A stretch of 64,000 bases of DNA from Niabella sp. (GTDB lineage: Bacteria; Bacteroidota; Bacteroidia; Chitinophagales; Chitinophagaceae): assembly GCA_027493055.1 (NCBI GenBank), contig JAPUDO010000053.1, positions 17,997 to 81,996 on the forward strand, given 5' to 3'. Shown in pieces: positions 1 through 64,000 of this stretch; position 1 is the first letter of the stretch, and each line of letters starts with the position of its first letter. Both the position numbers and the translations under genes were made by a program. The notes under the pieces were generated by a model. The model made no database searches. It saw only the letters and a program-made list of their open reading frames with translations, and had not been told where the DNA came from.

Positions 1-1093
1 ACAGTTTATCCCATTGTACCTGCAAGGCATCGGGATTATATTGATAATGAAGTAGCAGCGATTGATATAGAACCGGGTTGTCGCCAGCGTAATAGCCCGG
101 TAAATAACGGTAATAATCCGGCCGTGGATCCGGGGCATTATACCAGTCGAGGGCTGAATTTTTTCTTTTACCAAATGTATATGCAGCAGTTGTGAGCAGG
201 CTGGTTTTATCATTGGGTTGATGTTCATAAGCAGCTATAAGCACAGGCTGAAAAGTTTGCAGTACATTGGCATTTCTTTTTTTCCCGTTTTGCCAGCCCC
301 ATGACGGATTATAATAATTGGTTCCGGCCAAATCCATGGCTTCCTGTACGGACGGGCCCTGTCTGCCTGTTTCGGTGGGTACGCCAAATGTTATCAGCGA
401 CAATGTATTTTTTTGTTTTATTCTTTTATCAACGGCTGCATAATAGCTGGCTCCTTCATAATACGTACCGGGTATATAACCTTCTTTAGCATAGCGGCTG
501 GTGAGCGCTATACTGTAAGCCCAGCCTTTTTTATTAAAGCCCGAGCCATGATGAAAAATGATACGATGATTATAGTTCCTGTTAGAAAATGCGTATCCCA
601 GCTGGGTTTGCGTGCGCTGTGCTCCTGCACGCATATCTACATTTGTATTTAACGCCAAAGAGCCTGGTGCAAAATCATTTGCCTGCAGGCCGTAAGTATT
701 TTGCTGCGAACGCATAGCGTTGTTTAGCCCGCCCCATAAGCCGAAAGGGGTAAAGCCATTATCCAGTCCGCTAAAATCAATACCATTAATATAAACGGCG
801 TTGCCTTGTGTTTCATAGCCCCTAAGCCGGAAACGGACCAGGCTGAAATTAAACTCAGCAGCGGAAAGAAACGGATCGCGACCCGCTGTTAAAATGGAAG
901 ATACAGCCTGGGCACCACCATCATCCATATCATCATCATTAATGATGATAGTTGGTAAGTTGTCTCTCACTTCGCTCTTTATATCAAGAGCAGCGGAATC
1001 TGTTCTAGGAATGGTGTCATTTACCAGCGGCATTTGCGCATAAATGACAGAAGCCACCAATGGCATTAACAAGGTTAACGTGTGTTTTTTCAT
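1..1093 (-). CDS. TonB-dependent receptor, N-terminal part (cut by window edge)
   Basis: Reading the minus strand from the ATG at 1093 gives 364 open codons that continue past the left edge. The protein starts with a signal peptide (MKKHTLTLLMPLVASVIYAQ) and goes straight into a plug-like segment with DNLPTIIINDDD, followed by VRFRLRGYETQGNAVYING, which resembles the receptor plug, and then by aromatic-rich alternating segments typical of an outer-membrane barrel. No carboxypeptidase-like N-terminal domain is present, unlike SusC proteins. It is divergent from the secreted endonuclease/phosphatase gene at 1218, so the pair may share a nutrient-scavenging role; that is inference. The substrate cannot be read from the sequence. 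Confidence 0.8.
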   Translation of the reverse strand, partial: MKKHTLTLLMPLVASVIYAQMPLVNDTIPRTDSAALDIKSEVRDNLPTIIINDDDMDDGGAQAVSSILTAGRDPFLSAAEFNFSLVRFRLRGYETQGNAVYINGIDFSGLDNGFTPFGLWGGLNNAMRSQQNTYGLQANDFAPGSLALNTNVDMRAGAQRTQTQLGYAFSNRNYNHRIIFHHGSGFNKKGWAYSIALTSRYAKEGYIPGTYYEGASYYAAVDKRIKQKNTLSLITFGVPTETGRQGPSVQEAMDLAGTNYYNPSWGWQNGKKRNANVLQTFQPVLIAAYEHQPNDKTSLLTTAAYTFGKRKNSALDWYNAPDPRPDYYRYLPGYYAGDNPVLYQSLLLHYQYNPDALQVQWDKL

Positions 1094-1217
1094 GGTTATG
1101 TTTGCCTTATAAAATTATAATAATTTTTTGAATAAAAAAATACGGCTGATATGAATCACAGTATTTTTATTTTCTGTAATTTTTGGCTCAATAAATAACC
1201 TGTTTCAACTCTAACAA

Positions 1218-2252
1218 ATGAAAAACACATTCCTGCTATCCTGGGTAATGCTTACCGTCAGTGCCTTCTCTCAAAACACTTATAAATCTGCCATAATAGG
1301 CTTTTACAATTTTGAAAATTTTTATGATACCATTTTTCACGGCAGCTACGATGATCCTGCTTTTACGCCAAACGGGAGCAAAGCCTATATCAGCACTGTT
1401 TTTAATGATAAGGTAGCCAAGCTCGCCAAAGTTTTATCCCAGATAGCAACAGACTTCAATCCTGACGGGCCGGCGCTTTTAGGCACTGCAGAAATTGAGA
1501 ATAAATATGTACTTGATACTTTATTACGCCATCCTTTAATTGCCGCACGTAAGTATAAATATGTGCATTATGACTCTAAAGACTTCCGGGGAGTGGATGT
1601 AGCTTTAATTTATAATCCTCAATATTTTAAGGTAGAAAAGAGCCGCCCTGTTTTTGTAAAGATCCCTGCAGGTGCCAAAAACGCTGTTTATACAAGAGAC
1701 GTTTTGTGGGTGAGGGGTTTGCTGAACGGAGAAAGGATACATGTATTTGTGAACCACTGGCCCAGCCGCTCGGGCGGGGAAAAACGCTCTGAACCGGCAC
1801 GCATGGCCGCCGCAAATACGGTCAGGAAGTTTATAGACTCTCTTTTGATTATTGATTCTGCTTCAAAAATAATAGTGATGGGCGATCTGAATGATGACCC
1901 TGTCAGCAACAGTGTTACAAAAGGACTTAAAGCTACCAGCGATACCAAAAATATCGGGACAGATGACCTGTACAATCCCTGGGTGGGTATGTATAAAAGC
2001 GGGCAGGGCACTTTAGCGTACCAGGATGCATGGAGTCTGTTCGACCAGATCCTTTTTTCCTCCTCTTTTTTAAACAGGAACCAAAAGGGATTTTTTTATT
2101 ACAGGCACCATGTATTTAAAGCTGATTATATGATTGAGAATACTGGCCGGTATAAAGGTTATCCTATGCGTACTTATAACGGTGATGTTTATCGCGGAGG
2201 TTACAGTGACCATTTTCCCACTTATATTGTGCTGTTGAAGAAGGTGAAGTAA
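1218..2252 (+). CDS. Secreted endonuclease/exonuclease/phosphatase family protein
   Basis: The 344-residue product has a signal peptide (residues 1-19) and the motif series of the DNase I-like metal-dependent phosphoesterase fold: NFEN at 31-34, EIEN with the metal-binding glutamate around 94, NHWPSRSGG with H180, MGDLNDDP at 221-228, and the terminal SDH at 330-332. The family cleaves phosphodiester or phosphomonoester bonds in nucleic acids, nucleotides or phospholipids. Export suggests that it works in the periplasm or outside the cell. It lies divergent to a TonB-dependent receptor, consistent with nucleic-acid or phosphate scavenging (inference). All catalytic motifs appear intact and the length is normal. 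Confidence 0.85.
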   Translation: MKNTFLLSWVMLTVSAFSQNTYKSAIIGFYNFENFYDTIFHGSYDDPAFTPNGSKAYISTVFNDKVAKLAKVLSQIATDFNPDGPALLGTAEIENKYVLDTLLRHPLIAARKYKYVHYDSKDFRGVDVALIYNPQYFKVEKSRPVFVKIPAGAKNAVYTRDVLWVRGLLNGERIHVFVNHWPSRSGGEKRSEPARMAAANTVRKFIDSLLIIDSASKIIVMGDLNDDPVSNSVTKGLKATSDTKNIGTDDLYNPWVGMYKSGQGTLAYQDAWSLFDQILFSSSFLNRNQKGFFYYRHHVFKADYMIENTGRYKGYPMRTYNGDVYRGGYSDHFPTYIVLLKKVK

Positions 2253-2281
2253 GGTTGTTTTGCTTTGAGCAAACCGGCTTC

Positions 2282-2307
2282 CGGGCTTCCTGACGCCCGT
2301 TTTCTTT
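2282..2307 (+). terminator. Candidate intrinsic terminator after the phosphatase gene
   Basis: A short stem CGGGC (2282-2286) / GCCCG (2295-2299) with an 8-nt loop is followed by TTTTCTTT. It lies between the stop of the plus-strand gene and the convergent Rpn gene. Confidence 0.5.
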
Positions 2308-2310
2308 ATA

Positions 2311-3210
2311 CTACTTCTTTTTTTGTAACGAAGTCCGTACTTTTTTTACGAAAGCTTGCGTAACATTAGCCAGAGAGGCAATTTTAGCAATAGTGAAATC
2401 AGTGTTGGAAAGCAGGTTTTTTACAAACAGTTCTTTGCCTTCTTCAACGCCCTTTTCCCTGCCTTGTTGTATTAAATATTCCTTTACACCCATAATTTTC
2501 CTTTTGTCGGTGATTTGTCCTATTTTCTTTTCAAAGGTAGCATAAGTCTCAGAATCGGCAAAGCGGATACAGTTTTGCAGAAACGCATAAATAGCAATGA
2601 TCTTTCGCTGTGAGAGCTTTTTACCAGCCAGGGCCCGGAATATCCATTCATGGCGGTTCATCAGCTCCTCATCCGTTGCTTTACCGCTAAGCAGCGCCGT
2701 TTTGGCCGCCAGCATTACAAGGGCAAAAGGATTATTTATGCTTTTTAGCGTCTCGTCTTCCTGGTCAATAACCCGGTAGGTATTATATTGGTATTCGAGC
2801 CGTGTGCCCAAGAGTTCTATTTCATAACGTTCGGGCGGAAATCCCTGGACACCAGTAAAGATAACGATTGCTGTTACCGGGCGCCTGTACCTGTCTAATA
2901 TCCGGTAGAAATATTGAAACATCCTGTGTGCAAATTGCTTATCAGCATACCCCTGCACTTCAATATGTACCAATATCCACTGCTCTCCGCCGCTCTTCCA
3001 TTGCACTTTAACCAGCTTGTCAACAAAGCGTACGTTTCGATCTGTTTCTTTGTCCGGGTATAGCTTTTCCAGCTCTTTATCCAGAAACTCAAATCTGCGC
3101 ATATCAAAAAGCATATCGGCGTCACGAAAAAAGAACCGTAAAAAATCGGGGAAAAGGTCTTCTATAAGCGATTTCCAGATCGGGTCGAACTGGTGTTTAT
3201 TTTTATTCAT
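2311..3210 (-). CDS. Rpn-type PD-(D/E)XK nuclease / putative transposase
   Basis: This 299-residue protein has the layout of Rpn/YhgA-like recombination-promoting nucleases. An N-terminal DPIWKSLIEDLFPDF segment is followed by a core with D64 (RFVDKL) and the E-x-Q catalytic signature IEVQG (E84, Q86), then a helical C-terminal half. The tail carries a charged EKGVEEGKE linker and ends in AFVKKVRTSLQKKK. The same tail style occurs in the second Rpn gene at 16.8 kb (SFVKKIRTSLKNKK), although the cores differ considerably. Rpn proteins in E. coli are known to stimulate RecA-independent recombination and have DNase activity. The neighbours are unrelated, and I found no duplicated flank here. Start ATG at 3210. 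Confidence 0.75.
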   Translation of the reverse strand: MNKNKHQFDPIWKSLIEDLFPDFLRFFFRDADMLFDMRRFEFLDKELEKLYPDKETDRNVRFVDKLVKVQWKSGGEQWILVHIEVQGYADKQFAHRMFQYFYRILDRYRRPVTAIVIFTGVQGFPPERYEIELLGTRLEYQYNTYRVIDQEDETLKSINNPFALVMLAAKTALLSGKATDEELMNRHEWIFRALAGKKLSQRKIIAIYAFLQNCIRFADSETYATFEKKIGQITDKRKIMGVKEYLIQQGREKGVEEGKELFVKNLLSNTDFTIAKIASLANVTQAFVKKVRTSLQKKK

Positions 3211-3376
3211 TTTTCTATAGGTTGATGCTTAAAAATACTATTTTCTGTTTATAGTTAGAAAAATGGGTTGCATTTTTAAACCCTAAAAAAGCCGCACTGT
3301 TTTCAAAAACCGGTTAAGAGGCAGGGCGCAATTCACCCAATCTCCTTTCTGTAATTTATGAATGAAAAATTTCATG

Positions 3377-3384
3377 TAAGTTTG
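3377..3384 (+). promoter_or_regulatory. Bacteroidota -7 box (TAAGTTTG) for gnd
   Basis: A perfect TAnnTTTG match lies 55 nt before the gnd start. No clear TTTG -33 element is visible. A small inverted repeat (CGCTTT / AAAGCG, 3388-3401) covers the predicted transcription start. Confidence 0.5.
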
Positions 3385-3439
3385 GCACGCTTTAGAAAGC
3401 GCTTAAAATTTTATCTCACATTTTAATTAATAATAAATC

Positions 3440-4894
3440 ATGGCAGAATTATCAGACATAGGTGTTATTGGCCTTGCTGTAATGGGTGAAAACCTTATCC
3501 TGAATATGGAGAGCAAAGGCTTCCGAGTAACAGCTTATAACCGTACGGTTGAAAAAGTAGATCATTTTATAAACGGCAGGGCTAAGGGAAAAAACATCCA
3601 GGGCGCGCATTCTATTGAAGAATTAGTAGCCTCTTTAAAATCTCCGCGTAAAGTAATGCTGATGGTGAAAGCGGGTAAGCCGGTTGATGATTTTATAGAA
3701 TTACTGATCCCGCATCTGGATAAAGGAGATATTATTATTGATGGAGGAAACTCTCATTTCCCCGATACTGAAAGGAGGGTGAAATATGTAGAAAGCAAAG
3801 GACTGCTTTATATAGGTACCGGTGTATCGGGTGGAGAGGAAGGAGCTTTGTTAGGCCCTTCTATTATGCCGGGAGGCTCTAAAAACGCCTGGCCGGAGGT
3901 AAAGCCCATTTTCCAGGGGATTGCTGCAAAAGTAGCTGATGGTTCTCCCTGCTGCGACTGGGTAGGAGATGGAGGAGCCGGTCATTTTGTAAAAATGGTA
4001 CATAACGGCATTGAGTATGGCGACATGCAATTGATTTGTGAAGTGTACCAGGTGATGAAAGACCTGCTGGGCATGAGTGCTGACGAAATGCACGAAGTAT
4101 TTAAAGAATGGAACGAAGGCGAGCTGGACAGCTACCTGATAGAAATTACCCGCGATATTTTAGCCTATAAAGAAGATGGCACGCCGATCATTGATAAAAT
4201 TCTGGATACTGCAGGCCAAAAAGGTACCGGCAAATGGACAGGAACGGTTGCTCTGGAATTAGGCATTCCGCTTACATTAATTACCGAATCGGTTTTTGCA
4301 AGATGTTTATCTGCTTTGAAAGAGGAGCGTGTAGCGGCATCCAAAGTATTGACCGCAGGGCCTAAGCCTTCTTTTGATGGAGACAGGAAACAGTTTGTTG
4401 ATCAGCTACGCGATGCCCTGTACGCGGCCAAAGTAATTTCTTATGCGCAGGGCTACCAGATGATGCGTGCAGCTGCCAAAGAATATGGCTGGGAGCTAAA
4501 TTATGGTAATATTGCTTTAATGTGGAGAGGTGGCTGCATTATCCGTTCCCGCTTTTTAGGAAATATCAAAGAGGCATTTGATAAAAATCCGGAGCTGACC
4601 AACCTGTTATTAGATCCCTATTTTGCTGAAAGGGTACAAGCTTGCCAGCAAGGGCTGAGGACAGTTACTGCCACGGCAATGTTAAACGGTATTCCTGTTC
4701 CGTGTTTAAGCGCAGGTATCAATTATTACGATGGGTACCGCTCAGAAAGGCTGCCGGCTAATTTGCTGCAGGCACAGCGCGATTATTTTGGTGCACATAC
4801 TTATGAAAGGTTAGATCAGCCCCGTGGTCAGTTCTTCCATACCAACTGGACGGGAAGAGGCGGCGATACGGCTTCTACTACTTACGATGTATAA
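3440..4894 (+). CDS. gnd: 6-phosphogluconate dehydrogenase (decarboxylating)
   Basis: The enzyme converts 6-phosphogluconate to ribulose 5-phosphate and CO2, producing NADPH, in the oxidative pentose phosphate pathway. The 484-residue length is that of the long dimeric form. Visible signatures are the Rossmann dinucleotide motif GVIGLAVMGENL (8-19), the IDGGNSHFPDTERR substrate-binding stretch (about 100-113), the catalytic lysine in GAGHFVKMVHNGIEYGD (about K185), and the C-terminal substrate-binding region with YFGAHTYERLD. It stands alone with its own promoter box and terminator; zwf is not adjacent. The sequence looks intact. Confidence 0.97.
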   Translation: MAELSDIGVIGLAVMGENLILNMESKGFRVTAYNRTVEKVDHFINGRAKGKNIQGAHSIEELVASLKSPRKVMLMVKAGKPVDDFIELLIPHLDKGDIIIDGGNSHFPDTERRVKYVESKGLLYIGTGVSGGEEGALLGPSIMPGGSKNAWPEVKPIFQGIAAKVADGSPCCDWVGDGGAGHFVKMVHNGIEYGDMQLICEVYQVMKDLLGMSADEMHEVFKEWNEGELDSYLIEITRDILAYKEDGTPIIDKILDTAGQKGTGKWTGTVALELGIPLTLITESVFARCLSALKEERVAASKVLTAGPKPSFDGDRKQFVDQLRDALYAAKVISYAQGYQMMRAAAKEYGWELNYGNIALMWRGGCIIRSRFLGNIKEAFDKNPELTNLLLDPYFAERVQACQQGLRTVTATAMLNGIPVPCLSAGINYYDGYRSERLPANLLQAQRDYFGAHTYERLDQPRGQFFHTNWTGRGGDTASTTYDV

Positions 4895-4922
4895 CGTTTA
4901 ATACGTTTGGTAATATTTGCTG

Positions 4923-4962
4923 AAAAAGCCATCTGATCTTTAAATAAATCAGATGGCTTTTT
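4923..4962. terminator. Bidirectional intrinsic terminator between gnd and the M16 peptidase gene
   Basis: Perfect 15-bp inverted repeat, AAAAAGCCATCTGAT (4923-4937) / ATCAGATGGCTTTTT (4948-4962), with a 10-nt loop. The A-run and T-run at the two ends would serve both converging genes. Confidence 0.85.
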
Positions 4963-4985
4963 GCTCTTATAAAACTTGCTATATA

Positions 4986-7922
4986 TTAATATCCGAATAG
5001 CTCTTCCAGGCTTAACACTTTTACAGTGCCGTATTTTGAAAGGTTTTCAGGGCCCATATTTTTTTCGCTTCCGATGATGGTATAGCTGTATTTTTTGTTA
5101 GCTAACTGGCTATCATGAAACGCTTTGATATCACTGAATTTCAGCCCTTTTATTTGTGTATATTTTACTTTTCGAGGATCATCCGCCAACCCTTTCTTTT
5201 GAGCAGCGATATAGCTGAAAATGATCCCGGTCTTTTCTATACGCCCGGTTTCAATATCTTTTAAAGTGCTCAGCCTCCCGTTTTCAAACGCATTTTCCCT
5301 TTCCGGTAAAGTATTAAGCAACTCGGTCATTGCAGCAATAGCTTCAGGCAGCTTATCGGCCTGGCTGCCTACATATCCTGTAAAGGAAAAGGGATCTTCT
5401 TTTTTAGCAGGAGTGCCTACATAAGCATAAGTAGAATAGGCCAATGCTTTAGACTCACGGATGGTTTGAAAAACGATGGATCCCATTCCCCCTCCAAAAT
5501 AGCTGTTGAACAGATCAACAACCGCTTCTTTGTTATAATCGTAAGGCAGCAAATTACGCACCCATGTCATTTCGGCCTGTACCATATCGTAATAAGCCAG
5601 GAACACCTGGTTTTCGTTTTGAACCGTGCGATTAAATTTAACGGCTTTAGGCACCGGAGCCCATGCCGTAAGCATTGGGTGCGATTTTTTAACTTCTGCA
5701 GCAAGTGCTGCAGTACTTAAAGGACCATAGTATAAAACCTGTGGCTGGTATTTCACAAGACTCTTTATGATAGCTACCAGCTCCTGTGCAGTAAGGGCAT
5801 CCAGCTCGGCATCACTCAGCACATTATTGAAAGGATTGGCAGCTCCATAAGCAGCATAGCTGTTCAGGGCCTGCATAATTGATCCCTTGCTGGTTTTTGC
5901 ATTAGCCCTTGCTTTTTGCAGGCGGTTTTTCAGGCCCTCAAGCGCTTCCTCATCGGGCTTACAGTTCCGGATCAGGTGCTCTAACAATGCTAAAGATTTA
6001 GAGAAATTTTCATTCAGTCCGTTCAGCTGAATATAAGAATCCTCCGTTCCGCTGTTTACTGAAAAGTTGGCGGCCAATTGGTAAAACGCTTTGGTAACGT
6101 CCTCTGCAGAATATTTATCTGTACCCAGGTATTGAAGATAACTAAGCGCTATAGGAAGCTTTTTATTGTTCCAGCTTCCTGTATTGTAACGGAAATAGAG
6201 ACTGTACAGGCTGTTTTCCTTATTAGGCACGTACAGTAATTCTGTATTTGAAATTTTACTTTTTTGCAGATCCGTTTTAAAATTTACCCAACGCGGTGCA
6301 ATAGGTGCCAGTGGCATGGCATCTATTTTTTTCACAAAATCAGATTGTTTGCCGGCATTGGTTTCTACCGGTGTAATGGCCGGTTTTTCAACTTTTACAA
6401 TGCTTTTGTCCTCTCCTTTCCTTTTATAAACAACTACATAATTATCGCCAGTAAAAAATTGATTGGCATATTCTATAAGCTGGGCTTTTGTAATTTTCTT
6501 CATTTCATCCAGCTTTGCCACTTCGGTCTTCCATCCTTCCCCTTTGGTTTTAATAAAGTTGTCAACCATAGCATTGGCGCGGTAGCTGTTATTTTCCTGT
6601 GCCTGTAGCTCTCTTAGCTTATAATTAGCAACTATAGCATCCAGTAATTTATCATCAAACCTGCCCTGTTTTAAGGAATCAATTTGCGCCAGCAGCAAGG
6701 CCTTTACCTCATCCAGGGATTGTTCCTGCTTTGGAGAGGCGCTGAAAGTAAATACACCATAATCTTTGTACTGCCTTATGCCGCATCCTGCCCCTAACAC
6801 TTTTTGTTGTTTGTTGAGGTTGAGGTCTAAAAGACCGGCTTTACCATTAGCCAATATATTGTCGATAGCTTTTAATATAAGATCTTCTTTTGTACCATAG
6901 GGTCCTGTACGAAACGCAATGGTTATACTTTCTGCATTAGGGCCGTAAACTTCTTTAACGATAGGGCCTTTAATAGGTTGCTCCGGAGCCGGCTTATATT
7001 CTTTAACTGGCTGCTCTTTCATGTAGCTGAAAGCCTGATCAATCTTTTTGATCATTACATCCGGATCAAAATCCCCTGACATTACTACCGCCATATTATT
7101 GGGTACGTAATATTGATAGTAATAATCCCTGATAGCTTTTAATGAAGGATTTTTCAAATGCTCTATGGTGCCAATAGTAGTTTGCTGACCGTAATTATGT
7201 GTAGGGAAAAGCCCGCTATGAGTGGTTTCCATTACTTTCCAGCCATCATTGTCCATTGTACGGTTCTTTTCTTCGTACACTGCTTCCAGCTCCGTATGAA
7301 AAATGCGAAGTATAGGGTTACGGAAACGCTCGGCCTGAACAGCCAGCAAACGATCTACTGCATTTGATGGTATATCTTCATCATACACTGTTTCTTCCAC
7401 CCAGGTATGCGCATTGGTTCTTTGCGAACCCATAGCCGTCATCATTTTATCATATTCATTAGCTATGGAATATTGTGAAGCACGCCCGGACACTTCATCT
7501 ATTTGCCTGTAAATGGCGCGACGTTGAGCAGTATCTGTTGTTGTATTATACATTTCATATAACGCATCAATGCTATCTAATAAAGGTTTTTCCCTGGCCC
7601 AGTTAAGTGAGCCAAACTGATCCGTTCCTTTAAACAGCATGTGCTCCAGGTAGTGGGCCAGGCCCGTATGATCTCTCGGGTCTGTATTGCTGCCGGCTCT
7701 TACAGCCATGTGATAGGTAATGCGTGGCTCTTTTTTATTAGAGCTCAGCATTACGGTAAGCCCGTTAGATAAAGTATATATCCGTACCTGAAGCGGATCG
7801 CCGCTTACATATTTGTACGTGTAATTTCCCGATTTCCCTTCTTTCCATTCGTATGCGGATTGTAACCATGCTTCCTGGGAAAAAGCAGTCAGCAGCAAAA
7901 GTGATAATATAATTTTTTTCAT
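4986..7922 (-). CDS. M16 (pitrilysin/insulinase-type) zinc metallopeptidase
   Basis: From the ATG at 7922 the product is 978 residues with a signal peptide (MKKIILSLLLLTAFSQ). I prefer this start to the upstream in-frame ATG at 7970 because it begins directly with the signal peptide and lies about 30 nt after a promoter box. The inverted zinc motif HxxEH is present as H90-Y-L-E93-H94, and LEAVYEEKN (E217/E218) supplies the likely third ligand. A second M16-like half follows without HxxEH, as is usual for the inactive C-terminal half that forms the closed chamber. The protein probably degrades peptides in the periplasm. It is adjacent to the Dar genes but has no obvious role in pigment synthesis. 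Confidence 0.9.
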   Translation of the reverse strand: MKKIILSLLLLTAFSQEAWLQSAYEWKEGKSGNYTYKYVSGDPLQVRIYTLSNGLTVMLSSNKKEPRITYHMAVRAGSNTDPRDHTGLAHYLEHMLFKGTDQFGSLNWAREKPLLDSIDALYEMYNTTTDTAQRRAIYRQIDEVSGRASQYSIANEYDKMMTAMGSQRTNAHTWVEETVYDEDIPSNAVDRLLAVQAERFRNPILRIFHTELEAVYEEKNRTMDNDGWKVMETTHSGLFPTHNYGQQTTIGTIEHLKNPSLKAIRDYYYQYYVPNNMAVVMSGDFDPDVMIKKIDQAFSYMKEQPVKEYKPAPEQPIKGPIVKEVYGPNAESITIAFRTGPYGTKEDLILKAIDNILANGKAGLLDLNLNKQQKVLGAGCGIRQYKDYGVFTFSASPKQEQSLDEVKALLLAQIDSLKQGRFDDKLLDAIVANYKLRELQAQENNSYRANAMVDNFIKTKGEGWKTEVAKLDEMKKITKAQLIEYANQFFTGDNYVVVYKRKGEDKSIVKVEKPAITPVETNAGKQSDFVKKIDAMPLAPIAPRWVNFKTDLQKSKISNTELLYVPNKENSLYSLYFRYNTGSWNNKKLPIALSYLQYLGTDKYSAEDVTKAFYQLAANFSVNSGTEDSYIQLNGLNENFSKSLALLEHLIRNCKPDEEALEGLKNRLQKARANAKTSKGSIMQALNSYAAYGAANPFNNVLSDAELDALTAQELVAIIKSLVKYQPQVLYYGPLSTAALAAEVKKSHPMLTAWAPVPKAVKFNRTVQNENQVFLAYYDMVQAEMTWVRNLLPYDYNKEAVVDLFNSYFGGGMGSIVFQTIRESKALAYSTYAYVGTPAKKEDPFSFTGYVGSQADKLPEAIAAMTELLNTLPERENAFENGRLSTLKDIETGRIEKTGIIFSYIAAQKKGLADDPRKVKYTQIKGLKFSDIKAFHDSQLANKKYSYTIIGSEKNMGPENLSKYGTVKVLSLEELFGY

Positions 7923-7955
7923 GTGCGGATTTTTATAAACTGATAGCTGAATATA

Positions 7956-7963
7956 CAAATTTA
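7956..7963 (-). promoter_or_regulatory. -7 box (TAAATTTG) for the M16 peptidase gene
   Basis: Perfect TAnnTTTG on the minus strand, 33 nt upstream of the ATG at 7922. It supports the shorter start. Confidence 0.5.
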
Positions 7964-8104
7964 GATACAAAACAGATCAGTACCTGTACAGATTTTGGGA
8001 AACAGAGGTATCCTCCCAGGCATTGACGTGCACAGAAACAAAAAGGATATTATTGCTAATACCCTGAAATGATCTTTTACAACTTTTAGAACCCTGGTTG
8101 TTTG

Positions 8105-9256
8105 CTATACTGCCGTCAGCAGCGCATACATATAGCTGAACCTGGAGCTTTCCGGAACCAGTAAAAATACCTTATCACCTTTTTTCAGTTTGCCGCTGCT
8201 CAAAAGTTCATCTACCATAAAATAAACCGATGCGGCACCTACATTGCCTACATAGCTAAGGTTGACAAACCATTTTTCGTAAGGGATATGATGACCCAGT
8301 TTCAGATGCTCTTCGTAAATTTTATCCTTAAAAAAGTTGCTGCTCATGTGCGGGCAGTACCAGGTAATATCATCGGGATTTAAACCACGCCTTTCAAACA
8401 GCTCGGGCAAAGGCCTGCCGCCCAGGGGAACAATATTAGGGCTCAGCAGCTTCACATCCTGCTTGATGCTCATCACTGATTTTTCGTTCAGCTCCTCATG
8501 CGTAAATTCCAGGTAGCTTTTCAATGTGCCGTCTTCCTGCTTTTCGGCGCCACAGTACATACAGGCCTCCATATCATCAGCATAGGAAATACCCTCTATC
8601 CATTCTATTTTCAGGCTTAAGCCATCAGGATTGGGTTTATTGCTTAACAGAAATGCAGAAGCGCCGTCAGAAAGCATCCAGCGTAAAAATTCTTTATCAA
8701 AGCTGATATAAGGATTTTGCTCCAGCTCTTCCAGCTTATGCACTTCATCCTCAAACTGGTTGGCTACCAGCGAAGCCGAAAACCTTTCAGAGCCAGCCGC
8801 AACCGCAGTATCCGCATCCCCGGTTTTTACAGCCATATAGGCGTACTTTAAGGCATGCATGCCTGCGCAGCAAACACCACTTGGGGATACTACTTCCAGT
8901 TTGCCTAACTCCGGCAGCCAGCCATGTACCATTACGGCGTGTGAGGGCATCACCTGGTCGGGCGAGGAAGTGCCGCAGGAAAGCACATCAACGTTTTTAA
9001 TTCCTTGCGGATCTCCTTTAAAAAGCGCTTTTATTGCTTCGGCAGTCAGCTGTGCATTAGTATGAGTGGTTTTACCCCCTTTTTCCAGGGCGTAATAGCG
9101 GTTGGTAATACCATTGTTCCTCAGCACAATCCTGCGCGATTTTGAAGGTTTCCCGTTAATATAGCCCAGGTAATCTTCCATCTCATCGTTACTCACAGGA
9201 TTATTAGGAAAATAATGTGAGGTACGGTTAATATAAACTTCGTTTAATGACATCAT
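8105..9256 (-). CDS. darB: Beta-ketoacyl-ACP synthase III-like enzyme, DarB-like
   Basis: This 383-residue thiolase-fold enzyme keeps the KAS III triad: C130 in SGVCCAGMHAL, H303 in WYCPHMSSN, and N338 in YVGNVGAAS. It lies directly downstream of a DarA homologue on the same strand. In dialkylresorcinol (DAR) pathways, DarB (a ketosynthase) and DarA (an aromatase/condensing enzyme) join two fatty-acid-derived beta-keto units into the resorcinol ring. I therefore read it as DarB, making the alkylresorcinol half of a flexirubin pigment. The symbol rests on the DarA context plus the KAS III motifs; an ordinary FabH role is less likely because of that neighbour. Two in-frame ATGs (9256, 9253) are possible starts. 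Confidence 0.8.
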   Translation of the reverse strand: MMSLNEVYINRTSHYFPNNPVSNDEMEDYLGYINGKPSKSRRIVLRNNGITNRYYALEKGGKTTHTNAQLTAEAIKALFKGDPQGIKNVDVLSCGTSSPDQVMPSHAVMVHGWLPELGKLEVVSPSGVCCAGMHALKYAYMAVKTGDADTAVAAGSERFSASLVANQFEDEVHKLEELEQNPYISFDKEFLRWMLSDGASAFLLSNKPNPDGLSLKIEWIEGISYADDMEACMYCGAEKQEDGTLKSYLEFTHEELNEKSVMSIKQDVKLLSPNIVPLGGRPLPELFERRGLNPDDITWYCPHMSSNFFKDKIYEEHLKLGHHIPYEKWFVNLSYVGNVGAASVYFMVDELLSSGKLKKGDKVFLLVPESSRFSYMYALLTAV

Positions 9257-9299
9257 CTTTTAATCTTTTTTGTGTGCAGGACTTAATTGAGTAAAGAAC

Positions 9300-9335
9300 G
9301 GTATACACACATCGTATATCATACATCTTACACTT
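9300..9335. repeat. Short word-like repeat (GTACGATGT family) between the darB- and darA-like genes
   Basis: On the minus strand this stretch reads as near-repeats of GATGTATGATATACGATGTG. It resembles stretches at 19880-19920 and, on the opposite strand, at 60396-60432. It is AT-rich and non-coding. Confidence 0.35.
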
Positions 9336-10251
9336 AAATGCGCTCCTTATACTCAACGCCTCTGTAATAATTCATCTGCCGCCTGATCTTCTTTTGCGAA
9401 AACGGCCTGAAAAGTAATAAATCTACCGTTAATATTACCGGTGAAGCCACCAGCAACGCAATGGCAAGATAATATTTATATGCAACAAGTATGCTTTTCC
9501 TTTTCCGGGGATGCTTATTTATGATGTTCACCCATTTCTGGAAGATCTTCCCGGCCTTTCTTTCAATAAACATCAGCGAATATTTTACAGGTGCTGCACC
9601 CGCCCTTACCAGATCCTCCTGCATCCTGTCAAAATTCATAATACGTAAATAACTGCTTACTATATTTCCAAATTTCGAAGCCCCGGCAATATCCTTATCA
9701 GAAACGCCCGGTTTAGGGAAAATGCCCCATTTTCTGTCCTTCCGGCCTGTGCCCAGCCAATGAAAAATGGTAAAATAGCTCAGGTGATTGGGATGTCGGT
9801 CTGCCAGGACAATGTTACCTACCAGCTTGGCCCCTGCATTATGGAGCAGCTTCTTATTCTTTTCCTGCGCATTGATCCACATATTACGGCAACCGCTTAA
9901 TGTTATGACCGGGGTTCCTTTTATTAAAACCTTAAATTGCTCATCTTGTAAAATGGAGTTAAAAGGGATACTTGGCGATAAATTCCAGGGTTGCCAGCCT
10001 AAAATCACCAGGTCATATTTGACAAGACCGGTTTGCCAAGGCGCTAATGCAGTTGGAATAACATTTACCGATTCGGGCACTGTATCAAAAAAATCAGGGA
10101 TAGGCCAGGGGAACGGAAAGGGCTGAACAGGCCTGATCTGAAGAAATTCTACCTCATTTCCGTCTGCAATAACCGGCTTTAAAAACTGATCCAGGATAGC
10201 TTTGGTTTGCCCTGATTGCGTAAAATATACTGCTAAAACTTTTTTTCCCAT
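9334..10251 (-). CDS. darA: Dialkylresorcinol condensing enzyme, DarA-like
   Basis: The 305-residue protein starts with KVLAVYFTQSGQTKAI, a flavodoxin-like first strand and phosphate loop, and continues with VILGWQPWNLSPSIPFN and TLSGCRNMW. These are, as I recall, hallmarks of DarA proteins from flexirubin clusters. A hydrophobic segment near residues 262-284 suggests membrane association. With DarB it would make the 2,5-dialkylresorcinol moiety. It lies 77 bp upstream of the darB-like gene and 9 bp after the small secreted protein gene at 10261, so the three genes look like one minus-strand operon. Assignment is by recall of the family, not by alignment. Confidence 0.8.
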   Translation of the reverse strand: MGKKVLAVYFTQSGQTKAILDQFLKPVIADGNEVEFLQIRPVQPFPFPWPIPDFFDTVPESVNVIPTALAPWQTGLVKYDLVILGWQPWNLSPSIPFNSILQDEQFKVLIKGTPVITLSGCRNMWINAQEKNKKLLHNAGAKLVGNIVLADRHPNHLSYFTIFHWLGTGRKDRKWGIFPKPGVSDKDIAGASKFGNIVSSYLRIMNFDRMQEDLVRAGAAPVKYSLMFIERKAGKIFQKWVNIINKHPRKRKSILVAYKYYLAIALLVASPVILTVDLLLFRPFSQKKIRRQMNYYRGVEYKERI

Positions 10252-10260
10252 AACACTTTA

Positions 10261-10749
10261 TTACAATCCGGTTAATACTTTCGAGGATTTACTGTAAACT
10301 GATATAGCCTGTTGTAATGCATCTGGCAAAGAATGATAATTGCTTTTTACCGTTTGCGCATCTTCAGCCAGATTTTTATTATATCCTACAATTTTAGGGG
10401 CGTTTTCCTGTATTATGAGACGCAAAAACCTGAACTCAGTATTCTGGGGCTCTTTGCTGATAGCGCCCTCAAGCAATTTGTGTCCCTGCTTAAATAAAGA
10501 CAGCTTTTTTGCAGGTACTTTTAAGGCTCCTGATTTTCGCATCAGCAGTGCGCCTTCAAAAGCTGCCTTATCATTACCTTTTAAACTTTTAACATTTCCC
10601 AGCTGCTTATTCCACGCATCTATACTGGCCGATGCAAGCGCTGCATAAAAAGCCTGTTTTCCGGTTCCGGATTGGGCATGTAAAAGAAACGATGCCGTTA
10701 CAAAAAGAATTAAAAAACACGCCCCTGATAATCTGCTATTCCAAACCAT
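10261..10749 (-). CDS. Small secreted protein of the dar operon, function unknown
   Basis: I do not recognise a family. The 162-residue product has a long N-terminal signal sequence (about residues 1-26, ending LLHAQS) and a helical, lysine- and alanine-rich mature part (FEGALLMRKSGALKVPAKKLSLFKQGHKLLEGAI), with no cysteines or catalytic motif that I can see after the signal. It is the first gene of the minus-strand operon, 9 bp before the darA-like gene, with a promoter box just upstream. A periplasmic helper for lipid or pigment handling is possible but is only inference from position. Confidence 0.65.
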   Translation of the reverse strand: MVWNSRLSGACFLILFVTASFLLHAQSGTGKQAFYAALASASIDAWNKQLGNVKSLKGNDKAAFEGALLMRKSGALKVPAKKLSLFKQGHKLLEGAISKEPQNTEFRFLRLIIQENAPKIVGYNKNLAEDAQTVKSNYHSLPDALQQAISVYSKSSKVLTGL

Positions 10750-10760
10750 ATTAAAGTTGG

Positions 10761-10768
10761 CAAATTTA
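10761..10768 (-). promoter_or_regulatory. -7 box (TAAATTTG) for the dar operon
   Basis: Perfect TAnnTTTG, 11 nt upstream of the ATG at 10749. Transcription would start within a few bases of the codon, giving a very short leader. Confidence 0.5.
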
Positions 10769-10817
10769 TAGAATATATACTTTTATACTGCAGGAAGAAA
10801 AAACAAAGAATTTCCTG

Positions 10818-10825
10818 TAAGTTTG
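10818..10825 (+). promoter_or_regulatory. -7 box (TAAGTTTG) for the gene at 10915
   Basis: Perfect TAnnTTTG on the plus strand. Initiation near 10829 would give a leader of about 85 nt that contains both hairpins at 10857-10910. Confidence 0.45.
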
Positions 10826-10856
10826 ATACCGGAAATACTTCAGCCCTCTAAAAACT

Positions 10857-10910
10857 TTCCTGCCGGCAGGAAGTCTTTAGACATTTAAACCAAATTATTT
10901 AAAGACTTCC
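10857..10910 (+). promoter_or_regulatory. Two overlapping, mutually exclusive leader hairpins
   Basis: A perfect 16-nt palindrome, TTCCTGCCGGCAGGAA (10857-10872), overlaps by four bases an 11-bp inverted repeat, GGAAGTCTTTA (10869-10879) / TAAAGACTTCC (10900-10910). The second stem ends 4 nt before the ATG at 10915 and would cover the ribosome landing site. Because they share bases, the two stems compete. A regulatory switch is inference. Confidence 0.45.
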
Positions 10911-10914
10911 TCTA

Positions 10915-11451
10915 ATGAAGACGAACAAAATATTTTTATTGGTTGCTTTTACTCTCAGCCAATTAATAGTTAATGCGCAAAGTGATTATAAACAAGCATT
11001 TGGGATAAGGCTGAACGCCCATATTGCTTATGATGTACTGGCGGCATCCTATAAGAATTTTCTGTCGGACCATGGTGCTTTGGAATTTAACTTCGGGTTT
11101 GGGGCCAGAAACATGTACGTTCCTAACTCAGGAGGGCAAACGAGCTTTTCTCCCGGGATCAGTATAACAGGCGCTTATCAATATCACGAACTGATCGAAA
11201 CACCTACCAATGAAAGCCTTCGCTGGTTTGCAGGTGGCGGACTCACTATTTTTAATATTTTTTCCAAAAATCATTTTTACGAAGGCTTTGGTGCAGGACT
11301 ATTTGGTACGGCAGGGATTGATTATAAATTTAAGGATTCGCCCATCAACCTGACTGCCGACTGGCGGCCAACTGTATTTTTATCTGCCCCTTCTTCCTTT
11401 GCGCCGCTGCATGTTGGCACACTTGGCATAGCAGCCCGATATACTTTTTAG
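10915..11451 (+). CDS. Probable outer-membrane beta-barrel protein
   Basis: The 178-residue protein has a signal peptide (residues 1-21, LSQLIVNAQ) and a glycine- and aromatic-rich body with alternating polar/hydrophobic segments (LEFNFGFGARNMY, WFAGGGLTIFNIF, AGLFGTAGIDYKF), ending in an aromatic residue (AARYTF), as small eight-stranded barrels do. No enzymatic motif is visible. It faces away from the dar operon and precedes the glycosyltransferase gene by 35 bp, so it may be the first gene of the plus-strand pigment operon. Its role is unknown. Confidence 0.65.
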   Translation: MKTNKIFLLVAFTLSQLIVNAQSDYKQAFGIRLNAHIAYDVLAASYKNFLSDHGALEFNFGFGARNMYVPNSGGQTSFSPGISITGAYQYHELIETPTNESLRWFAGGGLTIFNIFSKNHFYEGFGAGLFGTAGIDYKFKDSPINLTADWRPTVFLSAPSSFAPLHVGTLGIAARYTF

Positions 11452-11485
11452 TTTTCTCCTTTCCATCGTTTATTTTTGGTGCCTG

Positions 11486-12703
11486 GTGGTATCACATGCG
11501 TTTATACGGGATATTAATAATACATACGAAACTTTTAACAGCTTAAAAGTTTGCGTTATTATACCTACTTACAATAATGCTGCTACCATCAGCGCTGTTA
11601 TCGCTGATGTACTTCGATATACAGGCAATGTTATTGTGGTAAATGATGGCTCTACTGATACTACCGAAACGCTTTTACAGTCGATAACTGATATAACCCG
11701 GGTTTCTTATACATTAAACCGGGGCAAAGGGTTTGCGCTGCGCACCGGGTTTAAAAAAGCCATAGCACTGGGGTTTGAGTATGCCATCACTATTGATTCT
11801 GACGGCCAGCATTTTGCTAAAGATCTCCCAGCTTTTATTAATAAACTGAAGGAAAGCGGCCCTGCCCTCATCATGGGAGCCCGTAATATGGACACAGCAG
11901 CAAATGTACCGGGCAAAAGCAGCTTCGGCAATAAGTTTAGTAATTTCTGGTACAAGACTGAGACCGGCATTGAGCTGCCCGACACGCAGACGGGGTATCG
12001 TTTATACCCACTTGCGCCTATCGGCCAAATGAAGTTTTTTACCCGTAAATATGAGTTTGAGATTGAAGTAATTGTACGCCTGGCATGGGCCGGGGTAAAA
12101 GTGATCTCGGTTCCTATTACTGTATATTATCCGCCCAAAGAAGAGCGGATCAGCCATTTCAGGCCGTTTAAAGACTTTACACGCATCAGTATCGTAAACA
12201 CAGTGCTGGTAACTATTTGCTTCTTTTATATATGGCCGCGCAATTTTTTCAGGCGGTTCTATAAAAATAAAAACTGGAAGCAGGAGCTAAAGCAAATACT
12301 GTTAAAGCCCGGTGAAAGTGATGCCAGGAAAGCATACTCCGTTGCGTTTGGAGGGTTTATGGGTATTGTTCCTATATGGGGATTCCAGCTGCTGACAGGC
12401 ATTCCGTTAGCCCATTTATTAAAACTGAATAAAACGCTGTTTATAATTGCTGCTAACATCAGCATCCCTCCCATGATCCCCTTTATTCTTTTTTTCAGCT
12501 ACAAAATGGGAAAGCCATTTATGGGCAGCAGGGCGGTGGATCTGTCGTTTAATAAGCAGCTTACCCTCGAAAAAATGGGTCAAAACCTGGAACAGTATAT
12601 TTATGGAGCCTTCTTTTTAGCGATCATTGTGGGGGTTCTGTTCTGGATACTAACGTTCTTATTTTTGAAAGTACGTAAGTTAAAAAAGCAAAGCCGAGCG
12701 TGA
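11486..12703 (+). CDS. Family 2 glycosyltransferase fused to DUF2062
   Basis: The N-terminal part (about residues 21-235) is a GT-A family 2 transferase: VCVIIPTYNN, the nucleotide-binding VVNDGSTD (51-58), and the metal-binding D-S-D in TIDSDGQH (104-106). A membrane segment follows near 232-250, and the C-terminal part (about 270-400) is a DUF2062-type integral membrane region (GGFMGIVPIWGFQLL). The start is GTG at 11486; no upstream in-frame ATG is evident. Aryl polyene and flexirubin loci commonly include a GT2 protein next to an MMPL exporter, as here. The acceptor is unknown. Confidence 0.85.
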   Translation: MVSHAFIRDINNTYETFNSLKVCVIIPTYNNAATISAVIADVLRYTGNVIVVNDGSTDTTETLLQSITDITRVSYTLNRGKGFALRTGFKKAIALGFEYAITIDSDGQHFAKDLPAFINKLKESGPALIMGARNMDTAANVPGKSSFGNKFSNFWYKTETGIELPDTQTGYRLYPLAPIGQMKFFTRKYEFEIEVIVRLAWAGVKVISVPITVYYPPKEERISHFRPFKDFTRISIVNTVLVTICFFYIWPRNFFRRFYKNKNWKQELKQILLKPGESDARKAYSVAFGGFMGIVPIWGFQLLTGIPLAHLLKLNKTLFIIAANISIPPMIPFILFFSYKMGKPFMGSRAVDLSFNKQLTLEKMGQNLEQYIYGAFFLAIIVGVLFWILTFLFLKVRKLKKQSRA

Positions 12704-12718
12704 CAGACTAATCATTAG

Positions 12719-12748
12719 ATTGTTTTCTATTGGCGAAGAGAAAACAAT
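12719..12748 (+). other. Intercistronic hairpin between the GT2 and MMPL genes
   Basis: Perfect 10-bp inverted repeat, ATTGTTTTCT (12719-12728) / AGAAAACAAT (12739-12748), with a 10-nt loop, in the 62-bp gap. No T-run follows, so RNA processing or stability is likelier than termination. Confidence 0.4.
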
Positions 12749-12765
12749 ACATTAAGACCAGTTAA

Positions 12766-15700
12766 ATGCAAAAAACATTCACTTCCATATTCGATTTTTT
12801 TAAAAAGAACAAGGCGGCTCTTTACCTCACGTTTTTTACCACGCTGGCGCTGTTTGTTCTTTTTGCATCCAGGGTAAAATTTGTTGAAGATGTTTATGCC
12901 ATCATCCCGAAAGATGAAAAAACAGAGAAACTCACACAGGTATTTGAAAACTCCAAGTTCGCAGACAAGCTGGTGGTGATGGTTTCTCTTAGGGATAGTA
13001 CCCTTACGGACCCCGATAAACTGACGGCTTATGCAGATATATTTGCAGAACATCTGCAACAGGATGCAAAACCTTATATAAAGAATCTCCGGCATAAAAT
13101 TGACGAGGCATTTACCTATTCCCTTTTTGAAACGATACAAAACCATCTTCCCGTTTTTTTAACAGAAAGTGATTATAATAAAATAGATACACTCCTGCAG
13201 CCGGAAGAGCTGGCAAAATCCCTCCGCCGCAGCAGTTCTATCTTGGGAATTCCTTCGGCAACGCCTGTTAAAAATATTGTATTGAAAGACCCATCCGGAA
13301 TTTCGTTCCTGGCATTACAAAAATTACAGCAGCTGCAATACGAAGACAATTTTACACTTCATCAGAACCATTTCATTACAAAGGACAAGAAGACCCTGAT
13401 GTTGTTTATTACGCCTGCTTACCCCGCAGGTAATACCGGTAAGAACCAATATCTTTTTAAGGCTATTGATGCTGTTATTGACTCATTGCAGCAGAACGGC
13501 TTTCCTAATATCAGCACACAGTATTTTGGCGCGGCAGTAGTATCGCAGAACAACGCGGCACAATTACGGAAAGACACCCTGCTTACACAAGGCGTTACCG
13601 TATTATTCCTGGTTGTTTTCTTAGGCTTTTATTTTAAGCGGAAACGTGCGCCGGTGCTTATCCTGGTGCCGGTGGTGTATGGCGCAGCATTTGCGCTTGC
13701 CGCTATCTGGTTTATTAAGGGCAGTATTTCTGTAATTGCATTGGGCACCGGCTCTATCGTTCTGGGAATAGCAGTTAACTATTCGCTGCATGTGTTCAAT
13801 CACTACCGGCATACCGGCAATATTAAAAAGGTTATTGAAGATCTTTCTTTTCCGCTTACGATTGGCAGCATTACTACTATTCTTGGCTTTTTGAGCCTGC
13901 AATATGCTGCATCGGACATGTTGAAAGACCTGGGCCTGTTTGCCGGCTTCAGCCTTATTGGTGCAGCTTCCTGCTCCCTGGTATTTCTCCCGCATTTCAT
14001 CAGCTCCACGCATAAAGTGGAAGTAAAACATTCATGGCTTGATAAAATTTCCTCTCTAAGAGTAGAGACGAATAAATGGGTGGTTGCTGCTATTTTCATT
14101 ATTACGATCGTCCTTTACCAGTTTGCCGGCAAGGTTTCGTTTGAGCCGGATATGATGCAGCTGAACTATATGTCGGACAAGCTTAAAGCAGCAGAGCATA
14201 AACTGAATGGCATTAGCGGAGCAGCTTTAAAATCTGTCTACGTTGTCAGCGAAGGGGATGACCTTAACAAGGCGTTACAAAGAAATGAAGCGCTTCAGAA
14301 TGAGGTTGATCTTTTAAAAAGCAAAGGGCTTATTAATACCAGCTCGGGTGTGGCCAACCTGTTTATGTCAGACAGCCTGCAACAAAAACGGATAGCCCGT
14401 TGGAACGCTTACTGGACACAGGACAAAAAGCAGCAGGTATTACAAAACCTCGCTGTTATGGCGCCCGCATCGGGTTTTACAGCAGATGGTGTCAATAACT
14501 TTGAAGAATTGATCAGCCAGGCATACCAGCCTGTTGCCCTGAATGACCTGCAGGCTTTACGGAACAGCTTTTTAGATGATTACATTACTGAAAAAGCAGG
14601 TATGGCCTCGGTGGTTACGTTGATCAAAGTACCTGAGCAATATAAACAACAGGTCATTGCGGCTATAGAGAAACAGCCACAAGCCACGGTTTTAGACCGG
14701 CAATATCTCACCAGCCGGCTTACACAAATGGTGAACGATGACTTTAACCATATTGCCTGGACCATTTCTATTATTGTTGCGGTTGTGCTGTTTTTAACTT
14801 ATGGTAGAATAGAGCTGATGCTGATGTGCTTTATTCCGATGCTTTTTAGCTGGATATGGATACTTGGCATAATGGCCCTTTTTAATATACAGTTCAACAT
14901 TGTGAACATCATCATCTCTGCTTTAATATTCGGGCTGGGAGATGATTACAGCCTGTTTGTTATGGACGGGCTGGTTAACGAATACAAAACCGGAAAGAAA
15001 AACCTTGCTTCCTATAAATCGTCTATTTTGTTGTCTGCCATAACTACCATGGCAGGTTTAGGCGTATTGATATTTGCGAAACACCCTGCTTTAAGGTCCA
15101 TCGCTTTTATATCTGTCACCGGCATTCTTTGCGTGGTGATCATGTCGCAGGTGCTAATACCCTTCTTCTTTTCTTTAGTGATCAGAAACCGTGTGCGCAA
15201 AGGCTTTCATCCATGGACCTTATGGAGCTGGAGCCGTTCTGTTTTCTCCTTTTTCTATTTTGGTTTTGTAAGTGTGCTGCTTACCCTTATTGGTGTTTTT
15301 TTGATTAAGTTGAATCTATTAGGAAGAAAAAAAGGCAAATATGTATATCATTATTTGTTGTCTAAATTCTGCATGTCGGTATTATACATCATGGGGAATT
15401 TTAAAAAGCAGCAGATCAACCCGGAGCACGAAAACTTTAAGAAGCCCGCTGTAGTAGTTGCCAACCATCAGTCTTTTTTGGATATTTTGCAAATGGCAAT
15501 GCTTAACCCCAGGCTGATATTGCTTACCAACAAATGGGTATGGAACTCTCCTGTTTTTGGATGGGCCATAAAAATGGCTGATTTTTATCCTGTTGCCAAC
15601 GGTGTAGAAAACAGTGTAGAGCTGTTAAACACACAGGTACGGGAAGGTTATTCCATATCTGTATTTCCTGAAGGTACGCGAACCTCATACCCACCCATGA

Positions 15701-16605
15701 AACGATTTCATCAAGGAGCTTTTTACCTGGCAGATCAATTAAAGCTGGATATTGTGCCCGTGCTGTTTCACGGTTTAGGTTATACCATGACCAAAGGAGA
15801 CTTTCTGCTGAAGAACGGCCCCATTACTGCTAAATATCTGCCCCGCATCAAAGCTGATGATACGAGCTGGGGCCATACTTACCAGGAAAGGACTAAAACT
15901 ATTTCCAGGTATTTTAAACAGCAGCACGAAGCATTGACCAAAGAGTTGGAAACGCCGGCCTCTTTTAAAGAGCACCTGTTCTTTAACTATATTTATAAAG
16001 GTCCGGTGCTGGAATGGTATTTAAAAATCAAGCTAAGACTTGAAAATTATTACCAGCCCTTTCATGAACTTTTACCGGAGGAGGGGGATTTTTTAGACCT
16101 GGGCTGCGGCTATGGCTTTATGAGCTATACTTTGCATTGGGCCAGCCAGGGGAAACGGAATTTTACCGGGGTAGATTACGATGAAGAAAAGATTGCAACA
16201 GCACAACGTTGCTTTAGCAGAACAGAAGCGGTAAATTTCGTTTGCGGAGATATTGCAACATTTCCGCCCCGAAAGTATAATGGGATCATCATCAGCGATG
16301 TCTTACATTACCTGCCACCAACCTTACAACAGGAAGTAATTGAAAATGCCATAGACAGCTTATTGACAGGTGGTGTGCTCATCATTCGTGATGGAGATGC
16401 CGACCTGAAGGAAAAACATAAAGGCACCCGGCTCACAGAATTCTTTTCAACCAGGATATTCTCATTCAATAAAACAACTAACAAACTGCATTTTCTATCG
16501 GGCAGTGATATAGAAGCTATTACAGCAAAAAAAGAAGTGCATTTGCAGCGTATTGACGATACAAAATATACTTCTAATGTGGTATGGGTGATAAGAAAAA
16601 AGTGA
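12766..16605 (+). CDS. MMPL/RND exporter - PlsC acyltransferase - methyltransferase fusion
   Basis: The 1279-residue protein joins three domains. Residues about 1-835 form an MMPL/RND-type transporter with duplicated membrane bundles (IALGTGSIVLGIAVNYSLHVF and IISALIFGLGDDYSLFV, each with the family's conserved polar positions). Residues about 875-1065 are a PlsC-like acyltransferase with NHQSFLD (HX4D, H about 900) and FPEGTR (about 967). Residues about 1100-1279 are a class I SAM methyltransferase (FLDLGCGYGF, near 1111, and GVDYDEE). MMPL exporters and acyltransferases are typical of aryl polyene loci; combining all three in one chain couples modification with export (inference). The last 80 bp are duplicated beyond the next gene. 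Confidence 0.88.
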   Translation: MQKTFTSIFDFFKKNKAALYLTFFTTLALFVLFASRVKFVEDVYAIIPKDEKTEKLTQVFENSKFADKLVVMVSLRDSTLTDPDKLTAYADIFAEHLQQDAKPYIKNLRHKIDEAFTYSLFETIQNHLPVFLTESDYNKIDTLLQPEELAKSLRRSSSILGIPSATPVKNIVLKDPSGISFLALQKLQQLQYEDNFTLHQNHFITKDKKTLMLFITPAYPAGNTGKNQYLFKAIDAVIDSLQQNGFPNISTQYFGAAVVSQNNAAQLRKDTLLTQGVTVLFLVVFLGFYFKRKRAPVLILVPVVYGAAFALAAIWFIKGSISVIALGTGSIVLGIAVNYSLHVFNHYRHTGNIKKVIEDLSFPLTIGSITTILGFLSLQYAASDMLKDLGLFAGFSLIGAASCSLVFLPHFISSTHKVEVKHSWLDKISSLRVETNKWVVAAIFIITIVLYQFAGKVSFEPDMMQLNYMSDKLKAAEHKLNGISGAALKSVYVVSEGDDLNKALQRNEALQNEVDLLKSKGLINTSSGVANLFMSDSLQQKRIARWNAYWTQDKKQQVLQNLAVMAPASGFTADGVNNFEELISQAYQPVALNDLQALRNSFLDDYITEKAGMASVVTLIKVPEQYKQQVIAAIEKQPQATVLDRQYLTSRLTQMVNDDFNHIAWTISIIVAVVLFLTYGRIELMLMCFIPMLFSWIWILGIMALFNIQFNIVNIIISALIFGLGDDYSLFVMDGLVNEYKTGKKNLASYKSSILLSAITTMAGLGVLIFAKHPALRSIAFISVTGILCVVIMSQVLIPFFFSLVIRNRVRKGFHPWTLWSWSRSVFSFFYFGFVSVLLTLIGVFLIKLNLLGRKKGKYVYHYLLSKFCMSVLYIMGNFKKQQINPEHENFKKPAVVVANHQSFLDILQMAMLNPRLILLTNKWVWNSPVFGWAIKMADFYPVANGVENSVELLNTQVREGYSISVFPEGTRTSYPPMKRFHQGAFYLADQLKLDIVPVLFHGLGYTMTKGDFLLKNGPITAKYLPRIKADDTSWGHTYQERTKTISRYFKQQHEALTKELETPASFKEHLFFNYIYKGPVLEWYLKIKLRLENYYQPFHELLPEEGDFLDLGCGYGFMSYTLHWASQGKRNFTGVDYDEEKIATAQRCFSRTEAVNFVCGDIATFPPRKYNGIIISDVLHYLPPTLQQEVIENAIDSLLTGGVLIIRDGDADLKEKHKGTRLTEFFSTRIFSFNKTTNKLHFLSGSDIEAITAKKEVHLQRIDDTKYTSNVVWVIRKK
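16526..16605 (+). repeat. 80-bp direct repeat, proximal copy (end of the fusion gene)
   Basis: This copy encodes the last residues and stop of the MMPL fusion gene. It matches 17784-17863 at 79 of 80 positions (75 consecutive identical bases, then one A/C difference, then GTGA). The difference changes the last residue from Lys to Thr in the distal copy. The copies are 1258 bp apart and bracket the Rpn gene. Confidence 0.95.
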
Positions 16606-16708
16606 CAGTTGCTTTTCTATTTCCTGTTTTTCTGCGAAAGATCTTAGTAGAAAGCCACTTTTTTCCCGAAGTAAGCTCGTACTAAACCTAAACCAAAAAG
16701 TAACGTAT

Positions 16709-16741
16709 AAAAAAGGCCATTCCTAACATTAGAAACAGCCT
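16709..16741 (-). terminator. Intrinsic terminator of the second Rpn gene
   Basis: Read on the minus strand, AGGC..TTTCTAA / TTAGGAA..GCCT forms a near-complete stem followed by TTTTTTA, about 25 nt after the Rpn stop codon. Confidence 0.6.
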
Positions 16742-16765
16742 CTCTTTTATAATTTTTTAGGATCA

Positions 16766-17689
16766 CTATTTTTTATTTTTCAGCGAGGTGCGTATTTTTT
16801 TTACAAAGCTAACAGGAACTTCTGCGGCACTTGCAGCCTGCTCATCAGTAAAGCCAAATTTATTTATAAGATTCTTTACGAACTCATAGCTTTTTTGCTC
16901 TGCACCTTTTTCCATGCCCTTCTCCATACCTTTTTCCATAGCTCTCTCCTCTGCTGTTTTTAATACAGAATAGGCTGTCCATTTATCTAAAAGGTCTTTT
17001 TCGTATAACATATACTCCTCCTTTTTTAAGTTAGCTACTTCAGCAATTTTAAATAACTTCTGAAATATCTTCTTATGCAAAAATACCGGAATTTTCTCCA
17101 TTTTTCCCATGTTACGCAACACATACATCCAGCGTTCAAGGTCGGTTTTTATTTCCTGTTCTTCCAGGCTAAAATTAGGAAGCTCTAAAAATATAAATCC
17201 CAGCTTATTGTAAAACACCTCTCCGGTTTCTTCTTCTGCCAGCCGCACCCAATGAAAATATTTACCGGGAACTGTTTTATCAAAATTAAAGTCCATAAGC
17301 CCTACAAAGTACACTTCTTTGAGCTCAAAGTCCCAGTGCCGGTTTCCTTTCGGTCCCTGCTCATGCAGTTTGCTGGCTATATAAAAAAGAGCGCGATCGG
17401 TAAAAAACTTCTGATCTGCCCGCTGTACTTCTATAATGAAGGTTTCGCCATTGGCGCCGGTACAGGTAAGATCAAAAATAGATTTGCGGTAATGCTTTGC
17501 CGGGCCGCCTTCTTCCTGTGGGTTATACACCAGGTCTTTTATTACTTTACACCCTTTGAACAGTTCGTTCAAAAAGGCAATCAGCAAATCTTTATTAGGC
17601 TCAGAACCCAGCAGGCGCTTAAATCCAAAATCGGTTAGCGGGTCTATAAAACGGCCAATCGGCGGAATCTTATTTTGGTGTTTTGTCAT
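16766..17689 (-). CDS. Rpn-family PD-(D/E)XK nuclease / putative transposase, inside a duplicated flank
   Basis: From the ATG at 17689 the protein is 307 residues. It shows the classic Bacteroidota Rpn opening, RFIDPLTDFGFKRLLG, the PD-(D/E)XK core with D73 (SIFDLTC) and E87-V-Q89 (FIIEVQRAD), and a helical C-terminal half. A linker of three to four MEKG repeats is followed by a helix-turn-helix-like tail (DEQAASAAEVPVSFVKKIRTSL). The start is preceded by a perfect -7 box with only 4 nt between, so the mRNA is probably leaderless. The gene is bracketed by an 80-bp direct duplication of the neighbouring gene's 3' end, which points to acquisition by insertion or recombination. Rpn proteins are linked to RecA-independent recombination. 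Confidence 0.88.
   Translation of the reverse strand: MTKHQNKIPPIGRFIDPLTDFGFKRLLGSEPNKDLLIAFLNELFKGCKVIKDLVYNPQEEGGPAKHYRKSIFDLTCTGANGETFIIEVQRADQKFFTDRALFYIASKLHEQGPKGNRHWDFELKEVYFVGLMDFNFDKTVPGKYFHWVRLAEEETGEVFYNKLGFIFLELPNFSLEEQEIKTDLERWMYVLRNMGKMEKIPVFLHKKIFQKLFKIAEVANLKKEEYMLYEKDLLDKWTAYSVLKTAEERAMEKGMEKGMEKGAEQKSYEFVKNLINKFGFTDEQAASAAEVPVSFVKKIRTSLKNKK
16904..16939 (-). repeat. Three 12-bp tandem repeats coding for MEKG in the Rpn linker
   Basis: Three consecutive 12-bp units (ATGGARAARGGY on the minus strand), two of them identical, encode MEKG-MEKG-MEKG. Such in-frame repeats can vary in number without breaking the frame. Confidence 0.8.
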
Positions 17690-17693
17690 CAAC

Positions 17694-17701
17694 CAAAGAT
17701 A
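17694..17701 (-). promoter_or_regulatory. -7 box (TATCTTTG) for the second Rpn gene
   Basis: Perfect TAnnTTTG ending 4 nt before the ATG at 17689, which implies a leaderless transcript. Confidence 0.55.
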
Positions 17702-17783
17702 AGACTATGTTAATTTCGTTATTAAAATCTAAAGAAAAACCCTCAGACAAAGGTGTAAGCACCTCTCTTATTAATAGCTACAA

Positions 17784-17863
17784 CAAAAAAAGAAGTGCAT
17801 TTGCAGCGTATTGACGATACAAAATATACTTCTAATGTGGTATGGGTGATAAGAAAAACGTGA
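17784..17863 (+). repeat. 80-bp direct repeat, distal copy
   Basis: Copy of the 3' end of the MMPL fusion gene including its stop codon, now detached from any reading frame start. It is followed 17 bp later by the convergent metal-binding protein gene, so this copy probably sits at the original chromosomal position of the gene end. Confidence 0.95.
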
Positions 17864-17879
17864 TTAGCCCTGGAAAGAT

Positions 17880-18236
17880 CTAATCAGTAACTTCCTTTTT
17901 AGCCGTTCTATCATACTGGCAGCAGCCATGGAGGTTGTTGTAGGCTTTGTCAGAAGCTTTTGCTCCTGCGTTATCGTAGCCGGCTTCCGCGATTTTCTGC
18001 TGTATTTGGGGGAGATCGGTGCTTTTAGCTTTATACTTTACAGTAAGGATCTTGGAATCTTTATTCCAGTCGGCAAACGAAGCGCCGGCATCTTTGGCCG
18101 CTTTTTCAATTGTTTTTTTGCACATGCCACAATTGCCCGAAACCTCAAAATTTTCTGTTTTCTGAGATTGGGCAAAAGAAGTATTAGCGGCAAATATCAA
18201 TATAGCGGCTATCAATAATCTTAATTTCTGCATCAT
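17880..18236 (-). CDS. Periplasmic heavy-metal-associated (HMA) domain protein
   Basis: The 118-residue protein has a signal peptide (about residues 1-22) and one ferredoxin-like HMA domain with a G-N-C36-G-M-C39 metal site in place of the usual MxCxxC, followed by a conserved-looking C-terminal HGCCQYDR that adds two cysteines. It would bind Cu(I) or a similar soft metal ion in the periplasm. The gene converges on the pigment operon and has its own -7 box at 18281. A link to pigment synthesis is not evident. Confidence 0.8.
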   Translation of the reverse strand: MMQKLRLLIAAILIFAANTSFAQSQKTENFEVSGNCGMCKKTIEKAAKDAGASFADWNKDSKILTVKYKAKSTDLPQIQQKIAEAGYDNAGAKASDKAYNNLHGCCQYDRTAKKEVTD

Positions 18237-18280
18237 TATCTTTTTTATTTTTAGTATAAATAGAGTACTTCAGTGAAATA

Positions 18281-18288
18281 CAAAGCTA
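18281..18288 (-). promoter_or_regulatory. -7 box (TAGCTTTG) for the HMA protein gene
   Basis: Perfect TAnnTTTG on the minus strand, 44 nt upstream of the ATG at 18236. Confidence 0.45.
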
Positions 18289-18357
18289 ATAACATTATAA
18301 ACCAGAATTTGTTAAAATCTGAATAAGTATTTTCCGCGATTTTTGCCTGTAATTACT

Positions 18358-19875
18358 ATGCATCCACCCGAGAAATATGATATTGTAATAATCGGCAGCG
18401 GCCTTGGAGGATTGTTATGTGCGAACCTTCTTGCTATGCACGGTAAAAAAGTATGCGTACTGGAAAAAAACAAACAGTTTGGTGGCAACCTGCAAACCTT
18501 TGCACGGGATAAACAGGTTTTTGATACCGGTGTACATTATATTGGCGGATTAGATAAAGGACAGAATCTTTACCAGGTATTTAAATATGTGGGACTGATG
18601 GATCAACTAAAGCTGGAAAGAATGAATGAGTGTTTTGATAAAGTGCTGATAGGAAGCGATACCACCATTTATTGCCAGGCACAAGGATATGAGGCGTTCA
18701 TTAAAAATCTTACAAAACATTTTCCGGAAGAAGTGCAGCATATTGTTGCCTACTGCGAAAGGATAAAAGAAGTTTGTGCCTCTTATCCTTTATACAACCT
18801 TACTTTGAAAGCTGAAGAAGACATGGCCTACAAAGGAAATAATCAAAGCGCCCGGGAAATAATTGCCTCTTTTACGTCTAATAAGAAGTTACAGGCAGTG
18901 CTGGCGGGCAACAATATTTTATACGCCGGTGATAGCGGTAAAACACCTTTTCATGTTCATGCTTTAATTACCAACAGTTATATTGAAAGCAGCTGGAAAT
19001 GTGTAGGCGGAGGATCACAGATCGCGAAAATATTAGCAGCAAACCTCAGGAAAAACGGTAGTGAAATCATTCGCAATTGCGAGGTGAAAAAGATTGTAGA
19101 GGAAAATGGACGCATTGTTTATGTAGAAACAGAAAGAGGAAATAAAGTATATGGCAATCACTTTATATCGAATATAAATCCGGCCACTACATTGCATATT
19201 ACCGACTCCTCGCTTTTAAAAGGTTTATACCGGAAACGCATTGATAACCTGCAACAGGGTATTTCTTCCTTTTCGGTGCATATTGTTTTAAAGGGAAAAA
19301 CAATCCCTTACGAAAAATGTAATTATTATTATCACAGGGAAGGACAATTGTGGAACCTGAATAACTATACACCCGATAGCTGGCCCCTGGGCTATGGATT
19401 ATATTTTACAGAAGATAAACAAAATAAAGGTTTTGCTGCAACAGTATCACTACTGACGCCTATGCGTTTTGATGAAGTGGCACAATGGTCGGGTACTTAT
19501 AACCGCGTAGGGAAGGCGGCTAACCGGGGCACAGATTATGAAAGATTTAAAGAACATAAGACCCGCCAATTATTGGAATTGGTAGATGAACGTTTCCCGG
19601 AAATTGTGAAAAATATTAAAAGTGTATATGCTTCTACGCCGCTTACCAACCGTGATTATATTGGCGATGCCACGGGGAGTATGTATGGAATAGAAAAGGA
19701 CTATCACGATCCGCTTAAAACAATGATAAGTCCGCGTACTAAAATTCCTAACCTGTTTTTAACAGGTCAGAATTTAAATTTGCATGGCATTTTAGGCACT
19801 TCACTAAGCGCTGTACTTACCTGTGTAATGCTGCTGGGCAATGAAGGGCTGGTGGAAGAGATAAGAAAGGCGTAA
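18358..19875 (+). CDS. Phytoene-desaturase-like FAD oxidoreductase
   Basis: From the ATG at 18358 (preferred over a TTG at 18343) the product is 505 residues. It opens with an FAD-binding Rossmann motif, IIGSGLGGLLCANLL (11-25), with VLEKN marking the ribose-binding acid, and closes with the carotenoid-desaturase/isomerase-type FAD motif FLTGQNLNLHGILG near residue 470. Members oxidise, isomerise or reduce polyene chains. Such proteins occur in flexirubin gene sets, so this one may tailor the aryl polyene or the resorcinol (inference). It is followed after 108 bp by the C45/AAT-like gene on the same strand. Confidence 0.85.
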   Translation: MHPPEKYDIVIIGSGLGGLLCANLLAMHGKKVCVLEKNKQFGGNLQTFARDKQVFDTGVHYIGGLDKGQNLYQVFKYVGLMDQLKLERMNECFDKVLIGSDTTIYCQAQGYEAFIKNLTKHFPEEVQHIVAYCERIKEVCASYPLYNLTLKAEEDMAYKGNNQSAREIIASFTSNKKLQAVLAGNNILYAGDSGKTPFHVHALITNSYIESSWKCVGGGSQIAKILAANLRKNGSEIIRNCEVKKIVEENGRIVYVETERGNKVYGNHFISNINPATTLHITDSSLLKGLYRKRIDNLQQGISSFSVHIVLKGKTIPYEKCNYYYHREGQLWNLNNYTPDSWPLGYGLYFTEDKQNKGFAATVSLLTPMRFDEVAQWSGTYNRVGKAANRGTDYERFKEHKTRQLLELVDERFPEIVKNIKSVYASTPLTNRDYIGDATGSMYGIEKDYHDPLKTMISPRTKIPNLFLTGQNLNLHGILGTSLSAVLTCVMLLGNEGLVEEIRKA

Positions 19876-19879
19876 AGAA

Positions 19880-19920
19880 ATGTACGATGTTAGATGTACG
19901 AAGTACAATGTGTGATGTAC
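19880..19920. repeat. Short word-like repeat (ATGTACGATGT family)
   Basis: Contains several near-copies of ATGTACG. Its first 30 bases resemble the reverse complement of 60402-60432 (about 26 of 30 matches by eye). Non-coding. Confidence 0.4.
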
Positions 19921-19983
19921 GTTATGGTTGGAGCCGTAAGCCGTACAACTGGTACCATACTGTATTATAAAATAACGAAAAGA

Positions 19984-21639
19984 ATGAGCAGACGTTTTTG
20001 GAGAAGGTTTTTGAGGGTGATAGGAGTAATTATATTGCTCTTTGGCATTTTATTTTTATACCTGCTATGGGTTTCAAAAATTAATCCGCCGGTGGTGAAA
20101 GACCTGTCTGCACTGGATCTGCAGCGGCAGCAGGCTGATACCGGCTTGTACACTATCAAGAATAGCTGGTTTAGAAAAAGCAATTCAGGTTTATATGAAA
20201 TGTACGTGGAAGGCGCTCCTTTTGAGCGTGGTGTGATAAACGGCAAGCTGAGCGAGGAACTGGTAAAAAAGCAGGAAGACTATTTTAGTGCGCAGATCAG
20301 TAAAATGATCCCGTCTGAATTTTACCTGCATTTTTTAAAATATTTTATCGGCTGGTTCAACCGCCATCTGCCGGAACATGTAATAGATGAGTACAAGCAG
20401 GAAATATACGGTGTATCACAATCGGCATCGGAAGGGTACAAATATATCGGCACAAAATATTCACGCATATTAAATTATCATTCCGCTCATGATATTGGCC
20501 ACGCCCTGCAAAACATGATGCTGGTGGGCTGTACCTCTTTTGGTACCTGGGGCAGCGCTTCGCAGGACAGTACAATGATCATAGGGCGGAATTTTGATTT
20601 TTGGGTGGGAGATGATTTTGCGAAAAATAAGATCGTTGAGTTTGTAAAGCCGTCTGCGGGCTATAAATTCATGAGCATCACCTGGGGCGGTTTTATTGGA
20701 GTGGTTTCCGGCATGAATGAAAAGGGCCTGACGGTTACTATTAACGCGGCAAAAAGCAGTATCCCTTCAGGATCAGCTACCCCGGTAAGCCTGGTAGCCA
20801 GGGAAATTGTACAGTATGCTAAAAATATTGAAGAGGCCATCACTATTGCCAAAAGACGAAAGATGTTTATAAGTGAATCCTTTTTAGTGGGTTCAGCAAC
20901 AGATAATAAAGCGGTGATCATTGAAAAAACACCGGATTCATTAGCTGTATATGACCCCAACAAAAATGAAATCCTTTGCACCAATCATTTTCAAAGCAAT
21001 GGTTTCTGGAACAGCAAACCCAATATAGAGCAACGCGAAAACAGCGCCTCTGTTTACCGCTATCAAAGGCTTGCACAACTTTTGCAGCAAAATGGAAAGA
21101 ATACTGTTCAAAAAACCATCAGCATTTTACGGGATTATAAAGGACTGGATAATACAGATATCGGCCTAGGCAATGAAAAAGCGGTGAATCAGTTCATCGC
21201 TCACCATGCGGTTGTTTTTGAACCGCAAAAGCTGCGGGTATGGGTATCTGCATCGCCCTGGCAAATGGGACAGTTTGTATGCTATGATCTCAACAAGATA
21301 TTTGCATTACAAGGAATGAAACAGAACCATGAAGTATATGAAGCTGATCTGAATGTTGCAGCGGACAGCTTTATTTATACGCCTCAATTCAAACGGTTTG
21401 AATCTTTCAGAAAGAACAAACAATTGGCAATAGACGGAGGGAATATAGTGCCGGACAGTATTGTAGCCCAAAACCCAGGCTATTACAACAGCTATGTAGT
21501 TGCGGGTGATTACTGGTTCAGGAAGAAAGAATATCAAAAGGCATTGCCTTATTACCGTCAGGCTCTCAGGTTTGAAATAGCTACCGAAGGAGAGCGGGCG
21601 CATATCCTGGAGCAAATAAAAAAATGCGAAAAGAAATAG
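19984..21639 (+). CDS. C45-type peptidase / AAT-like acyltransferase, membrane anchored
   Basis: The preferred start, ATG at 19984, gives 551 residues with an N-terminal membrane anchor (about 10-30) and no cleavable signal; an upstream in-frame ATG (19894) would only add residues encoded by intergenic word-like repeats. The body has the acyl-coenzyme A:6-aminopenicillanate acyltransferase / C45 signature: the autocatalytic nucleophile in MLVGCTSFGTWG (C183) followed by IIGRNFDF. A short TPR-like segment (GDYWFRKKEYQKALPYYRQAL) ends the protein. This Ntn-hydrolase family forms or breaks amide and ester bonds. Its position after the desaturase in a flexirubin gene set makes it a candidate for joining the polyene acid to the resorcinol (inference). 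Confidence 0.85.
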   Translation: MSRRFWRRFLRVIGVIILLFGILFLYLLWVSKINPPVVKDLSALDLQRQQADTGLYTIKNSWFRKSNSGLYEMYVEGAPFERGVINGKLSEELVKKQEDYFSAQISKMIPSEFYLHFLKYFIGWFNRHLPEHVIDEYKQEIYGVSQSASEGYKYIGTKYSRILNYHSAHDIGHALQNMMLVGCTSFGTWGSASQDSTMIIGRNFDFWVGDDFAKNKIVEFVKPSAGYKFMSITWGGFIGVVSGMNEKGLTVTINAAKSSIPSGSATPVSLVAREIVQYAKNIEEAITIAKRRKMFISESFLVGSATDNKAVIIEKTPDSLAVYDPNKNEILCTNHFQSNGFWNSKPNIEQRENSASVYRYQRLAQLLQQNGKNTVQKTISILRDYKGLDNTDIGLGNEKAVNQFIAHHAVVFEPQKLRVWVSASPWQMGQFVCYDLNKIFALQGMKQNHEVYEADLNVAADSFIYTPQFKRFESFRKNKQLAIDGGNIVPDSIVAQNPGYYNSYVVAGDYWFRKKEYQKALPYYRQALRFEIATEGERAHILEQIKKCEKK

Positions 21640-21680
21640 GGTATTGGCGAGTCGTATGCCATTGCACCACAGTCGAAGCG

Positions 21681-21702
21681 TGTTCCAATAGCTATTGGAA
21701 CA
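21681..21702. other. 22-bp perfect palindrome between convergent genes
   Basis: Each half reads TGTTCCAATAG from its 5' end, and there is no spacer. A second small hairpin (GCAGC / GCTGC, 21715-21727) follows. Neither is followed by a T-run, so a protein-binding site or a factor-dependent transcript end is as likely as an intrinsic terminator. Confidence 0.5.
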
Positions 21703-21738
21703 AGATAGCTGATAGCAGCACTGCTGCCGGGAAAAAAA

Positions 21739-22443
21739 TTATTCGCTGTATTTATACCCCACTCCTCTTACAGAGTGGAAAAATTTAGGATTGCGGCTGT
21801 CTTTTTCAAAGTATTTCCTGAAATTGAGAATAAAGTTATCTATAGTCCTTGTGGTAGGGTACACATTATAGCCCCATACGTATTGCAGTATTTTTTCGCG
21901 GGGGACCACTTCATTTTTATTTTCGATAAGCAGCTTTAGCAGCATTGCTTCTTTTTTGCTCAACTGCACTTTTCCGGCGTATTTGGTATTGGCCTCCTGC
22001 GCTTTAAAATCTATCACATTCCCGCCAAAAGAATAAGAATTGCCCAAAGTGCTTTTGTCCTGGAGTCTGAGGTTCTTTTCGATAAGCTTGTGAACACGGA
22101 TCAACAGCTCTTCCAGGTTAAAGGGCTTGGTCAGGTAATCATCGGCGCCTTTCTTAAGTCCAAGCACCTTATCTGCGCTGGTGTTTTTTGCGCTAAGCAT
22201 TAAAATAGGCACTTCGTTATTGCTGATGCGGATGGTTTCAGCAACAGCAATGCCATCTACTTCGGGCAGCATTACATCCAGGATAATAAGATCGAAATAT
22301 TCGTTCTTTACAGCTTTGATTGCTTCGTTACCATCGTAGGCGGAGGTAATTTGGTAGCCTTCCAGTTCAAGGTTCAATTTTAGCGCCTCATGAAGATTTT
22401 CTTCATCTTCTACCAATAAAATATTTGCGGGTCGTTCTTCCAT
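21739..22443 (-). CDS. OmpR-family response regulator
   Basis: The 234-residue protein has a receiver domain (about 1-120) with the acidic pocket E12/D13, phospho-acceptor D56 in LIILDVMLPEVDG, and the conserved lysine in MLSAKN. A winged-helix DNA-binding domain follows (about 135-232, with VWGYNVYPTTRTIDNFI and VRGVGYKY). It is the last gene of the yicC-gldH-kinase-regulator run, 31 bp after its kinase. Target genes cannot be read from the sequence. Confidence 0.93.
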   Translation of the reverse strand: MEERPANILLVEDEENLHEALKLNLELEGYQITSAYDGNEAIKAVKNEYFDLIILDVMLPEVDGIAVAETIRISNNEVPILMLSAKNTSADKVLGLKKGADDYLTKPFNLEELLIRVHKLIEKNLRLQDKSTLGNSYSFGGNVIDFKAQEANTKYAGKVQLSKKEAMLLKLLIENKNEVVPREKILQYVWGYNVYPTTRTIDNFILNFRKYFEKDSRNPKFFHSVRGVGYKYSE

Positions 22444-22474
22444 TCCAGTACAGGGTTCTTCTTTTTAGATAATG

Positions 22475-23473
22475 TCAGATGTAAAACCTGACGGCAAAAA
22501 TACTTCCCTTTGGATTGTTATTTGTCATTGAAATGTCTGCATTATGATCTTTTGCAATCTTACGGCAAAGATATAACCCCAGCCCGGTTCCTTTCTTTTT
22601 ACGCGTGGCTTCGTTTCCTACCCTGTAAAACTTGGAATATATCTTCTTTCTTTCTTCTTCGGGTATGCCTGGGCCTTCGTCCAGCACCTGCATAGTAGCT
22701 TCTTCTTCATTTTTTCTCTTTAAAGTTACCATTACGGCATCCCCTTTTTCCGAATACTTAAGGGCATTTTCCAGCAGGTTATTGATCAGGATCTCTAACA
22801 GCAGCGAATCCCCTTCAATATCTATGCCCGGCTCAATATCACTGGTGATAGTCCTTTCAGAGAAGCGTTGTGAAAAATCGGAAACGCGGTCCTTTAATAA
22901 ATTTGAAAAATCAAGCTCTTCTTTATTGATCTTATACCATTTTGCTTCCAGCTGCGATGACAGGAGGATATTATTGGTTAGAAAGTCGAGCCTTTTGGTT
23001 TCTTCAAGCGATGTCTGGATAAGCTTTTTTTGTCTTTGCTCGTCAAGATGCTGGTGCTTTAGTAATGTTTCAAGATTTAGTTTGGAAATAGCAATTGGCG
23101 TCTTGAGCTCATGTGTAACGGCCATCATAAAATTTTGCTGCTGCTCCTGAACCAATTTTTGCTGCTTCATAGAACGGTGTACCAGCATTGCCCCTAAAAT
23201 GATCAGTCCTAAAAAAACAACCCCTTCGCCTCCATACTTTATCGTATTGCTGTGGTAATCTTCCTTTATCTTCTTTAACTCTGCCTGGTATGCTACGGGG
23301 TTCTTTTCCTGGTTAATGGTAGTGTTAAGATGATTTAACTGGTAGCTATACATTTCCTTGCTCTGCTTTTCCAGCGAAATAAACCACCACACAAGCGCTG
23401 CAATGATATAAATAAGCAGCAACCAAAACTTTACAGTGGTCTTTTTTAAGCGGGCTTTAAGTTTTTGTTCCAT
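22475..23473 (-). CDS. Sensor histidine kinase, two membrane helices
   Basis: The 332-residue protein has transmembrane helices at about 16-32 and 82-99 flanking a short periplasmic loop, then a HisKA domain with the phosphorylated histidine H121 (VTHELKTPIAIS) and an HATPase domain with N box (LINNLLENALKYS), DEGPGIP and GTGLGLYLC. There is no large sensor domain, so it may sense the envelope or a partner protein. It lies 12 bp after gldH and 31 bp before the regulator. Confidence 0.93.
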   Translation of the reverse strand: MEQKLKARLKKTTVKFWLLLIYIIAALVWWFISLEKQSKEMYSYQLNHLNTTINQEKNPVAYQAELKKIKEDYHSNTIKYGGEGVVFLGLIILGAMLVHRSMKQQKLVQEQQQNFMMAVTHELKTPIAISKLNLETLLKHQHLDEQRQKKLIQTSLEETKRLDFLTNNILLSSQLEAKWYKINKEELDFSNLLKDRVSDFSQRFSERTITSDIEPGIDIEGDSLLLEILINNLLENALKYSEKGDAVMVTLKRKNEEEATMQVLDEGPGIPEEERKKIYSKFYRVGNEATRKKKGTGLGLYLCRKIAKDHNADISMTNNNPKGSIFAVRFYI

Positions 23474-23485
23474 GCTTGACAGGTA

Positions 23486-23938
23486 TTATTGATTCAGGGC
23501 AATGCCAACATTCAAAATGTGGCTGAGGGAAGCTTCTTTCATTGCCTGCTGCAACACAAAACGGTACTCGCCGGGGGATAGTATTACGGGGGGGGCAATT
23601 TTTATCCTGCTGTAATATATGTCATCCATTGGCTGACCGTTCCAGTTGCCGGCGCTATCAGTGAGAGGGGCAATGATACGCATTGAGCTGATTGTTTTTT
23701 TAGTACTATCCTGTATTAACAATCTCACCAGCAATTTATTATATAGAAATTGCCCGGTATGCCTCACAACAAAATATAACTGGTGCTCAGTACTATCAGT
23801 TACCTTGAAGCGTATCACTGCATTCTGGTTTTTTTTCCATGTATGCTCCGGCAGGTCAACCTGCTTTTCATACACATTAACCTGTTTACAGGAAACCACG
23901 GTATAACCAATTAAAATAAATAGTAAAAAATAACGCAC
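23486..23938 (-). CDS. gldH: Gliding motility lipoprotein GldH
   Basis: The 150-residue protein has a lipobox (GYTVVSC, C17) and the GldH pattern: VYEKQVDLPEHTWKKNQNAVIRF, a beta-rich core (QLYFVVRHTGQFLYNKLLVRL), and DDIYYSRIKI. GldH is one of the lipoproteins required for gliding and type IX secretion in Flavobacterium. The start codon is GTG at 23938, 16 nt after a perfect -7 box. Its place between yicC and a two-component pair implies co-expression. The rest of the gliding machinery is not in the window. Confidence 0.85.
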   Translation of the reverse strand: MRYFLLFILIGYTVVSCKQVNVYEKQVDLPEHTWKKNQNAVIRFKVTDSTEHQLYFVVRHTGQFLYNKLLVRLLIQDSTKKTISSMRIIAPLTDSAGNWNGQPMDDIYYSRIKIAPPVILSPGEYRFVLQQAMKEASLSHILNVGIALNQ

Positions 23939-23954
23939 ACCTACATTTTTGCTG

Positions 23955-23962
23955 CAAAAGTA
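23955..23962 (-). promoter_or_regulatory. -7 box (TACTTTTG) before gldH
   Basis: Perfect TAnnTTTG in the 43-bp gap between yicC and gldH, giving gldH and the two-component genes a possible promoter of their own. Confidence 0.45.
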
Positions 23963-23981
23963 AGTGAAGTTGCAGTGAGTT

Positions 23982-24857
23982 TTACAGTACGTTCAATACC
24001 TGCTCTTTTGCTTTTTCCAGCTCATCTTTCATCATTACTACAATTTTTTGTATAGCGGCATCATAGGCTTTGGAGCCGGTAGTGTTTATTTCACGGCCTA
24101 CTTCCTGGAGGATAAAGGAAAGCTTTTTCCCTTTGGAATTACCTTTTTCGTTCAGCACTTCTATGAAGTAATTACAATGATTGTCCAGCCTCACCATTTC
24201 TTCAGTTATATCCATCTTCTCTATATAATAGATCAGCTCCTGCTCCAGCCTGTTTACATCATAATTATCCTTTCCCACTTTTTCTTCCAGCAACTTTTCC
24301 AGGCCATCCCGCATCATTTCCTGTCTTTGTACATCAAGCGGCTCTATTTCTTTTTGCAGGCCAACAATATTACCAATCCGTTTTTGCAGCTCTTCTTTCA
24401 ATATCTTTCCCTCATCCTCCCTGTGCTTGTTCAAATCACTAATGGCTTCACCTATCAGTACCTTCAATTGTTCCCAGTCATCATCTGTAAGCGTTTCGCT
24501 GCTGGGAGTTATTACCTCGGGAAGTTTAATCAGCGCATTTAAAATATTTGAAGTGTCAATACCCAGCTCTTCAGACATCTCTGAAAGAGAATGATAATAA
24601 GCTTTAGCAAGGTCGGTATTAATTACAACAGGCTTTGCATCTCCTGTATCTTTCAGGCTGATAGTACAATCAACACTGCCCCGGCCCAAACCCTCTGCCA
24701 GCACTTTCCTTATGTCAAACTCAAAAGGCTTTATAACAGCCGGTAATCTTAACGACAGATCGAACTGTTTACCGTTCAAAGATTTTATATCAATTAAAAA
24801 AGTTTTTTGGCCAATCATCTTCTCAGCTCTGCCAAAGCCTGTCATTGATTTGAGCAT
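23982..24857 (-). CDS. YicC-family endoribonuclease
   Basis: The 291-residue protein begins with the diagnostic MLKSMTGFGRAEK and ends with the DUF1732 region EVGREINTTGSKAYDAAI, the usual YicC layout and length. YicC proteins are RNA-degrading enzymes that act on small RNAs in E. coli and are widespread in bacteria. It heads the minus-strand run into gldH and a two-component system. A terminator-like hairpin on the same strand lies about 100 nt before its start. Confidence 0.92.
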   Translation of the reverse strand: MLKSMTGFGRAEKMIGQKTFLIDIKSLNGKQFDLSLRLPAVIKPFEFDIRKVLAEGLGRGSVDCTISLKDTGDAKPVVINTDLAKAYYHSLSEMSEELGIDTSNILNALIKLPEVITPSSETLTDDDWEQLKVLIGEAISDLNKHREDEGKILKEELQKRIGNIVGLQKEIEPLDVQRQEMMRDGLEKLLEEKVGKDNYDVNRLEQELIYYIEKMDITEEMVRLDNHCNYFIEVLNEKGNSKGKKLSFILQEVGREINTTGSKAYDAAIQKIVVMMKDELEKAKEQVLNVL

Positions 24858-25419
24858 ATCTGTGTTTTATGTAAAGATAATGTTTGCGGACTGGTGTTGA
24901 ATAATATTTTATATACCCTGCTTTAAAGCCTTGAAAAGGGAAGCGGATAGAAACAAAAAATCCCTTCAAATGAGAAGGGATATTTTATATAGATGGGTTA
25001 GTAAGTACAGGAATTTTATTTCCTGACACAATATTAAATATTATTTTAACGATATAAAAATTATTTGCAAAAAATTTTATTAACAAATAACAAAACCGTC
25101 TGTGGATATCCGCACCAGTTGGTATAAAATTGCATCATCCTGTATGATGAAGAATGAGCGTTCTATTCATAACATAAAAAAAATAATCCTGCCAAATACC
25201 TGTCGATAAAGGGTTTCAGCAATTACTCTTATAGAAGTATAAATGAGAAGCATATTTTTTACTTCATGATCAGTGGTTAATACTTACAGGATATTATATC
25301 ATAAATTATTTATAGCACAGCTATGAACACGTAATCAGAATAAAAGCGTTTTATAACTTTCTCATGTAATTTTTTTTGTTATGATAACAGACAGGAAGAA
25401 CTTCGCATAAAATGTTTTT
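24858..25419. other. 562-bp divergent intergenic region, AT-rich
   Basis: This gap separates yicC (minus) from the lpxD-like gene (plus). I find no convincing reading frame or tRNA. It contains a near-consensus minus-strand -7 box for yicC (TATCTTTA at 24872-24879), a terminator-like hairpin on the minus strand (24954-24981), and a very AT-rich middle part. An untranslated RNA reading leftward is possible. Confidence 0.5.
24954..24981 (-). terminator. Orphan intrinsic terminator or attenuator upstream of yicC
   Basis: On the minus strand, ATCCCTTC / GAAGGGAT (8 bp, 6-nt loop; 24960-24967 and 24974-24981) is followed directly by TTTTTTGTTT. No minus-strand gene precedes it within 430 bp, so it either ends an unannotated RNA or attenuates yicC. 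Confidence 0.6.
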
Positions 25420-26367
25420 ATGAAGTTTGATCAACCCGTTCCGCTTGCAGATATAGCAACCCTTATCAATGCGCAACTTTTAGGCAACAAGGATGCACAG
25501 GCTACAGGTATTAATGAGATACATGTAGTGGAAGAGGGTGATCTTGTATTTGTAGATCACCCAAAATATTATGACAAGTGCATTCATTCTGCTGCCAGCT
25601 TTATTATCATTAATAAAGAAACAACGTTTCCCGAAGGCAAAGCATTGCTTATAGTAGAAGAGCCTTTTGAAGCTTATCTGAAAATAGTAGAACAGTACCG
25701 CCCCTTTAATCCCTCAATGGAGCTTGTTTCAAAATCTGCTGTTGTTGGAGAAGGATCGGTTGTTATGCCCAATGCGTATTTAGGCAATCATGTGGTGGTT
25801 GGTAAAAACTGTACCATTTTTCCTAATGTAACCATCCTTGACCATTGTATTATTGGAGATAATGTAACCATAGAAAGCGGCACAGTAATTGGCAGTGATG
25901 CTTTTTACTATAATAAGAAAACGAATCGTGATGTACATTATAAAAAAATGAGCAGCTGTGGCCGGGTGGTTATAAAAGACTTTGTATCAATTGGCGCTGG
26001 CTGCACCATAGATCGTGGGGTTAGCGGTGATACCGTTATTGGAGAAGGCACAAAGATGGACAACCAGGTACATATAGGCCATGATACAGTTATTGGCAAG
26101 AACTGTCTTTTTGCAGCACAGGTAGGCATAGCCGGCGCCGCAGTTATTGAAGACGAGGTCATACTTTGGGGTCAGGTTGGCATCAGTAAAACACTTACTA
26201 TTGGTAAAGGCGCTGTGATAAATGCGCAGAGTGGGGTACCTTCTTCTTTAGAAGGCAATAAAGCTTATTTTGGTTCACCGGTGCGTGAAGCAAGAGAAAA
26301 AATGAAAGAAATGACCTGGGTAAAACGTATTCCCGAAATTTGGGAGAAAGTAAAAAACATTAAATAG
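25420..26367 (+). CDS. LpxD-like UDP-3-O-acylglucosamine N-acyltransferase
   Basis: The 315-residue protein has an N-terminal uridine-binding-type LpxD domain (about 1-100) and a left-handed beta helix of hexapeptide repeats (about 105-290), with the catalytic histidine in VHIGHDTVIG (H221). LpxD transfers a 3-hydroxyacyl chain to the glucosamine amine in lipid A synthesis. Bacteroidota often carry a second LpxD-like copy outside the main lpx cluster; no lpxA/C/B genes are here, so this may be that paralogue. It is followed after 6 bp by the DUF72 gene. Confidence 0.82.
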   Translation: MKFDQPVPLADIATLINAQLLGNKDAQATGINEIHVVEEGDLVFVDHPKYYDKCIHSAASFIIINKETTFPEGKALLIVEEPFEAYLKIVEQYRPFNPSMELVSKSAVVGEGSVVMPNAYLGNHVVVGKNCTIFPNVTILDHCIIGDNVTIESGTVIGSDAFYYNKKTNRDVHYKKMSSCGRVVIKDFVSIGAGCTIDRGVSGDTVIGEGTKMDNQVHIGHDTVIGKNCLFAAQVGIAGAAVIEDEVILWGQVGISKTLTIGKGAVINAQSGVPSSLEGNKAYFGSPVREAREKMKEMTWVKRIPEIWEKVKNIK

Positions 26368-26373
26368 CACTTT

Positions 26374-27273
26374 ATGAAATTCGGACAGGTTCCAAATCCT
26401 GAAGGGGTTGATTTCACTTTACCCAAAGACGCGGCAGTTACCGGCGAAATGCTAAGCAAAGTAAAAGGTAAAACTTTTGAAGCTTATGTAGGCTGTGCCA
26501 AGTGGAATAAAACAGACCTTAAAGGTTTTTACCCCAAAGGCACAAAGGACGAGCTGGCCTATTACTCAACACAGTTTAACTCCATTGAGCTGAATGCTAC
26601 ATTTTACAATATGCCCTCTGTAGAGCAGGTAATAAAATGGACAGAGAAAACCCCAAAAGGATTTAGATTTTTCCCAAAAATAACTAATTCCATAAGCCAT
26701 TACAAGAGGCTGCTGGATGTAAAGGATATAGCCGAAACCTATTGTAATGCTGTAGCCAACTTTGAAGAAAAATTAGGAATGATCTTTCTTCAATTACACG
26801 ATAATTTCTCACCGAAAGAGTATGAAAAGCTGGAACAGTTCATTAAAGAATTCCCTGTTGGGATGCCGCTTGCAGTTGAAGTTCGTAATGCAGCCTGGTT
26901 TGAAGATACTGTAATATGGAAGCGCTTCTGCACGCTCCTGGAACAGCATAAGGTGGCCAATATCATTGTAGATACAGCAGGAAGAAGAGATATGATGCAC
27001 ATGAGGCTGACCTCTCCCGTGGCATTTATCCGTTATGTAGGTTGTAACAACGATGCTATAGATAAGGCAAGACTGAACGACTGGCTAAAGCGGATCAAAA
27101 AATGGCATAAAGAAGGTTTAAAAAAGCTCTACTTTTTTGTGCATCAGAATGTAGAGCTTTCTTCACCTTTACTGTCTGCTTACTTTATAGAAAAGCTGAA
27201 TAAAGATTTAAAGTTGCAGCTGCATGTACCTCAAATGCCGGACAATGACAAAGGGCAGGGGAAATTGTTTTAA
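26374..27273 (+). CDS. DUF72 (YecE-like) family protein
   Basis: The 299-residue protein has the DUF72 pattern: AYVGCAKWNKTDLKGFYPKG near residue 30, YYSTQFNSIELNATFYNMPS, WTEKTPKGFRFFPK, and VEVRNAAWF. It is predicted to adopt a TIM-barrel fold. The biochemical role of the family is not established. It is probably co-transcribed with the lpxD-like gene, 6 bp upstream. The sequence looks complete. Confidence 0.85.
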   Translation: MKFGQVPNPEGVDFTLPKDAAVTGEMLSKVKGKTFEAYVGCAKWNKTDLKGFYPKGTKDELAYYSTQFNSIELNATFYNMPSVEQVIKWTEKTPKGFRFFPKITNSISHYKRLLDVKDIAETYCNAVANFEEKLGMIFLQLHDNFSPKEYEKLEQFIKEFPVGMPLAVEVRNAAWFEDTVIWKRFCTLLEQHKVANIIVDTAGRRDMMHMRLTSPVAFIRYVGCNNDAIDKARLNDWLKRIKKWHKEGLKKLYFFVHQNVELSSPLLSAYFIEKLNKDLKLQLHVPQMPDNDKGQGKLF

Positions 27274-27347
27274 TCTTCTGACGTGCCTATAGATCGCTCC
27301 TCCCAACAAGAACCACTCACCAGAATTAACAAAATAAAAATATATGA

Positions 27348-28082
27348 ATGAAAATAATATTATATATACTACTGCTGATACTCCCGGGTCAGATAGTAAT
27401 ATGTCAAAATTCTGAAGTCAACTACCGGCCTGTCATAAAGCTCAATATAAAATCTTTGGCAGATGTACTGACTTTCCCAACACTGCAATTAGGTATTGAA
27501 GAATCTCTTTCAAAACAATTTTCAATTTATACAGAGGGCGGCTATCAGCTTTATCAAACTGAATTTCATGGTGGGGATACAAGCTTCATAACCAACAAAG
27601 GTTATAAGTTAAGTGCAGAAATCAGGTACTATTTTCTGAAAAGAATGAAGGCTAATCTTGCCGCTCCTTATTTTGCATTTAATTTTTTTCATAGGTATAA
27701 TCAGTATAATGAAACACTTGATTACTATTTTAAAGACGATCTGCGTAGTTATGAAAATCTACTGACAGACAATTTTTCTGTAAAAAAATCTGTAACAGGG
27801 TTCAATTTCATTTTTGGCTATCAGTTTAATTTCAGATCTAAAAAACCGGAATATGAAATTGTAAAAAAATCTCCCAGGACTTTTATGGATATTTATGTGG
27901 GTGTAGGTTCCGGCAACAGAATTACAAAAAACGAACACAGGGATTTTGACTCAACCTTTCATGAACGAAATACGCCTAATGATATTACAGTAAGAGGATC
28001 ACTTTTGGAGAGCGGGCTAAGAGAAAATAATGGTACAATGACTAATGTTGTTTTAGGCCTTCGGCTTGGGTATAGATTATAA
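27348..28082 (+). CDS. Probable outer-membrane protein, function unknown
   Basis: The 244-residue product has a signal peptide (residues 1-19, ending QIVICQ) and a tyrosine- and phenylalanine-rich body with alternating strands, ending in VLGLRLGYRL, as outer-membrane barrels do. It resembles DUF3575-type proteins in outline only. It lies 74 bp after the DUF72 gene, and its stop is 2 bp before the first hairpin repeat of the transposase array, so the repeats probably supply or disturb its transcript end. Confidence 0.6.
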   Translation: MKIILYILLLILPGQIVICQNSEVNYRPVIKLNIKSLADVLTFPTLQLGIEESLSKQFSIYTEGGYQLYQTEFHGGDTSFITNKGYKLSAEIRYYFLKRMKANLAAPYFAFNFFHRYNQYNETLDYYFKDDLRSYENLLTDNFSVKKSVTGFNFIFGYQFNFRSKKPEYEIVKKSPRTFMDIYVGVGSGNRITKNEHRDFDSTFHERNTPNDITVRGSLLESGLRENNGTMTNVVLGLRLGYRL

Positions 28083-28084
28083 CA

Positions 28085-28314
28085 GGGTAGACGCGGCAAA
28101 TAAGGTATCGTTTGTCTTTTCTATAAACGGTTAATGCCTATGGCATTATATACAAGAACCCGAGCCTGGTAAAGCGATATTACATCTTATTTAAGAAGCA
28201 ACAATATCATATTATTTAAATACGAACCTCTTAATAAGAACATTCTGTTGTTTGTCCCATAGGGACAAAATGTTTGAAGCTGTTAAAATAAACCAGGGTC
28301 CCGTGCGCAACAAT
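28085..28314 (+). repeat. Hairpin repeat unit 1 (eroded copy)
   Basis: It starts GGGTAG and ends CGCAACAAT like the other units. Hairpin 2 (TAATGCC/GGCATTA with loop TAT, 28132-28148) and hairpin 3 (TTTGTCCC/GGGACAAA with loop ATA, 28251-28269) are intact. Hairpins 1 and 4 have each lost one arm (ACGCGGC and GTGCGCA only). Confidence 0.85.
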
Positions 28315-28334
28315 GCTAACATATTACCCAAATA

Positions 28335-28574
28335 GGGTAGCCGCTACGCGGCAAATAACATGTTCTTTCCTTTCTATAAACGTTTCATGCCTACGGCATG
28401 GTGTAGCGGAATTAACAATACATAAGGCAACTTCGGAAAAGCAGCATTGTAATCTATTTACAATGCGACAAACCTATTATTATTGTAAATACCCCCGTTA
28501 TTGTCCCATAGGGACAAAAAGTTTGAAGCCATTGAAACAAACCAGGTTGCTGCGCGCCGTAGGTGCGCAACAAT
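28335..28574 (+). repeat. Hairpin repeat unit 2 (intact, upstream of the transposase)
   Basis: Four hairpins: GCCGC-TAC-GCGGC (28340-28352), ATGCC-TAC-GGCAT (28387-28399), TTGTCCC-ATA-GGGACAA (28501-28517) and TGCGCGCC-GTA-GGTGCGCA (28551-28569). The unit ends 47 bp before the transposase ATG. Confidence 0.9.
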
Positions 28575-28621
28575 AGAGGTATTATATTACAAATCGATAT
28601 CTTTATTTTAGAAAAACCTAT

Positions 28622-29089
28622 ATGTCAAACACCTATACACAATTACATATCCATTTTGTTTTTGCCGTAAAATACCGGCAGGCGCTGATACAACCAGAAT
28701 GGGAAGAAAGATTACATAAGTATATAACAGGCATTGTTCAGAATAATGGTCATAAAATGCTCGCTATCAATTCTGCCGGGGACCACATACATATATTCAT
28801 CGGATTAAACCCTAAACAATCTATTTCTGACCTGATGCGCCTGGTAAAAGGGGATAGTAGTGAATTTATTAATATTAATAAACTCACAAAGCGAAAGTTT
28901 TATTGGCAACAGGGGTATGGTGCTTTTAGCAACAGCCATTCGCAAATAGATGCAGTTGTAAAATATATTCAGAAACAAAAGGAGCATCATACCCGTAAAA
29001 CATTCAAAAATGAATACCTGAAAATGTTGAACGATCATGAAGTTGCTTATGACACGAGATATGTATTTGTTGATCCTGAAGATGATTAG
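28622..29089 (+). CDS. tnpA: IS200/IS605-like Y1 transposase (RAYT-like context)
   Basis: The 155-residue protein is a single-strand DNA transposase of the HUH/Y1 type: the HUH pair is H55-I-H57 in AGDHIHIFIG, the nucleophilic tyrosine is Y115 in VVKYIQKQKEHH, and WQQGYGAFS is also typical. The length is normal and the frame is intact, so the enzyme may be active. No tnpB accompanies it. The gene is wedged between two multi-hairpin repeat units; the downstream unit begins 2 bp after the stop codon. HUH transposases recognise subterminal hairpins in single-stranded DNA, so these hairpins are its likely substrates (inference). Confidence 0.92.
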   Translation: MSNTYTQLHIHFVFAVKYRQALIQPEWEERLHKYITGIVQNNGHKMLAINSAGDHIHIFIGLNPKQSISDLMRLVKGDSSEFININKLTKRKFYWQQGYGAFSNSHSQIDAVVKYIQKQKEHHTRKTFKNEYLKMLNDHEVAYDTRYVFVDPEDD

Positions 29090-29090
29090 G

Positions 29091-29346
29091 GGGTAGCCGC
29101 TACGCGGCAAATAGGGCCTTTCCTGCCTTTTTTACAAACGTTTTATGCCTACGGCATAGTAGAAGAACAATAGTTCCCGGAACAGTCCAAAAAGAAATAT
29201 CCTGATCTGCTCAAAATGGACAAACCTATTATTATTGCAAATATTCTCTTTATAATAAAAAACTCCTGTTGTTTGTCCCATAGGGACAAAATGTTTGAAG
29301 CCATTGCAACAAACCAGGTTCCTGCGCGCCATAGGTGCGCAACAAT
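29091..29346 (+). repeat. Hairpin repeat unit 3 (intact, downstream of the transposase)
   Basis: Four hairpins: GCCGC-TAC-GCGGC (29096-29108), ATGCC-TAC-GGCAT (29145-29157), TTTGTCCC-ATA-GGGACAAA (29272-29290) and TGCGCGCC-ATA-GGTGCGCA (29323-29341). The unit ends 2 bp before the stop of the convergent yjjG-like gene. Confidence 0.9.
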
Positions 29347-29348
29347 CG

Positions 29349-30044
29349 TTAAAATATATCTTCCAGTTCTTTTAATGATTTGACCATATAAGTGGGCTTA
29401 AAATCCGGCACTGCTTCTACGTGGTTAATAAACACCTGGTCCATTCCGGCATTGCTGGCGCCAATAATATCCGCCTCCAGGTCATCTCCCAGCATGATAC
29501 TCTCTTTAAGATTGGCTTTGGTAGCAGCTAATGCAAATTCAAAAATCTCTTTATTCGGCTTCAGGCTGTTGCTGCCTTCAGAAGTGATCACCTTATCAAA
29601 ATAATGACTGATCCTGGAATTATTTATTTTGTGGTGCTGCACTTCTTCAAAACCATTGGTAATCAGATGCAGCCTATAATTTTTATTACTGAGGTACTGC
29701 AAAATTTCAATAGCATAAGGGAATAATACATTGCGGGTAGGAAGCATTTCCAAAAACCGGCTGCTCATTGCTTCTGCCAGCGCCTCATCGCCAATTTTAA
29801 AGTCGAGCAGAGACAGGCGCATTCTTTTTACGCGCAGCTCTGCCTGTTTAATAAAACCATTCCTGTATCTTGCCCAAAGCATGGTATTGTGGGCCAGATA
29901 ATTCCTGTAAAACAGATCAAAATCATGTACGCCTCTTTCCTCAAGCTTTAATGTATCGTAAAGGTCGTGCAGGGTAAGCTTTGCGTTTGCGTCAAAATCC
30001 CACAAAGTATGATCGAGGTCAAAAAATAAATGTTTATACTGCAT
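29349..30044 (-). CDS. yjjG: YjjG-family HAD nucleotidase
   Basis: The 231-residue protein has the HAD motif I FFDLDHTLWDFD (nucleophile D9, acid D11), motif II LITNG, a conserved lysine in SLKPNKEIF, and the acidic motif IV MLGDDLEADI. The cap region and length fit the YjjG family, which dephosphorylates non-canonical pyrimidine nucleotides and so keeps damaged bases out of DNA. The hairpin unit that ends beside its stop codon separates it from the transposase gene. Confidence 0.88.
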   Translation of the reverse strand: MQYKHLFFDLDHTLWDFDANAKLTLHDLYDTLKLEERGVHDFDLFYRNYLAHNTMLWARYRNGFIKQAELRVKRMRLSLLDFKIGDEALAEAMSSRFLEMLPTRNVLFPYAIEILQYLSNKNYRLHLITNGFEEVQHHKINNSRISHYFDKVITSEGSNSLKPNKEIFEFALAATKANLKESIMLGDDLEADIIGASNAGMDQVFINHVEAVPDFKPTYMVKSLKELEDIF

Positions 30045-30125
30045 AGCATGTAAAAATAAAATACTAAATCCTAAATACAGAACTTTGCACGGTATGTTTA
30101 TTGCTGGTAAGGAAAAGATAATATT

Positions 30126-30827
30126 ATGAAGAATGTAATAATTACAGGAGCATCAAGGGGTATAGGCTTTGCCATTGCCGAAATATTTGCACAAAATGGT
30201 TATAGCCTTTGTATCACATCGCGCAGCGACTTTAAGCTATATAAAGCCATAGAAGCGCTTCAAACAAAATACCCGGGAATTGAAATACAGGCTAAAGCTT
30301 TCGATCTTTCACAAAAAGAAAAGGCCGTTGCTTTTGGTAACTGGTGCCTTGAAAATACATTACCGCGAATTTTGATTAATAATACCGGCCTTTTTGAACC
30401 GGGTAATATTAGTGACGAACCTGACGGAACGCTCGAAAGCCAGGTAGCTACCAACCTATACAGCGCCTATCATGTTACAAAAACCTTACTGCCTGCAATG
30501 AAGGAGCAGCAACAGGGGCATATCTTCAATATGTGTTCTATCGCATCATTAAAGGCATATCCTAACGGTGGCGCTTACAGCATCAGCAAATATGCGCTCC
30601 ATGGATTTAGTACCAATCTTAGGGAAGAGCTGAAGCCACATGGGATAAAGGTTACATCCGTATTCCCGGGAGCCGTCCTTACAGATTCGTGGGAGGGTTT
30701 TGATAACAGCAATAAAAGAATAATGGAAGCTGAAGATATTGCAAAGATGGTTTTTGCCGCGTCTCAGCTTTCCTTTGCAGCATGTGTGGAGGATATTATA
30801 CTAAGGCCTCAGTTAGGCGATCTATAA
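30126..30827 (+). CDS. Short-chain dehydrogenase/reductase
   Basis: The 233-residue protein is a classical SDR: the NAD(P)-binding TGASRGIG (7-14), the structural NNTG in ILINNTGLFEPG, and the catalytic Y151-xxx-K155 in YSISKYALHG with the upstream serine in MCSIASLKAYP. It resembles 3-ketoacyl-ACP reductase-like and sepiapterin-reductase-like SDRs. The substrate is unknown. It lies 31 bp before the BatD-like gene. Confidence 0.88.
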   Translation: MKNVIITGASRGIGFAIAEIFAQNGYSLCITSRSDFKLYKAIEALQTKYPGIEIQAKAFDLSQKEKAVAFGNWCLENTLPRILINNTGLFEPGNISDEPDGTLESQVATNLYSAYHVTKTLLPAMKEQQQGHIFNMCSIASLKAYPNGGAYSISKYALHGFSTNLREELKPHGIKVTSVFPGAVLTDSWEGFDNSNKRIMEAEDIAKMVFAASQLSFAACVEDIILRPQLGDL

Positions 30828-30858
30828 CACTTGTTTATTATATATAACCAGGATAGTA

Positions 30859-32247
30859 ATGAGAGTACTTTTTTACATACTATTTATCTTATTGCCGGGC
30901 ATTAGCAGGGCGCAAAATGATGACTATATTTCCTTACAGGACAGGCTCAAAAGCAATATTTTTTTAAAAGTTGAAGCAAGCAGCACCGATGTTTTCGTAG
31001 GCGAGCCTATCACCCTAACCTATAAGCTGTACAGCGCTATGGCTTCGGAATCAAATATTGTAAAAAGACCGTCTTTTGATGGATTTGATATAAAAGATCT
31101 TAGCGGAGAAAATGATATGACTCCTTCACGGGAAAATGTAGACGGCGTTGTTTTTGATGTTCATACTATTTTAAAGCTGCAGCTTACTCCTTACAAAGCC
31201 GGAAGGTTTATGTTGGGAACGTTAGCCATGCGTAACCGCGTGAGGCTGGTGGATGCCAATGGTAAAGAAGACCCCATCCTGGATGGAATAAACGAAGCCT
31301 ATTCTTTAAACAATGGTTACTATAATTTACAGATAGCTTCTGTTCCGCTTACAGTTTTAGTCACTGCCTTGCCTGCTGCATCACAACCCCAGGGTTTTGA
31401 GGGTATAACAGGCGACTTTAAGATGAATGTGGAACTGTCTAAAGCTATTTATGCGCCGGGAGAACAGGGACTGCTTACCATAACGCTTTTAGGAAAGGGA
31501 GATTTTTCTAAAGTAAAACAGCCCAAAATAAACTGGCCTGATGGTATTGAAGTATTTCCTTCAAAAATTGATGCTGATAAAACACAAACACCTGACGGTA
31601 ACGGCTATAAATCTTTTACGATACCTTTTAAGGCAGAAAAGGCCGGGAAATATACGATACCCTCCGTTCAGTTTACTTTTTTTGATATAGTAACTAACAA
31701 GTATAAAACGATCACTAATATTCCTGTTGAATTTAACGTAGTACAGGAAGGGAATACCAGAACAGAAAGGATAACACAGGATAAAACGGAGAAAGATAAT
31801 ACGATGCCATTGATCATTGGCGCGCTTATTTTGGGCGCAGTATTATTGTTTTTCCTGATCAGAAACAGAAAGAAAAACGTACGGCAGGCATCTATTCCGG
31901 AACAAAATAAACAGAAGCCTGTAAACCTGCCTAGCAAAACCAACCGCGCAGAGGAATTGTTAAAAGCAGCAGCAGATACCATCCATTATACCGGAGATGC
32001 CTTTTATGTGAACCTGAAGCAAGCATTAACAGCCTGGTTTGAGAAACGGCTCGCGTTGCCTCAAAATGTTACTACAAACGAGCTCATGCTGGCAATGACA
32101 GAAAACCATTTTTCTCCATCCAGGCAAAATGAAGTGATTAGCTTATTGAACGAGCTGGATATGAATATTTACAGCGGAGGCAGCCTTTCGGGCGATAAAG
32201 AGCGGTTGCTGAACACAGCAAGGAATATTATACTGAACGACAATTAA
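30859..32247 (+). CDS. BatD-family membrane protein
   Basis: The 462-residue protein has a signal peptide (residues 1-19) and repeated beta-rich domains with the BatD pattern (VEASSTDVFVGEPITLTYKL near residue 38; ELSKAIYAPGEQGLLTITLLGKGDFS near 195). A membrane helix (about 317-334) and a cytoplasmic C-terminal region follow. Bat proteins accompany MoxR ATPases and von Willebrand-type proteins in Bacteroidota, with a role in stress or aerotolerance. None of the other bat genes is in the window, so this is an isolated copy. Its stop is 5 bp from the stop of the convergent DUF3817 gene. Confidence 0.83.
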   Translation: MRVLFYILFILLPGISRAQNDDYISLQDRLKSNIFLKVEASSTDVFVGEPITLTYKLYSAMASESNIVKRPSFDGFDIKDLSGENDMTPSRENVDGVVFDVHTILKLQLTPYKAGRFMLGTLAMRNRVRLVDANGKEDPILDGINEAYSLNNGYYNLQIASVPLTVLVTALPAASQPQGFEGITGDFKMNVELSKAIYAPGEQGLLTITLLGKGDFSKVKQPKINWPDGIEVFPSKIDADKTQTPDGNGYKSFTIPFKAEKAGKYTIPSVQFTFFDIVTNKYKTITNIPVEFNVVQEGNTRTERITQDKTEKDNTMPLIIGALILGAVLLFFLIRNRKKNVRQASIPEQNKQKPVNLPSKTNRAEELLKAAADTIHYTGDAFYVNLKQALTAWFEKRLALPQNVTTNELMLAMTENHFSPSRQNEVISLLNELDMNIYSGGSLSGDKERLLNTARNIILNDN

Positions 32248-32252
32248 CTCCT

Positions 32253-32567
32253 CTATGCAGCTTTTACTTCAGGGTACTCTTTCTTCAGTCTTGCATCCAG
32301 TAAAAATGTGCCGAAAGGTAACAATGATGCTATAAAAGCACCAAGCACTTTTCCAAAACTCCATTTCAAGCCAATCCACACTTTTAGCAGGTATATGCAG
32401 AATAAAACAAACAGAATACCATGCAACCAGCCTATATATTTTACTCCTTCAGGAATATTGGCAAAGTATTTCAGCGGCATGGCTATTAATAAAAGTAACA
32501 AATAGGAAATGCCTTCAAGAAAAGCAATTTTGACAAAAACCTTAAGATCTTTATAGGAACGCTCCAT
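32253..32567 (-). CDS. DUF3817 membrane protein
   Basis: The 104-residue protein has three predicted membrane helices and the DUF3817 pattern (FVKIAFLEGISYLLLL, MPLKYF, VKYIGWLHGILFVLF, SLLPFGTFLLDARLKKE). In some proteins this domain is fused to transporters; the stand-alone form has no known function. The gene lies between convergent batD-like and downstream minus-strand genes. Confidence 0.85.
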   Translation of the reverse strand: MERSYKDLKVFVKIAFLEGISYLLLLLIAMPLKYFANIPEGVKYIGWLHGILFVLFCIYLLKVWIGLKWSFGKVLGAFIASLLPFGTFLLDARLKKEYPEVKAA

Positions 32568-32634
32568 GTATTAAAGTGATTTTCTCTGAAAAACACTTTA
32601 ATAAGTAAAAAGTTCGTATAAACAGCACTAAATA

Positions 32635-33837
32635 TTACACAAAACCAAGCGTATTATAATGTTCGCCTAATATCTTACCGGCATCGGCATTCAGCCAGTT
32701 TTTTAATATGGTTGCATACACATCTTTAAAGTCAACGTTATACTTTAAATCACCATCGCTTAAGTCCGTCAGATCAGGCATTGCATTTAAAATACCTTTT
32801 TGCTTCAATCCTCCGCTTATTAAAAACATATTGTTGGCGGTGCCGTGATCAGTACCGTTGCTGGCATTCTGAGCTACTCTTCTTCCAAATTCAGAAAAGG
32901 TAAACAGCAGCACATCATTCATACGACTGCTCTTTTTCAAATCATCGGTAAAAGCTTTTACCGCATCATTCATTTGAGTGAAAAGTCGCTCCTGCTGGGC
33001 CTCCTGGCCTACATGGGTGTCAAAGCTGCCTAAAGAAATGTAATATACTTTGGTATTGATATCAGAATAAATAAGAGAAGCAATGGTTTTAAAACCATTG
33101 CCTAACTCAGTATTGGGATAAGTGGCTCCAGTAGGATGTAAGCGGCTTTGTTTAAAAATATAATCAGCAGAGGATAGCGTTTGCGCCATCGTTTTATAAA
33201 GATATTCCACCGGCTCTTCGTCATGATGATCGTGGCCATGGTTTTTCATCACCTCTTTAAAAAACTTTTCATTGGACGTTCCATATAAGCGCCGCGGATC
33301 TTTCACGGCGATAGCATTAGCCGTTTCTCCTTTTAAGGCAAGGCTTAATACATCGTCTACTTCAAGGGCCTGCGTGGGTTTATCACAGCCGCTGCACTGT
33401 GCATCCAGGTAGCGGCCTATCCAGCCGGTGTTCCAGTACTCGTTGCTTTTGCTTGCTGAGTGCCAGATGTCCATGCTCCTGAAATGTGAGCGGTCAGGGT
33501 TGGGATATCCCACATTATTAAGGATAGCCAGGTTGCCCTCATCGTACAGGTTTTTGAAGGCAGTTAAAGCAGGGTGAAGGCTTACTTCATCTGTAAGCGC
33601 TGCCGCTTTATCCATTTTTATGCCGAGGACCGGCCGTAGTTTATAGTAAATATCATTGCGAACCGGTATAACAGTGTTTAATCCGTCATTGCCGCCGCTT
33701 AACTGCAACACTACAACCACTTTATTACCTGGTGGCACCAAAGCCGCCGATTCAAAAGCCTTTAAAAATTTAGGCATCATCATAGATGCTGTTGCCAGTG
33801 AGCCTATCTGTAAAAATTCCTTACGCCTGATTAACAT
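32635..33837 (-). CDS. DUF1501 family exported protein
   Basis: From the ATG at 33837 the product is 400 residues; the longer in-frame start at 33894 lacks support because the shorter one begins with a twin-arginine-like leader, MLIRRKEFLQIGSLATAS. The body has the DUF1501 (sulfatase/alkaline-phosphatase-like) hallmark LQLSGGNDGLNTVIP near residue 45, GYPNPDRSHFRSMDIWHS, and FSEFGRR. DUF1501 proteins pair with DUF1800 proteins across Bacteroidota and Planctomycetes, and this pair is present here (111-bp gap). Exact role unknown. Confidence 0.88.
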   Translation of the reverse strand: MLIRRKEFLQIGSLATASMMMPKFLKAFESAALVPPGNKVVVVLQLSGGNDGLNTVIPVRNDIYYKLRPVLGIKMDKAAALTDEVSLHPALTAFKNLYDEGNLAILNNVGYPNPDRSHFRSMDIWHSASKSNEYWNTGWIGRYLDAQCSGCDKPTQALEVDDVLSLALKGETANAIAVKDPRRLYGTSNEKFFKEVMKNHGHDHHDEEPVEYLYKTMAQTLSSADYIFKQSRLHPTGATYPNTELGNGFKTIASLIYSDINTKVYYISLGSFDTHVGQEAQQERLFTQMNDAVKAFTDDLKKSSRMNDVLLFTFSEFGRRVAQNASNGTDHGTANNMFLISGGLKQKGILNAMPDLTDLSDGDLKYNVDFKDVYATILKNWLNADAGKILGEHYNTLGFV

Positions 33838-33948
33838 AACAATTGTTTTTAGTAAGTAGGGAGTAGTAAATAGAGAGAAGGAATATTGCTTCAATCTTTC
33901 TTGCCTCTCCTTTCAGCCTATCAATTTTTTAACCTGTCAACAAAACAA

Positions 33949-35412
33949 CTAACACATTTGATACTCCGGTGTGCTCATTAACTGCACTGTGGCTGATTTT
34001 ATGTACGCCTCCCGCGAAGAGGGGTCTATATTCCTGCTCACGGTTTCCTGTATGTTGGAAAGGTCTACCTGTAACAAATTATTCTTAATAGCGCCGAGCA
34101 ATTGCTCTTTTTTTATGTTTTCATATTGGCTGATATTTCCAGACCAGTCAATTTTTGCTGTTACCGCACCATATACTTTTTTGGCTGCCTGAGCTTTTGC
34201 CGGCACTGCAGCAGTACCGTCTGCTTTTCTTCCCATCATTACATCGTCATCCTGCTTGGGCGCTACGTTTAGCTCGTCTTTGTCGTTAAACATTTGCGGT
34301 ATCCGCAAACGCATCATCAGGGTGCTGCTATCAATCCACGATCTGCCACCCGGCCAGCCCGCAACATTGGGGGGGTACAACAGCTGCTGCCCTAATATTT
34401 TTTGCATATTGAACAAGGCATAATCATTTTCCAGCTTCACCGGTATCATGCGCTGTATGCCTGCCAATAATTCAACAGGTGATTTTATTCTGGCACCAAT
34501 ATTCTTTGGATCATAAAACCAGTCGCTGGTGAAGATGGTCTCCATCAGGGCGGCTATATCATACTTACTATTATAAAACTGATCTGCAAGCCGGGAAACG
34601 ATGGCGTCATCCATCTTATCGTTAACAAAAAAAGTATAGATCTTTTGGGTAATGAATTTGGCTGTTTGCTTATGCTCTAAAATAATATCCAGCACATCAT
34701 CTCCGTTAAAATTGCCGGTTTTGCCTAAAACCGTCTTCTCCCCGTTATCATGGAAGTTCTCCCGGAAAACAAATTCGCCTTTACTATTAGCTGTCCAGCC
34801 TGTAAAAGCTCGGGCGGCCTCTTTAATATCTTTTTCAGTGTAATTCCCACGTCCCAATGTAAACAGCTCCATTACTTCCCGGGCAAAATTTTCATTAGGC
34901 CGGCCTTTCCGGTTTTGCTGGTTATTTAAGAAATAAAGCATAGAGGCCGACTGAGAAACCTGTTTGAGCAAGATTCCAAAATCGCTTAATCCGTATTTCC
35001 GGAATACATGTAATAAAAGCTGGTTATAGAAAATATTGCCGTTCCTGCTGGCAAAATGGCCTTGCCAGAAAAAAGCCATTTTTTCGCGTAATTGTGCCGG
35101 GGTAGTAACCATTTCTTTTAACCAGTAAAGGTTTAGGGTTCTCACTGCCGCTTGCTGCATCCTGTTAATTTCACGGCGCTGCATTTCATCCAGGTTTTTT
35201 CTTTTCCCTGCATCCTGCTGTTGCTCATAAAGGTCTATAAGGTTATTGCTTGCAACATTAATATATTGGGGCTCTTTTGCTGATGCTTTTACTAAAGCCT
35301 TATAATATTTTTCCGGTTTGTACTTTGGTAAATCGTCCAATTGTTCCACTGCGGGGCCAAAGCCGGCCCGCCACATTAAATGCAGGTTTTTTAACTGGTT
35401 TGAAATTTCCAT
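33949..35412 (-). CDS. DUF1800 family protein
   Basis: The 487-residue protein carries the DUF1800 signature series: LMWRAGFGP near the start, KMAFFWQGHFA-type text (REKMAFFWQGHF), NENFAREVMELFTLGRGNYTE, AARAFTGW, and the C-terminal YPPNVAGWPGGRSWI. No clear signal peptide is visible at this start. It lies upstream of its usual partner DUF1501 on the same strand. The function of the pair is unknown; export of the partner by the Tat route suggests an envelope role. Confidence 0.88.
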   Translation of the reverse strand: MEISNQLKNLHLMWRAGFGPAVEQLDDLPKYKPEKYYKALVKASAKEPQYINVASNNLIDLYEQQQDAGKRKNLDEMQRREINRMQQAAVRTLNLYWLKEMVTTPAQLREKMAFFWQGHFASRNGNIFYNQLLLHVFRKYGLSDFGILLKQVSQSASMLYFLNNQQNRKGRPNENFAREVMELFTLGRGNYTEKDIKEAARAFTGWTANSKGEFVFRENFHDNGEKTVLGKTGNFNGDDVLDIILEHKQTAKFITQKIYTFFVNDKMDDAIVSRLADQFYNSKYDIAALMETIFTSDWFYDPKNIGARIKSPVELLAGIQRMIPVKLENDYALFNMQKILGQQLLYPPNVAGWPGGRSWIDSSTLMMRLRIPQMFNDKDELNVAPKQDDDVMMGRKADGTAAVPAKAQAAKKVYGAVTAKIDWSGNISQYENIKKEQLLGAIKNNLLQVDLSNIQETVSRNIDPSSREAYIKSATVQLMSTPEYQMC

Positions 35413-35551
35413 ACAAACAGGTTTCTTACTTGACTACAGCCGGCATCGAAAGTTTAAATGCTGTACAGCAATGGGTACAAAAAGTATGCGCAAATATCTT
35501 TTACAGGAGTTTTCCTTAATAAATAATATGATAGCAATACTGCAATAAAAA

Positions 35552-35579
35552 ACGGATTTACAGTCAATTGTAAATCCGT
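35552..35579 (-). terminator. Intrinsic terminator after the cytochrome c gene
   Basis: Perfect 11-bp stem ACGGATTTACA (35552-35562) / TGTAAATCCGT (35569-35579) with a 6-nt loop, followed on the minus strand by TTTTTTATTG. Confidence 0.8.
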
Positions 35580-35610
35580 AATTCAGTATCAGCTATCTTT
35601 TAAAGCTATG

Positions 35611-35931
35611 TTATTTTTTTGCATTAGCTTTTACATAGGCCATAAGACCGGTAGTTTCTTCCGGTGTAAGTTTGGCTTTTTTAGCCATTGCCAGCATCAG
35701 CTTTTCCTGCTCTTCAAATGTATGCCCCGGAACGTAGTCTGTTTTATCCTTATGGCATTTAGTGCACTTATCCGATCCGATCAAAACACTCCCGGCTTTA
35801 ATATTTTCCGCATCGGCAGTACTAACTGCTGTTGATGGAGGCGGTTCCGGTGCGGGTGTTTTAGATGCTTTGGGCGTGCATGCTATAACTACAGACGTAA
35901 GTATGCCTAAAGCAAGGACAGTTTTCTTCAT
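35611..35931 (-). CDS. Small c-type cytochrome lipoprotein
   Basis: The 106-residue protein has a lipobox (SVVIACTP, C18), a proline/alanine/threonine-rich tether (about 20-40), and one heme site C56-T-K-C59-H60 followed by a short helix with methionines (LMLAMAKKAKL) that could supply the sixth ligand. It would be a monoheme electron carrier tethered to a membrane on the periplasmic side. It follows serS by 12 bp, so the two are probably co-transcribed, and it ends at a strong terminator. Confidence 0.82.
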   Translation of the reverse strand: MKKTVLALGILTSVVIACTPKASKTPAPEPPPSTAVSTADAENIKAGSVLIGSDKCTKCHKDKTDYVPGHTFEEQEKLMLAMAKKAKLTPEETTGLMAYVKANAKK

Positions 35932-35943
35932 ATCCGATATTTT

Positions 35944-37218
35944 TTATTTAGAGATAGTTTCCTTTCCGAAGTATGAATGTAACACTTTTGGCAATCGGAT
36001 CTCAGTTTCTGTCTGATTATTTTCCAAAATACAGGCCACAATTCTTGGAAGCGCCAGGGAACTTCCATTAAGCGAATGCACCAGCTGGGTTTTATTGTTT
36101 TCGTCCCTGAAGCGGATCTTCATGCGGTTGGTTTGATAGCTTTCAAAATTAGAGGTAGAGCTTACCTCCAGCCAGCGCTCCTGCGCCGCGCTGTACACTT
36201 CAAAATCGTAAGTAAGCGCCGAGGTAAAGCCCATATCCCCGCCGCAAAGCCTCAATATACGGTAGGGTAATTCCAGCGAGGCCAGCAGTTGCTCCACATG
36301 CGCAACCATCTCATCCAGGGCCTCATAACTTTTGGTTGGATGTACCAGTTGCACAATCTCAACTTTTTCAAACTGGTGTACCCGGTTCAGGCCACGTACA
36401 TCCTTGCCAAAGCTGCCGGCTTCTCTTCTGAAGCAGGGAGAGTAGGCCGTCATCTTAACAGGTAGTTGTTCTGCCTTTAAAATTTCATCCCGGTAAATAT
36501 TGGTAACAGGCACTTCAGAGGTGGGGATCATATAAAAATTATCGGCCGGCATGTGGTACATCTGTCCTTCTTTATCAGGCAGCTGGCCTGTACCGTAGGC
36601 CGATGCTTCGTTCACCATAAACGGAGGCAGGTACTCGGTATAGCCCGCTTCAATATTATAGTCTAAAAAGTATTGAACTAATGCCCGCTGTAGTTTAGCT
36701 CCCGCACCTTTATATAGCGGAAACCCGCTGCCCGTAAGCTTGGCGCCTGTTTCAAAATCCACGATGTCGTATTCCTTTATCAGGTCCCAATGCGGTTTTG
36801 CGCCATCATGCAATATGGGCTTTACACCACCTTCCCGCACCACTTCATTATCTTCCGCGCTATGACCTGTGGGCACCAGCGCAGAGGGTAAATTAGGTAG
36901 CTGTACCAGCACTTCCTGCAAAGCTGCTTCTGTGCCTGCCAGCTCTTCACTAACCGGTTGTAACCTGGCTTTCAGCTCAGCTACTTCTTTTTTCTTTGTT
37001 TCCGCTGCGTCCTTCTCACCTTTCGCCATTAGCCCGCCTATTTCTTTGGACGCACTGTTCACCGAAGCCTGTGTGGTATCAAATTCCAATTGCAATTTTT
37101 TACGCCGGTCGTCTAACTCAATGATCTTATCAACCAGCTCGGGATTTTTAAAGTTCTTCACTAACAGGCGGTCTTTCACTTCCTGCACATTTTGCCTGAT
37201 CACATTTACTTGTAACAT
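35944..37218 (-). CDS. serS: Seryl-tRNA synthetase
   Basis: The 424-residue class II synthetase has an N-terminal coiled-coil tRNA-binding arm (about 30-105), then motif 1, motif 2 (FRREAGSFGKDVRGLNRVHQFEKVE), the serine-site TSEVPVTNIY, and motif 3 (LNGSSLALPRIVACILENNQ). It charges tRNA-Ser with serine. Length and motifs are standard. It has its own -7 box 17 nt upstream and is followed closely by the cytochrome lipoprotein gene. Confidence 0.97.
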   Translation of the reverse strand: MLQVNVIRQNVQEVKDRLLVKNFKNPELVDKIIELDDRRKKLQLEFDTTQASVNSASKEIGGLMAKGEKDAAETKKKEVAELKARLQPVSEELAGTEAALQEVLVQLPNLPSALVPTGHSAEDNEVVREGGVKPILHDGAKPHWDLIKEYDIVDFETGAKLTGSGFPLYKGAGAKLQRALVQYFLDYNIEAGYTEYLPPFMVNEASAYGTGQLPDKEGQMYHMPADNFYMIPTSEVPVTNIYRDEILKAEQLPVKMTAYSPCFRREAGSFGKDVRGLNRVHQFEKVEIVQLVHPTKSYEALDEMVAHVEQLLASLELPYRILRLCGGDMGFTSALTYDFEVYSAAQERWLEVSSTSNFESYQTNRMKIRFRDENNKTQLVHSLNGSSLALPRIVACILENNQTETEIRLPKVLHSYFGKETISK

Positions 37219-37235
37219 TATGAATCAATTTTGCG

Positions 37236-37243
37236 CAAAAATA
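37236..37243 (-). promoter_or_regulatory. -7 box (TATTTTTG) for serS
   Basis: Perfect TAnnTTTG ending 17 nt before the serS ATG. Confidence 0.5.
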
Positions 37244-37441
37244 AAACCATTGTGAGAGTATGTGAGATTTTTTTATGCAGAACCTGGTGCACAGTTTAAT
37301 TATTGAAAGTTTAAAACTTCGATTTGGTCAGTTGGCAAACTTCAATCAATTTTAAAATACAGGGGAATAAAAAATTGCTGTCTGTCTTAGAAATTTTAGA
37401 CATTTACAGTAAAAAATCATGAGTTATTAAAAATAACGAAA

Positions 37442-37449
37442 TAAATTTG
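37442..37449 (+). promoter_or_regulatory. -7 box (TAAATTTG) for the ECF sigma gene
   Basis: Perfect TAnnTTTG, 26 nt before the TTG start codon of the sigma factor gene, suggesting basal sigma-A transcription of the regulator. Confidence 0.5.
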
Positions 37450-37475
37450 CTCAAATCATAAAACAATCTTCGCTT

Positions 37476-38066
37476 TTGGTCAATTTGTCCTCAATTTCTT
37501 CATATGACGATAAAGATCTTCTGGCTCTTTTGTCCCAGAGTAACCATCTTGCATTTCAGGAAATATGGGGCCGTTACTGGCAACTGATTTATAATACAGC
37601 CTACAAACGGCTAAAAAACAGCAATCTTTGTCAGGATGCAGTGCAAGACATTTTTGCCGATCTCTGGTTACGTAGAGAAACACTCGACATTTCAAATTTA
37701 CCGGCTTATCTTAATAAAGCTATAAGATATAAAGTGTTTAAGGTATTAGCTGATACCAAAGCCGACACTCCTTTTTTTGACATTTTTGAAAACATGGCAG
37801 CTACTGCTGTTGGAGCAGACAACAATGTACTGGAAAAAGAATTGTTTGATCTGGCAACGCTTTGGCTTGAATCGCTTCCTGAAAAAAGAAGGCAGGTTTT
37901 TCTTATGCGTTACACAGAGGGCCTTTCTACAAAAGAAATTGCCCAGCGACTGAGTATTTCGCAAAAGACCGTTCAAAATCATTTAGGACGCGCTACCAAC
38001 AGCCTCAACGAACAACTTTTTGTTTTTACAGTAGCCATGTTACAGATACACAATGCAGCCCCGTAA
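37476..38066 (+). CDS. ECF sigma factor (FecI/SigY-like)
   Basis: The 196-residue protein has sigma region 2 (FQEIWGRYWQLIYNTAYKRLKN, QDAVQDIFADLWLRRE) and region 4 with a helix-turn-helix (LPEKRRQVFLMRYTEGLSTKEIAQRLSISQKTVQNHLGRA). It fits the Bacteroidota ECF group that is paired with FecR anti-sigma factors and SusC-type receptors, exactly the order here. No ATG is available at the start: the frame opens with TTG at 37476 (or 37485), which suggests low expression. It would direct transcription of the downstream uptake operon when the anti-sigma releases it. Confidence 0.92.
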   Translation: MVNLSSISSYDDKDLLALLSQSNHLAFQEIWGRYWQLIYNTAYKRLKNSNLCQDAVQDIFADLWLRRETLDISNLPAYLNKAIRYKVFKVLADTKADTPFFDIFENMAATAVGADNNVLEKELFDLATLWLESLPEKRRQVFLMRYTEGLSTKEIAQRLSISQKTVQNHLGRATNSLNEQLFVFTVAMLQIHNAAP

Positions 38067-38192
38067 GTGTGGGGAGAAGTTTCGTGCCAGGTGTATGAAA
38101 TCTGATGCTCCATTTCTGAAGAAATAGACCTGGATAAAAAAATTTTGAGGTTTTTTTAATTTTTTTTTGGGAGTTTTTGCAATTTTCGGCAC

Positions 38193-38211
38193 ATAGTATA
38201 AAAGATACTAT
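38193..38211 (+). promoter_or_regulatory. Hairpin abutting the fecR-like start codon
   Basis: ATAGTAT (38193-38199) / ATACTAT (38205-38211) forms a 7-bp stem that ends 1 nt before the GTG at 38213. Upstream are long T tracts (T7 and T9 within 38140-38170). It could restrain translation of the anti-sigma. Confidence 0.35.
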
Positions 38212-38212
38212 C

Positions 38213-39367
38213 GTGTCACATTATAAATTCAGAAACGAGGTTACAGATCTGATCAGGAAAGTGCTTCGGCAAAGTGCTACTGAAGAGGAAAAAATCTTTC
38301 TCGAAAAGTATTATGATTTCTTTGAAAAGGAAGAAAATATCCTGGAGCAGCTTGATAAAGACACTAAACATAAGCTGGAAAGGCAGATGTATTCTCGTTT
38401 ACAAAAGAGAACTGCAGGGAGCATTGTAAGGTACCGCATGCTGCAAAGCAGAATATTTTGGGCTGCAGCTATATTCATTGCACTATTAACCGGCAGCCTG
38501 GTTTTCTTTGCCGACTATAATTCAAAAGCTCCGGCTGGGGAAACTGCCCAGCAGATAGGGCCTGCTATAAGCAAAGCCACCCTTTTACTTGCTGATGGAA
38601 CTACCCTCCTCCTTGATTCAAATAATAATATGCACACCTCGGTACAAAACGGAGTGAACCTTTCTGTACAAAACGGACACCTGTCGTACCAGGGCAGTGC
38701 TTCTAAAGCAGCATTTAATACTATAAAAACTTCCAAAGGTGGTCTGTTCAGCCTTACACTTGCAGATGGTACCCGTGTATGGCTGAATACGGAATCATCT
38801 TTACAATATCCTATAGCTTTCCGGGGGAACGAACGTGAAGTACGTTTAACAGGTGAGGCTTATTTTGAAGTGGCTAAAAATAAAGAAAAACCCTTTAAGG
38901 TACTGATTGAAGGAAAAGGCCGTTTAACGGTTTTAGGCACCCACTTCAATATAGCTGCCTATCCGGATAAACAATCGTTTCAGGCCACATTACTTGAAGG
39001 CCGGGTAAAAATATCTCCGATGAAAGGGAATACGGCCGATGAACAAAGCGCAAAAGAACTTGTCCCGGGAGAACAGGCCGATGTGGGATTGGGTAATATT
39101 CATATTAACCGGGATATTGATATGGATGCGGTGATGGCATGGAAAACAGGTAAGTTCTATTTCGAAGATGCAAGATTGGAAGATATACTGACAGAGTTCT
39201 CACGATGGTACGATATTGATATCATATATCAATGTCCTGCCGAGGTAAAAAGCCGCCGGTTTTTTATGATTATTGAACGCAACGCGCCTTTGCCTGAAGT
39301 ATTGCGGGCATTGAATACAACTGATATCAGGCTTATTGTTGAAGGAAAAAGATTAACAGTTAAGTAA
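38213..39367 (+). CDS. FecR-family anti-sigma factor / signal transducer
   Basis: From the GTG at 38213 (preferred to a TTG at 38177, since the typical FecR N-terminus begins here with SHYKF) the protein is 384 residues. It has a cytoplasmic sigma-binding part (about 1-84), one membrane helix (about 85-103), a periplasmic FecR domain (ADGTRVWLNTESSLQYP, VRLTGEAYFEVAKNKEKPFKV, LGTHFNIAAYPD) and a C-terminal DUF4974 domain (YFEDARLEDILTEFSRWYDIDI). It would hold the ECF sigma factor inactive and receive the signal from the STN domain of the adjacent SusC. Confidence 0.92.
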   Translation: MSHYKFRNEVTDLIRKVLRQSATEEEKIFLEKYYDFFEKEENILEQLDKDTKHKLERQMYSRLQKRTAGSIVRYRMLQSRIFWAAAIFIALLTGSLVFFADYNSKAPAGETAQQIGPAISKATLLLADGTTLLLDSNNNMHTSVQNGVNLSVQNGHLSYQGSASKAAFNTIKTSKGGLFSLTLADGTRVWLNTESSLQYPIAFRGNEREVRLTGEAYFEVAKNKEKPFKVLIEGKGRLTVLGTHFNIAAYPDKQSFQATLLEGRVKISPMKGNTADEQSAKELVPGEQADVGLGNIHINRDIDMDAVMAWKTGKFYFEDARLEDILTEFSRWYDIDIIYQCPAEVKSRRFFMIIERNAPLPEVLRALNTTDIRLIVEGKRLTVK

Positions 39368-39407
39368 CCATATAAGTTTTACCAGGCTTTATTTGCTAAA
39401 AAAACAA

Positions 39408-39428
39408 GCTTCCGCTGTGAACGGAAGC
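39408..39428. terminator. Hairpin between the fecR-like and susC-like genes
   Basis: GCTTCCG (39408-39414) / CGGAAGC (39422-39428) with a 7-nt loop and an A-run on the left side. It may separate the regulator genes from the sigma-controlled susCD operon. No long T-run follows on the plus strand, so termination is uncertain. Confidence 0.45.
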
Positions 39429-39497
39429 CCAGGTTTTCAGGTAATGAAATAAAAGCGACCAAACCTTTATTATAACCCTAAAAACAATTGCGAATTT

Positions 39498-42400
39498 ATG
39501 CAATCAACTCTGTTCTTTAACAGGAGGGAACATATTTGTTCCAACCTATCCAGACAAACTTTGCTTATGGCTAAACTAACGTCATTCTTCCTGCTGGTGT
39601 TTTGCTTTCATGTAGCTGCCAGAACTGATGCACAAACCGTCACTTTCTCTGCGAAAAATGCAAGAGTTATTGAGATATTGAAACATATTCAAACGCAAAC
39701 CGGCTATAATATCATATCAGAGCAGGCCTTGCTGAGCCATACTGACAGGATTAGTGTATCATTTAACAACACACCCCTTGCGGAAGCGCTTACCAGCTCT
39801 TTGCAGGGCTTATCCATAGATTTTAAGCTGGATGGTAAAACAATAGTTCTGAAAAGGGCTGATAAGAAAGTAAATGCAGCTTCATTGCCTGCCAGAAATA
39901 CCGATTCGCCTGCGGATGTTGCCGCAATGCTTTTGAGGCTGAAAGGTAAAGTGGCTACCACAGACGGTGTTCCTTTAGCTAAAGTTTCTGTGCATAACCT
40001 TACTTCAAGAAAAGGAACGCTAAGCGCCGAAGACGGATCGTTTGAGATTGAAGCAAACATAGGGGATAATCTTTCATTTACATACGTAGGGTATGGCAGT
40101 AAGCTGGTAAAAGTTTCTTCAGCCAATAACCTTTATATAGAACTGCAGGCAACAGAAACAAACCTTGACGAGTTTGTGGTAACGGGTTATGAAACTATCC
40201 GTAAAAAAAGAATGACGGGTTCAATTTCCTCGGTAAAAGCCGAAGACCTGCTGATTAACGGAACTTATACTATTGAACAAACATTGCAGGGTAAAATGCC
40301 GGGTGTTGAGGTAGTGAATAACTCAGGCCAGGTAGGCACCCGGCAAACGGTAAGGGTAAGGGGAACTTCTACACTATTAGGTAACCAGGAACCGGTATGG
40401 GTAGTGGATGGTATTATACAGGAAGATCCTCTGCCGTTTAAAGCTAAAGAACTGAACTCTTACAACTCAGAACCTTCCAATTCCGAATCACTAAAAAACT
40501 TTATTGGCAGTACAATAGCCTGGCTGAACCCATACGATATTGAAGAAGTAACGGTATTGAAAGATGCGGCGTCTACAGCCATTTACGGGGTAAAAGCGGC
40601 CAATGGCGTCATTCTTATTAACACGAAACGGGGAAAAAATGGCCGGGCGCCAACAGTAAGCTATAACACCAGTATTTCTACACAGTCTGTGCTTACTTAT
40701 GATAAGATGAACCTGATGAATTCCCAGGAACGGGTGGATGTATCAAGAGAAATATGGGAGAAGGGAATAGTTATGCGCGCTTCTTTAGACAATATTGGTT
40801 ATAACGGTTTATTAAAACAATACCTTGAGAACAAACTGAGCTATGACGAGTTTAACAGGGGAGTAAAACAATTAGAAGTTAATAATACTGACTGGTTCGG
40901 GATGCTATATCAGAGGCCTGTCAATCAATCGCATAACCTGAGCATTAGCGGTGGCGGAGCAAACAATTCCTATTATGCTTCATTTGGAGCCAACTCACAA
41001 AAAGGACAGGCAAAAGGAAACGGCCAGACCGGCTACCAGGGAAGCGCTAACATTACCAGCAATATTACTTCACGACTTACCGCAACGGTTAAAATAGCGG
41101 GCAGCTATTCAAAAACAGACGGTTTTTTTAAGATCAACCCTTACACTTATGCTACCAGAACCAACCGGACCATTCCTGCTTATAATGAAGACGGCTCTCC
41201 CTATTACTATTACAGAACTACAGCAGGTATGGGAATAACGCAGGCTACCCAGGGGGAGTATTTGTATAATATATTTAACGAAATAGACCAGTCTGACAAC
41301 ATTAATTATAGTACCAGCCTCAACTCCAATATTAATGTACGCTATCGTTTCAACGGCGGCTTTTCCTTCGAATCTCTTTTCGGTATCAACTATGCCAATA
41401 TAAACAGTATAGGTTATCAGACGGAGCGTACATTTGCCATGACATCTGTGCGGGGATACGAATATGGCGCTTACGGCCCGCAGGATGCAGAGTACCAGCG
41501 AACCAAGCTACCTAACGGGGGACTGCTGGCTACTATGTATAACAGCAATTATAATTATACCTGGCGCAATGGTTTAAATTATGGGCGTACTTTCAATAAA
41601 GTACATGTAGTAAACGGCCTGGCAGGTATGGAGCTGCGCAGTAATATTTACAAATCTACCAATGCCACAGTCTATGGTTACATGCCCGACAGGGGGCTGT
41701 CGGTGGCCGCCCCGCCTCCTACTGTGCTGAACGCAAGCGGAGCCACTGCTGGTAATCCGCTCTACCAGAATAACACAACCAACACGCTTATTACCGACAG
41801 GGTATCTAACTATGTTTCTTACTATGCCACGGGAGGCTATACTTACGACAACCGGTACACAGCTTCTTTGTCTGTAAGGGGAGATGCTTCCAACCGTTTT
41901 GGGCAGGATGTACGAACGAAGTTTAAACCTATATGGGCTGCAGGCGTCAGGTGGAATATTGCCAACGAGCAATTTTTTAACAGAACCGAATGGTTAAATG
42001 ATCTGAGTTTCAGGGCCTCGTATGGCTACCAGGGGAACGTGGCCGAGAATTATGGCCCGGAGCTGATCCTCACAATACCTACGGCAACTTCTACTTTGAT
42101 CAACAATCTTACGGGAGAAGCCACCTACCGTATAGGCAGCCTGCCCTATGCCAACCTGCGGTGGGAAAAAACACAAACGGTAAACTTTGGCCTTGATTTT
42201 AGCTTCTTTAAAGGCAGAATAGGAGCCAGTCTTGAGTATTACGAAAAACGCAGTAAAGACCTGATAGTAATGAAAGAAGTGCCCTTTGAGAACGGCGTAA
42301 AAACAATGCCGGTAAACGGAGGTGATTTGTATAACCGGGGTATTGAGGTTTCTTTGAATTTTGTGCCGGTGCGCACCAAAGATTTTACCTGGAACCTGGG

Positions 42401-43199
42401 CGTAACCCCTTCCAAAAACATTAATAAATTGGTTAGTAAGCAGGTGCAAAATCCCACCTGGATGCGTGCAACGTCTGGCACCTACTATGTGGAGGGCTAT
42501 GCAGCCTCTTCTTTCTGGGTATTTGATTTCGCAGGCTTAGATCCTGCCAATGGGCAGCCATTGTTTAATATCCCCACTTCGGCAGATAATCCGAATGCAG
42601 CATTTGATGCAGCAGCTTTCATGAAGTATGCCGGGAAATTGAATGCCGACTTTACAAGTGGCCTGAATACCAGCCTAAGATATAAAGGGCTTACGATGAG
42701 CACCTCTCTTTACCTGTCTTTAGGCAACCATAAACTTTTACCGGCTCTTTTCAACAGTGGGGTGGCTTACGGACCAAACGAATACGACAACCTGTCTAAA
42801 GAGATGGTAAACAGGTGGCGGAAACCAGGTGATGAGCTTATAACCAATATACCTTCATTACCCAGTGCGGATCAGGTAATAATAACAATTCCCTCAGGAT
42901 CGGGAACTTTTGATGGGGTAAATCAGCAACTTCAGGAAAGAGTACATACATTATATAACTACAGTTCGGCACGGGTGGTAAACGCATCTTACCTGCGTGT
43001 GAACAATATTGTTTTGAACTATACGCTGCCTGCACATATAGCAAAGCTTATTTTCAGTAAAACAGCCAGCATTGGTTATAGCATCAATAACCCGTACACA
43101 TTTGTAAGCAAGGATTATAAGGGTGTGGATCCCGAAGTGGCCTCAGGTTCGCAGCCTTTGGCACGTATTCACTCCATAAACCTTGCTATTACATTTTAG
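39498..43199 (+). CDS. SusC/RagA-type TonB-dependent transporter with STN signalling domain
   Basis: The 1233-residue protein has a signal sequence (cleavage near TDAQ, about residue 46), an STN secretin-like domain (about 47-117) for contact with FecR, a carboxypeptidase-like beta sandwich (about 148-215), a TonB box/plug start (LDEFVVTGYE near 223; KDAASTAIYGVKAANGVILI), and a large 22-stranded-type barrel ending in an aromatic residue (LAITF). It imports an unknown substrate, using TonB energy, with the SusD lid encoded 31 bp downstream. STN plus FecR plus ECF sigma marks a substrate-sensing system rather than a hybrid two-component polysaccharide locus. Confidence 0.95.
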   Translation: MQSTLFFNRREHICSNLSRQTLLMAKLTSFFLLVFCFHVAARTDAQTVTFSAKNARVIEILKHIQTQTGYNIISEQALLSHTDRISVSFNNTPLAEALTSSLQGLSIDFKLDGKTIVLKRADKKVNAASLPARNTDSPADVAAMLLRLKGKVATTDGVPLAKVSVHNLTSRKGTLSAEDGSFEIEANIGDNLSFTYVGYGSKLVKVSSANNLYIELQATETNLDEFVVTGYETIRKKRMTGSISSVKAEDLLINGTYTIEQTLQGKMPGVEVVNNSGQVGTRQTVRVRGTSTLLGNQEPVWVVDGIIQEDPLPFKAKELNSYNSEPSNSESLKNFIGSTIAWLNPYDIEEVTVLKDAASTAIYGVKAANGVILINTKRGKNGRAPTVSYNTSISTQSVLTYDKMNLMNSQERVDVSREIWEKGIVMRASLDNIGYNGLLKQYLENKLSYDEFNRGVKQLEVNNTDWFGMLYQRPVNQSHNLSISGGGANNSYYASFGANSQKGQAKGNGQTGYQGSANITSNITSRLTATVKIAGSYSKTDGFFKINPYTYATRTNRTIPAYNEDGSPYYYYRTTAGMGITQATQGEYLYNIFNEIDQSDNINYSTSLNSNINVRYRFNGGFSFESLFGINYANINSIGYQTERTFAMTSVRGYEYGAYGPQDAEYQRTKLPNGGLLATMYNSNYNYTWRNGLNYGRTFNKVHVVNGLAGMELRSNIYKSTNATVYGYMPDRGLSVAAPPPTVLNASGATAGNPLYQNNTTNTLITDRVSNYVSYYATGGYTYDNRYTASLSVRGDASNRFGQDVRTKFKPIWAAGVRWNIANEQFFNRTEWLNDLSFRASYGYQGNVAENYGPELILTIPTATSTLINNLTGEATYRIGSLPYANLRWEKTQTVNFGLDFSFFKGRIGASLEYYEKRSKDLIVMKEVPFENGVKTMPVNGGDLYNRGIEVSLNFVPVRTKDFTWNLGVTPSKNINKLVSKQVQNPTWMRATSGTYYVEGYAASSFWVFDFAGLDPANGQPLFNIPTSADNPNAAFDAAAFMKYAGKLNADFTSGLNTSLRYKGLTMSTSLYLSLGNHKLLPALFNSGVAYGPNEYDNLSKEMVNRWRKPGDELITNIPSLPSADQVIITIPSGSGTFDGVNQQLQERVHTLYNYSSARVVNASYLRVNNIVLNYTLPAHIAKLIFSKTASIGYSINNPYTFVSKDYKGVDPEVASGSQPLARIHSINLAITF

Positions 43200-43230
43200 C
43201 CATTTTAAAAAAATATAAAGAAATATACTA

Positions 43231-44811
43231 ATGAAACAAGTATTCCTTTTTACTATATTATTGTGCGGCTTATTATTCACTACGGGGTGTAATAAGTTTT
43301 TGGAAGAGCAGAGCCAGAACGAGATAAGACCTTCCACCATTGATGATCTCAGGGGCTTAATGTCGGCCGAAGGATACCCTTACCAGGTAACGCTTGACCA
43401 GGTTACAGAATTCATGACGGATAATTTACAGTGTAACGGCGGCCAGGGACAAGCTAACTACACCAAAGCGGTGGCCAAAGGACGGGCTCCTTTTACCTGG
43501 TCCAAAGACGTGTACGAGGACCTGCTTTTACCTGACGGTTTTTCCAACAAAACCTTTGTGAATTCATGGGAGACTATATACGGCCAGATCTCGGGCTGTA
43601 ATGTGGTGTTAGATTATATTGACAAAGTGAGCGGCAGTGAGGCCGATAAGAACAACCTGCGCGGCCAGGCGCTTGCCATGCGGGCATATTATTATTTTTT
43701 ACTGGTGAATATGTACGGTAAGCCCTATAATATGCCAGGACTGGATCCTGCAAACAGTCCCGGCGTACCACTCAGGCTGAGACTGCTGGTAACAGATTCT
43801 CTTTACCCGCGTAATTCTGTGGCTGAAGTATATCACCAGGTGGAGGCCGACCTGAAAACCGGCACAGCGCTGATGAAAGCTTACCCGCAGAACAATGGCA
43901 TATACAAAATGAGTCCGCTGGCAGCTTATGCAATGCTGTCGCGCATGTATTTATACCAGGAAAAATGGGAACAAAGCATCACTTATGCCGACTCGGCAAT
44001 TGCACTAAAGCCCGGCCTTACGCAGCTGAGTGGTTATTTGAAAACGGGAGGCTATTACGTTTATAATACTGTTGGCACACCTTACTCCGGCACTTACCAG
44101 AATCGTATTTACGACCCGGGGCTGAGCACTGAAATCATCTGGAAATATATGCCTCACGCAAGTATGGTAGGGTCAGGCACCACCACCGATGAGGTACTGA
44201 GGCCGGTATTGAGTCCCACATATTCTGCCATTTACAAGCCAGTCTATACGGTATCAAACGAGTTGCTACAGATGTATGATGCCAGACCGCAATCCGATAC
44301 TGCTGTTTATCTGGGGGACTTAAGGCTTCGCACTTATTTTCGCGCGAACGGTATAATTGCGGCACCGATAATATATTATTTTTTTGGTGGCAGCTATGGC
44401 CCTGGCGGCCTGGGTATCAGGGTGTCAGAAATGTACCTGAACAGGGCCGAAGCCAGGATACAGCTGGCTATTAAAACCGGCAATACAGCACTGTTGCAAC
44501 CTGCTTTGGATGACCTGAACACATTGCGCAGCGCGCGGTATGACTCCCGGAAAGCGTATGAACCGGTAGTGATGACCAATGTGCAGCAAGCGCTTGGTTT
44601 TTGCAGAGATGAAAGGCGAAAAGAATTTCCTTTTGAAGGGCATCGCTGGTTCGACCTGCGCCGTTATGGTATGCCCAGCATTACGCACTTTTACGAGGAA
44701 GACCCTGGTACCGGCCAAACTTTTACACTAGCACAGGGCGATAACCGCTACACGCTTCCCATTCCCAAAGCTGCTTTAGAAAGAAATGGTCTGCTATCTC
44801 AAAATCCCTGA
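43231..44811 (+). CDS. SusD/RagB-family substrate-binding lipoprotein
   Basis: The 526-residue protein has a lipobox (LLFTTGC, C20) and SusD features: an N-terminal CNKFLEEQSQ segment, a TPR-like helical scaffold (LRGQALAMRAYYYFLLVNMYGKPYN), and the C-terminal pattern GLGIRVSEMYLNRAEARI and DERRKEFPFEGHRWFDLRRYG. It would sit on the outer surface as the lid of the SusC barrel. It lies 31 bp after susC. Carbohydrate or peptide specificity cannot be told; the protease gene downstream favours peptides (inference). Confidence 0.95.
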   Translation: MKQVFLFTILLCGLLFTTGCNKFLEEQSQNEIRPSTIDDLRGLMSAEGYPYQVTLDQVTEFMTDNLQCNGGQGQANYTKAVAKGRAPFTWSKDVYEDLLLPDGFSNKTFVNSWETIYGQISGCNVVLDYIDKVSGSEADKNNLRGQALAMRAYYYFLLVNMYGKPYNMPGLDPANSPGVPLRLRLLVTDSLYPRNSVAEVYHQVEADLKTGTALMKAYPQNNGIYKMSPLAAYAMLSRMYLYQEKWEQSITYADSAIALKPGLTQLSGYLKTGGYYVYNTVGTPYSGTYQNRIYDPGLSTEIIWKYMPHASMVGSGTTTDEVLRPVLSPTYSAIYKPVYTVSNELLQMYDARPQSDTAVYLGDLRLRTYFRANGIIAAPIIYYFFGGSYGPGGLGIRVSEMYLNRAEARIQLAIKTGNTALLQPALDDLNTLRSARYDSRKAYEPVVMTNVQQALGFCRDERRKEFPFEGHRWFDLRRYGMPSITHFYEEDPGTGQTFTLAQGDNRYTLPIPKAALERNGLLSQNP

Positions 44812-44834
44812 TCTTTTATTTTAAAAACAAACAG

Positions 44835-45764
44835 ATGAGACAGTTAAAATATATATTAGCTTTTACAACAGGTATTGTTTTGTTATTGGTTGCCTGCCAA
44901 AAAAAAGAATCTCCGCTAACACCCTCCGGTATTGACGAATTTGGCTACTTTGTACCTCAGGGAAATAACAGCTATGACCAGCGTATTGTGAACTACTATA
45001 ACAGGTATGGCAGTTACCTGCTTTACAATTTCACACCAAGGGATGCCTACTGGTCAGTTACCAAATGGGACTCTACCATAAGGGTTATTCCTGCTGATCC
45101 TGCTTATGTTGACAAACAATTAGATCTTTTAGACTCTACTTTTTTCAGGTATTATGCTGACAGCACCCTGCATAAATACCTGCCAGTGAAGTTCCTGCTG
45201 TGCAGCTCTATACGTCAGGGTACTGTAGTTACCCAGCTTGACGGCTATAATACAACTGCGCCTAACAGTGCAACAGCTTATGTTTACCAAACTTTTGTAG
45301 CCAACTGGGGCAGCGACCGTATTTTGAAAATTAAAAATGGCACCACGGTTGATTCGGTGGCCCGCTTTAGAGGTAATATTAATTACAGCTTCCTGCGCCT
45401 GATGCAACTAACTAATAAGATGGGACGCTCCGAATTATTTGATGCCGCTTCTGATTATACTACGGCTCTTGTTACCGGTACCAATGCTGTATCAGGCAGA
45501 TATAACAGGGGTTTTATTGGCACTACAACGCTGCCTAATGCAGCTACCGACTGGTTATGGTATGTACAGGCAATTGTGCAAAACCCTTATTCTTCCCTTA
45601 CTAATGGCACAGGTATGACCGCTAATAATGCTACCCTGCAGGGCGTGCTTTCCCCGGTAAAAGACTCTACCGGGCTTATAAGGAAGAAATATGATGCGGT
45701 TATTGATTACTATAAAAGCAATTATAATATCGATCTCCAGAGAATTGGCAACGGAGCTAAATAA
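44835..45764 (+). CDS. Lipoprotein resembling SusCD-linked zinc metallopeptidases, without HExxH
   Basis: The 309-residue lipoprotein has its lipobox at LLLVAC (C21). The order of elements (a long helical start with NYYNRYGSYLLYNF, then LDLLDSTFFRYYADSTLHKYLPVKFLLCSS, then a strand region and a helix) resembles the putative zinc-binding metallopeptidase family common in SusCD loci. However, no HExxH is found: where the helix should carry it, the sequence reads NYSFLRLMQLTNKMG. If the kinship is right, it is a catalytically dead, probably ligand-binding, surface lipoprotein. The similarity is by eye and should be treated as tentative. It follows susD by 23 bp. Confidence 0.55.
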   Translation: MRQLKYILAFTTGIVLLLVACQKKESPLTPSGIDEFGYFVPQGNNSYDQRIVNYYNRYGSYLLYNFTPRDAYWSVTKWDSTIRVIPADPAYVDKQLDLLDSTFFRYYADSTLHKYLPVKFLLCSSIRQGTVVTQLDGYNTTAPNSATAYVYQTFVANWGSDRILKIKNGTTVDSVARFRGNINYSFLRLMQLTNKMGRSELFDAASDYTTALVTGTNAVSGRYNRGFIGTTTLPNAATDWLWYVQAIVQNPYSSLTNGTGMTANNATLQGVLSPVKDSTGLIRKKYDAVIDYYKSNYNIDLQRIGNGAK

Positions 45765-45784
45765 ACCCTTAAAATAAAAAAAGA

Positions 45785-46312
45785 ATGCGTTACAAAAAAA
45801 TGATGTGGGCAGCAGCAATTGCCGGTATTACGCTGGCATCGTGCATGCCCTCGCAAACGCCCACCAGAAAAAAAATGCCGGGCTACTTAGATGCGGGTAC
45901 TTTCGAAACCGCACAACCCTTTAAGACGCGCGAAGCACGCATGAAAGAATTTTCACTGGCGACAACGAACGAAAGCCTGTTGTTTAACGGCAACATGCAG
46001 CATTTTACAACTGTTTCTCTTTCAGATGCTTCCTACGATGCTTTAGTGCTGAACCTTGCAGAACAGAATAAACCCTATGCGGCCTTGCTGATAGATAACT
46101 GGATGAAACAGGGTAATAGCGGCGTAATTATAGATCTGCGGAAGGATGTGCAGAAGCCAGCCAGCAGCGTTACCTACCGTTTAGAGCAAACAAATGGCTT
46201 CTCCTTGCCTGTTATATTTCGCTGGGATGCGGCCAGCTCGTTAAGAGCAGAATCCTATATGGCGCTGATGCAAAGCACACCTGGCCTCAAAGCTATACGC
46301 CTTGATAAATAA
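45785..46312 (+). CDS. Small lipoprotein of the SusCD operon, function unknown
   Basis: I do not recognise a family. The 175-residue product has a lipobox (GITLASC, C20), a basic linker (TPTRKKMPG), and a mixed alpha/beta body (TTVSLSDASYDALVLNLAEQ, SGVIIDLRKDVQ) ending in LKAIRLDK. It follows the previous lipoprotein gene by 20 bp and precedes the metalloprotease gene by 78 bp, so it is probably in the operon and displayed on the outer membrane. Confidence 0.65.
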   Translation: MRYKKMMWAAAIAGITLASCMPSQTPTRKKMPGYLDAGTFETAQPFKTREARMKEFSLATTNESLLFNGNMQHFTTVSLSDASYDALVLNLAEQNKPYAALLIDNWMKQGNSGVIIDLRKDVQKPASSVTYRLEQTNGFSLPVIFRWDAASSLRAESYMALMQSTPGLKAIRLDK

Positions 46313-46390
46313 TTATCAGGAGTTACGCAATAACCCGATTGTTCTCTAAAAAATATTTTTAAAATAATTACTTCTTTTTAAACAAAAAAA

Positions 46391-48874
46391 ATGACCAGTT
46401 ATAAGATTCCATTCAAATCATTGCTGTTTACCCTTACACTGCTGTTTGCTGTTTCGGCTGCTTATGCCCAGCTGCCGGTAAAGGTGGTTCCTGTTACAGG
46501 CGAAAAGGAAGCTGCAAAAGAAGATACCACCAAACCTGCACCACGTACAGCCATTAAGCCGTATGAAAAAGTGATAACCAAAGACTTTAGCAGCAAAAAA
46601 GGTTTATTTTCAGTACACCAGAATAAGGACAAAATTTATTTTGAAATCCCCGACTCTATCCTGGGACAGGATATTATGGTGATCAACCGGCTTACAAAAG
46701 TACCGGCCGGCCATGGTGTATATGCCGGAGAAGAACTGGACCAGAATACCATCTATTTTGAAAAAGGGAAAGACTCTGCTATAAGAATACGTTATGATCT
46801 TTTGATCAACGAAGCCAATCCCGAAAGCGAAATTTATAAAGCTGTTGTAAAATCCAGTAATAATCCCGTAGTGGGCACTTTCCCTGTATTGGCTTATGGC
46901 AAAAAATCTACGGTTATAGATGTTTCCAAATACCTGAAAGAGAAAAATTTTATTAACAGCATTTCTACCAATTCACCTTTTTCCCAGAATATTACAGCTA
47001 CAACGTTAAAAGATGTAATTATTGAATCTATTCGGGCCTATCCGATCAATGTTGAAATTGGGATCAGCAAAACAGTGGTATCAAAATCAAAGCTATTACC
47101 TGACGGTACACCAGCTTCTTTCGAAACCAATACCTCTTTTATAGCCTTACCTAAAAAGCCTATGCAGCGAAGGTATTATGATCAGCGTGTGGGCTTTTTC
47201 GCAGATATGTTTTATGAGTTTGGAGACGACCAGCAAAAAGCAGAAGTGCGCAGGTTTATTGTTCGCTGGCGCCTGGAGCCCAAGGCAGCGGATATGCAAA
47301 AATGGAAAAATGGCGAACTGGTAGAACCAGCTAAGCCGATTGTTATTTATATCGATCCGGCAACGCCCAGGCAATGGCGCCCTTATCTTATTGCCGGCAT
47401 TAACGACTGGCAAAAAGCATTTGAGCAGGCCGGGTTTAAGAACGCCATCATAGGAAAGGAATGGCCCGAAAATGACACCACTATGTATATGGAAGATGCC
47501 CGTTATTCCTTTGTGAGATACCTGCCGTCTGAAATACCTAATGCTTATGGGCCCAATGTGCATGACCCGCGTAGCGGCGAAATTATTCAAACCCATATTG
47601 GGTGGTATCACAATGTTATGTCTTTGCTGCAAAACTGGTACATGGTGCAGGCTGCAGCCGTTGACCCCGAGGCGCGTAAACCTAAATTTGATGAAAGACT
47701 GATGGGAGAGCTGATCCGGTTTGTTTCCAGCCATGAAATAGGACATACCCTGGGCCTGCGCCATAACTTTGGAAGCAGCAGCCGCACACCAGTAGAAAGC
47801 CTGAGAAACAAAAAATACCTCGAAAAGCACGGGCATACAGCAAGTATTATGGATTATGCCCGGTTCAACTATGTGGCGCAGCCCGAGGACAATATACCGC
47901 AGGAGCTTTTATTTCCGCGTATTGGTGAATATGATAAATGGGCTATTGAATGGGGCTATAAATATCTTGGCGCCGCTGATGCCGAAGCAGATAAAAAAAT
48001 TGTGAACAGCTGGATTGACAAACGCATCAAAGAAAACCCCCGTTTATGGTTTGGCGATGGCGAAACCCGCAAATTCGATCCTCAGTGCCAGACAGAGGAC
48101 CTGGGCGATAACGCCATGGCAGCCAATACCTATGGTATTAAAAACCTTCAGCGCATCATGCCTAATTTACCCGAATGGACTTATGAGCCTGAAAAGATGA
48201 ACCAAGGTTTGGCCAATATGTATGTGCAGGTACAAAATCAATACACCCGATACCTGATGCATGTATTAAAAAACATTGGCGGCGTTACTTTTACTATCCG
48301 CAGCGAGGCAGAAGGCGGCACCGAGTTTGATGTGGTGTCAAAAGAAAAACAATTGGAAGCCCTGGACTTCTTCAATAAACAGCTATTTACTACGCCTTAC
48401 TGGTTGATAGATAAAAAAATATTATCTAAAATAAATCTTCCCTCGGGGCCTGATGCAGTGGATGACCTGCAGGTAAAAATGATCAATACATTGCTGGATA
48501 AGGATTTCTTAACAAAGCTGCATGCCAACCAGGTGCAATATGGAGCAAAAACATTGTCGTTGCCAGAATTCATAAAAACCCTGCATGATTATATCTGGAA
48601 AAGCATAGAAGGGAAAAATAAAATTCAGCTGGATATGTACCAGCGCAATATGCAAAAAGCCTACCTGGGCTCGCTCACAGATTACCTGTTGCTAAGAGAC
48701 GGTGCTTATACAGAAACAGATGTAGCATCAGTAGTAAAGGCAGAAATTTATTTGTTGCAGCAGCAAATTGATGCGGCTGTCACTCGTGGCGGAGATGACC
48801 TTAGCACGTATCACCTGACAGATCTTAAAAACCGTATTAAAACAGCATTGAATCCTTCGGGAATCTCTATGTAA
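46391..48874 (+). CDS. Secreted zinc-dependent metalloprotease (DUF5117/DUF5118 type)
   Basis: The 827-residue protein has a signal peptide (residues 1-27, ending AAYAQ), N-terminal segments of the DUF5118/DUF5117 type (FSVHQNKDKIYFEIPDSILGQDIMV; FYEFGDDQQKAEVRRFIVRWRLE), and a metzincin-like zinc site H448-E449-IGH452-TLGLRH458 followed by a helical C-terminal region. The family is common beside SusCD pairs. It probably cleaves proteins to peptides for the neighbouring SusC/SusD (inference). The motif is complete, so an active enzyme is expected. It is the last gene before the terminator at 49012. Confidence 0.92.
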   Translation: MTSYKIPFKSLLFTLTLLFAVSAAYAQLPVKVVPVTGEKEAAKEDTTKPAPRTAIKPYEKVITKDFSSKKGLFSVHQNKDKIYFEIPDSILGQDIMVINRLTKVPAGHGVYAGEELDQNTIYFEKGKDSAIRIRYDLLINEANPESEIYKAVVKSSNNPVVGTFPVLAYGKKSTVIDVSKYLKEKNFINSISTNSPFSQNITATTLKDVIIESIRAYPINVEIGISKTVVSKSKLLPDGTPASFETNTSFIALPKKPMQRRYYDQRVGFFADMFYEFGDDQQKAEVRRFIVRWRLEPKAADMQKWKNGELVEPAKPIVIYIDPATPRQWRPYLIAGINDWQKAFEQAGFKNAIIGKEWPENDTTMYMEDARYSFVRYLPSEIPNAYGPNVHDPRSGEIIQTHIGWYHNVMSLLQNWYMVQAAAVDPEARKPKFDERLMGELIRFVSSHEIGHTLGLRHNFGSSSRTPVESLRNKKYLEKHGHTASIMDYARFNYVAQPEDNIPQELLFPRIGEYDKWAIEWGYKYLGAADAEADKKIVNSWIDKRIKENPRLWFGDGETRKFDPQCQTEDLGDNAMAANTYGIKNLQRIMPNLPEWTYEPEKMNQGLANMYVQVQNQYTRYLMHVLKNIGGVTFTIRSEAEGGTEFDVVSKEKQLEALDFFNKQLFTTPYWLIDKKILSKINLPSGPDAVDDLQVKMINTLLDKDFLTKLHANQVQYGAKTLSLPEFIKTLHDYIWKSIEGKNKIQLDMYQRNMQKAYLGSLTDYLLLRDGAYTETDVASVVKAEIYLLQQQIDAAVTRGGDDLSTYHLTDLKNRIKTALNPSGISM

Positions 48875-49011
48875 TGGGCCTGACAGCGAAAAAATTAAAT
48901 ATTCTCATGTAACCCGGTGTTGCGTTTACTTCTGCCGGTTCTATGAAACCGCTCCCGAGTACAGTTTTATTAAAGGAGCTGATAGCATATTCAAGTCATT
49001 AAAGTTTGTTT

Positions 49012-49071
49012 AGAGGGCGAGAGATGAGATGCCAGGTTTTTCTAAACCAGTGCATTTCCCTCTCTTTTTTT
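49012..49071 (+). terminator. Intrinsic terminator of the SusCD-protease operon
   Basis: An outer stem AGAGGG / CCCTCT encloses an inner stem (GGTTT / AAACC around TTCT) and is followed by CTTTTTTTAT. The rest of the 289-bp gap shows no gene. Confidence 0.7.
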
Positions 49072-49163
49072 ATACACCCGCTCCATAACATTCGGTTTTA
49101 GGGGTACTATACTACCTGGCACTTCCATTGTGCCTGACTTTGGTATTGCGGCCCATATAATTA

Positions 49164-50105
49164 CTACCACAGCCATCCCACCTGTATACTCCCATAATAC
49201 TGCGGTGTACGCTGGGTAAGTGATTGTTTATTTTCATAAATAGCTGTTGCGCTTAATAACAGCCTGTTGCCGGCATAAGCAATGCCCAGTTTCGACTGGA
49301 AAAAGACAGGATTAAGTCTCCCTTCAATTTTTTCGGGTTTAGCATTGAACATACCACCCTGTACCGTGGCATCATATGCTTTCAGGTAGATCATGGGCAT
49401 CAGGTAGCCAAAAAATTCCCTGTCTGTTTTTGAGCTCCCTTTATGGTTGCCCCAGAAAGCGGTAGCGCTGTTCTTATTAAATTGCCCGTAAATTAATGCA
49501 CCCCCCACTCCCGCATGAGTAAACAAAGTGCCGGCCGTAGCTGATAATAAAGGTTTAAACGCCCATTTGGATGTTGTACCAGGTTTGGACAAACCCGGAG
49601 ACCAGGCAAGGTCTGCATTTGCTCCCCAGGCTTCGTTTAACTGATACTCCCAAAAGGTAGGCTTGTATATATGCATTACTTTATGAGCAGACTTCTGCAC
49701 CGCTGCGCCCTGCGCCGGCGGGCCAATAACCCCGGCGCTGATTCCCCACCTTAATAAATCTTCTTTTGCATTATACAGACTGTTCTGATACCCGGCGTAT
49801 AAATAGCCGGTAAGCGGGCGGTCTAACCGCTCTTCAAAAAATTCCCCTGAAAATTGTGAGGTATAAATATTCTGGCCTGCATAAAAGCTGTGGCTTCTTT
49901 CTTTTTTTTTCCTTGCAGGTGAAGAGAGGCTCCATTGGTAAGCCAGCTTTATTCCGTTGGTATAGTAGCCATCAAGATTAACCGAAATATAACTGTCGTT
50001 CTCAGATACAATGGTAAACTGGTGTTGGTGTTGCTGCTGGGCAGATGCTGTAATAAATAAAAAGCTACACAAAGCAGTAAGAAATGTTGGAAGCTGATAT
50101 TGCAT
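49164..50105 (-). CDS. LpxR-like lipid A deacylase / outer-membrane protein
   Basis: From the ATG at 50105 the product is 313 residues with a signal peptide ending ITASAQ; an in-frame ATG at 50150 would add 15 residues. The LpxR pattern is clear at the N-terminus: IVSENDSYISVNLDGYYTNGIKLAYQW, with the conserved N, D and YTNG residues. In enteric bacteria LpxR is a calcium-dependent barrel enzyme that removes the 3' acyl-oxyacyl group of lipid A. Bacteroidota homologues are common and usually untested. It lies 78 bp downstream of recR on the same strand. Confidence 0.8.
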   Translation of the reverse strand: MQYQLPTFLTALCSFLFITASAQQQHQHQFTIVSENDSYISVNLDGYYTNGIKLAYQWSLSSPARKKKERSHSFYAGQNIYTSQFSGEFFEERLDRPLTGYLYAGYQNSLYNAKEDLLRWGISAGVIGPPAQGAAVQKSAHKVMHIYKPTFWEYQLNEAWGANADLAWSPGLSKPGTTSKWAFKPLLSATAGTLFTHAGVGGALIYGQFNKNSATAFWGNHKGSSKTDREFFGYLMPMIYLKAYDATVQGGMFNAKPEKIEGRLNPVFFQSKLGIAYAGNRLLLSATAIYENKQSLTQRTPQYYGSIQVGWLW

Positions 50106-50183
50106 TACTGAAGCACCTGGTATTAAAATGGCTACAAAAATAAGCTTCAATCCTATTCGGGCCGCAATGCCGGAATTTATATT

Positions 50184-50801
50184 TTACCGGTTCATATACT
50201 TTTCCACCGGAAGGCGGTTTTGCAGGCTGCGCCCCAGGGTTAGCTCATCCGCATATTCCAGCTCGCCGCCAAATGCAATACCCCGGGCAATAGTGGTAAT
50301 ACGTATATCCCGGCCCAGTAATTTTTTCTGGATATAATAGATGGTAGTGTCTCCCTGTATATTGGGATTGAGCGCAAATATCAGCTCCTCTGTATTTTCC
50401 TTTTCAATACGCTCCACCAGGGAATCAATATGCAGCTGGTCCGGACCTATACCATCCAGGGGTGATATAACACCGCCTAATACATGATAGGTCCCGTTAA
50501 ATTGCTGGGTACTTTCAATAGCAATAACATCACGTATATTTTCCACCACACAAATAGTTTTCTGCTGCCGGTAAGAGTTAGCGCATATAGAGCAAAAATC
50601 ACCATCGGCTACGTTAAAGCATCTTTTACAAAAGCGGATTTCTTTACGCATACGGGCAATAGTTTCGCTGAAATGGGCTACCTGCTGCTCATCCTGCTTT
50701 AATAAATGCAAAACCAGCCTTAATGCGGTTTTTTTACCAATACCAGGAAGACGCGAGAATTCGTTGACAGCAGATTCTAACAGTGCAGATGAAAATTGCA
50801 T
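50184..50801 (-). CDS. recR: Recombination mediator RecR
   Basis: From the ATG at 50801 (MQFSSALLESAVNEF) the product is 205 residues, the family norm; the in-frame extension to 50858 is unsupported and overlaps the promoter. It has the helix-hairpin-helix LPGIGKKTALRL, a four-cysteine zinc finger (CKRCFNVADGDFCSIC) and a Toprim domain (ICVVENIRDVIAIE). RecR works with RecO and RecF to load RecA at gaps. A perfect -7 box ends 4 nt before the ATG, so the mRNA is probably leaderless. Confidence 0.96.
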   Translation of the reverse strand: MQFSSALLESAVNEFSRLPGIGKKTALRLVLHLLKQDEQQVAHFSETIARMRKEIRFCKRCFNVADGDFCSICANSYRQQKTICVVENIRDVIAIESTQQFNGTYHVLGGVISPLDGIGPDQLHIDSLVERIEKENTEELIFALNPNIQGDTTIYYIQKKLLGRDIRITTIARGIAFGGELEYADELTLGRSLQNRLPVEKYMNR

Positions 50802-50805
50802 CCTG

Positions 50806-50813
50806 CAAAGATA
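50806..50813 (-). promoter_or_regulatory. -7 box (TATCTTTG) for recR
   Basis: Perfect TAnnTTTG with 4 nt between it and the recR ATG. It helps to decide the start codon. Confidence 0.55.
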
Positions 50814-50883
50814 ATTGTATGCTGCGGTTGCTAATGGAAAATTAAAAATTGAGCGCACCCAATCATCTTGCCCAAAAACGTTT

Positions 50884-50891
50884 TATGTTTG
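50884..50891 (+). promoter_or_regulatory. -7 box (TATGTTTG) for the Ig-like lipoprotein gene
   Basis: Perfect TAnnTTTG, 7 nt before the ATG at 50899. It argues against the upstream in-frame start at 50815. Confidence 0.5.
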
Positions 50892-50898
50892 CTTTAAT

Positions 50899-52311
50899 AT
50901 GCGCATTAAGAATATACTGGTATTGGTTTTAATACTGGCTTCAGGCCTGGCATTTATGTTTTCCGAAACAGGCTGTGCAAGCATTGTGCCTCCTTCCGGC
51001 GGACCAAGAGACTCTTTACCTCCCATCATTGTATCGGTAACTCCCGAAAACGAAACACTGAACTTTAACGCCAGGGAAATAAAAATTGAATTTGATGAAT
51101 ATGTGGAGCTGAATGATATTTACAAAAACCTCATTGTTTCGCCTTTTCCAAAACGGATGCCCGAAGTAAGCAGGAAGCTGCGCACAGTAACCGTAAAGAT
51201 AAAAGATACATTACAGCCCAATACTACTTATGTTTATAATTTTGCCAACGCCATTAAAGACCTGAACGAGGGCAACAAGGGCAAAGATCTGCTCTATGTT
51301 GTTTCTACCGGCACTTATATTGATTCCATGCAATTAAGCGGCGTTGTAAAAATGGCAGCTACAGGAAAAGCAGACTCCACCTTATCTGTTATGCTATACA
51401 GCAACCTTGATGATAGTGCCGTTGTGAAAGAGCGTCCCAGGTATGTAACCACGGTGGATAGCAGCGGCATATTCTTCTTTCGATACCTGGCACCGGGCCA
51501 ATACCGTTTGTTTGCTACGAAAGACGAAAGCGGCTCTTATATGTATAACGAGGAGCAGATCTTTGCTTTTGCAGATTCTATTATAACTATAGCCCCCGTG
51601 CCTCCTGCGCCGGTAAGGTTATGGGCGTACCAGCCAGAAAAAAAGAAAGAAGAGGAAGAGAGAGAAACAGAGATCAATGAAAAAGAAAAAAGACTGAAAT
51701 ATACAACCAGCCTTGAAAGCAAAAAACAGGACCTGTTAAAGGCTTTTACTATTAAGTTCGATAATCCGCTGAAAACTTTTGATACCACAAAAATGAGCCT
51801 GACTATGGATACTGTTTTCAGGCCGGTAAAGGACTATAAGATCACATTAGACAGCACTGCCCGGGTAGTAACTATAAACGTACCCTGGCTTGAAGACACT
51901 ACCTACAATCTTATCCTGGAAAAGGAATTTGCATCAGACAGTATCAACAGGCAGATCGTCAGAAATGACACTATTCAGTTTAAAACCAAATCACGTGATG
52001 ATTACGGACAGGTAAAAATTACTTTTGTGGATGTGGATCTGGACAGGAATCCCGTATTGCTAATTGCACAGGGATCATCAGTTCTGAATGCTTTTCCTAT
52101 ACCTGCCAGCCGTATTGTGCAGCTTCAGCTGTATCCTCCGGGGGATTATGATATGAAGATTTTATACGATACCAATAAGAACCTGAAATGGGATGCGGGA
52201 CAGTTTTTTGGCGAGCGGCGACAGCCGGAACTGATTGAGCAGATAGACCGGAAGCTGAATGTAAAACCCAGGCAATGGGAAACTGATTTTGAAATACGAA
52301 AAAGCAAATAG
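50899..52311 (+). CDS. Ig-like (Big_5) domain lipoprotein
   Basis: From the ATG at 50899 the protein is 470 residues with a lipobox (MFSETGC, C26) followed by ASIVPPSGGPRDSLPPIIVSVTPEN, the standard start of this Bacteroidota lipoprotein family. An Ig-like domain (ETLNFNAREIKIEFDEYVEL) follows, then further beta domains and a charged stretch (KKKEEEERETEINEKEKR). It is a surface or periplasmic structural lipoprotein of unknown role, read divergently from recR with overlapping promoters, and is 60 bp upstream of the heme A synthase gene. Confidence 0.85.
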   Translation: MRIKNILVLVLILASGLAFMFSETGCASIVPPSGGPRDSLPPIIVSVTPENETLNFNAREIKIEFDEYVELNDIYKNLIVSPFPKRMPEVSRKLRTVTVKIKDTLQPNTTYVYNFANAIKDLNEGNKGKDLLYVVSTGTYIDSMQLSGVVKMAATGKADSTLSVMLYSNLDDSAVVKERPRYVTTVDSSGIFFFRYLAPGQYRLFATKDESGSYMYNEEQIFAFADSIITIAPVPPAPVRLWAYQPEKKKEEEERETEINEKEKRLKYTTSLESKKQDLLKAFTIKFDNPLKTFDTTKMSLTMDTVFRPVKDYKITLDSTARVVTINVPWLEDTTYNLILEKEFASDSINRQIVRNDTIQFKTKSRDDYGQVKITFVDVDLDRNPVLLIAQGSSVLNAFPIPASRIVQLQLYPPGDYDMKILYDTNKNLKWDAGQFFGERRQPELIEQIDRKLNVKPRQWETDFEIRKSK

Positions 52312-52355
52312 CAGGATAAAAAATCAAAAATTGAAGGTTATCCGGATTTGGCACA

Positions 52356-52363
52356 TAATTTTG
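52356..52363 (+). promoter_or_regulatory. -7 box (TAATTTTG) for the heme A synthase gene
   Basis: Perfect TAnnTTTG, 8 nt before the ATG at 52372, with a possible TTG -33 element at 52331-52333 (22-nt spacing). It supports the ATG over the upstream TTG at 52348. Confidence 0.5.
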
Positions 52364-52371
52364 CCGTCACT

Positions 52372-53397
52372 ATGGACTTAAAAAAGAACAGGCCGGTAGC
52401 TATATGGTTGTTTACAGGGGCCGTAATGATTGTGATACAAATATTGTTAGGAGGTATAACCAGACTCACAGGCAGTGGCCTTTCTATTACTGAATGGAAA
52501 CCAATCCTGGGAGCTTTGCCTCCAATGAATGAGCAGGACTGGAACATAGCCTTTGAAAAGTATAAGCAAATAGCCCAGTACAAATACATCCACAATTATT
52601 TTACGCTAAAGGATTTCAAATTTATTTATTTCTGGGAGTGGCTGCACCGTAACTGGGGCCGTTTTATGGGAATAGTATTTATTATTCCTTTTGCTTATTT
52701 TATTTACAAAAAGAAAATAGACCGGAGCATGCTATGGCCCATGGTTATTTTGCTTGTACTAGGGGCACTGCAGGGCGCTATAGGCTGGATAATGGTAGCC
52801 AGTGGGGTAGGTACCGACCTTGTGTATGTAAGCCATATACGGTTGGCCGTTCATTTTATAGCGGCTTTGATATTGCTGGTATATGTAGTATGGTTTGCTT
52901 TAAAAATATCGGTCCCGGACTTTAAAAAGCTGAACCTGCCGGGTATAAAAAATTTTACATGGCTGCTGTTGCTGATGGTAACGGTTCAGCTGATATACGG
53001 TGCGTTTATGGCCGGAACTCATGCTGCCAAATCTGCTATTACCTGGCCCAGCATGAATGGCCAGTGGATGCCGGATATGAGCGAAGGCGGCATTTTTCAT
53101 AATTTGCTGGCTATACAATTCATACATCGCGGGCTGGCTTATCTCATCACCCTGTTAGTAGTTCTATATACGGTAATGCTCTATCGTCAGCCTGTAAGTT
53201 CAACAGTGTACAGACTGCGCAATATACCGCTGCTGATAACAGCAGTGCAGGTGTTACTGGGAATATTTACGTTGGTATATTATCTTAACCCACAGGCAAA
53301 ACTGTGGTTGGGCATTAGCCACCAGTTTGTGGGTATATTACTGCCGGTAAGCCTGGTAATAGTGTACTTTTATAGTACCAGGAGGTCTTTCAGATAG
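52372..53397 (+). CDS. ctaA: Heme A synthase (COX15/CtaA family)
   Basis: The 341-residue membrane protein has eight predicted helices and the conserved heme-ligand histidines in EWLHRNWGR, SHIRLAVHF, QFIHRGLAY and GISHQFVG, plus GGITRLTGSGLSITEWKP near the N-terminus. It oxidises the C8 methyl of heme O to a formyl group, giving heme A for aa3-type cytochrome oxidase. The length and the long first loop match the COX15-type branch. No ctaB or cox genes are adjacent. Confidence 0.93.
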   Translation: MDLKKNRPVAIWLFTGAVMIVIQILLGGITRLTGSGLSITEWKPILGALPPMNEQDWNIAFEKYKQIAQYKYIHNYFTLKDFKFIYFWEWLHRNWGRFMGIVFIIPFAYFIYKKKIDRSMLWPMVILLVLGALQGAIGWIMVASGVGTDLVYVSHIRLAVHFIAALILLVYVVWFALKISVPDFKKLNLPGIKNFTWLLLLMVTVQLIYGAFMAGTHAAKSAITWPSMNGQWMPDMSEGGIFHNLLAIQFIHRGLAYLITLLVVLYTVMLYRQPVSSTVYRLRNIPLLITAVQVLLGIFTLVYYLNPQAKLWLGISHQFVGILLPVSLVIVYFYSTRRSFR

Positions 53398-53590
53398 TAG
53401 TTTCAGGGGACACCTACTACAGATGCCTAACATTTTTGTTTGAGACTTCAGAGAGCAATAAATTAATCAATTGGCAACCTTTTTGGTCCGCCCCATTTAA
53501 AAAGTAGCCAAAGGCAATCCTGCGAAACAAATGTTTCACAGAGTATCGTGTTTTGTAGAGCATCTGAACACCTGGAAACTCTTAGCAATA

Positions 53591-54973
53591 CTAAAATCCC
53601 CTGCTGCTTGTGGCCTGGTATTTTTCCAGGTTAGGGCATTGCCCGGCGGCATCTTTATCAACCAGAACATAAAAAGTAGGCACTTTTTTAGTAAGCCAGT
53701 CATCAATGGCCTTATCCCTTTTACGGGCAAGCGCCATATCAGCAATCTTGTTATAATCATCCTGGAGGTTCATCCGGTGCGGCTCTGTTCTTGATTTCAG
53801 GTAGAGCAGCCTTACGCCCCTTTTCCCCTGTTCATTGGTAAAAGTAACAGGATGGGAGTAGTCCCCGACCTTTAACGTACTTAAAGTTTGTACCATTTCC
53901 TTATCAGGCAACTGATCTATATGAACATAGGTGGATCCGTTCTGGTTAAGTACAAACGGGCCATAGCTTTTTACCGTTTCATCTTCGCTATATTTATAGG
54001 CCGCATCTTTAAAAGTGATCTTTCCCTCTATAATTTCCTGGCGTACCGAATCAAGCTTTGCTTTGGCAATATCCAGCTCTGTTTGTGTAACCGGGGGGAT
54101 CCTTAATATCATCTGCACTTTTGCGTTGTCTCCGCGACGGCTTTCACAGTAAATTAAAAAGTATCCAAACTTGTTTGATTTTACCGGCATAGAAAGTTCC
54201 CCGGCTTTAAGCCTGAAAGCTGTTGACAGAAATACAGGATCCCACTGGTCTTTATCATTTCTGTTGATCTCGTAAGCACCGCCACGGTCGCGGCTACCGG
54301 GGTCTTCCGAATATTTTTTTGCCAGGTCGGCAAAATTCGCACGGCCGCTTTCTATCTGCCGGCGGTAATTCATCATTTCATTATAAATATACTCCTCCAC
54401 TTCTTTTGCGGCCTTAGGATAAATATTGATCTGCCCTATTTCAAGTTCCGATTCCAGGAAAGGAATACTATCAGTCGGCACCCGGTCAAAAAAAGCTTTT
54501 ACTTCTGTTGGTGTAATATGCACATTTTCAACAATCTTTCTTCGCATAGCCTGCATCAGCATTTGCTCTTTAATGGCCTGCCTCGAATCATCTTTCAGCT
54601 GGTAAATAGTTTTACCCGCAACATCCTCCACAGCCTGCTCACTTCCAAATTGCATTATCCAGCCCCGCACACGCATATCCAGGTTGGCTTCCACCTCATC
54701 ATCGCTAACCGGCAAAGAATCTCTTTCTGCCTGTAAGGCTAAAATTTTTGATACCAGTGACTGTTCCAGTATATGGCAGGCAGCCCCTTCAGGCAGTTCT
54801 TCTCCATTACGTGCCGCATCAATTATAGCGTCCTGGATATTTGATTGTAAAATAATGCGGTCGCCAACAGCTCCTACAATTTTATCAACAACTATTTTCT
54901 TCGATTGCCCCTGGGCAGATACAGCCATGCCAAGTGTAATGCAAAATAAGCTGGCTAAAAAATATTTGGTCAT
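53591..54973 (-). CDS. SurA-like peptidyl-prolyl isomerase
   Basis: The 460-residue protein has a signal peptide (residues 1-20), an N-terminal SurA-like helical chaperone domain (VDKIVGAVGDRIILQSNIQ), and two parvulin-type PpiC domains (FADLAKKYSEDPGSRDRGGAYEINR; FKDAAYKYSEDETVKSYGPFVLN). It would help outer-membrane proteins to fold in the periplasm. A perfect -7 box lies 4 nt before the ATG, so the mRNA is probably leaderless. It follows infB by 135 bp across a hairpin. Confidence 0.9.
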   Translation of the reverse strand: MTKYFLASLFCITLGMAVSAQGQSKKIVVDKIVGAVGDRIILQSNIQDAIIDAARNGEELPEGAACHILEQSLVSKILALQAERDSLPVSDDEVEANLDMRVRGWIMQFGSEQAVEDVAGKTIYQLKDDSRQAIKEQMLMQAMRRKIVENVHITPTEVKAFFDRVPTDSIPFLESELEIGQINIYPKAAKEVEEYIYNEMMNYRRQIESGRANFADLAKKYSEDPGSRDRGGAYEINRNDKDQWDPVFLSTAFRLKAGELSMPVKSNKFGYFLIYCESRRGDNAKVQMILRIPPVTQTELDIAKAKLDSVRQEIIEGKITFKDAAYKYSEDETVKSYGPFVLNQNGSTYVHIDQLPDKEMVQTLSTLKVGDYSHPVTFTNEQGKRGVRLLYLKSRTEPHRMNLQDDYNKIADMALARKRDKAIDDWLTKKVPTFYVLVDKDAAGQCPNLEKYQATSSRGF

Positions 54974-54977
54974 GGTT

Positions 54978-54985
54978 CAAAATTA
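54978..54985 (-). promoter_or_regulatory. -7 box (TAATTTTG) for the SurA-like gene
   Basis: Perfect TAnnTTTG with 4 nt between it and the ATG at 54973. Confidence 0.55.
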
Positions 54986-55042
54986 ATCAGGGTAATTACA
55001 TAAAAACGGCAACACGCCGCATTTAACAAAAGTTTGATGGTC

Positions 55043-55096
55043 AGTGATGAATGATGAGTAATCAGTGATGAGTTGCACTACTCATTATTCATCACT
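55043..55096. repeat. Word-like inverted repeat after infB
   Basis: AGTGATGAATGATGAGT (55043-55059) pairs with ACTCATTATTCATCACT (55080-55096) at 16 of 17 positions. A further GTGATGAG lies inside the loop. It could act as the transcript end of the rimP-nusA-infB operon. Confidence 0.6.
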
Positions 55097-55108
55097 CACT
55101 ATTCACTC

Positions 55109-57979
55109 TTACAGCGTTCTCTTAATTTCTTCCAGTTCGTAAGATTCTACAATATCACCTACTTTAATATCGCTGTAATTTTTAATTGTAAGACCGCACT
55201 CCATGCCCGTCAATACTTCTTTAGCGTCATCTTTAAAGCGTTTCAGCGAGCCTAATTCCGCCACTGCGTTTTCACCCACAGGGTACACCACAATACCATC
55301 GCGTATCAGCCTTACTTTATTATCACGCTTAATCTTACCGTCCAGCACAATACATCCCGCTACGGTAGCCTTATCAAACTTAAACACTTCTTTTACCTCA
55401 ACATTGGCAGTGATCCTTTCCTTCACCGTAGGCTCCATCATACCTTCCATTGCGCTCTTCACTTCTTCAATAGCGTTATAGATCACCGAGTACATCTTAA
55501 TTTCTATACCGGCGTTATCGGCAAGCCTTGAAGCCTGTGCCGAAGGCCTTACGTTAAAGGCAATAACAATGGCATCAGAAGCCTCAGCAAGTACAATATC
55601 ACTTTCGTTGATCTGTCCTACCCCTTTATGTATCACATTCACCAGTATTTCTTCTGTAGAAAGCTTTTGCAGGGAGTCGCTCAATGCTTCCACAGAGCCA
55701 TCCACATCACCTTTAATAATGATATTAAGCTCTTTAAAGTTACCCAGTGCAAGGCGGCGCCCAATCTCATCAAGCGTAATGTGCTTCTTGGTACGCATAC
55801 CCTGTTCGCGCAATATCTGTGCACGGCGGTTGGCTATATCTTTTGCTTCAGCCTCATCCTCGTACACTTTAAATTTCTCACCAGCCTGGGGTGCACCATT
55901 TAAGCCTAATATTACGGCAGGAGCAGACGGACCTGCAGCATCCTGCTTTTTATTACGTTCATTGAACATGGCTTTTACACGGCCATAATACTGCCCGCTC
56001 ACCACCAGGTCGCCCTGTTCCAGGGTACCATTTTCCACCAGCAGGGTAGCCACGAAACCACGGCCTTTATCAAGCGAGGCTTCGATAATTGTACCGGTTG
56101 CTTCCTTGTCAGGGTTGGCTTTCAGCTCCAGCAATTCAGCTTCCAGCAATATTTTTTCCAATAGTTTATCTATGTTCAGTCCTTTTTTGGCAGATAGTTC
56201 CTGGCTTTGATATTTACCGCCCCACTCTTCCACCAAAATATTCATTTGCGAAAGCTGCTCATATATTTTTGTTGGATTAGCCCCGTCTTTATCAATTTTA
56301 TTGATAGCAAAGATCATAGGCACACCTGCGGCCTGCGCGTGGCTTATGGCTTCACGGGTTTGCGGCATCACAGCATCATCAGCCGCTACTACAATTACTG
56401 CAATATCTGTAACCTTGGCTCCGCGGGCACGCATAGCCGTAAAAGCTTCGTGGCCCGGCGTATCCAGGAAGGTTATTTCCCGGCCATCGCTTACTTCTAC
56501 ACGGTAAGCACCAATGTGCTGGGTAATACCCCCTGCCTCACCGGCAACCACGTTAGCGCTGCGTATATAGTCCAGCAAAGATGTTTTACCATGGTCTACG
56601 TGTCCCATGATGGTTACAATAGGACTGCGCGGCTGTAAATGATCTGCATCATCTTCGTCTTCTTCATCATCCTCCATTTCCATTTGCTTCTCCATATCAA
56701 TAAACTCCACATCAAACCCAAACTCACTTGCTACCAGCTCAATTACTTCCGCGTCTAACCTTTGGTTGATGGACACCATAATACCCAGGCTCATACACTT
56801 ACTGATAACATCTGCAAAGCTTACGTCCATAAGACTGGCCAGCTCGCTTACACTGATAAACTCAGTTACCTGTAATTTGTTATCGCCGGCTTCCAGGCTT
56901 CTCGCATCTTCTGCTTCATTTCTTTTATCCCTGCGAGCTTTAGCCCTCATGGCTTTTTGTTTGTTACCGCCACCACTTAGCTTAGCCTGTGTTTCGCGTA
57001 TTTTATCCTGTATTGCTTTTTCATCAATCTGCTTCTCTTCCCTCTGGTAGTGTGGCCTTCTATCCCTGTTAAAGCCGCCCGTATTACTACGCTGATCCCT
57101 GTTGCCACCACCCTGGTGAAACGGTTTTTTAGCTGCAGGATCGGGTTTCACTTCTTTCTTTTCTATCGGGATGCGCTTGCGTTTGCGCTTTTCATCGCGC
57201 TTAGGCCTTGTATCGTTGTCAACCGGTAAATTAATTTTACCCAAAATTTTGGGGCCTTCTATTTTCTCCGCCTTTATATTAGTGATCTCAGGCTCTTCCG
57301 CTGCAGGGGGCGCTGATATAACCGGTGCAGGCTCTTCCTGCTTTTCTTCAGGCACGGGTACCGGCTGTTGCACCGGCTCTTCCACCTGCTTTTCAGTAAC
57401 AGCAGGCTTTTGCTCTGTTACCGGAGGGGCAGCAGGCTTTTTAGGCCTTGTAGATTTTTCTACAGCAGAAAGATCAATCTTATCCAAAATTTTAGGGCCT
57501 TCTATTTCAGGCGCATCAATTTTAACTATATGATCCTCTTGTTCTTTTACTTCTTCTTTTGGAAGCTCCACCGGCTCGGCTACGGGTTCCGGCTCTGGCT
57601 CTGGCTCCGGCTGTAATTCGGGTTGTTGTTCAGGTTGCTGAGGCACTTCCACTTCTGCCACCGGAGGCGGCGTTTCTTCCACTATTTCGGGTTTGGCCGG
57701 CTCTTTCTTTTGCACTGGTTCCTCTTCTTCTTCCTTACGTTTTTTGGCTTCACTGCCAATTCCCTTGGGCAGATCTACCTGGTTACTTTTAAGCTTGGCC
57801 GCTTTATCGCTTTGAAAACCCTGCTGCAAAGCCAGGTACATAGCTTCGCTGAGCTTTGAAGAAGGCTTCAGGTCGTCTTTTGCAAAGCCCTTTCCAACAA
57901 GGAATTCAATAAGCGTATCCTGGCCAATGTTAAACTCTTTTGCTGCCTGTAATAATCTTGGAAGTTTGATTTCTGACAT
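55109..57979 (-). CDS. infB: Translation initiation factor IF-2
   Basis: From the ATG at 57979 ([17 protein letters not shown]) the protein is 956 residues. A long N-terminal region contains a PEPEPEP run and lysine/arginine-rich linkers, as in other Bacteroidota IF-2. The GTPase domain starts near residue 455 with G1 [14 protein letters not shown]3 DTPGHEAF and G4 NKID, followed by domains II-IV. IF-2 brings initiator tRNA to the 30S subunit. The in-frame extension to 58015 is not supported. It is the third gene of the conserved rimP-nusA-infB operon. Confidence 0.97.
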
Positions 57980-58057
57980 ATATAAATTACTCTCCGATTG
58001 CCCCGACCGGGACAATTTTTAATTTACCATTCTGCACCATATTTTCTGCCTATAAGG

Positions 58058-59305
58058 CTATTCTCTTTCTAACTCTTCCTGCAATACCCTTCTCACATCT
58101 TCTACTGTTTCTTTTTCTAAGTCTGCCCTTTTTTCAAGCTCTGCCGGTGTTATTCTCATTACGCTGCGTGCTGTATCGCAACCAATTCTCTTCAGCGCAT
58201 CAATAACCCATCCGTCAATCTCATCGCTGAATTCTTCCAGATCCACATCAAATTCTTCTTCATCATCTTCACTATCCCTGTACACATCCAGCTCGTAGCC
58301 GGTTAGTTCTGAAGCCAATTTGATATTGGCGCCGCGTTTACCAATAGCCAGCGATACCTGGTCGGGCTTCAGGAAAATACTGGCGTGCTTACCTTCAGCA
58401 TCTACGCTCATGCTGGTAATTTTAGCAGGAGTGAGCGACCTTTGAATAAGCAGCTGGATATTGTTTGTCCAGTTGATCACATCAATGTTTTCATTTTTCA
58501 GCTCTCTTACAATACCATGAATACGGCTACCTTTCATACCTACACAGGCGCCTACCGGATCAATACGATCATCATAAGACTCTACCGCCACTTTTGCCCT
58601 TTCACCCGGCTCCCTTACTATCTTTTTAATAGTAATAAGCCCGTCAAATATTTCAGGTACTTCTATTTCCAGCAATTTGGCAAGAAAGTCAGGAGAGGTT
58701 CTTGACAGGATAATTACCGGATTGTTGTTTTTCAGATCCACACGGGTAACTACAGCGCGTATATTTTCTCCTTTCTTGAAATAATCCTGCGGTATTTGCT
58801 CACTTTTGGGAAGGATCAGCTCATTTCCTTCCTCATCTAATAATAATATTTCCTTTTTCCATACCTGGTACACTTCGGCGCTTATGATCTCGCCGATCCT
58901 GTCCTCGTATTTTTTTGCAAGTACATTCTTTTTTAAATCGCTGATGCGGCCGGCCAGGGTTTGTTTGGCAGCTAAAATAGCGCGGCGGCCAAAATCAATC
59001 AGGTCAATTTCTTCGTAAAGGTCTTCTCCCACCTCATAGTCAGGCTCCAGCTTTATAGCTTCAGAATAAGCAACCTGTGCCAAAGGATCTTCCACCTCCC
59101 CGTCTTCTACAATGGTACGATGGCGTACTATTTCCAGGTCTCCTTTTTCAGCGTTTACGATCACATCAAAGTTGTCATCGCTGCCATACTTTTTACGAAG
59201 CAATGTTTTAAAAACATCTTCCACTACTTTCATCATAGTGGGCCTGTCAATATTTTCAGCGTCTTTAAACTCCTGGAACGCTTCTATAAGATTAATACTT
59301 GCCAT
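58058..59305 (-). CDS. nusA: Transcription termination/antitermination factor NusA
   Basis: The 415-residue protein has the N-terminal RNA-polymerase-binding domain, an S1 domain (about 135-200), two KH domains (VGACVGMKGSRIHGIVREL and VSLAIGKRGANIKLASEL) and an acidic stretch (DDEEEFDVDLEEF) before a C-terminal helical region. It lacks the two proteobacterial C-terminal acidic repeats, as expected outside Proteobacteria. It lies 49 bp after rimP and 78 bp before infB. Confidence 0.97.
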   Translation of the reverse strand: MASINLIEAFQEFKDAENIDRPTMMKVVEDVFKTLLRKKYGSDDNFDVIVNAEKGDLEIVRHRTIVEDGEVEDPLAQVAYSEAIKLEPDYEVGEDLYEEIDLIDFGRRAILAAKQTLAGRISDLKKNVLAKKYEDRIGEIISAEVYQVWKKEILLLDEEGNELILPKSEQIPQDYFKKGENIRAVVTRVDLKNNNPVIILSRTSPDFLAKLLEIEVPEIFDGLITIKKIVREPGERAKVAVESYDDRIDPVGACVGMKGSRIHGIVRELKNENIDVINWTNNIQLLIQRSLTPAKITSMSVDAEGKHASIFLKPDQVSLAIGKRGANIKLASELTGYELDVYRDSEDDEEEFDVDLEEFSDEIDGWVIDALKRIGCDTARSVMRITPAELEKRADLEKETVEDVRRVLQEELERE

Positions 59306-59354
59306 AGCAATTCATAATTTAATTATTGGGCTTCCCTTTGCAAGAAAGCAGGTT

Positions 59355-59819
59355 TTAAAATTTAATTTGAATCTGAGTAGATTTTATATCCTGTAAAGAA
59401 ATAATATGTTTTACTGTTTCTGTTTTTTTACCCTTGCCTTTTGTTTCTTCAACGGTAACGTCCGTATCACTTACACCGGACAGCAAGCCTTCTACTTTAG
59501 CTCCGTCGTTCTTTACCACTTCCACATACCTGTTGATATTTTTTACATACTGCCGGTGCATTTCCAGCGGCTCTCCCAGGCCGGGGGAAGATACTTCAAG
59601 CGAAAAATCCCCATCGGGAAATAAAGCTGTTTCTTCCATTATTTTATATAAAGCACGGTTGTATTTTACCAGGTCATCAATGCCTACACCTTTATCTCCG
59701 TCAATAAACACTTTGATATTATTGGTGGGTTTTATCTTTATTCTCACTAAAAAATGTTCAGGATTACCGGCCAGTATTTCCTGAATTTCTTTTTCAACCT
59801 TTTGAATTACAGCTTCCAT
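59355..59819 (-). CDS. rimP: Ribosome maturation factor RimP
   Basis: From the ATG at 59819 (MEAVIQKVEKEI) the product is 154 residues, the family norm; the longer in-frame GTG at 59855 lies inside a leader hairpin and is rejected. It shows VFIDGDKGVGIDDLVKYNRAL and the signature LEVSSPGLGEPL. RimP assists 30S maturation. It is the first gene of the rimP-nusA-infB operon. Confidence 0.95.
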   Translation of the reverse strand: MEAVIQKVEKEIQEILAGNPEHFLVRIKIKPTNNIKVFIDGDKGVGIDDLVKYNRALYKIMEETALFPDGDFSLEVSSPGLGEPLEMHRQYVKNINRYVEVVKNDGAKVEGLLSGVSDTDVTVEETKGKGKKTETVKHIISLQDIKSTQIQIKF

Positions 59820-59840
59820 ATTATATATGCTGGTAAATAA

Positions 59841-59866
59841 ATAAGGGAACGCCACCGTTCCCTTAT
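59841..59866 (-). promoter_or_regulatory. Leader hairpin with U-rich tail before rimP-nusA-infB (attenuator candidate)
   Basis: ATAAGGGAACG / CGTTCCCTTAT forms a perfect 11-bp stem with a 4-nt loop on the minus strand. It is followed by TTATTTA and then the rimP ATG 21 nt later. Both the promoter box and the first gene lie close by, so it is in the leader rather than at an upstream gene's end. Confidence 0.6.
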
Positions 59867-59880
59867 CTCAAAATCTGCCG

Positions 59881-59888
59881 CAAAGGTA
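59881..59888 (-). promoter_or_regulatory. -7 box (TACCTTTG) for rimP-nusA-infB
   Basis: Perfect TAnnTTTG. Predicted initiation near 59877 gives a leader of about 58 nt that includes the hairpin at 59841-59866. Confidence 0.55.
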
Positions 59889-59998
59889 CAATTTTCTATT
59901 TAAAAATGTTGCATTAACTTTAAATTATTATTGAAAGGCTCCCGGCCTAAAACATTTTTGCTTTTTGGCCGTTTACCTTAAAAAGAAAATGATTTGTA

Positions 59999-60223
59999 AT
60001 GAGTGTTATTGGATTTATACTTTTTAGCCTTTTTTTATGGTTTTTTTATAACCTGTTTGTAAAAATCATTCTCCCTGTATATAAAACAACCAGCCATCTG
60101 AAACGCCAGTTTAAAAATATGGCGCAGCAGAGGGAAGCGCAAAACAATACCACCGCACCCCGGCAAAATGAGCCCGTAAAGGAAAAAGTAGGGGAATATA
60201 TAGATTTTGAAGAAGTTAAATGA
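59999..60223 (+). CDS. DUF4834 small membrane protein
   Basis: The 74-residue protein has one N-terminal membrane helix (about 3-25), a basic region (KTTSHLKRQFKNMAQQRE), and the C-terminal signature GEYIDFEEVK seen in DUF4834 proteins. It is divergent from rimP, a position this family often holds in Bacteroidota as far as I recall. Function unknown. Confidence 0.82.
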   Translation: MSVIGFILFSLFLWFFYNLFVKIILPVYKTTSHLKRQFKNMAQQREAQNNTTAPRQNEPVKEKVGEYIDFEEVK

Positions 60224-60229
60224 AAGAAA

Positions 60230-60432
60230 CTGGTTGCTGGTTACTGGTTACAAGTTTCCGGTGAATATTGAGTATTGCATATTGAGTGTTCAGATATTCT
60301 ATACGAAGCCGTAAAATATTCAATAAGCAATTTTCAATATATCAATATTCAATCGTGGTAAAGAGCATTCTGCTTTAAGCGTTTTGCTTTCATGTTGTGC
60401 ATCGTACACCTAATATCGTACATTTTATATGA
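60230..60432. repeat. Word-like intergenic repeats
   Basis: The region contains CTGGTTGCTGGTTACTGGTT, then several ATATTGAG words, an imperfect inverted copy (TTCAATATATCAATATTCAA), and CATCGTACACC...ATCGTACAT, which matches the reverse complement of 19880-19910. No gene is seen in 60224-60483. Confidence 0.5.
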
Positions 60433-60483
60433 TACTGGAATCTGGAATGTAGTCCCTCTCCGTGTAATCAGGCCCGAAACCGG

Positions 60484-60885
60484 TCAATAATGATCGTGAT
60501 TACAATCGGCTGTATGCGCATGGTTATGTACCCGGCAATACCTGTAATTTAAAATATGTGCCATTACAATCAACACAACAGCCGGAACCAGTAACAAGGT
60601 ATGGTATTGTAAAAAAAACTGCTTCAGCACCAGGAATATCATCCCGGTAATAAACAGCAGTAACGGTTTTTTACTATGATGATGCCATTTGTATCCATGC
60701 CATAAAGCGTAAGATCCTATCACAAAGGCCAGGACAATCATGCCTATTTCAAAAGCCAGGTTTTCAATAATATTTACACCAAAAAGAGGCAGCGCTGCTA
60801 AAAACAACGGTAAAATAGCACAGTGCACAGCACACAGTATGGAGGTAGTAATGCCCAGGGCATCCCAATTGATTTTATTCTTCAT
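60484..60885 (-). CDS. MerC-domain membrane protein
   Basis: The 133-residue protein has four predicted helices, the MerC cysteine pair in SILCAVHCAILPL, and a histidine/cysteine-rich tail (HNHAHTADCNHDHY) that could bind metal. MerC proteins transport mercuric ions in mer operons, but Bacteroidota homologues are usually outside mer operons and their role is open. A -7 box ends 7 nt before the start. No mer genes are nearby. Confidence 0.85.
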   Translation of the reverse strand: MKNKINWDALGITTSILCAVHCAILPLFLAALPLFGVNIIENLAFEIGMIVLAFVIGSYALWHGYKWHHHSKKPLLLFITGMIFLVLKQFFLQYHTLLLVPAVVLIVMAHILNYRYCRVHNHAHTADCNHDHY

Positions 60886-60892
60886 TTCACTG

Positions 60893-60900
60893 CAAAAATA
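60893..60900 (-). promoter_or_regulatory. -7 box (TATTTTTG) for the MerC-like gene
   Basis: Perfect TAnnTTTG ending 7 nt before the ATG at 60885, so a leader of at most a few bases is predicted. Confidence 0.5.
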
Positions 60901-60953
60901 AAAAAAAGCAACCGTGTTGCGAATTTTGTTTCTAAAAAGAAAAACACTATAGA

Positions 60954-61373
60954 TTACAGATCATAAATCCGGGTTAACAACTCCTTCAGTTCACCTATCT
61001 GTAACGGCTTCTTTAAAAGCCTTACAACATTTTTATCTGATTCAACCCTTGTCATATCGCCCAGGTCATCTGTAGAGGAAAGCATTATTACAGCGCTTTT
61101 TTCCTTAAAGCTCCGGGGAAACCTTTCATAACGTTTCAGAAATTCAAAGCCATCCATTTCAGGCATTTGAATATCAAGGAGGATGAGCACGGGGCATACT
61201 TCAGGATTATTAAGATTTTCTACCAAAAAATCAAGCGCAGCTTCGGCAGAGTTAAAGCATAATATTTGCTTAAAAAGCTTTGTAAGACTTGCTATCCTTG
61301 AATTGATCTTTAAATCAACCGAACTATCATCAACGATAATTAATGAATTGGGTATATGAGTGTTTGACGGCAT
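60954..61373 (-). CDS. Single-domain response regulator
   Basis: The 139-residue protein is a receiver domain only: acidic pair D15/D16 in IIVDDSS, phospho-acceptor D67 in VLILLDIQMPEMDG, and a conserved lysine in LLKKPL. With no output domain it would act as a phosphate shuttle or by protein contact. It lies 32 bp after the receiver-kinase gene and is part of a minus-strand phosphorelay cluster. Confidence 0.9.
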   Translation of the reverse strand: MPSNTHIPNSLIIVDDSSVDLKINSRIASLTKLFKQILCFNSAEAALDFLVENLNNPEVCPVLILLDIQMPEMDGFEFLKRYERFPRSFKEKSAVIMLSSTDDLGDMTRVESDKNVVRLLKKPLQIGELKELLTRIYDL

Positions 61374-61405
61374 TGCTTGTAAGAATTAGCGCTATTAACC
61401 GGGTA

Positions 61406-62506
61406 TTATATATCCGGCACATTATTAGGAATGCGTATAGTAAACTTCGTACCTGAGTTCAGCACAGATTCTACCGAAATTTTACCATCCAGTTTAGCCA
61501 GCGCTTCACGTACAATAAACAATCCCAGCCCGGTACCTTTTTGATTGTGCATCCTGAAAAACTGGTTAAATATTTTATTCAAATGGTCGTTCAAGATGCC
61601 TAATCCATTGTCTGTTATGGTAATAATGGCATCTAAACGGTTCACTTTCACTTCTATTTTTATTAATTTATCTTCTTCTTCCGGTTTCTGGTATTTAATA
61701 GCGTTGGAGATAAGGTTGCCGATAATCACTTCAATCCGGAAAATGTCGCCGATAAATTTTTCCGGCTGGTCAATACTTACTTCAAACCTGATCTTATCAT
61801 CTACATTATTAGCCAGCTTATGCATTGTTACCAGGTCATCAACAAGCTTTTCAAAGTTCACTTCTTCCTTTACATTACTGTACCTGCTGTTTTTGTAGTA
61901 CTGAAGCGTGCTGGTTATATTGTAATCAAGCCTGGCGCAGCAATCTTCTATCAGGTTCCAGTATTCGTACCCTTTTTCTGATTCAGCAAATACATTGTCG
62001 AGCTTTGCTAAATTAATAACCCCTAACGCAGATGCAAGAGGGGCCCGTAATTCATGGGAAATGCTGTAAATGAACCGGTTGAGCTCATCATTGGTTTTTT
62101 GCAGCTCCATCAGCTTTTCTTTTAGCTCACGCCTGGTTCTGAATACATCGTAGGCATTCTGGATGCCGTTATTCAGCTCTATTTCGTTCCATGGCTTTGT
62201 AATGTACCGGTATATGTCGCCGGTGTTGATCGCATCAGCCAGGGCTTCAATATCTGTGTACCCCGTAAGGAGTATCCTGATCGGTTCGGGATAAAGTTTT
62301 TTTATTTTCTTAAACAGTTCCACCCCGGTCATATTGGGCATTCTTTGGTCAGATATTACAATATGAACCTCTGTCTGGGACAAAATATCAAGAGCTTCTG
62401 CGCCAGAATTTGCTGTATAAATTTCATAAAGCCGCCGGAAATTTGCTCTGAAAGAACTTAAATTGTTCTCTTCATCATCTACGTATAATACTTTGATTAT
62501 CGTCAT
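61406..62506 (-). CDS. Receiver-histidine kinase hybrid (soluble)
   Basis: The 366-residue protein has an N-terminal receiver domain (D53 in VISDQRMPNMTG) and, after a short coiled coil (about 122-142), a HisKA domain with H151 (SISHELRAPLASA) and an HATPase domain (NLISNAIKYQ, ITDNGLGI, GTGLGLFIV). There is no membrane segment, so it probably receives phosphate from the membrane kinase encoded 19 bp upstream and relays it. The reversed REC-kinase order fits a relay intermediate. Confidence 0.92.
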   Translation of the reverse strand: MTIIKVLYVDDEENNLSSFRANFRRLYEIYTANSGAEALDILSQTEVHIVISDQRMPNMTGVELFKKIKKLYPEPIRILLTGYTDIEALADAINTGDIYRYITKPWNEIELNNGIQNAYDVFRTRRELKEKLMELQKTNDELNRFIYSISHELRAPLASALGVINLAKLDNVFAESEKGYEYWNLIEDCCARLDYNITSTLQYYKNSRYSNVKEEVNFEKLVDDLVTMHKLANNVDDKIRFEVSIDQPEKFIGDIFRIEVIIGNLISNAIKYQKPEEEDKLIKIEVKVNRLDAIITITDNGLGILNDHLNKIFNQFFRMHNQKGTGLGLFIVREALAKLDGKISVESVLNSGTKFTIRIPNNVPDI

Positions 62507-62525
62507 AACTGGGCATTGAGAGCTC

Positions 62526-64000
62526 TCAGGCTAAATAATTTACAGGTAAAGTTATGATAAATTCAGCACCCTCACCAAAATTTGATATAACCTCTATAGT
62601 ACCCTTATGGCTGTCTATTATACCTTTTACAATAGACATACCCAGCCCGGTACCCTGGCCCACCGGTTTAGTGGTATAAAAAGGCTCAAATATTTTTTCA
62701 TGCACGTCATCTTTAATACCTATGCCATTATCTTTAATGGATATTTTCACATGCCCGTTTTCTTCCATGCTTTTGATGGTTAAAATACCGGGGCCGGGGT
62801 TAACTGCCTGTCTTTCAGATATAGATTGCAGCCCGTTGGTGATGATGTTCATGAATACCTGGTTTATTTTGCCCGGCGTACATTCCACATCGGGTATATT
62901 GTCCAGCTCTTTATTCAGGATAAAATCTTTAGGAAAAGAATTTTTCACCAACATTAAGGTAGACTGGAGTCCCTCATTCAGGTTGGCGAATTTTACATTG
63001 GCCTCATCAATACGGGCAAAATTCTTCAGGTTGCTTACAATTTCTGCGGTGCGGTGTGCCCCATCCCTGATACCCATTAAAAGTGTTCTTATTTCTTCAT
63101 TAATATAGTCAAGATCAATCTGTTTCCTGTAAGAATTGATTGCTGATAGCTGCTCTTCTACATTCTTTGAGAGATCTATTTCTTCGTATTTTTTGATAAG
63201 GTTTTGTATATCATTAATATCCAGCTCAAGCGGCTTTACATTAGAAGTAACAAAATTGATGGGATTATTGATTTCATGAGCGATACCTGCGGTGAGCTGA
63301 CCCAGCGAGGCCATTTTTTCGGACTCTACCAGCTTGCTTTGTGTATTCTTTAACTGTGAAAGTGTATTACTCAGGTTGTTATTGGATTCTTCCAGTTCCT
63401 GGGTACGTTCATGAACCTGTCTCTCCAGAATAATGTTTTGTTCCTTTACCATCCTTTCTTTTTCTTTTGAAGCAGTTAGCGCCTCCTTGCGGTAAATATT
63501 AATCCGGTCTGCAAGCGCAAATGCAAGAAGCAGCACCTGGAGCATAGACCCTATTTCCAGCACTTTAGCGGTAACAGTGGTATAAGGAATAATATCTCTT
63601 GTGCGAAGCACATGGATAATAACAGCAATCAAAAACACAGAGAACGCTATTAAAAAAAACTTTGCCGGCCTGAAGTTCTTTTGAGATACCACAAAGGCAC
63701 AGTATATTGTAAATAAGGAGCCAACCAATGCTACAGCGTTAATCAGGTTTAATGCAAAGTGTCTGCTGAAAAAAATTGTAATGAACACCGCAATAATATC
63801 CAGCAATATTAAGCCCCCCAGGATTTTATGAAATTTTGGCGTCAATTGCCGGGTATTAAGAAAGTTTCTTGTAAAAAGTAAAGTTGCAACCCCTGATAAA
63901 ATACCACTGAAGTTCACCGAGTTTATTGCGAACTGGCTATTGCCAGGCCACAGGTACATAAAAGTGTACCCGTTTAAAATAAGCTGTGTTAGCCCTACAG
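62526..64000 (-). CDS. Membrane sensor histidine kinase (7TM-type input), cut by window edge
   Basis: The frame is open to the right edge (13 further codons beyond the ATG at 63959), so the gene begins outside the window. The visible part has six or more hydrophobic helices resembling the 7TM module of 7TMR-DISM receptors, a coiled coil (KEKERMVKEQNIILERQV), a dimerisation/phosphoacceptor segment (LTAGIAHEINNPINFV) and an HATPase domain with IKDNGIGI and GTGLGMSIV. It is the likely input of the downstream receiver-kinase and receiver proteins. Confidence 0.88.
   Translation of the reverse strand, partial: VGLTQLILNGYTFMYLWPGNSQFAINSVNFSGILSGVATLLFTRNFLNTRQLTPKFHKILGGLILLDIIAVFITIFFSRHFALNLINAVALVGSLFTIYCAFVVSQKNFRPAKFFLIAFSVFLIAVIIHVLRTRDIIPYTTVTAKVLEIGSMLQVLLLAFALADRINIYRKEALTASKEKERMVKEQNIILERQVHERTQELEESNNNLSNTLSQLKNTQSKLVESEKMASLGQLTAGIAHEINNPINFVTSNVKPLELDINDIQNLIKKYEEIDLSKNVEEQLSAINSYRKQIDLDYINEEIRTLLMGIRDGAHRTAEIVSNLKNFARIDEANVKFANLNEGLQSTLMLVKNSFPKDFILNKELDNIPDVECTPGKINQVFMNIITNGLQSISERQAVNPGPGILTIKSMEENGHVKISIKDNGIGIKDDVHEKIFEPFYTTKPVGQGTGLGMSIVKGIIDSHKGTIEVISNFGEGAEFIITLPVNYLA

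Follow-up and report, generated by a model that had tools for sequence, protein, structure and literature searches.

An MMPL gene end is present twice around an rpn gene in Niabella: a possible scar of one-sided homologous integration

Results

Genes and signals at the locus

The window, i.e. the complete stretch of 64,000 nt analyzed here, belongs to a Niabella genome (G000) and contains the gene for a large MMPL fusion protein, which is followed by an rpn gene, by a second copy of the MMPL gene end and by the genes of an HMA domain protein and an oxidoreductase. The relevant features are the following:

12766..16605, + strand: MMPL-acyltransferase-methyltransferase fusion gene, 1279 aa, 3′ end duplicated (ORF list and profile matches)
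16521..16605, + strand: copy 1, final 85 nt of the MMPL gene with its TGA stop codon (repeat scan)
16709..16749, - strand: terminator-like hairpin 3′ of rpn, with GGC...GCC arms and T runs (read from the sequence)
16766..17689, - strand: rpn gene, PF12784 / TIGR01784 PD-(D/E)XK nuclease, 307 aa from ATG (ORF and profile matches)
16766..16939, - strand: predicted internal RpnS-like product of 57 codons plus stop, with its start at the MEKG repeats and the purine-rich GAGGAGAG ahead of its ATG (sequence reading; RpnS concept from PMC10327210)
17694..17701, - strand: TATCTTTG box, 4 nt upstream of the rpn ATG (read from the sequence)
17779..17863, + strand: copy 2, second MMPL 3′ end, outside every ORF of at least 70 aa (repeat scan, ORF context)
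17880..18236, - strand: HMA (heavy-metal-associated) domain protein, the right-hand neighbour, found directly after MMPL in G001 (ORF, profile match, genus comparison)
18343..19875, + strand: FAD-dependent oxidoreductase gene, right anchor of a variable slot in most congeners, ORF listed from TTG (ORF, profile match, genus comparison)

A repeat scan of the window revealed that the two copies (16521-16605 / 17779-17863) form a direct repeat of 85 nt with 97.6% identity, two mismatches and a spacing of 1258 bp. The initial annotation had described the last 80 bp of the MMPL gene, including the stop codon, as recurring at this distance with one mismatch; this was correct, the full repeat being five nucleotides longer. 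BLAST between the two rpn flanks yielded an E-value of 7.2e-39 and thus, the repeat is not a product of chance. On the right, the similarity ends with the MMPL stop codon, and both mismatches are nonsynonymous. A genome-wide search with the 80-nt core gave two matches at E ≤0.001, namely the two copies (5.75-Mb draft, 131 contigs). The 795 kb scanned for local repeats of at least 45 nt and at least 80% identity contained 22 such rows, and four of them, the MMPL pair included, reached at least 95%. An assembly artefact might be suspected in a draft of so many contigs. With two base differences between the copies, unique flanks on both and a location within one contig of 82 kb, it is scarcely conceivable, and the 85-nt gene-end duplication around rpn is confirmed as real.

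Rpn matched the full PF12784 profile with 218.1 bits (above the cut-off) and TIGR01784 with 95.8 bits (cut-off 52.1). Its gene is the sole family-matched one between the two MMPL ends, in agreement with the initial annotation, which had placed there only rpn with a promoter box and a terminator of its own. The TATCTTTG box presumably represents a Bacteroidota -7-like promoter element, judged by the promoter consensus. Boxes and terminator-like hairpins resembling those of the window also adjoin several other Niabella rpn genes. The C-terminus of Rpn is composed of MEKG four-residue repeats, and 12-nt DNA repeats are located at 16904-16949. Four-residue repeats, the product RpnS and an anti-phage action of Rpn have been described in a preprint (Zhong et al. 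2023, PMC10327210). Judged by its family, the Rpn protein of the window probably serves as a nuclease in phage defence, its antitoxin being encoded internally. With PADLOC strong matches to the protein were absent, and a model of a putative invertase was matched weakly. An antisense ORF of 128 aa (17252-17638) overlapping rpn is probably no gene.

The MMPL locus in related genomes

The genus set comprised 17 Niabella genomes including that of the window, and the MMPL locus was obtained from 15 of the 16 others; in the incomplete draft G013 no MMPL locus was found. Within the reach of each stretch, the gene order of the 15 congeners was glycosyltransferase, MMPL, variable slot, FAD oxidoreductase and next gene. 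All 15 loci possess a single MMPL 3′ end, which in G002 is broken up by a frameshift; a match to rpn was detected in none of them. Comparison with related genomes had been proposed in the initial annotation as a way to find a site where the MMPL end is single, and G001 provides it: its MMPL gene is followed by the HMA gene, the only gene ahead of the FAD gene, and rpn is absent. In two congeners (G015, G016) the FAD gene comes directly after MMPL, and in G002 and G003 approximately 1.8 kb of other DNA precedes HMA. Eight of the 15 contain 1.2-2.1 kb ahead of the FAD gene without a match to HMA, and the loci of the remaining two (G008, G012) revealed no FAD gene. The varied contents between MMPL and FAD indicate that this slot changes often. 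Among the Niabella genomes compared, the double MMPL end is private to the genome of the window.

We also analyzed 80 wider MMPL-like loci, recovering the MMPL end in 76 and at least 1.5 kb of DNA behind it in 73. None of the 80 gave a match to rpn. The lone match to a second end, in L130, had a weak identity of 29% and lay on the opposite strand, approximately 6 kb away. A donor combining an MMPL end with an accessory gene was found neither in the 15 congeneric and 80 wider loci nor in plasmid and phage records, and viral contigs, scanned for exact 43-base matches to the rpn unit, were likewise negative. The closest relative at the MMPL locus among those compared showed no better than 76% DNA identity. 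Alignment of the intergenic DNA of G001 to the window, by which the native MMPL end might be told, reached a best P of 0.10.

Flanks of other rpn genes

The initial annotation had suggested looking for duplicated neighbouring gene ends at other rpn genes. Our sample contained 142 rpn places, made up of 23 Niabella loci, 49 of 63 rows outside the window's genome and 70 of about 110 further rows outside it (this last list was counted by eye, weaker and fragmentary rows being omitted). The 126 places with at least 600 bp on each side were tested at a repeat threshold of E 1e-6. The window's place was the only one at which an adjacent single-copy coding gene had its end duplicated, the other 125 showing no such case; comparable flank duplications were also missing at the 22 other Niabella rpn loci.

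Direct repeats bracket rpn places in eight other loci (L181, L184, L202, L208, L266, L280, L287 and L291), none of which is a like case. The repeats of L181, L184, L202 and L280 are intergenic, and those of L184 and L280 are multi-copy in their own genomes (8 and 7 places, respectively). L202 and L208 have hairpin repeats, one L208 copy overlapping an ORF end by 2 nt. L287 showed a 23-nt match with one copy inside a small ORF, and in L266, as well as in L288, the repeats are partial copies of rpn itself. The repeat of L291 is a dispersed recombinase end instead of a single-copy gene end; this repeat, occurring at 24 places and lying beside one rpn gene in another family, came nearest to the window's case. 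L208 also carries a tandem rpn copy.

The second rpn gene of the window's genome (C106) lies clean between convergent gene ends, with both neighbours open and no duplication, and in G001 the same slot holds another gene. From their sequences we take the neighbours to be rplQ and an RND gene and the G001 gene to be a small DoxX-like gene. Two sets of rpn orthologs, shared by the three genomes G004, G009 and G014, have kept their flanks at approximately 75-92% identity (main segments) and thus, these loci look inherited in place. The window's case is an exception to the lack of flanking duplications at rpn genes, not a rule.

Gene-end remnants in the window's genome

Approximately 789 kb of the genome (42 stretches, 614 ORFs) were scanned for gene-end remnants downstream of genes, with gene starts and upstream ends as controls. 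Three downstream end remnants were detected, those of MMPL, of a DUF1543 gene (L346) and of an EamA transporter gene (L350), and a single start remnant, which resides inside a block of related genes (L340). In 415 ORFs of other Niabella no remnants of any kind were found, and in 591 ORFs of the wider MMPL loci an upstream end was found once (L117), downstream ends being absent. The wider rpn loci (398 ORFs) gave two rows of downstream ends, both belonging to one gene (L288) and both being the end of rpn itself, as well as two start remnants located close to the ends of contigs. From the array contigs (243 ORFs), we obtained one downstream end (L467), one upstream end and two start remnants. 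Under looser rules, cases with signs of paralogy left aside, the window's genome revealed seven downstream ends and one upstream end, and three downstream and two upstream starts, so that the numbers of ends and starts lay nearer to each other. The high-identity gene ends of L348, one of these seven, and of L127 were discarded as ordinary paralogous domains in full-length ORFs. Three others of the seven (L352, L359, L366) exhibited 39-49% identity. The ORF context was checked for 13 repeat pairs of the 22 rows. Three remnants against none in 415 and none in 591 ORFs is a small sample, and the excess of 3′-end remnants in this genome is suggestive, not established.

The two sister cases have the same shape as the MMPL locus, the similarity stopping at the stop codon or shortly after it, and neither contains rpn between the copies. 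In L350 a Gp49/HTH_3 toxin-antitoxin pair (Pfam names) lies between two EamA ends, which are approximately 81% identical over 124 nt. Their differences at the first, second and third codon positions numbered 3/4/14 over 117 nt (P 0.0018 versus equal use). L346 comprises a Y1 transposase gene between two DUF1543 ends with differences of 15/6/21 over 111 nt (P 0.019); both P values are uncorrected for the two tests made. The bias towards third positions suggests, clearly for EamA and weakly for DUF1543, that the ends diverged as coding sequence inside working genes and were joined later. This divergence may have taken place in two lineages, and working paralogues could produce the same bias. G008 offers an empty site for the EamA case: its EamA gene has one end and lies directly ahead of the next conserved gene (phosphoesterase), without a match to the toxin-antitoxin pair. 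The two EamA ends of the window's genome are 62% and 61% identical to that of G008. EamA orthologs were not found in four 14-kb congener stretches. With an empty site and third-position differences, the EamA case is a cleaner example than MMPL. Since the sampled part of the genome harbors two sister scars, one of them with an empty site, the MMPL duplication appears to be more than an oddity.

Discussion

Origin of the second MMPL end

The two MMPL ends may have been left by a one-sided homologous integration, in which a fragment brought in the gene end of a relative together with an accessory gene. We assign to this reading, our best explanation, a probability of roughly 0.48. A fragment from a close relative, carrying that relative's MMPL end and then rpn, would have entered the MMPL end of the window's genome. 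At the left join, homologous exchange within the MMPL end would have left the gene with an intact 3′ end. The right join would be non-homologous, either by illegitimate joining or because the fragment had been circularised ahead of a single crossover, and the last 85 nt of the second MMPL end would have stayed behind rpn. The halt of the similarity at the stop codon would then be due to a different origin of the intergenic DNA following the two ends. Donor, order of events, native copy and entry route are what we infer for the MMPL case. In support of the integration stand the two-end geometry, the single ends in 15 of 15 congeners, the rpn-free site of G001 and the two similarly shaped scars.

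Events of this kind are already known. Homology-facilitated illegitimate recombination (HFIR), which combines one homologous with one illegitimate end, is named for Streptococcus pneumoniae, Acinetobacter baylyi and Pseudomonas stutzeri in a study by Amarir-Bouhram et al. (2011, PMC3240628). In their Escherichia coli experiments 56 of 60 clones gave a PCR product diagnostic of a partial lacZ duplication, and the 14 clones sequenced had duplications of 109-950 bp, which the authors explained by a single crossover involving a circle from which part of the fragment was missing. According to the same source, HFIR proper mostly deletes and seldom duplicates. The MMPL case shows the one-sided homology, the foreign gene and the partial gene-end duplication that a scar of HFIR or of a single crossover requires, and it resembles those products in that foreign DNA joined by homology on one side is surrounded by a partly duplicated locus. 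Unlike them, it is a natural locus and not an experiment, and its 85 nt lie below the range of the sequenced clones. A clear in-register microhomology (3-10 bp in HFIR) was not found at the non-homologous join.

For the MMPL case a later in-genome copy is a serious rival, since both mismatches are nonsynonymous and such differences are no less expected in a decaying copy than in a donor allele. Here, rpn would already have been in the slot when a break arose on its HMA side and was filled, by repair or by a template switch during replication, with 85 nt from the MMPL end close by, and rpn would be unrelated to the duplication. The near-identity of the copies, the local position of the second one and the absence of an rpn-linked pattern elsewhere are also what templated copying would lead one to expect. 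It does not account for a copy stopping exactly at the stop codon, and recent templated copying would not give two scars of the same shape whose ends differ like coding sequence; we regard it as possible but doubtful. A 3′ remnant would be expected as well if the MMPL gene or its end had been duplicated in tandem, the second copy had then been lost for the most part and rpn had been acquired in between. Although adjacent paralogous genes occur in this genome, a second MMPL end beside the gene exists in none of the 15 congeners, and both a deletion and a gain would be required at one place, which makes this course of events unlikely.

The initial annotation had interpreted the locus as a mobile unit of rpn and a gene-end copy, which entered site-specifically in the manner of an integrase, restored the reading frame and showed how rpn genes spread. 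The unit of rpn and gene end restoring the frame gained some support, from the geometry, from the rpn-free site of G001 and from the EamA case with its empty site in G008, and the slot between MMPL and FAD indeed takes differing DNA across the genus. The integrase-like part was not supported; a recombinase is absent between the copies. A role of the pattern in rpn spread, or of rpn in driving the event, is not supported by the 125 other rpn places, among them the 22 of Niabella, by the sister cases without rpn and by the 80 wider MMPL loci. Moreover, the C106 rpn gene occupies its slot without a duplication, another gene being there in G001, and the two ortholog sets keep their flanks. Altogether, we consider the mobile unit very improbable. 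Rpn is probably a passenger in the gene-end event.

Going beyond the single locus, accessory and defence genes (rpn, a HigBA-type pair, a Y1 transposase gene) may have been captured repeatedly at the 3′ ends of protein genes in this Niabella lineage, each together with a relative's version of the gene end, leaving the gene intact and a datable remnant behind. We put this forward as a rather speculative generalization. If it were true, gene-end remnants would be a general trace, and one that can be counted, of single genes passed between sister species, and the nuclease activity of Rpn might favour such capture. The matter bears on how single defence genes such as rpn or toxin-antitoxin pairs move without a transposase. 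Where a scar preserves both the gene end that came in and the native one, a single sequence could reveal donor, join and direction, and gene-end scars can be searched for in any genome.

Comparison with known mobile systems

Integrative elements at the 3′ ends of tRNA and other genes restore the gene end and leave a second copy of it at their far border. The unit of the window likewise has an intact gene end and a far end copy; in contrast to these elements, it measures only about 1.2 kb, harbors no recombinase between the copies and shares no site that we could find. Reuse of the same border in relatives or by other rpn genes was not found among the 126 rpn places, the 15 congeneric and the 80 wider loci. 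An insertion sequence with target-site duplication was rejected because of the 85-nt length of the duplication and the lack of an inverted pair at the borders.

According to the preprint cited above (PMC10327210), rpn genes are gained and lost as single genes with variable ends and without target-site duplications. The window agrees with such a gain in having one rpn gene in a variable slot, with C-terminal four-residue repeats and an internal start, the latter predicted here, and differs by the gene-end duplication that brackets the gene. For rpnC, two independent insertions at one place have been reported (Kingston et al. 2017, PMC5350276). The rpnC/yadD case is similar in that an rpn-type gene lies in a possibly reused intergenic slot; it belongs to the PF04754 family, and a gene-end duplication is not known from it. 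The similarity between the rpn locus of the window and other rpn loci stops near the gene.

Proposed gene-end scars and repeated gene ends

Besides the proposed scar formed by the MMPL gene end around rpn in the window, the same genome (G000) harbored an EamA arrangement, which is cleaner.

L350 (G000:C53:1-18200), 12588-14425: EamA end, Gp49/HTH toxin-antitoxin pair, second EamA end
L346 (G000:C31:20001-40000), about 5082-7398: DUF1543 end, Y1 transposase gene, remnant of a second DUF1543 end
L288, 1353-2836: rpn C-terminal end and two further copies behind the gene

The second EamA end, separated from the first by the toxin-antitoxin pair, has diverged from it, and the corresponding empty site was identified in another Niabella genome (G008, L086 around 8576). 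At L346, a Y1 transposase gene was flanked by a DUF1543 gene end and the remnant of another such end. At L288, an rpn locus of a different genome, about 60 amino acids of the rpn C-terminal end were repeated twice downstream, with identities of 92% and 54%. These additional ends may possibly be spare RpnS-like antitoxins.

Repeat sets in genomes outside Niabella

L381-L397, L376 and L469 (G300, another Bacteroidia family): 265-315 bp repeat, 24 places
L460-L468 (G172 and G290): ~110-bp repeats close behind many short genes

In its 5' part, the G300 repeat matched a tyrosine recombinase gene at that gene's end; the catalytic half resides at C24, and a long recombinase runs off contig C44. In many of the 24 places a same-strand ORF begins shortly past the repeat. 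Among the genes adjoining the copies are CAP12-TIR, Rpn, a PDC-S02 gene, AbiL-type pairs and genes for restriction-modification. The set looks like a defence-gene cassette array. Judged by layout, G172 and G290 also resemble cassette arrays in having a repeat behind each of many short genes, among them rpn and some which we take to be toxin-antitoxin-like pairs.

Promoter-like box and other genes of the window

17694-17701 (-): TATCTTTG-like box, with counterparts at other Niabella rpn loci
2311-3210 (-): second Rpn-type gene, PF04754 (Transposase_31; 24.2 bits, cut-off 21)
28232-29329: Y1 transposase gene (28622-29089) with flanking repeats

The TATCTTTG-like box, whose reading is based on the promoter consensus, stops about 3-5 nt upstream of the likely start codon of several Niabella rpn genes. 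Therefore, their mRNA would be leaderless or nearly so. The second Rpn-type gene belongs to another family than the PF12784 rpn. The Y1 transposase gene, presumably RAYT-like, carries repeats of 57-77 bp (about 84% identity) on both sides.
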